Of a stretch of 23,876 bases of DNA, positions 1 to 23,876 are shown one piece after another. The stretch is from positions 1 to 23,876 of the IMG/VR virus record IMGVR_UViG_3300038429_000424, one strand, 5' to 3'. Made by a program: the position numbers and the translations under genes. Origin of the DNA: a virus. The notes under the pieces were generated by a model. The model did no database searches. It was not told where the DNA came from and saw only the letters and a list, made by a program, of their open reading frames with translations. Position 1 is the first letter of the stretch. Every line of letters begins with the position of its first letter.

Positions 1-209
1 CATAAAGTCGGGGGGACGTTGATAAGTTCGTTGTGTTGGAACTGCTCATATCGATTAAAGAAATATTTCTAGTATCTTGTGCGGTTCATTTATTTCAACT
101 GGTAAGCGTTAACCATCATAATGACTTTAGACTGACGATTCGTAGGTTAATAAATTCAACCCAATATTATATTTCGAGATATACTAAGAACCCCTGTCAA
201 GAAAAATAA

Positions 210-258
210 CACCCTAAAACCCCCCCAATAGCACCTAAAAACCCCCCCAAATACCCCC
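210..258. repeat. C-tract direct repeat; G-quadruplex-capable on minus strand
   Basis: Two imperfect copies of an (A)CCTAAAA-C7-AA(A)TA unit lie 22 bp apart, followed by a shorter C5 run. C runs are at 212-214, 220-226, 242-248 and 254-258. On the minus strand this gives four runs of at least three G, separated by loops of 5, 15 and 5 nt, so it could in principle fold as a G-quadruplex. What is seen is the repeat; quadruplex formation is inference. It lies about 90 bp upstream of the first late gene. Confidence 0.5.
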
Positions 259-297
259 AACAATCTCGTGAAGGGCATTTTGCGCGGAAAACCCTAT

Positions 298-332
298 GAT
301 ATAGATTCGCCATCGAATGCGACAACTATATC
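298..332 (+). promoter_or_regulatory. Bulged hairpin immediately upstream of the late operon
   Basis: GATATAG (298-304) pairs with CTATATC (326-332), and the adjoining ATTCG (305-309) pairs with CGAAT (314-318). This gives a 12-bp stem with a CCAT loop and a 7-nt bulge on one side. It ends just before the GAGG ribosome-binding site (335-338) of the first gene. It may be a 5'-leader structure controlling translation or an operator for a DNA-binding protein; the sequence does not tell which. Confidence 0.4.
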
Positions 333-345
333 TTGAGGTCAAAGT

Positions 346-930
346 GTGAATCCTGAGCCCTTGGTTATCATCGCCGGCGACACCCTCACCTGGCTGCGTC
401 AGGCGAATCAATGCCAGTATCCCGACGCCTATGGCAACATGCAGACGCCGAAGGCCTCCGCGGGTTGGTCCCTGTCATATACCCTGGTCATGGCAGGGCA
501 GCAGATCCAGATCAATGCGACTGCAAACGGCGACGACTTCCTTGTGAATGTGGCGGCCACGACTACCGCTGCATACGCTGTCGGAACATATTCCTGGGCA
601 GCTTACGTCTCGAAAGGCACCGAGCGTTATCAGATCGACAGCGGCACCTTCCAGATCAAACCGAACCTGGCGGCCCAGACTTCCGGCTACGACAATCGTT
701 CCCATGTGAAAAGAGTCCTCGATGCCCTCGAGGCTGCCATCGAAGACGCGGCAACTAGAAGCCAACTCGATCTCATCTCCTATGCAACCGGCAACAACAA
801 TCTGCACCGGAACCGCGCCCAGCTCATCATCTGGCACAACCGTTACAAGGTTATGTATCAGCAGGAACTGGCCGGCGAGAAGATACAGAAGGGCATGGAT
901 GCCGGCAACACCGTTTATGTGAGGTTCTGA
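346..930 (+). CDS. gpW-like head completion protein with N-terminal beta domain
   Basis: The protein has 194 residues. The start is GTG, chosen because GAGG lies 7 nt upstream and the ORF runs directly into the portal gene (TGA/ATG overlap at 930). Residues about 3-108 look like a beta-sandwich (alternating hydrophobic strands, ending in a GTYSWAAYVSKG-type hairpin). Residues about 118-194 are helical and end in a V-Y-V-R-F pattern as in gpW-like head-tail joining proteins, which seal the portal after DNA packaging. Lambda gpW has only 68 residues, so the N-terminal domain is an addition. In related phages this gene sits between the terminase large subunit and portal genes; here only the portal neighbour is present. 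The gpW assignment rests on the C-terminal pattern and context, without an alignment. Confidence 0.6.
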   Translation: MNPEPLVIIAGDTLTWLRQANQCQYPDAYGNMQTPKASAGWSLSYTLVMAGQQIQINATANGDDFLVNVAATTTAAYAVGTYSWAAYVSKGTERYQIDSGTFQIKPNLAAQTSGYDNRSHVKRVLDALEAAIEDAATRSQLDLISYATGNNNLHRNRAQLIIWHNRYKVMYQQELAGEKIQKGMDAGNTVYVRF

Positions 931-2549
931 TGTCTCTTGTAGCTGATCTTCTAAAAAGATTTGGTTATGTGAAAATGAAACGTGATCCTTCTGTCGGTGG
1001 GGGCTATACGGGATATGCAGCCGCGCAGACGGGACGAATTTTCGACTCCTGGAATCCGACGAATCTCAGCGCAGACGCCGCCCTTCGTTATCAGCTTTAC
1101 AGGATCCGTGCCCGCTCGCGCGACCTCGCCATCAACAATGCCTATATCAAGAAATTCATCGGCATGGTTACAACGAACGTCCTCGGCCATTCCGGCATTA
1201 ATTTCCAATCGAAGGTGAAATTCAAAAACGGAGATTTCGACAAGAAGACGAACGCACTCATCGAGGAAAAATGGGATGACTGGGGCAAAAAGAAAAACTC
1301 CCCGGACGTGTCAGGTAAACTCTCCTGGCGCGGCATCCAGAGGCTCATCCTCCGGACCGTCGCCACGGACGGCGAGATACTGATCCGCAAGATCTGCGGT
1401 TTTGACAATCCCTATAAATTCTCGCTCCAACTCATCGACGCTGACCACCTCGACGAATTCTATAACGCCGCCCTCCCGAACGGAAACCAGATCCGCATGG
1501 GCGTGGAGATCGATCCGTGGGGAAAACCCGTCGCGTACTGGGTATGGAAGCGCCATCCCTATGACTACCTCTATGGCCAGGCCATGGTCGGCCAGCGCGA
1601 ACGCATTCCGGCGGAAGAGATCATTCATCAGTTTGTGCCGCTCCGCATAAATCAGCGCCGCGGTGTTCCCTGGGCTTTTGCCGCCATGGCGAAGACCAAC
1701 GTCCTCGACGGCTATGAGGAAGCTGAACTCGTTGCCGCCCGCGTTGCCGCGGCAAAGATGGGCTTTTTTGAAACCGACCCTTCCGGAGTTCCTGGTATGC
1801 CTATTGACGGCACGGACAGTGACGGAAAGCTGATCGTTCAGGCCGACCCGGGGACATTCTGGAATCTACCCCCCGGCAAGAAACTGAACATGTTCAAGCC
1901 GGAGCACCCGACGACGGCATATGAAGGGTTCGTGAAACAGGTCATCCGGGCATTGGCCAGCGGCCTCGAGGTTTCCTATAACAGCCTGTCCTCCGATCTC
2001 GAGGCCGTCAATTTCTCCTCTATCCGTTCCGGCACGCTCGAAGAACGGGATAACTGGAAGGCTGTCCAGGGCTGGTTTATTGAGGACTGCTGCGAACAGA
2101 TATGGCTGCCCTGGCTGGAGATGGCCGTCATGACGCAGCAGCTTCCCTATTCCATCTATGACCTGGGACGTCTGAACGCGTGCAAGTGGCAGGGCCGCAG
2201 CTGGTCATGGGTGGATCCGTTGAAAGACCAGAAGGCGAATTCTGAAGGGATCGCGACGGGCCTTTCCACCCGGACAGATATTGCAAACGAACAGGGCAAG
2301 GATTTCTTCGAGATGATCGACACGATCGCTGAGGAAGAAAAATACATCAAAGAAAAAGGCCTCACGTTTGTCTTCCCGGGTAAAGGAACGGCTCAACCTC
2401 CCGAAGGCAAACCGAATGAACCGGTAACGCCAACGGGCGAGCAACCGACAGGCGAGCCGAAAGGCGTGGACGCGGCGGCGGCGAAGATGAAGGTCATCGA
2501 CGGCGGGAAGAGAAGCCTGGATATCGCCGAGGAAAACGAAGGAGGGTAA
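930..2549 (+). CDS. Phage portal protein, lambda gpB family
   Basis: The 539-residue length is typical of lambda-family portals (PF05136 type). Portals form the dodecameric ring at one capsid vertex through which DNA is packaged and ejected, and to which the head-tail connector attaches. The N-terminal region has the family's usual start (short helix, then GGGYTGYAA and a long helical stretch with RYQLYRIRARSRDLAINNAYIKK-like residues at about 53-75). The middle carries EEIIHQFVPLRINQRRGVPW (about 229-248), a strong portal signature. The C-terminus is Pro/Glu-rich and probably disordered. It overlaps the upstream gene by one base and is followed 3 bp later by the protease-capsid gene, as expected for a head operon. 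Identification is confident from motifs, length and position. Confidence 0.92.
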   Translation: MSLVADLLKRFGYVKMKRDPSVGGGYTGYAAAQTGRIFDSWNPTNLSADAALRYQLYRIRARSRDLAINNAYIKKFIGMVTTNVLGHSGINFQSKVKFKNGDFDKKTNALIEEKWDDWGKKKNSPDVSGKLSWRGIQRLILRTVATDGEILIRKICGFDNPYKFSLQLIDADHLDEFYNAALPNGNQIRMGVEIDPWGKPVAYWVWKRHPYDYLYGQAMVGQRERIPAEEIIHQFVPLRINQRRGVPWAFAAMAKTNVLDGYEEAELVAARVAAAKMGFFETDPSGVPGMPIDGTDSDGKLIVQADPGTFWNLPPGKKLNMFKPEHPTTAYEGFVKQVIRALASGLEVSYNSLSSDLEAVNFSSIRSGTLEERDNWKAVQGWFIEDCCEQIWLPWLEMAVMTQQLPYSIYDLGRLNACKWQGRSWSWVDPLKDQKANSEGIATGLSTRTDIANEQGKDFFEMIDTIAEEEKYIKEKGLTFVFPGKGTAQPPEGKPNEPVTPTGEQPTGEPKGVDAAAAKMKVIDGGKRSLDIAEENEGG

Positions 2550-2552
2550 CAA

Positions 2553-4790
2553 ATGGCGCTGAAGTTAAACCCGAAGGGGCACGCTCATGCGAAGTCGCTC
2601 ATCAAGGCCGGCAAGGTAGATAAAGATTCATCCTGGTTTATGAGCGCTGATGACGAAAACAAGATACTGGGGGATCCACCTGACTGGACGGAATATGCGA
2701 AATGGTTTCTCGGCATCGATCCCGGCGCCGGCAACGATACAAAGGATCATTACAAATATCCCTTTGGCAAAGACGGTAAGGTCTATCGCTCCGCTCTGAT
2801 CGCCATACGACAGCGGGCGGCCCAGCAGGGCGCGACGGTCATCTTCGACACCGCCGGCGAACTCATCAAGGAGATCGACGGAACCGAAAAGGCCCTGCAA
2901 GCCGAGGAAAAAAGGGACATCAACAACCTCGGCCCGCAGCGGCGCACGGTCGATATCGAAATCCGTGCAGTCGATGATAATCCAAATCTGAAGGAATTAT
3001 CTTTCTCATCGGAATTTCCGGTCGAAAGATGGTGGGGAATCGAGATCCTCGACCACTCCCCTAAATCTGTCCAACTCGACAGGCTGAAGAAGACCGGCTC
3101 GGTTCTCATAAACCACAACATGGATCAACTTGCTGCGAGAGTGATCGATGCATCCATATCCGGGAAGAAAGGGCGCGCAACAGTTGAATTTTCACCATCC
3201 GCATTCGCTCAGGAAAAGAAGCAGGAAGTCGACGCCGGCTTCTGGCGCAGCACGTCCGTTTCTTACAACATCAACAAAATGGTCTTGGAGAGCGACGATA
3301 ATGGGATTCAGACCTATCGGGTCACCGATTGGGAACCCCTCGAGATATCGCTGGTAAGCGTTCCCGCCGATCCGTCCGTTGGGGTGGGCAGAACAATAAT
3401 CGACAATTCAACAAAACCTATCGTGAAGGAGGAAAGAAAGAAAATGGATGAAAACGAAATCAAGACAAAAATCGATGACGCGCGGAAACAGGGCGGAGAG
3501 GCGGAAGCTCAGAGGGTGAAGGGCATCCTTGCCATCGCCAACAGCGATGACAATAACAAGTTTATGGACATCGCTCTTCGCTATGTCGAGAACGGCCGGA
3601 CCGTCGACGAGTTCAAATTCTCGCTGGACGAGTTTCGGAAGTTGAATCCTCAGCCCGTGGTCGATCCCAAGGTTACGATCGGGATGAACGACAAAGAGAT
3701 CAGGGCATATAGTCTTGTCAGGGCGATGCGGAAGTTGGCTGACGGGCATAAGCTGGACGGCATTGAAAGAGAGGCCTCCGATGCAACTGCCAAGATATGT
3801 AGGAAGGAAGCGAGAGGCTTTTTCATTCCTCAGGACGTCATGTTGGCCGAGGGACCAATCAACCCGGAACTATATAGGGCAATGAGGGACATGCAGGGCA
3901 AACGAACCCTTTCCGTCATGACGTCAGCAAGCGGCGGTTTTCTTGTTGACACGGAAGTTATGGGCGGCAGTCTCATTGAACTGCTCAGGAACAAGCCATA
4001 CGTAGCACAGCTGGGCGCCACTACCCTGACGGGACTCGTGGGCAATGTCGCGATTCCCAGGGTGACCGGCGGAGCGACGACCTATTGGCTATCTGAATCC
4101 GGCCAGGTAACCGCAGCCGACCAGGCCTTCGGTCAGTTGGGGCTCGTTCCTCACAGACTTGTCGCGGATACCGCCTATACGAAGGAACTCCTCATGCAGG
4201 CCTCCATCGACATCGAGGCATTCGTTCGCAATGATCTCATGACCGTTCTCGCGATCGAGAAAGACAGGGCGTCCCTATTTGGGCAGATATCATCCGGTAA
4301 TGCCGGTGAGCCGCTCGGGATCTTCGGGAATACGGGTATAGGCTCCGTGACTTTCGGCGCCGCTGCAACCTGGGCCAAAGTCCTCGATTTTGAAACCCAG
4401 GTCGCAACTGCAAACGCTCTTCTCGGAGCGATGGCCTACCTGACTTCGCCGGGAGTCCGCGCAAAATGGAAGGCCGCCGTCAAGATCGCTGGATCGCAAT
4501 ATTCCGACTTCCTGTGGCAGGGTGGCAATAACCTGGGCGAAGGCCAGGTCAATGGGTATAAGGCGGTCGCCACAAATCAGATACCGGCAACCGGAACGTA
4601 CGCTCACAGAGTAGTGTTCGGCAACTGGGCTGACCTGATCCTGGCAGAATGGGCCGGCATCGATGTGGTTGTCGATCCCTACTCCCTAAAGAAACAGGGT
4701 CAGATCGAAGTGACGATCACCCTTTGGACGGATATTGGAGTTCGCCATGCCGGCAGTTTCACCATTTCTGCTGACTCCGGCGCGCAATAA
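2553..4790 (+). CDS. Prohead protease / HK97-fold major capsid fusion protein
   Basis: The protein has 745 residues with at least three parts. Residues 1-115 form an unassigned N-terminal domain also seen at the start of other phage protease fusions. Residues about 130-280 match a U35-type prohead protease: His188 in the INHNM motif, Ser235 in TSVSY, and Glu264 in LEISLVSVPADP are the likely catalytic residues. Residues about 298-450 are charged and helical, like an HK97 delta/scaffold domain. Residues about 450-745 match the HK97-fold major capsid protein (SASGGFLVDTEVM, AIPRVTGGATTYW, GNWADLILAEW). The protein would assemble the procapsid and cleave its own scaffold part. Such fusions are known. 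GGAGGG precedes the start. An internal start at 3444 may also produce capsid alone. Confidence 0.92.
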   Translation: MALKLNPKGHAHAKSLIKAGKVDKDSSWFMSADDENKILGDPPDWTEYAKWFLGIDPGAGNDTKDHYKYPFGKDGKVYRSALIAIRQRAAQQGATVIFDTAGELIKEIDGTEKALQAEEKRDINNLGPQRRTVDIEIRAVDDNPNLKELSFSSEFPVERWWGIEILDHSPKSVQLDRLKKTGSVLINHNMDQLAARVIDASISGKKGRATVEFSPSAFAQEKKQEVDAGFWRSTSVSYNINKMVLESDDNGIQTYRVTDWEPLEISLVSVPADPSVGVGRTIIDNSTKPIVKEERKKMDENEIKTKIDDARKQGGEAEAQRVKGILAIANSDDNNKFMDIALRYVENGRTVDEFKFSLDEFRKLNPQPVVDPKVTIGMNDKEIRAYSLVRAMRKLADGHKLDGIEREASDATAKICRKEARGFFIPQDVMLAEGPINPELYRAMRDMQGKRTLSVMTSASGGFLVDTEVMGGSLIELLRNKPYVAQLGATTLTGLVGNVAIPRVTGGATTYWLSESGQVTAADQAFGQLGLVPHRLVADTAYTKELLMQASIDIEAFVRNDLMTVLAIEKDRASLFGQISSGNAGEPLGIFGNTGIGSVTFGAAATWAKVLDFETQVATANALLGAMAYLTSPGVRAKWKAAVKIAGSQYSDFLWQGGNNLGEGQVNGYKAVATNQIPATGTYAHRVVFGNWADLILAEWAGIDVVVDPYSLKKQGQIEVTITLWTDIGVRHAGSFTISADSGAQ
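3426..3446 (+). promoter_or_regulatory. Internal Shine-Dalgarno and in-frame ATG inside the protease-capsid gene
   Basis: AAGGAGG (3426-3432) is a near-perfect Shine-Dalgarno sequence, followed after 11 nt by an in-frame ATG (3444, codon 298). The position falls exactly at the junction between the protease domain and the scaffold/capsid part. Starting here would give a 448-residue product containing scaffold plus capsid. The sites are seen directly; use in vivo is inference. Confidence 0.55.
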
Positions 4791-4815
4791 CAGCCGTTAA
4801 TGATGAGGTGATTCC

Positions 4816-5064
4816 ATGAAAAAGAAAGCCAGGATCATAGCGGAAACGGGAATCAGGGGAAAGACTCATTATGTTGATGAAATTGTGGAAGTGGACATTG
4901 ATACACTCTACGCCCTGAAGTCCAACAACAAGGCTGTCGAACATATCGAACCCGAACCTGAGGGAGAACCCGAAGGGGATGATAAGGATCTGCCTGAAGG
5001 CGATGAGAAGGATTCGCCTGAAGGCGTTGAGGAAAATGTGACAGACGTCCACGATGGTGGCTGA
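4816..5064 (+). CDS. Small acidic virion-associated protein, function unknown
   Basis: The protein has 82 residues and is preceded by GAGGTG. The first half (about 1-40) is a compact basic/hydrophobic segment (KKKARIIAETG, VDEIVEVDIDTLYALKSNNKAV). The second half is a very acidic Pro-Glu-Gly-Asp tail with repeated PEGD/E units encoded by a 24-bp tandem duplication. It lies between the capsid and decoration-like genes. Short proteins with this kind of N-terminal half often follow phage capsid genes, but no function is assigned. An acidic DNA-mimic-like or chaperone role would be speculation. Confidence 0.7.
   Translation: MKKKARIIAETGIRGKTHYVDEIVEVDIDTLYALKSNNKAVEHIEPEPEGEPEGDDKDLPEGDEKDSPEGVEENVTDVHDGG
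4984..5031 (+). repeat. 24-bp tandem repeat, two copies, inside the small acidic gene
   Basis: Unit AAGGATCTGCCTGAAGGCGA plus TGAG (4984-5007) is followed by a copy differing in a few bases (5008-5031). The unit keeps the reading frame and encodes an eight-residue acidic KD-x-PEGxE block. A more diverged acidic Pro-Glu-Gly stretch just upstream suggests repeated expansion. Confidence 0.75.
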
Positions 5065-5132
5065 AATTTCTGCCTCTGGTAAGGATTGGTCATCGTAAAA
5101 ATTTAAAAACATAGGAAGGAGGATAATTCAAA

Positions 5133-5513
5133 ATGCCTAAGATAATAGATTTCAACTCCGAAGTAAGCTGCCTGGAACTTTTCAGGTCAGACAATAGAAC
5201 TGCAACTGGCAACGGCTCGGGCGTTGACACCCTGGGATATGAGGGGAAACTGAAAATAACGCTCGATATCGGAACAGTGACCGGTACAACCCCGACACTC
5301 GACGTCAAGATTCAGGACTCTGCAGATAACTCCACGTTCGCGGATTTGAGTCCTGCCGTGGCGTTCGCTCAGCAAAATGCCGCAGGCATTAATCATCTCG
5401 GCCTCGATATCCGGACAGTCAGGCGTTATGTCCGTGCCGTGGCGACTCTCGGTGGCACTTCACCGAACTTCAACTTCGCGGTGCTCGCCTACGGCCAGAA
5501 GCAGACGCTGTAA
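5133..5513 (+). CDS. Probable capsid decoration or virion structural protein
   Basis: The protein has 126 residues and a strong AAGGAGG ribosome-binding site upstream. It is predicted to be all-beta: a GKLKITLDIGTVTG strand pair, TPTLDVKIQDSADNSTFADL, RRYVRAVATLGGTSPNFNFAV. This beta-sandwich pattern recurs in phage head decoration and other surface structural proteins. Its place directly after the capsid genes fits a decoration protein that binds and stabilises the expanded shell. No catalytic motif or membrane segment is visible. A tail-associated beta domain is an alternative, but less consistent with the gene order. Confidence 0.6.
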   Translation: MPKIIDFNSEVSCLELFRSDNRTATGNGSGVDTLGYEGKLKITLDIGTVTGTTPTLDVKIQDSADNSTFADLSPAVAFAQQNAAGINHLGLDIRTVRRYVRAVATLGGTSPNFNFAVLAYGQKQTL

Positions 5514-5537
5514 GGATAAGGATTCTACTTGCCAGGT

Positions 5538-5581
5538 GCCGCCTTCTGAACATGAGCCTCTTCCGGAGGGCGGCGTTCTTT
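5538..5581 (+). terminator. Possible terminator or attenuator between decoration and lysis genes
   Basis: GCCGCC (5538-5543) can pair with GGCGGC (5569-5574), the stem extending through TTCT/GGAG, and is followed by GTTCTTT. An alternative inner hairpin GCCTC/GAGGGC (about 5555-5571) uses the same right arm, so two mutually exclusive folds exist. This could reduce read-through into the lysis genes. The U-run is weak, so it may only attenuate. Confidence 0.35.
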
Positions 5582-5603
5582 ACCAAGATAAAGGATAGCG
5601 CCC

Positions 5604-5813
5604 ATGAATGGATTTATCACGATAAAAGAGAAAGACTGGGAAGGCATGGACGATAAGCAGAAATTGTGGGCCATATATAACACCTTGCAAACGATGGACG
5701 GTAGGATGAAGACGCTGGAAAGACGGCCTATCACGGACAAATGTTTTGCATTTTGCGGCGGCATTATCGGCGGATTTCTGGCCGCCCTGGGTATCAAATA
5801 CGGCGGTCACTGA
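5604..5813 (+). CDS. Small single-span membrane protein, XhlA/holin-like
   Basis: The protein has 69 residues. The N-terminal 45 are charged and helical (KEKDWEGMDDKQKLWAIYNTLQTMDGRMKTLERR). One C-terminal membrane segment follows (about 49-65, CAFCGGIIGGFLAALGI). This layout resembles XhlA-type haemolysin/lysis accessory proteins, which work with a holin at the cytoplasmic membrane. It lies directly before a probable holin and an endolysin, which supports a lysis role. AAAGGA about 9 nt before the ATG supports the start. Assignment to a lysis role is inference from topology and position. Confidence 0.55.
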   Translation: MNGFITIKEKDWEGMDDKQKLWAIYNTLQTMDGRMKTLERRPITDKCFAFCGGIIGGFLAALGIKYGGH

Positions 5814-5871
5814 TTGCGGGACTGATAATTGTGGACCATATACCGGACAATTGTCCAAGGAGAGAAAAGAC

Positions 5872-6384
5872 ATGATCGCATCATTGATAGGGGCCCTGCT
5901 GGGCGGCGCTTTCCGCTGCATCCCTGAAATTTTGAACTTCTTTGACAAGAAAAACGAGCGCGCCCATGAACTCTCCATGCAGGACAAACAGATGGAGTAC
6001 GCCAAGATTCAGGGCGAGCAGAAGCGCGAGGAGATCGGAGCGCAGAGCCAGGCCGATTGGGACAAGGGTACGATCGATGCCCTGAAGGAGGCCATCACGT
6101 CCCAGAATATTTCGTTCCAGAAGACGGGATATGCCATCGTAGATTTTCTCATGGCTCTCGCGGTCTTCATCTCTTCGACCATCCGGCCCGCCGTGACCTA
6201 CATTGTCGTCGGCCTTTATTGCGGCATGAAAATTTGCTTGGTGATCGCTGCATATCAGGCGGGATCCGGCTTCGTGGAGATAGCGAAGATCCTCTGGACC
6301 GAGCAGGACCAGGGCGTGCTGACAGGCATCCTCAACTTCTGGTTCCTGGGCAGGGTCTTTGACAAGGCGAAAGGATCCTCATGA
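5872..6384 (+). CDS. Probable holin (three-TM GTA-holin-like topology)
   Basis: The start at 5872 is preferred over the longer in-frame ATG at 5746 because AAGGAGAG lies just upstream and the longer version would overlap the previous gene. The 170 residues comprise a Gly-rich amphipathic N-terminus (2-13), a long charged helix (24-85), a hydrophobic segment (about 88-102), a second (about 107-129), and a weaker hydrophobic stretch (about 147-162). This resembles the three-TM phage holins with a central charged helix. Holins form the membrane lesion that releases the endolysin. The downstream endolysin starts inside its stop codon (ATGA), indicating coupled translation. Confidence 0.6.
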   Translation: MIASLIGALLGGAFRCIPEILNFFDKKNERAHELSMQDKQMEYAKIQGEQKREEIGAQSQADWDKGTIDALKEAITSQNISFQKTGYAIVDFLMALAVFISSTIRPAVTYIVVGLYCGMKICLVIAAYQAGSGFVEIAKILWTEQDQGVLTGILNFWFLGRVFDKAKGSS

Positions 6385-6812
6385 ATAAGGTGGCCCTGAC
6401 CCTCGAGATGCACTTCGAGGGCTATCATGAGATTCCCTATTACTGTCCCGCTGGACTTCTGACGGGCGGCTATGGACACGCCTTCAAGAGAGGCGAGCCG
6501 GTTCGGCCGTTGCCGAAAGAAGAGGCGAGAAGGGTTCTGGAGAATGACCAACTGGCCGCGGAGAGATCGACGTTTCGCCTCTGTCCGGTTCTGCTCATTG
6601 AATCCGAGAGCCGCCAGGGTGCGATAATCGATTTTGTGTTCAACCTGGGCGGCGGAAGACTACAGGCGTCGACGTTACGGCGGCGGATTAATCAGCGGAG
6701 CTGGCCGGAGGTGGGGCGCGAGCTCCGAAAATGGGTGCGCGGAGGAGGCAGGATCCTGCCGGGCCTGGTCCTCAGACGTGAATCGGAGGCGAGGCTGGTC
6801 TCATGTCACTGA
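6381..6812 (+). CDS. Endolysin, T4-lysozyme-like muramidase (GH24)
   Basis: The protein has 143 residues. The N-terminus carries the GH24 pattern: Glu13 in HFEGY, Cys22 in YYCPAG, and Thr28 in LTGGYGH. In T4 lysozyme the triad is Glu11-Asp20-Thr26; a Cys at the Asp position is common in one branch of phage lysozymes and is known to be compatible with activity. VFNLGGGRLQASTLRRRIN is the conserved second-lobe motif. It cleaves the MurNAc-GlcNAc bond of peptidoglycan. No signal peptide or SAR segment is seen, so it depends on a holin. Overlaps: ATGA with the holin gene, and 10 bases with the next gene. Confidence 0.9.
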   Translation: MNKVALTLEMHFEGYHEIPYYCPAGLLTGGYGHAFKRGEPVRPLPKEEARRVLENDQLAAERSTFRLCPVLLIESESRQGAIIDFVFNLGGGRLQASTLRRRINQRSWPEVGRELRKWVRGGGRILPGLVLRRESEARLVSCH

Positions 6813-7135
6813 ATGACGAAATGGCCGCTGACATCATGAACGTCAAGTACAACACGGACGAACTGGCCCGGACCGTCACCTACACGCCGCTTGTCGGCAA
6901 TGCGAAGCAGATTGCAGCGATCTTTCATTATGGATCACCGGATGGATACAAAGGCGCAGATGCATTCAATACAGAGGCGCAGATGGAGATCCAGGCGAAC
7001 GACGCATATGGCGTCGCCAATCCGCAGTCAGGGGAAACCATAACCATCGGCTCCGCGACATGGAAGGTCATGGACGCCGTTCTCTCCGAGTCCGGCCTGG
7101 AATGGCAATGCACAATCAGCAGGGTGACGCGGTGA
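6803..7135 (+). CDS. FII-like head-tail joining protein
   Basis: The protein has 110 residues. It is a small protein, mostly beta after a short N-terminal helix, with a central acidic loop and a C-terminal SGETITIGSATWKVMDAVLSES pattern. That pattern closely parallels the end of lambda gpFII (a GDTLTIGEENFWVDRV-type segment). FII-type proteins bind the gpW-portal end of the filled head and form the surface to which the tail attaches. The position before the tail completion and tail terminator genes matches lambda gene order. The start is supported by GGAGG within the preceding gene. Confidence is moderate to good; no alignment was run. Confidence 0.7.
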   Translation: MSLNDEMAADIMNVKYNTDELARTVTYTPLVGNAKQIAAIFHYGSPDGYKGADAFNTEAQMEIQANDAYGVANPQSGETITIGSATWKVMDAVLSESGLEWQCTISRVTR

Positions 7136-7138
7136 TCT

Positions 7139-7819
7139 ATGGGTGAATTCTTTATCGATACTGAGAAAGGCGAACTGGGGCTCGAGGAATGGAAGGGAAT
7201 TCTCGACCGGTTTCCCGATTATGCGGAGACGGCCGTCGCCTCAGCGCTCAAGAGCGAAGGCTGGCGCCTGCAGCAGATCATTAAATATGCAATGCTGCGG
7301 GGCGGCGCTGAAGGTGGATGGGCGCCTTTGAGTCCTCATTATTATCCTCTCATGATGGCGAAGAATCGGGAAAGGGCCAGGGCAGCCAAGATTGCGAGAG
7401 GCGTGAAAGTTCGCGGCCGGAGCAAACGGCCCGAATATGTCGTAATGGAGCAAGGCGGTCCTTACGGTTTGAAGCCCATGCGGAAACTCGCAAACGCCGT
7501 CAGGTACGCCTATGACAAGACGATCAAGACCGTCACGATCGGCTTTTTGGATCAGAAAAAACGTGGCATGGCAAAGAAGCAGGCAGAGGGATTCAAGATC
7601 TCTGTAACGACGAGGATGAGAAGAATGCTGTTTGCGGCCGGATTTCCTCTCGCCAAGGGCACGACGGAATTGACCGTCCCGCCGCGTCCAATTGTCGCGC
7701 CGATATTTGCCCGCGAACAAAAGAATATCGTTCAAAATATACGACTCAAGATCCTGGACAATATCAAGCGATATGTATCCGGGAAATTCAAATGGTCAGG
7801 CGGTGATTTATCAGCATGA
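7139..7819 (+). CDS. Tail completion / minor tail protein (gpZ- or virion-morphogenesis-like)
   Basis: The protein has 226 residues, is basic and alpha/beta. The N-terminal helix and LQQIIKYAMLRGGAEGGWAP segment resemble the start of gpZ, gpG and HK97-gp10 family proteins, with a later strand NAVRYAYDKTIKTVTIGF and a basic C-terminus. These proteins act at the head-proximal end of the tail. The order FII-like, this gene, tail terminator, tail tube is as in lambda (FII, Z, U, V). The next gene starts within its stop codon. The precise family is not settled from sequence alone. Confidence 0.6.
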   Translation: MGEFFIDTEKGELGLEEWKGILDRFPDYAETAVASALKSEGWRLQQIIKYAMLRGGAEGGWAPLSPHYYPLMMAKNRERARAAKIARGVKVRGRSKRPEYVVMEQGGPYGLKPMRKLANAVRYAYDKTIKTVTIGFLDQKKRGMAKKQAEGFKISVTTRMRRMLFAAGFPLAKGTTELTVPPRPIVAPIFAREQKNIVQNIRLKILDNIKRYVSGKFKWSGGDLSA

Positions 7820-8259
7820 GCGAAGCATTAGTCAGGGCACAGATCGTGAGCATCATGCAGGGCGTCGCCGGCATCGGCATCGTTCATGACTATGAGCGGT
7901 GGACGCGATCGCTCGCAGAATTTATCACGTTCATGACATTGTCAGGCCACGTCAATGGTTGGATGGTCCACAGGCAGTCCACGCCCGCTGCATACGACAC
8001 CGTCGCAAGTCTCCGGCTGACGCATACCTACAAGATATCGGGAATTGGTGAGTTGGACGATGCGAATGCATCGGAAAGGACATGGCAGGCGTTGACCGAG
8101 GCAATCTTCGCCGCTTTCAAGTCGAACATAACTCTGAATGGCGCCGCTCTGAGGCACCTTCAGATACAGATAGACAACGTGGACACGATGGACTATGGCA
8201 GTCGGCTCTTTCATACGGCCGAACTGAGCCTTGTCGTCGAGGAAAAGGTCATGGTCTAA
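7816..8259 (+). CDS. Probable tail terminator protein (gpU-like)
   Basis: The protein has 147 residues. It shows the alpha/beta layout of tail terminators: an N-terminal helix, a long central region (RLTHTYKISGIGELDDANASERTWQALTEAIFAAF) and closing strands ending in the ELSLVVEEKV pattern. Such proteins cap the polymerised tail tube and set its length with the tape measure. The start overlaps the upstream stop (ATGA), implying coupled translation. Assignment relies on fold-like pattern and on the position directly before the tube gene. Confidence 0.6.
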   Translation: MSEALVRAQIVSIMQGVAGIGIVHDYERWTRSLAEFITFMTLSGHVNGWMVHRQSTPAAYDTVASLRLTHTYKISGIGELDDANASERTWQALTEAIFAAFKSNITLNGAALRHLQIQIDNVDTMDYGSRLFHTAELSLVVEEKVMV

Positions 8260-8270
8260 AGGAGGCAGCA

Positions 8271-8396
8271 ATGGAAGAAGGTATGCTGGATAACGTCAGG
8301 ACAGGGCAGACCGTCTATGTCGATAAAGACGGTCATCCCGTGGATCCGCCGAAGAAGGAAGAACCGGAAGAAGTAACCCAGATGGAACAAAAATAG
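8271..8396 (+). CDS. 41-residue hypothetical protein in the tail operon
   Basis: The ATG at 8271 follows an excellent AAAGGAGG Shine-Dalgarno by 6-7 nt, and the ORF fits exactly between the tail terminator and tail tube genes with no overlap. The product is highly charged: NVRTGQTVYVDKDGHPVD, then a Lys/Glu-rich tail (PPKKEEPEEVTQMEQK). No domain is recognised. Its strong initiation signal argues it is translated. Confidence 0.65.
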   Translation: MEEGMLDNVRTGQTVYVDKDGHPVDPPKKEEPEEVTQMEQK

Positions 8397-8420
8397 AAAA
8401 TAAAGGAGGCGACTCAGAAG

Positions 8421-9350
8421 ATGATACTCGAACGCACACAATTAGCCTGCAAGATAGAAGCAACGGAAGGTACAGCAGAAACTCCTGCCGGGGTAGACTG
8501 CATCCTTGCGATAAATCCCGTTTTCAAGCCGACCATTGCCATGAAAACGAGGGAGAATGTTGCCGCTTCATTTTCACCGTGGTCACAGGTTCCCGCTGCC
8601 CGGCAAGCGGTTATCGACTTTGATATTGAGCTCAAAGGATCGGGTACACTGGGGACGGCCCCTGCTTTGGGCAAGTTGCTCAAATGCTGCGGGCTTGGAG
8701 AAACGATAAACGCCGGCGTATCTGTTATTTATGCACCAGCCTCCACAGGCATTTCGTCTATGACCTTCTCGCTCTATAACGACGGTGTGCTTTATAAAAT
8801 GTGGGGCGCGAGAGGCAACGTATCATTGAAGGCTGTAAAGGGTGAATTCGGCCTGTTCCACTTTACCTTCACGGGTGCCGACTTCTCGGTAACAGACGTT
8901 ACGATGCTGTCCTCCGGTATTGCATATGAAACGACGAAGCCACAGCCATTCCAGGGAGCCGGGTCATTCACCATTGATTCCTACGCGGCACTGATCTCGA
9001 GTTTTGAGTTCAATATGAACAACGTGGTCACCTTGCGACCTGACATCACTCAGTCCAGTGGAAATAAATCTGCCGTGATCACTAACAGGAATCCATCCTT
9101 AATCATTGACCCGGAAGGGATCACGGTTGCCACCTATGATTTCTTCGGGAAATGGAGGTCAGGGAATGAAGGCGCATTGGCCGGTGCGGCGTTCGGAGCG
9201 ACCGCCGGGAATATCTGCACGATAACAGCGCCGAAAGTGCAGTACACCGTCGGCTCATTAGCGGACCGCGGCGGCGTGAGGTCTTTTGGGATAACCTGTC
9301 AACTGAACCGCAGCGCAGGCGACGACGAAATCTCCATTGCATTCACTTAG
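8421..9350 (+). CDS. Major tail tube protein
   Basis: The protein has 309 residues and is mostly beta. It begins with ERTQLACKIEATEGTAETPAG, typical of siphophage tube proteins whose N-terminal arm contacts the next ring. FDIELKGSGTLGTAPALGKLLKCCG and FSLYNDGVLYKMWGARGNVSLK are further typical tube patterns. It forms the stacked hexameric rings of the tail. Preceded by AAAGGAGG; followed by the tail chaperone pair and tape measure in canonical order. It is longer than many tube proteins, suggesting a C-terminal elaboration, perhaps exposed on the tail surface. Confidence 0.85.
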   Translation: MILERTQLACKIEATEGTAETPAGVDCILAINPVFKPTIAMKTRENVAASFSPWSQVPAARQAVIDFDIELKGSGTLGTAPALGKLLKCCGLGETINAGVSVIYAPASTGISSMTFSLYNDGVLYKMWGARGNVSLKAVKGEFGLFHFTFTGADFSVTDVTMLSSGIAYETTKPQPFQGAGSFTIDSYAALISSFEFNMNNVVTLRPDITQSSGNKSAVITNRNPSLIIDPEGITVATYDFFGKWRSGNEGALAGAAFGATAGNICTITAPKVQYTVGSLADRGGVRSFGITCQLNRSAGDDEISIAFT

Positions 9351-9394
9351 AATCCGTTCACTTCGTAGAGGCGCACTTAAAAGAAAGGAAAAGC

Positions 9395-9856
9395 ATGCAA
9401 GCAAAGAGATACACAATCGGCGACAAAGCCTACAGCCAGAATAAGCTCGTGCTCGGCCAGATCGCTCAAATTGTCGAATATCTTGAGAAGGAAAATATAG
9501 AGTTTACGAACGTCTCACCAGTGGGCGTCATAAAGACACTGGGGAACCAGGGACTGGCGCGGTGTCTTGCAATCATACTCGTGCCAGACGGGGTCTCGAT
9601 TCAAAATAAAAATATTGATGAGCTCGAAAAGGAGCTCTTCTGGGCTATGGACGGCGAGGCGGTAATGGAGATCGCCACCGATTTTTTTTACTTCAACCCC
9701 GTCTTCTCTCTCTTCAAAAAGGCGAAGGAACTGATGGCGAACGTGTTGGCGGGGATGACCGCAGGAGTCCAGGAGAATGGATCAGAGAAATCATCCGAGA
9801 CCTCTGCCACGGAGACATCACAAAAAGAGACTGGGTTACCTGGAACGTCACAATAG
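9395..9856 (+). CDS. Tail assembly chaperone G-like (zero-frame product)
   Basis: The protein has 153 residues. It is globular and helical up to about residue 125 (FFYFNPVFSLFKKAKELMANVLAGMTAG), then ends in a Ser/Thr/Glu-rich tail. It lies between the tube and tape measure genes, where nearly all siphophages encode a G-type chaperone that coats the tape measure during assembly. An ORF in the -1 frame overlaps the 3' end and extends to the tape measure gene, as in lambda G/GT. AAAGAAAGGAAA upstream provides the ribosome-binding site. Confidence 0.75.
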   Translation: MQAKRYTIGDKAYSQNKLVLGQIAQIVEYLEKENIEFTNVSPVGVIKTLGNQGLARCLAIILVPDGVSIQNKNIDELEKELFWAMDGEAVMEIATDFFYFNPVFSLFKKAKELMANVLAGMTAGVQENGSEKSSETSATETSQKETGLPGTSQ

Positions 9857-10047
9857 CCGACGCCGTAGAATGGGCCACCTATATAGCGGAGAAGCGGTAT
9901 GAATGGTTGACCCTCATCAATAAATGGATCGGCGGTGATGATGAAGAAAAGAAAGAAATGCCGAAGAAGCAGTGCAGCGATCCCCTCATATGTTCAATGT
10001 GCGGAAGATCCTGCAGCTCGAGGGTTTCTCCTCTCGTAGTTCACTGA
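9751..10047 (+). CDS. T-like -1 frameshift extension of the tail chaperone (GT)
   Basis: The -1 frame relative to the G-like gene is open from 9622 to a TGA at 10045-10047, 8 bp before the tape measure ATG, and has no start codon of its own near the overlap. From about 9770 it reads as a natural protein: GEWIREIIRDLCHGDITKRD, then NVTIADAVEWATYIAEKRYE, ending in a Cys-rich tail (CSDPLICSMCGRSC). Frameshifting would give a 217-residue GT. The slip site is not settled: GGGG before ATG (9751-9754), CAAAAAG (9821-9827), C-AAA-AAG (9715-9721) and T-TTT-TTT (9682-9688) are candidates. The start given is therefore approximate. Confidence 0.6.
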   Translation, partial: GDDRRSPGEWIREIIRDLCHGDITKRDWVTWNVTIADAVEWATYIAEKRYEWLTLINKWIGGDDEEKKEMPKKQCSDPLICSMCGRSCSSRVSPLVVH

Positions 10048-10055
10048 GGTCATAA

Positions 10056-12209
10056 ATGGGTGACAATGACGTCTTAATACAGATAAAGGCCGACGTCGCG
10101 GACATCAACGCGAAGCTCACCGACATCAAAGGCAACATCTCCAAAGTTACTGACGAGACCAAGAAGATGGGATCGGACAGCAAGTCCAGCTGGGAGATGT
10201 TTGCGGCCGGAATTGCCTCCACCGTCTACCTCGTTCAGCAAGCCATCCAGAAAATGCAACAGATGGTTCAGTTCGTAGGCGATTTGGCGAATGCTTATGG
10301 TCAGGCTGAATTGTCGGGAATAAAACTGAATGCCGTTCTCGCCGCTCACAATGTCGGCGACCTCACGGAAGCATACAAGGAATATGCAAAAGAGGTCGAA
10401 GACCTCACCGGGATCCATCATACCGAAATCGAAAACCTGCAGACTGTCATGACCACCATGGGCGTGTTGCCATCGCAGATGAAGGATGCCACCCAGGCGG
10501 CGATAGCCCTTCACAACGTATTCGGGAAGGATCTGACGTCATCGGCGGAACTCGTGGCGCAGGCCATGGAGGGAAACTTCCGCGGTCTCCAGAGACTGAT
10601 CCCGCAACTGAAGGGCGCCGAAACCGGGTCGATATCGGCAGCGCAGGTCCTGGACATATTGAAGAACTCGCTCGGCGACGTCAATGAGCAGGTGAGCGAA
10701 GCATATGTCACAAAAGTAGAGAAATTCAACTCTGCATGGAAAGATTTCAAGGAAACTATCGGTGACAAACTGGTGCCGGTTCTGACCAAGGCGCTCGACC
10801 TGATGACAGACATTGTGAAGAAAACGCCATCGCTCCTAAAGATGGCCTTGATGAATCCCGGAGAGGTGCTGCCGTTGCCCGGCGAACCCGGTTCCGTAAC
10901 ATCACCGGCCAAAAGCACCGATGCGGCGTTGAAGGCGGGTGACAAGAGGTTCGTTAAGCCTCCGTCCCACCTTCTCGATGCCCTAATGAAGCAGTGGCGG
11001 GAGAAATCGCCGCAGCTGCAGGCCCAGACTTTTGCGGACACCGCATTATTCGGCGAAGGGACGGGCGTGACCGGGGATTTGTCACAACAATTTAATGACA
11101 TGATGTCGCCGATCGTCGCCCAGGCGACGAAACTGCAGGAACAATTCAAACAGGTTGCCGGCGCCAGGGGCGTTATAGACCAGTGGCTATTTGGTCAGCT
11201 GCATGCCGAAGACATCAAGGAATCGCTCGAGATGATCAAGACGGACTGGGATTATTTCGAGAAATCCAAATTGCTCGAAGAGCGAACGGCCATGAATAAG
11301 GTGATGAATGACGAACTCCAGATTACCAAGGACCTCAATGACGCAACTCGAGCGAGGGGCAATTATGAGATAACCGAGAGGCAGATGATTGAAGCCACGA
11401 TCGAGGCAACCCAGCGGCAGATCAAGGCTGAGACGGACCGTTGGAATGCAATGCGTCTACCGAAGGATGCGGACGATTGGACGGCTATGAACGCGCAGGC
11501 TCAAAAAATAGATGAGCTGACCGAAAAAATGAAGAACCTCAATGATCAACTCGCGAAGACAGCCACGCCGCAAACGATAGTCGTTGCTTTGAGGAAATAT
11601 GCCGACGAATCCGCTGACGTCTGGAAACAGATTGGGGACGCCGGAACAAACGCGATGAAGGGATTGGAAGATTCCCTCGTTGATATGTGTACTACAGGCA
11701 CGGTCAGTTTTCAGAAAATGGCTGATGCGATAATTGCCGATATCGCCCGCATCTGCATAAAAGCGGGCATCACCGGGCCTCTTTCAAAAGGGCTGTCTAA
11801 TTTAATGACATTCGGAAACTGGTCGGGAACGGAAGACATGGACGTTCTCGCAGGATTCATGTCGGCAAAGGGCAATATTTTTCAGAATGGCGAGATTGTT
11901 CGTTTCAGACTTGGCGGCATCGTCAACAGACCCACCTTTTTCCCGATGAAGAATGGCACCGGGCTCATGGGCGAGGCTGGTCCGGAAGCCGTGATGCCGT
12001 TATCAAGGACAAAGGACGGCCGACTTGGCGTTACAATGCCCTCCGGAGGGGATTCCGGCGGATCGAATGTCAACATCATCTATGCCCTCGATACGAAATC
12101 CTTTGAGGACTACCTGAAGCGCAATCCCAGGCCGGTGATAAACACGATAGACCAAGCGATCAAGGACAATTCCGGTCTTCGGAATACGATAAAGAGATTT
12201 ACGAGGTGA
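10056..12209 (+). CDS. Tail tape measure protein
   Basis: The protein has 717 residues, with GAGG before the start. Long helical regions (about 1-60, 395-500) with a hydrophobic stretch near 47-65, Gly/Ala-rich sections, and a C-terminal GGIVNRPTFFPMKNGTGLMG followed by EAGPEAVMPL. That last signature is diagnostic for lambda-type tape measures. The protein fills the growing tail tube, sets its length and is ejected with DNA. By the usual ratio of about 0.15 nm per residue, a tail of very roughly 100 nm is inferred. It follows the chaperone pair as expected. Confidence 0.92.
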   Translation: MGDNDVLIQIKADVADINAKLTDIKGNISKVTDETKKMGSDSKSSWEMFAAGIASTVYLVQQAIQKMQQMVQFVGDLANAYGQAELSGIKLNAVLAAHNVGDLTEAYKEYAKEVEDLTGIHHTEIENLQTVMTTMGVLPSQMKDATQAAIALHNVFGKDLTSSAELVAQAMEGNFRGLQRLIPQLKGAETGSISAAQVLDILKNSLGDVNEQVSEAYVTKVEKFNSAWKDFKETIGDKLVPVLTKALDLMTDIVKKTPSLLKMALMNPGEVLPLPGEPGSVTSPAKSTDAALKAGDKRFVKPPSHLLDALMKQWREKSPQLQAQTFADTALFGEGTGVTGDLSQQFNDMMSPIVAQATKLQEQFKQVAGARGVIDQWLFGQLHAEDIKESLEMIKTDWDYFEKSKLLEERTAMNKVMNDELQITKDLNDATRARGNYEITERQMIEATIEATQRQIKAETDRWNAMRLPKDADDWTAMNAQAQKIDELTEKMKNLNDQLAKTATPQTIVVALRKYADESADVWKQIGDAGTNAMKGLEDSLVDMCTTGTVSFQKMADAIIADIARICIKAGITGPLSKGLSNLMTFGNWSGTEDMDVLAGFMSAKGNIFQNGEIVRFRLGGIVNRPTFFPMKNGTGLMGEAGPEAVMPLSRTKDGRLGVTMPSGGDSGGSNVNIIYALDTKSFEDYLKRNPRPVINTIDQAIKDNSGLRNTIKRFTR

Positions 12210-12212
12210 CAG

Positions 12213-12782
12213 ATGGCCCAATATCCGACCTCTCCGGTCCCTCAAGTGCCCTATACGATAACGCCTACGTGGAAGACGATCATAACGGGCTTTGACAACG
12301 GCGCGGAGCAGCGCAAGCAGAAAAGGGCCTTCGCAAAATATGACGTGACTCTGACCTATGATGTTCTGCTGGTCTCTGAGATCCAGGCCCTCTGGAATTT
12401 CTATCAGTCCCAGAAAGGCGCGTTCGGCGCGTTCTTCTTCTATGCGCTCGAGTCCGCTGCTTACACGAATCTTGCCGTCGGCATAGGCGATGCATCGACG
12501 CTCACTTTCGACATTCCCGGCAAATCCACATCTTCGCAATCGGTCTATGTGAACGGCGTTATCCAATCAAGCGGGATCACGATCCTCGTGGGAGGCGGTC
12601 AGGAAAACAGCGACCGGGTACAGTTCAACGCGGCGCCAGCTTTAGGCGCGGTCATTTCCTGCGATTTCACCGGCTATCTCCGCATCCGCTGCAGGTTCAA
12701 GAACGATCAATTGTCGCGGCAAATGTTCGAGGCGTTAATCTATAAGACCGGCATAGAACTTCAGGGTCTAAACCTCATATGA
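12213..12782 (+). CDS. Distal tail protein, DUF2460-like
   Basis: The protein has 189 residues. The N-terminal half shows the DUF2460/distal-tail pattern: FDNGAEQRKQKRAFAKYDVT, SEIQALWNFYQSQKGAFGAF and FFYAL. A beta-rich C-terminal half follows. Such proteins form the ring joining the tail tube to the tip hub in lambda-like phages and in gene transfer agents. The order (this gene, gpL-like hub, NlpC/P60-like, gpJ-like) matches the conserved tip module. Coupled to the next gene by ATGA. Confidence 0.75.
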   Translation: MAQYPTSPVPQVPYTITPTWKTIITGFDNGAEQRKQKRAFAKYDVTLTYDVLLVSEIQALWNFYQSQKGAFGAFFFYALESAAYTNLAVGIGDASTLTFDIPGKSTSSQSVYVNGVIQSSGITILVGGGQENSDRVQFNAAPALGAVISCDFTGYLRIRCRFKNDQLSRQMFEALIYKTGIELQGLNLI

Positions 12783-13429
12783 GAAATATCGATGTCAATC
12801 TCTCGCTCGAACTCGCAAAGGAAGGCCTCCGGGAATTTTTTCTTCTCACTATGGGCCTGACGCCGCCGCTGTATTATACCGACCTCGACATTCCCCTATA
12901 TTTCAATGGCAACAAATACCTGCCGCGGGGCGTGAAATTTCCTGCCATGAATTATGCGTCCGCCATGTCCGTCGACAGGGCGCAGATCCAGGTGGACGAC
13001 GTCGACAAGGCAATCATCGCGGCTCTACTCAATCAGGACGCGAGGAACAAGCCTATGATCGTGAACATGGGGGCCCTCAATTCGGGCCTTCAGATCATCG
13101 CCACGGCCGAGATATTCCGGGGCATCTTCGATTCCTGGGAAAAGACAGAGAGCCAGGTCAGCATCACGGCGGTCAATGAATTCGTTCTCTGGAAGAAGAA
13201 GACCCTGCGGACCGCCTCGTCTACATGTCCCTGGGTGTTTAATTCACCCACGGTGCGCGCAGCCGGCACCGGTGTCGGCTTCGAATGTAATTACCAGGGC
13301 GCGGAAGCATGGTGTGACCAGAGCTATGACCGCTGCGCCGCGCTATCGAATACGCTTTCTTTTGGCGGAGATCGCTTTCTCCCGTCTCTGCAAGGGATAC
13401 AGATATGGTGGGGGAAGATACCCAAATGA
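12779..13429 (+). CDS. Tail tip hub protein, gpL-like with Fe-S cysteine motif
   Basis: The protein has 216 residues. The N-terminal part (YYTDLDIPLYFNGNKYLP, VDRAQIQVDDVDKAI) is beta-rich and hub-like, followed by an EIFRGIFDSWEKTESQVSIT segment. The C-terminus holds four cysteines, Cys150, Cys170, Cys179 and Cys186, then LSFGGDRFLPS. Lambda gpL and relatives bind a [4Fe-4S] cluster through four C-terminal cysteines followed by a similar FGGF segment, so the same is likely here. Role: hub between the distal tail ring and the central tip protein. The spacing of the cysteines differs from lambda. Confidence 0.8.
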   Translation: MRNIDVNLSLELAKEGLREFFLLTMGLTPPLYYTDLDIPLYFNGNKYLPRGVKFPAMNYASAMSVDRAQIQVDDVDKAIIAALLNQDARNKPMIVNMGALNSGLQIIATAEIFRGIFDSWEKTESQVSITAVNEFVLWKKKTLRTASSTCPWVFNSPTVRAAGTGVGFECNYQGAEAWCDQSYDRCAALSNTLSFGGDRFLPSLQGIQIWWGKIPK

Positions 13430-13848
13430 AGAAGACCTTCGCAGAGATCATCGGTGAATACCTCGGGAAGCCTTTCAAACCCGGAGGCCGCGGCAATGGC
13501 GGATATGGCTGCATCGACCTCTGTTATGACATTCTGATAGCCCTTGGCAAGCATCCGCCGGATGTCTTCGGAGAACTATCCCTCGACAATTATTCGATCT
13601 GTCTTGGCGGCAATCGGGAACTGGAGCATGGCGCCCTTCTCGAAGTGGCGAAAAATATCGGCAAGGATATCCCCATCGATGCGATCCTGCCGGGCGATGG
13701 CCTGCTGATAAAGACCAGCGAGGGGGGCGTACTGACGGCTATTTATTGCGGCCAGGGAAAGGCGATCACTTCGCAACCAGGCATTGGAGTTACTGCATTT
13801 GCGATTGACGAGAATAATCAGATCATGATGGCAAGGAGATTCGACTGA
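13426..13848 (+). CDS. NlpC/P60-like tail tip protein, catalytic His not visible
   Basis: The start at 13426 is chosen (ATGA overlap with the hub gene, GGGGGAAG upstream); an in-frame ATG at 13405 would overlap more. The 140 residues begin KKTFAEIIGEYLGKPFKPGG, then GGYGCIDLCYDILIALG, where Cys29 occupies the NlpC/P60 nucleophile position. LPGDGLLIKTSEGGVLTAIY corresponds to the region that normally carries the catalytic His (HxGIY); here a Leu is found instead. The protein is therefore probably structural or has altered chemistry. In lambda the gpK homologue holds the peptidase at the tail tip. It is followed directly by the gpJ-like gene. Confidence 0.7.
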   Translation: MKKTFAEIIGEYLGKPFKPGGRGNGGYGCIDLCYDILIALGKHPPDVFGELSLDNYSICLGGNRELEHGALLEVAKNIGKDIPIDAILPGDGLLIKTSEGGVLTAIYCGQGKAITSQPGIGVTAFAIDENNQIMMARRFD

Positions 13849-16526
13849 TGGGAGCTCCGCTCATCTTTGCCGTTTTTATGATGGCTGTAGCGGTGGGCAA
13901 TGCCTGGGTCGCTGCGGACCGCGCCAAGAACGAGCAGGAAGCAGCGCGCAAGGCCGGACAGCAGGCGGCGGATGATGCCCGCGGCCAACTCCTGAATGTC
14001 ACGAGCACGCAGGAGCCTCTCAAGCTTATCTATGGGACGACCAGGGTTGGCATCAACAGGGCATATGTCGGCACGGCCGGCACTAAAAATAATAATCTGC
14101 ACATTATCGGCAATCTGGGCGAGGGCGAGTCTGACAGTATCTACCAGATCACCGGCGTCGACCAGATTTTTCTTGATGAAAAACTCTGGAACACCTTTGC
14201 GGACAGCGCAGCGCTTCCGGATGGAACCATTCCCGGCATGACGGTTCATTACGAGTTCTTCAACGGTTCCGCGAGCCAGTTGCCCTGCTCTACTCTCAAT
14301 GCCGCCATCCCTGCTTGGAATGAGGCGAAACGATATTGCACTTATATCTATGTCAGATTGTTCTATGATGAAAACCTCTACCAGGGTATGCCCGATGTCA
14401 CGGTCATCGTTAAAGGCCTCAAGATCTATGATCCACGGATAAAGAGCGGCGTCTGGATGACAGGAGTCCAATTTGCAGCGGGCGTCCAATGGGATCTCTC
14501 TGCGACGGCGTACTCGAATAATCCGGCCCTCTGCGCCCGGGATTTTATCACTCGATCTTCGCGAAGGGGCGGTTTCGGGATACCGCAGTCCAGACTCGAC
14601 GATCAGAGTTTCATCGACGCCGCCAATTACTGTGATGCGAAGGGCTGGACATGCAACCTGGCCCTGCAGAGTGCCACCGCCGCCGGCATCGACAGCTTGA
14701 CGCAGATTCTAACCACCTTCCGGGGCGCGATAGTCTATTCCGACGGCAGGTTCAAATGCCGTTACCGGGACCTCAATTACGAGTCGCCGGTGATGAGCCT
14801 GACCGAGGCGGATGTTGTCGAGATGACGGAGAGCACATTGAAGATCATCCAGCCGTCGATCTTCGACACTCCTAACGCTGTGAGGGTGAAGTTCACGAAC
14901 AAGGACAATAAATATCAGACGGATGATTATGTCGTTTCCGATGCTGTCGCCATAGCTAATGACGGTGATTATAGAGAGGAGACCGTCGAGATCCTCGGCA
15001 TCGACAATTATCCGAACGCGATGAAGATGGGTGCATACAGCCTCGCCAGGTTCAGGATCAACAAGGAGGTCTCGCACCAGGCCGGCTCTCGCTGCATGGT
15101 GCTCGAAGCTTTTGATCTTATCCAGCTAACGCATTCGATCCCCGGATGGAATAACAAGATCCTCCGGATAACGTCCGTGAGCATCGACGGTGACGGCCTG
15201 GTGGCCCTGGACTATCAGGAAGAAGATCCCTCGATGTACACCGACACATACAATGCATCTGCCCATTCCTGGCACGACACGGTTCTGCCCGACCCGACGT
15301 CCTCAGCCATTCCTCATGTCCAGAATGTGACGCAGGCAGAGGAAGTCTATAATTACCGCGGACGCTCCTTCACTCGCTGGAAGATCAACTTCGACCCGCC
15401 ATCATCTGACGTATATCCGTACTGGGACTATGCCGAGATCTGGCTGCAGATAGGTTCCGATCCCTGGAAATTTGAGACCACGTCGCGGTCCGGGTATGTC
15501 CTCGATCCCGTCCAGGAAGGGCAATCATACGGATGCAAGATGGTTTCCGTATCCGTATTCGGATCGAAGGAAGACTTTGCCGGCGCGCAATATGTGACAA
15601 AGAATATCACCGGATTGACGGGATATCCCACCGCCATGACCGCGATCACCGCGATCGCATCGGGTGACGGCGTTTCCGTTTTCGGGAATGCCATCTCGGA
15701 TCCGGATGTCGTAGGCTATGAACTGCGGCTGGGTATGTCATGGAATTCGGCCGTCGTCGTCGGGACCTATCTCGATCCGAAGATAAACTTCAAGGGTGTC
15801 CGGCCGGCGACACTGACATGGTGGATCGCGCCGAAAAACAATGCGGGCCGTTACGCCCTGAATCCAGTATCGGCCTCCTGCCAGGTCTTTTATCCGGCGA
15901 ATTACACCGATAAGAATACCTGGTCATGGGACTTCACCCTGGGAACGTTCCAGAACGCCAGCCACGTCATTCACAATGCGCAGGATGCGCTCTGCGTGGA
16001 GCATCTGGACTCCGGGCCTACCTGGGGACAAATAAACAAATGGGCGCAAGGCAGTGCATGGGCGGCAGGCGTCGGATTTGAACCTGTCGGCCGCTGGGAT
16101 GGGGTAAATGTCAGTTGGAATATTAACGCGGCATATGGCGCTACGGGAATATGGACATCGCCTGAATATGATCTCGGCAGCGTCAAGACCGTTCGCGTCT
16201 GGGGCGATTTTCTGATGGACTTTTTCAATATCGCAAATATCTGGTCCGCTCTTGGGCCACCAAGCCTGAAATGGACGGACATTGCCGCAATCACGAAAAA
16301 GTGGACAGATTTATTTGCTGGGGGCGCCGGAGGCGCGCAGGTCACAGCAACAATCAAATGGGGGAATGCGTCCGGAGTCTACACCGGCCAGGCTGATTTC
16401 TTTCAGCTCCTGGCGCCGGAGTTCACGGCGAGGTATGTCCAGGTGATAGTCACTCTGACGGATCCGGCGGCCGGTGGGAACGTTTTTCTCTACAAATTGA
16501 ACATGAAAGCGGCGTATTGGCAATAG
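13848..16526 (+). CDS. Central tail tip / host specificity protein (gpJ-like)
   Basis: The protein has 892 residues and overlaps the previous stop by one base. It starts with a hydrophobic segment (about 4-22), then an Ala-rich helix, then KLIYGTTRVGINRAYVGTAG, a typical opening of phage-tail_3/gpJ-type proteins, and a tip-attachment region with ALCARDFITRSSRRGGFGIP. Fibronectin-like beta domains follow. The C-terminal 200 residues form a Trp-rich beta domain (GIWTSPEYDLGSVKTVRVWG, ARYVQVIVTLTDPAAGGNVF), likely carbohydrate- or receptor-contacting. It forms the tail tip trimer that closes the tube and recognises the cell. Shorter than lambda gpJ (1132 residues). Confidence 0.85.
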   Translation: MGAPLIFAVFMMAVAVGNAWVAADRAKNEQEAARKAGQQAADDARGQLLNVTSTQEPLKLIYGTTRVGINRAYVGTAGTKNNNLHIIGNLGEGESDSIYQITGVDQIFLDEKLWNTFADSAALPDGTIPGMTVHYEFFNGSASQLPCSTLNAAIPAWNEAKRYCTYIYVRLFYDENLYQGMPDVTVIVKGLKIYDPRIKSGVWMTGVQFAAGVQWDLSATAYSNNPALCARDFITRSSRRGGFGIPQSRLDDQSFIDAANYCDAKGWTCNLALQSATAAGIDSLTQILTTFRGAIVYSDGRFKCRYRDLNYESPVMSLTEADVVEMTESTLKIIQPSIFDTPNAVRVKFTNKDNKYQTDDYVVSDAVAIANDGDYREETVEILGIDNYPNAMKMGAYSLARFRINKEVSHQAGSRCMVLEAFDLIQLTHSIPGWNNKILRITSVSIDGDGLVALDYQEEDPSMYTDTYNASAHSWHDTVLPDPTSSAIPHVQNVTQAEEVYNYRGRSFTRWKINFDPPSSDVYPYWDYAEIWLQIGSDPWKFETTSRSGYVLDPVQEGQSYGCKMVSVSVFGSKEDFAGAQYVTKNITGLTGYPTAMTAITAIASGDGVSVFGNAISDPDVVGYELRLGMSWNSAVVVGTYLDPKINFKGVRPATLTWWIAPKNNAGRYALNPVSASCQVFYPANYTDKNTWSWDFTLGTFQNASHVIHNAQDALCVEHLDSGPTWGQINKWAQGSAWAAGVGFEPVGRWDGVNVSWNINAAYGATGIWTSPEYDLGSVKTVRVWGDFLMDFFNIANIWSALGPPSLKWTDIAAITKKWTDLFAGGAGGAQVTATIKWGNASGVYTGQADFFQLLAPEFTARYVQVIVTLTDPAAGGNVFLYKLNMKAAYWQ

Positions 16527-16535
16527 GAGACCAAA

Positions 16536-16817
16536 ATGAATATTGTAATCGACAAAGTCACGCAAAGCGAGCAGGGCGACAAGATCGTCTATCTGCACTT
16601 CCTTGACGATGACAATAATGTCGTTGACACGACGTCGGTCGCCTTCAGTGAGGATCCTGATGCATTCAACGAAGTGGTCAAGGACAAGTTCTCACAATCG
16701 ATAAAGCACGTGCTGGATCTTCGCGACGCAACGGGAGTCGTGCGATCCCATCTCGATAAACTGGCCGTTTCCGAGGCCACCATTGACACCAATACGAATA
16801 CGGTAATTTACAAATAG
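16536..16817 (+). CDS. Small hypothetical protein next to tail tip genes
   Basis: The protein has 93 residues, with AGGAGA upstream. It opens with alternating strands (NIVIDKVTQSEQGDKIVYLHFLDDDNNVV), has a helical middle (DPDAFNEVVKDKFSQSIKHV), and ends with a polar strand. No known domain is recognised. Its position between the gpJ-like and collar-like genes suggests a tail accessory or chaperone role, but this is context only. Confidence 0.65.
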   Translation: MNIVIDKVTQSEQGDKIVYLHFLDDDNNVVDTTSVAFSEDPDAFNEVVKDKFSQSIKHVLDLRDATGVVRSHLDKLAVSEATIDTNTNTVIYK

Positions 16818-16827
16818 GAGATCAAAG

Positions 16828-17475
16828 ATGCAAAACTGGACTGATGATATACCCAACAGCGGCGATCAGTACGGCTCCGACCTGGATAATATCAAAAATA
16901 ATTTTGCGACTCTGAAGTCGATATTCTCCGGGACCTCCGCGCCGCCGAATACGGTTGAGGGCATGCCATGGTTGGATATGAATTCCGGAAAGGCCTGGAA
17001 GGTGCGGGACAAAGGGAATGCAAACTGGCTCGGCTACATGGTCGCTGACGGGAGCCATAAGATATGGGTCTATCGCAATACGGCCCCGGAAGGGTGGGCG
17101 ATAGATTCCTCGGTAACAGATGTCGTGTTAGCGCTCAAGGGTGGTTCCCAAGCCTATAATGCCAATGGCGGGACGCAGGTGGGGACATGGCAGCAGGCAG
17201 GTCATTCATTATCAATAGCAGAACTTGCCATTCATAGTCATCCAGGAGATCCCCATGGCCATACATTCTACGTCGATGAAGGCGGAGGGACGGTAGGAGG
17301 CACAAGTTCAATCCCGATGGGTGGACAGAATGCTGCCAATACCGACAATGGTTCTACCGATAGTGGTGGTACAGGCAGTTCGACTGGCAGCACAGGTTCC
17401 GGTGCAGCCCACGATCATGGCAATACCTGGCGTCCGGCGGCGGCAGTCGGAACATTGCAGTACCTGAACGTATAA
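16828..17475 (+). CDS. Tail collar-like fibre protein with His-x-His motifs
   Basis: The protein has 215 residues. The N-terminal part (about 15-60) has the NIKNNFATLKSIFSG trimerising-helix style and PPNTVEGMPWLDMNSGKAWK, common at the base of phage fibres. The C-terminal part carries GHSLSIAELAIHSH, then PHGH, a Gly/Ser/Thr-rich loop, and AHDHGNTWRPAAAVGTLQY, the collar-domain ending. His126, 136, 138, 143, 145, 195 and 197 could bind metal, as the HxH motifs in the T4 long tail fibre tip bind iron. Likely a trimeric fibre or receptor-binding protein. Confidence 0.75.
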   Translation: MQNWTDDIPNSGDQYGSDLDNIKNNFATLKSIFSGTSAPPNTVEGMPWLDMNSGKAWKVRDKGNANWLGYMVADGSHKIWVYRNTAPEGWAIDSSVTDVVLALKGGSQAYNANGGTQVGTWQQAGHSLSIAELAIHSHPGDPHGHTFYVDEGGGTVGGTSSIPMGGQNAANTDNGSTDSGGTGSSTGSTGSGAAHDHGNTWRPAAAVGTLQYLNV

Positions 17476-17500
17476 AGAATAGAAAAAGGAAGGTGAGAAA

Positions 17501-18142
17501 ATGATTACATTCTATGAAAAAACAGCATTGACGGGCGGCGGCGGGACAGCCCTGGACGGCATCGACGGCGCGGCATTGAACGACAGCGACATCGCTTTTG
17601 TTCAGAATGGCGGGTCATTCTACGAATATCTGCTCGTCGCGGCATCAGGAGCCGCGGCGAATTCGCCTTATGTCATCGCACCCGCGACAAATCCGGGTAC
17701 GAAGAGATGGATCCTGCAGAGTCCATATCTCTACAACATCAGCGGCTATGCGACAGGACTCAGTTACCAGTTAACAGCGGGTCAAGCGGCCATCACAGGA
17801 GCGCCATCGAAGACCATCGATATTCCAGGGACGTATTTGCTCATGGCGCAGCTTCAGGTTGATTACGTTGGAGCGACTTTCGCCGCGGTGAGAAATGCGA
17901 CGTTCAATATCTATCGGACAAATAATACCCCTGGGAATGTTCCCAATGCACAACAGGCTTTTAAAACAGCCATTATAACGACGCAGACCTACACCGCAGA
18001 GATCCTCTCGATTCCCCCCGTTCTTTATACGACGGCGAATAACAATGATGTTTTAACCCTATATGGTGGGATCGATGTGATACCTTCCGCAGGAAGTATT
18101 CAGGTCATTGCAGCGAGCCTCATGGCTCAGAGGATTCGTTAA
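17501..18142 (+). CDS. Tail fibre-like structural protein with jelly-roll C-terminus
   Basis: The protein has 213 residues, preceded by AAGGAAGGTGAG. The N-terminus (GGGGTALDGIDGAALNDSDI, then SPYVIAPATNPGTKRWILQS) is a recurrent phage tail protein opening. The C-terminal two thirds alternate hydrophobic strands (IDIPGTYLLMAQLQVDYVGA, NNDVLTLYGGIDVIPSAGSI) and resemble a C1q/TNF-like jelly roll, a fold used by fibre heads. It is the last gene of the late operon, followed at once by a terminator. A receptor-contacting or virion-surface role is inferred. Confidence 0.65.
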   Translation: MITFYEKTALTGGGGTALDGIDGAALNDSDIAFVQNGGSFYEYLLVAASGAAANSPYVIAPATNPGTKRWILQSPYLYNISGYATGLSYQLTAGQAAITGAPSKTIDIPGTYLLMAQLQVDYVGATFAAVRNATFNIYRTNNTPGNVPNAQQAFKTAIITTQTYTAEILSIPPVLYTTANNNDVLTLYGGIDVIPSAGSIQVIAASLMAQRIR

Positions 18143-18148
18143 GAAAAA

Positions 18149-18188
18149 GAGGCGGGTTCTGGATGGCGAGGACCCGCCTCGTCTTTTT
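18149..18188 (+). terminator. Rho-independent terminator of the late operon
   Basis: GAGGCGGGT (18149-18157) pairs perfectly with ACCCGCCTC (18172-18180) around a 14-nt loop, followed by GTCTTTTTAT. An A-run lies on the left side, so it may also work weakly leftward. It sits 6 bp after the last structural gene. Confidence 0.9.
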
Positions 18189-18208
18189 ATAGGTACTCAG
18201 GAGGATTT

Positions 18209-18664
18209 ATGCTTTCAAAATCAGACAGGGAATTTTTCAGGAGAACCATCGATGAAATTGTCAGGGCCGAACTGAGAAAGGCACTTACGGTTAGAATGTT
18301 GATGGAACAGAAACGAGATCCCAAAACAGGTCAACCATTGGCAGTACCTGTCACAAAAGAAATGGACGTTTTCATCCCGGAGTTCTGGGCGACCTACCTG
18401 CCCTTCTATGAAGCGGCGATCCGTGGCATGCAGGAAACGACGGACCACGCAAAGAACAATTCAGCGAAGTCTCTCGATGCAACCAAGGCCATTGCCGGCG
18501 TAATGATTCCGCTTGAGGAATCAATAGTGAAATTTGTCGAGGTAATGGAAAAGGTGAAACAGATAGCAGCGGAGAACCCGGAGAAATTCGCTATGGGATG
18601 TGATCACAGTCGAGGAAAACTTATCGACCTGCATCCCGAGTCCGATCGGTCTCGGCAAGGGTAG
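18209..18664 (+). CDS. Hypothetical helical protein after the late operon
   Basis: The protein has 151 residues and a strong CAGGAGGA ribosome-binding site. It is nearly all-helical: DREFFRRTIDEIVRAELRKA at the N-terminus, a middle PEFWATYLPFYEAAIRGMQE, and EESIVKFVEVMEKVKQIAAE near the end. No signal peptide or known domain is recognised. It lies beyond the late terminator, so it has its own expression or depends on read-through. Its 3' end overlaps the convergent lipoprotein gene by 44 bp. Confidence 0.65.
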   Translation: MLSKSDREFFRRTIDEIVRAELRKALTVRMLMEQKRDPKTGQPLAVPVTKEMDVFIPEFWATYLPFYEAAIRGMQETTDHAKNNSAKSLDATKAIAGVMIPLEESIVKFVEVMEKVKQIAAENPEKFAMGCDHSRGKLIDLHPESDRSRQG

Positions 18665-19100
18665 CATATTTCATCGACTTGACGGCTTCCGCTCCCATCC
18701 ACTCGGGAGCGAGAGAAAAAAGTGGACGTGCAGCCGTGAATCCGAGACCGTAACCGCCTTCATCCCAGCTGACATAAATAAAATATTTCTTTCCCGCCTC
18801 GATCTTAAGGCTGAAAAATCTTTTGACGTCGGTCTCCGACCAGAAAATGTGATCTCCTGGGGCTGCCTGGTAGAAGAAGTAGGTTCCAGGACTCACACCG
18901 CCAATCTTTTTTCTGTCATCCCATACGGGAAAAGAAACGTCGCCGATCAGACTTTCTTGATAAAAATAAACGACGCCCATCCCGGGCGCGGGTTCGACGT
19001 AGACGTTGGTCGCATGCTGATTGAAATCTCTGATCGGCGGCGTCACAGCGCAACTCGCCAATAGAAACGTTGCGATCGCGATCAGCAGGATCCTTTTCAT
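18621..19100 (-). CDS. Prophage lipoprotein, DUF2846-like
   Basis: The start at 19100 is chosen over the ATG at 19139 because it begins a clean lipoprotein signal (MKRILLIAIATFLLASC) and overlaps the repressor stop as ATGA, with AAAGGA upstream. The 159-residue precursor has lipobox L14-A15-S16-C17; Ala follows the Cys, consistent with outer-membrane sorting. The mature part (GMGVVYFYQESLIGDVSFPV, GTYFFYQAAPGDHIFWSETD, GKKYFIYVSWDEGG) resembles DUF2846 proteins. It is co-transcribed with the repressor, so it is probably made in lysogens and may alter the envelope or exclude superinfecting phage. That role is inference. Confidence 0.8.
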   Translation of the reverse strand: MKRILLIAIATFLLASCAVTPPIRDFNQHATNVYVEPAPGMGVVYFYQESLIGDVSFPVWDDRKKIGGVSPGTYFFYQAAPGDHIFWSETDVKRFFSLKIEAGKKYFIYVSWDEGGYGLGFTAARPLFSLAPEWMGAEAVKSMKYATLAETDRTRDAGR

Positions 19101-19705
19101 GATTGTTTTCCTTTGGCAGGATAGTTTAGAAGAGGACACGGATCACATTTCCTTCGTTGTGGAATTGGCGTCAAGTGCTCTTCTATTGACAGTATCAGAC
19201 CTCTCTTTTGGCGCCCCTTAATTTGATATGCCATCTCTCGGATTCTGTTGATCTCCTGTGCCTGTTTCACTATTTCATCGAGGGCGACGACGTTTGATAT
19301 CAATGCCGGAACTGCAGAATGATGGCGCGATTCCAATATTTTCCTGACTCTGTTGCAAAGAGAATCTATCTCTTGTGACGAAAGCCGCAGTAGTTGTGGT
19401 TCTGCGATCCCCTCGTGCGTCCGGGCTTCCACTTCAAAGGACCGTGACGTCATTTGATGTTGTGTAAATTTGATCAGCCGCAGTTCCTCTTCGGAATGCT
19501 CGGCAAGTAGCCACTCCTTGTCGTCCGGTACACTAAAGTATTTTGTTACACCATGCCACAATTTGTCACCTATACTATGGATATTGTTACGGAACGCGTT
19601 AGCTACTCCCAATAATTTACTAAATTCTCCCTTATTGTAACCGGTTAATTGCCTAAGTAGTTCTAAATTCTTATGAAATATCTCTATTTTAAATTTTCTT
19701 GGCAT
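19097..19705 (-). CDS. Probable prophage repressor, HTH N-terminus, no S24 peptidase domain seen
   Basis: The protein has 202 residues. The N-terminal region (about 11-67: HKNLELLRQLTGYNKGEFSK, LLGVANAFRN, ITKYFSVPDD-like end) follows the layout of a Cro/C1-type helix-turn-helix. The remainder is helical (EEIDSLCNRVRKILESRHH-like, DEIVKQAQEINRIREMAYQI) with a short Cys-containing basic tail. No LexA/S24 Ser-Lys self-cleavage domain is visible, so RecA-triggered cleavage is not expected. It is divergent from the CII-like early operon, the normal place for a lysogeny repressor, and next to palindromic sites. No clear ribosome-binding site precedes its ATG. Its codons are more AT-rich near the start. 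Confidence 0.65.
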   Translation of the reverse strand: MPRKFKIEIFHKNLELLRQLTGYNKGEFSKLLGVANAFRNNIHSIGDKLWHGVTKYFSVPDDKEWLLAEHSEEELRLIKFTQHQMTSRSFEVEARTHEGIAEPQLLRLSSQEIDSLCNRVRKILESRHHSAVPALISNVVALDEIVKQAQEINRIREMAYQIKGRQKRGLILSIEEHLTPIPQRRKCDPCPLLNYPAKGKQS

Positions 19706-19721
19706 CGCGTTAAGTTTTTTC

Positions 19722-19750
19722 TTGACATGACGTCAAATTATCTGTAGATT
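19722..19750 (+). promoter_or_regulatory. Rightward promoter with overlapping palindromic operator
   Basis: TTGACA (19722-19727), a 17-bp spacer and TAGATT (19745-19750) form a good sigma70-type promoter aimed at the early operon. The -35 lies inside a palindrome TTGAC-ATGAC-GTCAA (19722-19736), which also contains the perfect TGACGTCA (19728-19735). On the minus strand the other arm reads TTGACG, a possible -35 for the repressor, with a poor -10. The palindrome lies 16 bp before the repressor start codon and is a natural candidate for an operator. Confidence 0.5.
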
Positions 19751-19752
19751 CC

Positions 19753-19783
19753 TGTCCCAGATTCACAAAATGGAAATGGGACA
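19753..19783. promoter_or_regulatory. Inverted repeat near predicted transcription start
   Basis: TGTCCCA (19753-19759) and TGGGACA (19777-19783) are perfect inverted arms separated by 17 bp. They fall just after the predicted -10 of the rightward promoter, so a dimeric regulator bound here could block initiation. There is no U-run on the plus strand. The arms differ from the TGACGTCA palindrome, so a second regulator may be involved. Confidence 0.4.
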
Positions 19784-19821
19784 AAAAACCCCTTTCCAAC
19801 CGCAGCCGGTCTTACGGGGTT
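19783..19821 (-). terminator. Possible leftward terminator in the regulatory region
   Basis: On the minus strand AACCCC (19821-19816) pairs with GGGGTT (19792-19787), with an inner ACCG/CGGT hairpin, followed by TTTTTTG. If real, it would stop transcription coming from the right before it reaches the repressor gene, or end a small antisense RNA. The stem is short, so the call is tentative. Confidence 0.35.
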
Positions 19822-19989
19822 CCTGGCGGGATGATCCGTAGGGCCGGCATCGAGAGCGTTATATAGCACGGAAATGGATTTGTAACAAATCAAAAAAGGA
19901 TCCGGCATGACGCACCATAGATTCATTTATCTTCTCTCCAAAAAATTATTGGCCTTTGATCATGAAATTTTTTTTACCAAAAAGCCGGA

Positions 19990-20075
19990 CTTAAACTCAC
20001 TTAAACTTAGTTACGGAGAGCCTCAGAATGGCAGATGTGAGCTTAAATCGGCTTAAATTTAGTTACGGAGGGTTT
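19990..20075 (+). repeat. Duplicated 34-bp element upstream of the CII-like gene
   Basis: Copy 1 (19990-20023) and copy 2 (20042-20075) are about three quarters identical and lie 52 bp apart start to start. Each begins with two CTTAAA boxes 10 bp apart and continues AGTTACGGAG. The GGAG in each copy forms a Shine-Dalgarno before an ATG (20028 and 20080). The CTTAAA boxes on one helical face look like regulator sites; an inverted copy (TTTAAGG) lies at 20073-20079. The element thus combines possible operator and translation signals. Confidence 0.6.
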
Positions 20076-20093
20076 AAGGATGGACAGGAATAA
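20028..20093 (+). CDS. Possible 21-residue leader peptide overlapping the CII-like start
   Basis: The ATG follows GGAGAG by 7 nt, from the first copy of the duplicated element. It encodes MADVSLNRLKFSYGGFKDGQ plus Glu, ending at TAA inside the CII-like gene (14-bp overlap, different frame). Copy 1 of the repeat, read in the matching frame, would encode a similar LNSLKLSYGE, but has no start codon. This may be a regulatory uORF or a chance by-product of the repeat. Confidence 0.35.
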   Translation: MADVSLNRLKFSYGGFKDGQE

Positions 20094-20472
20094 TGACACA
20101 TATCTTTTCTATGATGGCCCCTATGACGCCATTGACAAGGCGATCGCAAATTCTGGAAAGACAAAGAAGGCAGTCGCATCCGTCATCTACCCTGGCCGGC
20201 AGCCGGAAACCGCGAAGTCACTTCTATCCCGCGCCCTGTCTCCAGACAATACTGATGTCAGACTCAGTGTCGAGAATCTCGAGGCAATACTCAACGAAAC
20301 GCGCCCGGATGATTACATCTTCTATCTCTGTGACAAGTACGGTTTCGAGAGACCGAACCGCAAATTGAAGAAGGACTTCAGGAAGGAACTTGAGACGGAG
20401 ATCAGGGACATCGGCAACAGATTAAAAGTTCTCGTGAAAAAACTTCCCGAGCTGGAAGATGACGGCAACTGA
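20080..20472 (+). CDS. CII-like phage regulatory protein
   Basis: The protein has 130 residues, with GGAGGG 7 nt upstream. The sequence PYDAIDKAIANSGKTKKAVA, then YPGRQPETAKSLLSRALSPD and VRLSVENLEAILNETRPDDY follows the helix-turn-helix pattern of phage CII-family regulators (PF06892 type). The C-terminal third is a charged helix (KKDFRKELETEIRDIGNRLK), probably for oligomerisation. As first gene of the rightward early operon opposite the repressor, it likely activates lysogeny or early promoters. The duplicated element upstream may be its own control site. Confidence 0.7.
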   Translation: MDRNNDTYLFYDGPYDAIDKAIANSGKTKKAVASVIYPGRQPETAKSLLSRALSPDNTDVRLSVENLEAILNETRPDDYIFYLCDKYGFERPNRKLKKDFRKELETEIRDIGNRLKVLVKKLPELEDDGN

Positions 20473-20480
20473 GGACCGGC

Positions 20481-20714
20481 ATGGACATTATGGATGAGGC
20501 GCAACAGAGAGATAGAGACATCCAGAGCGCAGTCGATGATTATCTGCGGCGCAGACCCTTTGATCTTGAAGCCTACCAGCCGGAGAGGGCACCGGTCATC
20601 GACGGCATCGCTTACTGTGTGGACTGCGGACTCGATATCCCTCCGGAAAGAGTGCGGGCAAAACCTAATGCCGTAACGTGTCTTGACTGCCAAAAAATTA
20701 GGGAGAGGCGATGA
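20481..20714 (+). CDS. TraR/DksA-family zinc finger protein
   Basis: The protein has 77 residues. The N-terminal helix (QQRDRDIQSAVDDYLRRRPF) is followed by a four-cysteine zinc site: Cys46-x2-Cys49 and Cys67-x2-Cys70 (YCVDCGLDIPPERVRAKPNA, then CLDC). Short phage TraR proteins bind the RNA polymerase secondary channel and change promoter choice without ppGpp. It is 8 bp after the CII-like gene, so it is in the same operon. A start at the ATG of codon 4 (20490) is possible. Confidence 0.85.
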   Translation: MDIMDEAQQRDRDIQSAVDDYLRRRPFDLEAYQPERAPVIDGIAYCVDCGLDIPPERVRAKPNAVTCLDCQKIRERR

Positions 20715-20722
20715 TCCATTTT

Positions 20723-20750
20723 TCATTCTCGCGAAGGCGGGAATCCAGGA
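20723..20750. repeat. Dispersed palindromic repeat (dRS3-like) between early genes
   Basis: ATTCTCGC (20725-20732) and GCGGGAAT (20737-20744) form a hairpin with one mismatch around GAAG, inside TCATTCTCGCGAAGGCGGGA followed by ATCCAGG. This is the core of a short repeat scattered through many bacterial genomes (ATTCCCGC-N4-GCGGGAAT). Translated leftwards it gives the familiar SWIPAFARM artefact. The right end supplies the AGGAGG Shine-Dalgarno of the next gene. Confidence 0.65.
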
Positions 20751-20760
20751 GGTTTGAATC

Positions 20761-21144
20761 ATGAGAAGAGGAATCTGGGAATCGATCAGGGAATTTTTGA
20801 TCTGTGTTACCGCAATGGCATGTCTGCTTTTCGCTGGCTCGGATAGTCCTTATTTCCCTTGGCCGAACGTCATTGCGACGTTGGTCTTTGCAATTATAGT
20901 CATGGCATACCTCAGAAACAGTGCCAGACGCGATATCCTGACCTGGGCGGATGCAGACTCGGCGCTTGAGACTATCCGTGATCTGAAACGACGCGTTGAG
21001 CGATTGAATAGCAATCGGAGCGCCGCCAATGCGGTCATGGCGAAACATTATAGTGTCAACATTCACGCTGTGGACGGCAAGAGTTTTGCAGAAATGTGTG
21101 CGCGCAATCCCAATGCGTTAGTTGACTCGATCAAAAAGCGATGA
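20761..21144 (+). CDS. Small two-TM membrane protein, function unknown
   Basis: The protein has 127 residues, with a perfect AGGAGG 8 nt before the ATG. It has membrane segments at about 11-26 (EFLICVTAMACLLFAG) and 37-51 (VIATLVFAIIVMAYL), then a cytoplasmic or periplasmic helix (SALETIRDLKRRVERLNSNR) and a KHYSVNIHAVDGKSFAEMCA end. No family is recognised. As an early gene it could be an exclusion or host-membrane modifier; no direct evidence. Confidence 0.6.
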   Translation: MRRGIWESIREFLICVTAMACLLFAGSDSPYFPWPNVIATLVFAIIVMAYLRNSARRDILTWADADSALETIRDLKRRVERLNSNRSAANAVMAKHYSVNIHAVDGKSFAEMCARNPNALVDSIKKR

Positions 21145-21189
21145 AATCTAACACCGGGGCACGGCGATCTCTTAGCTGATTCCCTGACG

Positions 21190-21227
21190 GGCCCGGGGTT
21201 CAACCTCCTCCTCGGGCCTACCCGTTT
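21190..21227 (+). terminator. GC-rich hairpin, possible terminator or attenuator
   Basis: Positions 21190-21198 (GGCCCGGGG) pair with 21210-21218 (CCTCGGGCC) in a 9-bp stem with one G-T pair and an 11-nt loop. The following TACCCGTTTATA has only a weak U-tract, so it may partly terminate transcription between the two early membrane genes. Confidence 0.35.
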
Positions 21228-21242
21228 ATATCGAGGAAATGT

Positions 21243-21413
21243 ATGCTTTTCTTTGTTGGCGTTTTCGTCGGAGTCTTCATTGGCGCAGGTATTATGTGCA
21301 TGGTGTTCGCATGGCGCGACAAAGTCGCAGGCGTTCGTGGCAAAGTTAAAGGAATCGACCAATGGCAACGGGAAAGAAAGCGACTGAGAGGATCTGCGAA
21401 TTTGGAGGCGTGA
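21243..21413 (+). CDS. 56-residue single-span membrane protein
   Basis: ATG at 21243, with GAGGAAA just upstream. The N-terminal 24 residues (LFFVGVFVGVFIGAGIMCMV) form a Gly-spaced membrane helix, followed by a basic soluble tail (KVAGVRGKVKGIDQWQRERK). No family is recognised. The next gene starts inside its 3' end in another frame. The tail charge suggests the C-terminus faces the cytoplasm. Confidence 0.6.
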   Translation: MLFFVGVFVGVFIGAGIMCMVFAWRDKVAGVRGKVKGIDQWQRERKRLRGSANLEA

Positions 21414-21628
21414 AGAAGACCGTTCTGGATGTGCCGGTCGAACATGGCCCACCTGTGGTTCTCGGTGAGCGCGGGGCAAAGGCGGTACTTGAGAACCTGG
21501 ATGCGATCAGAGCATTCGTGGCGCGTCAGGAGATCACAAGACACGCCGTCGAGCAGATGGCCCAGGGCGGCATTGGGGAAACTCAGTTCAACGGACAAGA
21601 CGGAACAGTCAATGAGGACGTTTCCTGA
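21362..21628 (+). CDS. Hypothetical early protein
   Basis: The protein has 88 residues, with AAAGGA about 12 nt upstream. It overlaps the preceding membrane-protein gene by 52 bp. There is a short beta part (RICEFGGVKKTVLDVPVEHG), a helical middle (GAKAVLENLDAIRAFVARQE), and a polar tail. No domain is recognised. Overlap with the next gene is one base (TGATG). Confidence 0.55.
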   Translation: MATGKKATERICEFGGVKKTVLDVPVEHGPPVVLGERGAKAVLENLDAIRAFVARQEITRHAVEQMAQGGIGETQFNGQDGTVNEDVS

Positions 21629-21879
21629 TGTTCTATATGGACGGTACTTCGCATCTGTTGGTGGATTATGAATATTTCATAATCGCCGACGAGGAGATCT
21701 TGCAGAGTGGACAAATTCCCGCCTACACGCTCGGCAATGCCCGTGCGCTCATTAAACTTCGGCACACAAACATCCTCGACAAATACAAGTTGGATGATTT
21801 GAAAATCAAGCTGAGACGTACAGTCAATCCAGACCAGACCGCATTTCCTTTTACGACGAGAATATGGAGTGGGATTTAA
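21628..21879 (+). CDS. Hypothetical early protein
   Basis: The protein has 83 residues. It starts in the stop codon of the previous gene, suggesting coupled translation; no good ribosome-binding site is seen. Content: YMDGTSHLLVDYEYFIIADE, GQIPAYTLGNARALIKLRHT, KYKLDDLKIKLRRTVNPDQT. It looks like a small alpha/beta domain of unknown role. Confidence 0.5.
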   Translation: MFYMDGTSHLLVDYEYFIIADEEILQSGQIPAYTLGNARALIKLRHTNILDKYKLDDLKIKLRRTVNPDQTAFPFTTRIWSGI

Positions 21880-21880
21880 T

Positions 21881-22102
21881 ATGCCTGTCCTTACCGCAAA
21901 TCTGCATGTGATCGATATTTCCGACCTGGGCATTGTTTCACATTTTGGATACAGGGTCGGAGCGATCAATATCAAATTTCAAATCGGCGAAGGCAACCCA
22001 CAGGACATTACTGGCTACTACGAGCCAAATCAACGGAGACAGGTGATAGCCGCATTGAACAGATGGCATTTACGGAAAATGGAAGAAGAAGATGACCGAT
22101 GA
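21881..22102 (+). CDS. Hypothetical early protein
   Basis: The ATG at 21881 is preferred over the in-frame GTG at 21869, because GGAGTGGG lies upstream of the ATG and only 1 bp then separates it from the previous gene. The 73 residues start with strands (VLTANLHVIDISDLGIVSHF) and end in a charged helix (QVIAALNRWHLRKMEEEDDR). No domain is recognised. The next gene overlaps by 11 bp. Confidence 0.5.
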   Translation: MPVLTANLHVIDISDLGIVSHFGYRVGAINIKFQIGEGNPQDITGYYEPNQRRQVIAALNRWHLRKMEEEDDR

Positions 22103-22334
22103 AGAGAGACTCATCCTTAAGGACGTGAGCAACAAAGTTGATTTGCTCCTCGCCTGTTTCGGCTTGGATGGGAAGAAGCGGCCGACGCCGGGAGAACTCA
22201 AGGATTATGCCAAAGGCGAAGTCGCAAAATATCACGAACGAAAAAAATTGAAATCCTCTTCTGGAATGGGTAAAGTGCTATCCATTAAAAGGAAAGGAGA
22301 CGGGAAGGATGAGTGTGAGACAGGTCAAGGGTAG
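22092..22334 (+). CDS. Small basic hypothetical protein before integrase
   Basis: The protein has 80 residues. The N-terminus is a helix (TDEERLILKDVSNKVDLLLA), followed by a Lys-rich region (GEVAKYHERKKLKSSSG) and a basic tail. It overlaps the integrase start by 26 bp. Position and size fit an excisionase or accessory factor, but no MerR-type or other xis motif is visible, so function is left open. Confidence 0.5.
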   Translation: MTDEERLILKDVSNKVDLLLACFGLDGKKRPTPGELKDYAKGEVAKYHERKKLKSSSGMGKVLSIKRKGDGKDECETGQG

Positions 22335-23346
22335 GCCGGGAGTTTTCGATATCGTGATCTCACTCGGATATACGGAGATCGACGGCAAACGCATACAGAA
22401 CCGCTTCACCAGGCGTGTCGAGGCCACGAACCATCTTGACGCTATGGTCAAGGAAAAGGCTCTCATGAAGGAGCTGGGCAAGGCCGTAGCAGACACGATG
22501 ACTGTCGCCGCGATCGCCGAGAAATACATTCCCTGGATCGAGATGCAACTGCAACCGTCGACCGTGGATGAGAAAAAGAGGATGCTCTATGGTCAGATCC
22601 TGCCCTTTTTGGGCCGCATGCTTCCGGATTATATCACGGTGGATATAGTCGATCTCTACAAGCGGAAGCGCCTGGCCGAGACCAAGCGCGGCAAGATCCA
22701 TCGGCAGATCAATTTGGAGATCGGATGCCTTTATGCGATGGTTAACTGGGCTCACGAGAAGGAACGGGGATGGTGCAATGATCCCCTGCCCCACTGCAAA
22801 AGGCTTCCCTACAGACGGCCGGTCCCGGATACGCTCTCAATGGAAGAGGCCGTGAGTCTCATCGAGGCCATGACGCTCCGTCATAGGGCGCTGTATTATT
22901 GCCTCTACGATGCAGGCCTTCGGAAGTCGGAGGCCACGTCTATGAGGCCGGAGGACGTCCACCTGGACCATGGCCTGCTGAGGATCACAGGCAAAGGGGG
23001 AAAGACGCGGCTTGTGCCCATGTCGGGACGCCTAAAGGAAGCCCTGCGCGCCCACCTGCAGACATTGCCGGCGGGTGCAAAGCGGGTCTTTCGTTCGAGA
23101 CGCGGCGGCGGCGAATTAACCGATATCCGCTGGCCGATTCGCCGGGCGCAGAAGATATTGAAAATAACGCGGCGGGTGACGCCTCACATGCTGCGGCACA
23201 GTTTCGCATCGCACTTGATCGATAAAGGCGCGGATCTCAAGACCGTCGGCGAACTCTTGGGACATGAGGACGTATCCACAACGGCGATCTACACACACCC
23301 TGCCATGAAGACGAAGCAGGATTTGATAGAAAGGACGTTCGGATGA
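22309..23346 (+). CDS. int: Tyrosine recombinase / phage integrase
   Basis: The protein has 345 residues, with AAAGGAGA upstream. An N-terminal arm-binding part (about 1-60) and a core-binding SAM-like domain (about 64-150) are followed by a catalytic domain with the full active-site set: Arg205 in GLRKSEA, Lys232 in GKGGKTRLVP, His293 and Arg296 in HMLRHSFASHL, His319 in LLGHEDVSTTAIY and nucleophile Tyr328. It catalyses site-specific integration and excision. It is the last long gene before the tRNA-Lys, which is the expected attachment site. All catalytic residues are intact, so it is probably active. Confidence 0.95.
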   Translation: MSVRQVKGRPGVFDIVISLGYTEIDGKRIQNRFTRRVEATNHLDAMVKEKALMKELGKAVADTMTVAAIAEKYIPWIEMQLQPSTVDEKKRMLYGQILPFLGRMLPDYITVDIVDLYKRKRLAETKRGKIHRQINLEIGCLYAMVNWAHEKERGWCNDPLPHCKRLPYRRPVPDTLSMEEAVSLIEAMTLRHRALYYCLYDAGLRKSEATSMRPEDVHLDHGLLRITGKGGKTRLVPMSGRLKEALRAHLQTLPAGAKRVFRSRRGGGELTDIRWPIRRAQKILKITRRVTPHMLRHSFASHLIDKGADLKTVGELLGHEDVSTTAIYTHPAMKTKQDLIERTFG

Positions 23347-23498
23347 GGCAATTAAGATTACTATTCGCTGAATGGCTTCTTTCTGTGGCGATTCTAACCG
23401 TTATGCCAGAATCTGCAGAGAAGGATGAGGCAGTTTCATTCCTCGATGAATATTCAAAGCGACACGCTGATTCACTGAAACCGGGAAAGGACAAGTAA
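23343..23498 (+). CDS. 51-residue hypothetical protein coupled to integrase
   Basis: The ATG overlaps the integrase stop (ATGA). The N-terminus is hydrophobic (LRLLFAEWLLSVAILTVMPE), then a charged segment (KDEAVSFLDEYSKRHADSLK). It may be a small membrane or signal-containing peptide. The coupling argues for translation; the role is unknown. Confidence 0.5.
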   Translation: MRQLRLLFAEWLLSVAILTVMPESAEKDEAVSFLDEYSKRHADSLKPGKDK

Positions 23499-23513
23499 GC
23501 AGATATAAGCAGA
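23496..23513. repeat. Tandem TAAGCAGA repeat near the attachment site
   Basis: Two exact TAAGCAGA copies (23496-23503 and 23506-23513) are spaced 10 bp, one helical turn. They lie between the integrase and the tRNA and could be arm-type integrase binding sites. Only two copies are seen. Confidence 0.35.
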
Positions 23514-23522
23514 CGAACCAGC

Positions 23523-23553
23523 AAAAAGGGGATTAGCCAAATCGCTAACCCCC
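23523..23553 (-). terminator. Leftward terminator after the tRNA cluster
   Basis: On the minus strand GGGGTTAGC (23552-23544) pairs with GCTAATCCCC (23537-23528), with a one-base bulge and a 6-nt loop, followed by TTTTTGC. It would end the tRNA-His-Arg-Lys transcript. It lies on the prophage side of the tRNA 3' end. Confidence 0.8.
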
Positions 23554-23560
23554 TGATATC

Positions 23561-23606
23561 TGGTGAGCCCTGCCGGGATCGAACCGGCAACCTACTGATT
23601 AAGAGT
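23561..23606. other. Probable prophage attachment site region in tRNA-Lys 3' half
   Basis: The 3' half of tRNA-Lys lies 214 bp from the integrase stop and points into the prophage, the usual arrangement for tyrosine-integrase phages. The tRNA is complete, so the phage must have restored its 3' end. The partner att site is left of the window, and the core cannot be delimited without it. Confidence 0.55.
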
Positions 23607-23636
23607 CAGTTGCTCTACCTGCTGAGCTAAGGGCCC
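23561..23636 (-). tRNA. tRNA-Lys (anticodon CTT)
   Basis: The gene spans 76 nt with encoded CCA. The acceptor stem GGGCCCT/AGGGCTC has one G-T pair, and the D-arm, T-arm (GCCGG-TTCGATC-CCGGC) and a CTCTTAA anticodon loop are all intact. Its 3' end faces the integrase, marking it as the likely integration target. It would decode AAG. Confidence 0.95.
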
Positions 23637-23675
23637 ACACGTCTTTTTTGAAGATTCACAAATAATCCAATAATC

Positions 23676-23752
23676 TGGCGCGCCCGGTACGACTTGAACG
23701 TACGACCAACAGATTCGAAGTCTGCCACTCTATCCATCTGAGCTACGGGCGC
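23676..23752 (-). tRNA. tRNA-Arg (anticodon TCG)
   Basis: The gene spans 77 nt with encoded CCA. The acceptor stem GCGCCCG/CGGGCGC is perfect, the anticodon loop is CTTCGAA, and the T-loop reads TTCAAGT. It lies between tRNA-His and tRNA-Lys on the minus strand, with a 39-bp gap to tRNA-Lys. It would read CGA and related CGN codons. Confidence 0.95.
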
Positions 23753-23782
23753 TTTTATGTATCTCAATGAACTTATTAAAAA

Positions 23783-23859
23783 TGGGGTGAGTGAAGGGAT
23801 TCGAACCCTCGACCTCCGGGGCCACAACCCGGCACTCTAACCACCTGAGCTACACCCAC
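23783..23859 (-). tRNA. tRNA-His (anticodon GTG)
   Basis: The gene spans 77 nt with encoded CCA. The acceptor stem GTGGGTG/CACTCAC has one G-T pair, the discriminator is C as expected for tRNA-His, and a G lies at position -1 (23860 on the plus strand). The anticodon loop is TTGTGGC. First gene of the leftward tRNA cluster; its promoter would lie beyond the window edge. Confidence 0.95.
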
Positions 23860-23876
23860 CATTTATCTCTGGTACG

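Follow-up and report, generated by a model that had tools for sequence, protein, structure and literature searches.

An internal start signal conserved in phage protease-capsid fusion genes points to two products from one reading frame

The protease-capsid fusion gene

The window analyzed here is the whole 23,876-nt stretch of viral DNA, and it carries an open reading frame of 745 amino acids at 2553..4790 (+ strand, as for all coordinates of this gene). The encoded protein is a fusion in which an N-terminal region is followed by a U35/S78-type prohead protease, a disordered linker, a scaffold-like delta domain, and an HK97-fold capsid. It belongs to PHROG 617 (fused major head protein; E=1e-121), with residues 128-741 aligned to positions 8-623 of the 626-position profile, a full-length match that covers protease, delta, and capsid. 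Against the NF045541 model (prohead protease/major capsid fusion; cut-off 525 bits) it scores 124.9 bits, and its best stretch takes in only the protease and the beginning of delta, making it a relative rather than a member. The PHROG 617, PHROG 4523, and NF045541 families all have the domain order of the window fusion, and the protease-capsid fusion itself is already recognized and named in databases. In each of the 21 PHROG 617-type phage records, the fusion is entered as one CDS, with no internal product annotated. A single-protein search of the genome contig collection found no relative.

The protease domain (residues ~128-268; 2934..3356) scores 19.9 bits against PF04586 (Peptidase_S78/U35), just below the cut-off of 21, and 38 of 40 aligned family members match this model at E <= 1e-3. 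His188, Ser235, and Glu264 are invariant in alignments of 16 and 40 members and, from what is known of the family, are presumably catalytic. In the AlphaFold2 model (mean pLDDT 72.7), the protease ends near residue 268, pLDDT falls below 50 across the disordered linker that holds the internal initiation region (residues 272-299; 3366..3449), and delta-like helices begin at residue 300. The delta domain (residues 298-460; 3444..3932), with helices over 300-449, is expected to be removed at maturation. A second low-confidence stretch (443-474) leads into the capsid domain (residues 461-737; 3933..4763), which is delimited by PF05065 and by alignment to the R4C capsid (8gta). The match to PF05065 (Phage_capsid), 110.3 bits against a cut-off of 24.2, identifies an HK97 fold, and structural comparison places R4C 8gta first and GTA and HK97 capsids among the top matches.

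Two further features of the region can be recorded here. Residues 1-125 (2553-2927) match positions 1-107 of PHROG 34096 (head maturation protease) and are poorly modelled by AlphaFold2. Downstream, an endolysin-like ORF (6381-6812; PHROG 7, E=3.5e-32) lies within the head genes, with the capsid gene on one side and head-closure genes on the other, which is unusual for a lysis gene.

An internal start signal at the domain boundary

The upstream start, ATG 2553, has a Shine-Dalgarno (SD) sequence AAGGAGG at 2539..2545, 7 nt before it. The same heptamer recurs inside the gene at 3426..3432 (duplex -11.7 kcal/mol), ahead of an in-frame ATG at 3444..3446, codon 298 of 745. A sequence-only reading had pointed to this pair and its 11-nt spacer, which is on the long side, and both the sequence and the translation confirm it. 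They likewise confirm that a start at codon 298 leaves 448 residues of the fusion (3444..4790); this predicted short product would be a delta-capsid precursor much like the free gp5-type precursor of HK97. The further claim, that the site falls exactly between the domains, agrees with the AlphaFold2 model: given the position of the linker and the long helix from residue 300, the internal ATG falls at the first residues of the delta domain.

AAGGAGG followed 5-13 nt downstream by ATG occurs five times on the + strand of the window, against 0.34 expected from dinucleotide shuffling. The other four sites precede 2553, 5133, 8271, and 8421, and at least three of these (2553, 5133, and 8421) are ordinary gene starts. 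For the fusion ORF (2238 nt), the expected number of such sites is 0.04, irrespective of frame. However, the peptide at the internal SD is K-E-E, and against synonymous shuffles the window's own SD is only mildly unusual (p ~0.09), so the weight of evidence must come from homologues. One relative (L032, 68% identical) has an identical SD sequence and spacing.

Conservation across PHROG 617-type fusions

Together with the window, 21 annotated phage records and 84 viral contigs gave a set of 106 fused sequences, which fall into 47 clusters at 60% identity, most of them ~35-45% identical to the window protein. Conservation of the signal had been set beforehand as the test of an internal start, and the homologues bear it out for both the ATG and the SD. 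The linker between protease and delta is conserved in neither sequence nor length, and methionine frequency predicts a linker ATG in 31.8 ± 3.1 clusters. Instead, it is present in 47 of 47 clusters and 104 of 106 sequences, L070 and L098 being those without it. An SD at or below -6 kcal/mol accompanies 39% of linker ATGs vs 11% of 1491 other in-frame ATGs in the same genes (p 1e-9, a guide only, as the sequences are related).

Synonymous-codon shuffling separates the nucleotide signal from the protein. With one sequence per cluster, the summed SD dG is -308.9 vs -219.8 ± 16.7 in the shuffles, and none of 500 shuffles was as strong. The count of clusters at or below -6 kcal/mol tells the same story (31/47 observed; mean 15.6 and maximum 23 in the 500 shuffles). 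This comparison is conservative because the shuffles retain residues whose codons favor an SD. The pooled result is strong, whereas the per-sequence version is weak for each phage (4/47 below 0.05), and we rejected it as sole proof. By codon phase of the SD, 32 clusters fall in phase 2, 6 in phase 0, and 4 in phase 1, and the spacing to the ATG is mainly 5 or 8 nt. Because three codon phases are used, it is the nucleotide string that is kept rather than one peptide. Altogether, these comparisons show, at the level of sequence, that the family conserves the internal start signal more than its protein alone would demand.

Such a signal might instead be unused today, either left over from an earlier gene fusion or arising incidentally from a linker rich in K and E. 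The K-E-E codons do favor an SD-like string, as the window's p of 0.09 reflects, some relatives have split genes, and several homologues (L001/L002, 48% identical; L004/L009; L033; L041; and L062) have no SD-like site. In a cyanophage-rich clade, only 9 of 33 members have one, though nearly all keep the linker ATG. However, a relic should decay, yet across 47 clusters of mostly low identity the ATG is kept, and in most the SD as well. The use of three codon phases in differing amino-acid contexts, and an SD strength reached by 0/500 shuffles, also speak against this explanation, which we regard as highly improbable.

The cyanophage-rich clade consists of S-LBS1, S-CBS1, S-CBS3, and ~30 IMG/VR contigs (e.g., L051, L063, L074, and L104). 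Its linker ATG often begins Met-Glu-Asn/Asp, and in most members the mRNA at this site still shows unusually little structure. Elsewhere in the gene, the fusions of CRP-831 (L031, 1403-4327), S-CBS1 (L022), L104, and L105 have 400-565 residues before the internal ATG, N-terminal parts that far exceed the needs of a U35 protease.

A second fusion family and split relatives

PHROG 4523 proteins join a similar protease to a Mu gpT-like capsid. In all seven examples compared (PBb001, S1, RcKemmy, Vibrio phage 1.049.O, Shewanella phage 1/44, LPPA33, and yong2; a PHROG scan covered two of them), the linker holds an ATG with an SD-like site of -5.6 to -7.8 kcal/mol. Other relatives encode the two parts separately. 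In L006-L008, a capsid gene follows a protease gene, and in FP_Epona (L112) and Dulem virus 34 (L113) the capsid gene, preceded by an SD of -11.6 or -12.2 kcal/mol, begins just past the protease. The capsid gene of these split relatives starts at the same boundary as the internal ATG of the fusion. Database names in the latter two genomes mislead: their small protease genes go under "major head and protease protein" or "major capsid protein," and the capsid gene of FP_Epona carries the name "head maturation protease."

Predicted initiation and mRNA structure

We scored initiation with our own short version of a published type of ribosome-binding-site model; it is simplified, combining SD pairing, a penalty for spacing, the start codon, and local folding, and its ratios are rough. 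Among 1008 start codons on the + strand of the window, codon 3444 receives the top score, and the next ranks are mostly ordinary gene starts. The predicted ratio of internal to upstream initiation is roughly 11:1 in the window and exceeds 1 in 17 of the 22 records compared. Since the SD of the upstream start equals the internal one in strength and is better spaced, the predicted excess of the short form rests, in this simple model, on mRNA structure. The linker (3366..3449) is the least structured mRNA among positions sampled in the ORF. Folding at the linker ATG is -7.2 vs -16.5 kcal/mol elsewhere (p 1e-12) and is also weaker than in synonymous shuffles (p 4e-4). As stand-alone proof, mRNA structure was rejected, since linker composition accounts for most of the effect.

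An internal start may also be used sparingly, with a minor or regulatory short form and a long form that supplies most of the shell. The equally strong, better-spaced upstream SD is consistent with this, as are predicted ratios below 1 in five records (MQ4, Alexa, S-LBS1, S-CBS1, and FoX5). The majority of records point the other way, as do the volume of the long form (below) and the small number of proteases that a prohead requires, so we consider a minor role for the short form unlikely.

The same protein outcome would arise if the short product came from its own mRNA through an internal promoter, in the manner of herpesvirus UL26.5, rather than from initiation on the long mRNA. A search for sigma-70-like sites, the one type covered, found none on the + strand from 2500 to 3444 and two in the whole region on both strands, against 1.6 expected. 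An internal promoter seems a very remote prospect.

Stoichiometry and maturation

How much room would the long form take? The interior of an HK97-like prohead has a radius of 185 A, which we combined with a general value for protein density. If this phage is assumed to have a prohead of HK97 size, a shell made only of long subunits would, as solid protein, occupy ~97% of the interior; for CRP-831 and L105 the value is 144-150%, and for all-short subunits it is ~30-40%. With the all-long volume near or over capacity, we argue that the short form must dominate. An excess of the short form is thus supported by three inferences: the ~11:1 predicted ratio, the lowest mRNA structure in the ORF, and volume.

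Volume also bears on an alternative in which only the full-length fusion is made, the protease of every subunit cuts itself off, and the internal SD-ATG goes unused. The protease-scaffold fusion gpO of phage P2 is described as working at full length (PMC7552001), and the upstream start of the window gene owns a strong SD. Nevertheless, a shell such as that of R4C is built from 415 capsid subunits (PMC10276861), and as many tethered proteases would have to be accommodated. In addition, the ATG and SD are maintained family-wide beyond protein need, and the separate capsid genes of relatives begin at the same boundary. We find exclusive use of the full-length form very unlikely.

The deposited R4C capsid chain (8gta) begins at the residue aligned to window residue 461, which would place the maturation boundary there; the R4C structure paper makes no statement on a protease or cleavage. 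Cleavage near residue 461 would fall downstream of codon 298, so the long and short precursors should yield an identical mature subunit. N-terminal sequencing of mature virions, which the sequence-only reading had proposed as a check, could then not distinguish the precursors and would be uninformative.

A proposed two-product gene

We consider it very likely, judging from sequence, that the fusion is a two-product gene, giving a little protease-delta-capsid and, through the internal ATG 3444, much delta-capsid precursor. We infer initiation at 3444, the long:short ratio, co-assembly, and the cleavage site as parts of one scheme. Ribosomes starting at 2553 would make the 745-aa protease-delta-capsid. 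Others, recruited separately by AAGGAGG 3426-3432 within the unstructured linker, would begin at ATG 3444 and make the 448-aa delta-capsid, probably in excess over the 745-aa form. The two forms would co-assemble by way of the delta and capsid domains that they have in common, so that in each prohead a minority of subunits would bring along a tethered protease. Cleavage by this protease near residue 461 would then remove both delta and the protease domain, and the mature subunits that remain (~285 aa) would all be identical.

Beyond this phage, internal initiation in protease-capsid fusions is probably a general, overlooked device in at least two capsid families (PHROG 617 and PHROG 4523), one that would set the prohead protease:capsid ratio at translation, and the annotated major capsid proteins would not be the main primary product. 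A two-product gene would resolve a stoichiometry puzzle, namely how a shell gains hundreds of subunits (415 in R4C) without being filled with protease. It also predicts that many phage genomes annotate their major capsid protein from a start that is wrong for the main product, and a simple rule for re-annotating capsid starts follows from the internal-start reading. These phages would also offer a natural system for setting the dose of prohead protease through one ribosome-binding site. A literature search, mostly of openly accessible journals, found no paper that describes the internal start of these fusions, and we make no claim of priority.

Comparison with known systems

A close parallel in gene layout is the nested C/Nu3 pair of phage lambda, in which an in-frame internal start gives a short protein that shares the C-terminal assembly domain. 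There, as proposed here, the long protein bears the protease and the short one shares that domain. Two traits of the C/Nu3 type are found in the window fusion: an in-frame internal start with a ribosome-binding site at the domain boundary, and a signal conserved beyond protein need. In lambda, C and Nu3 act as protease and scaffold (PMC3224144). The lambda short product is scaffold only, and capsid E has a separate gene, whereas the short product proposed here is the capsid precursor itself, with the scaffold present as delta.

In HK97, the gp5 delta-capsid precursor co-assembles with a minority of gp4 protease, and delta is removed at maturation. HK97 encodes gp4 and gp5 in two genes, in contrast to one ORF with an internal start, and capsid identity to HK97 is low (~12%). 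The herpesvirus UL26/UL26.5 pair comprises a protease-scaffold protein and a scaffold-only protein with a common C-terminus, the latter from a separate transcript; unlike the window fusion, it does not include the capsid protein. Finally, gpO of phage P2 joins an N-terminal maturation protease to an assembly domain, as here, but it is described as a full-length product, and the capsid protein gpN is separate (PMC7552001).
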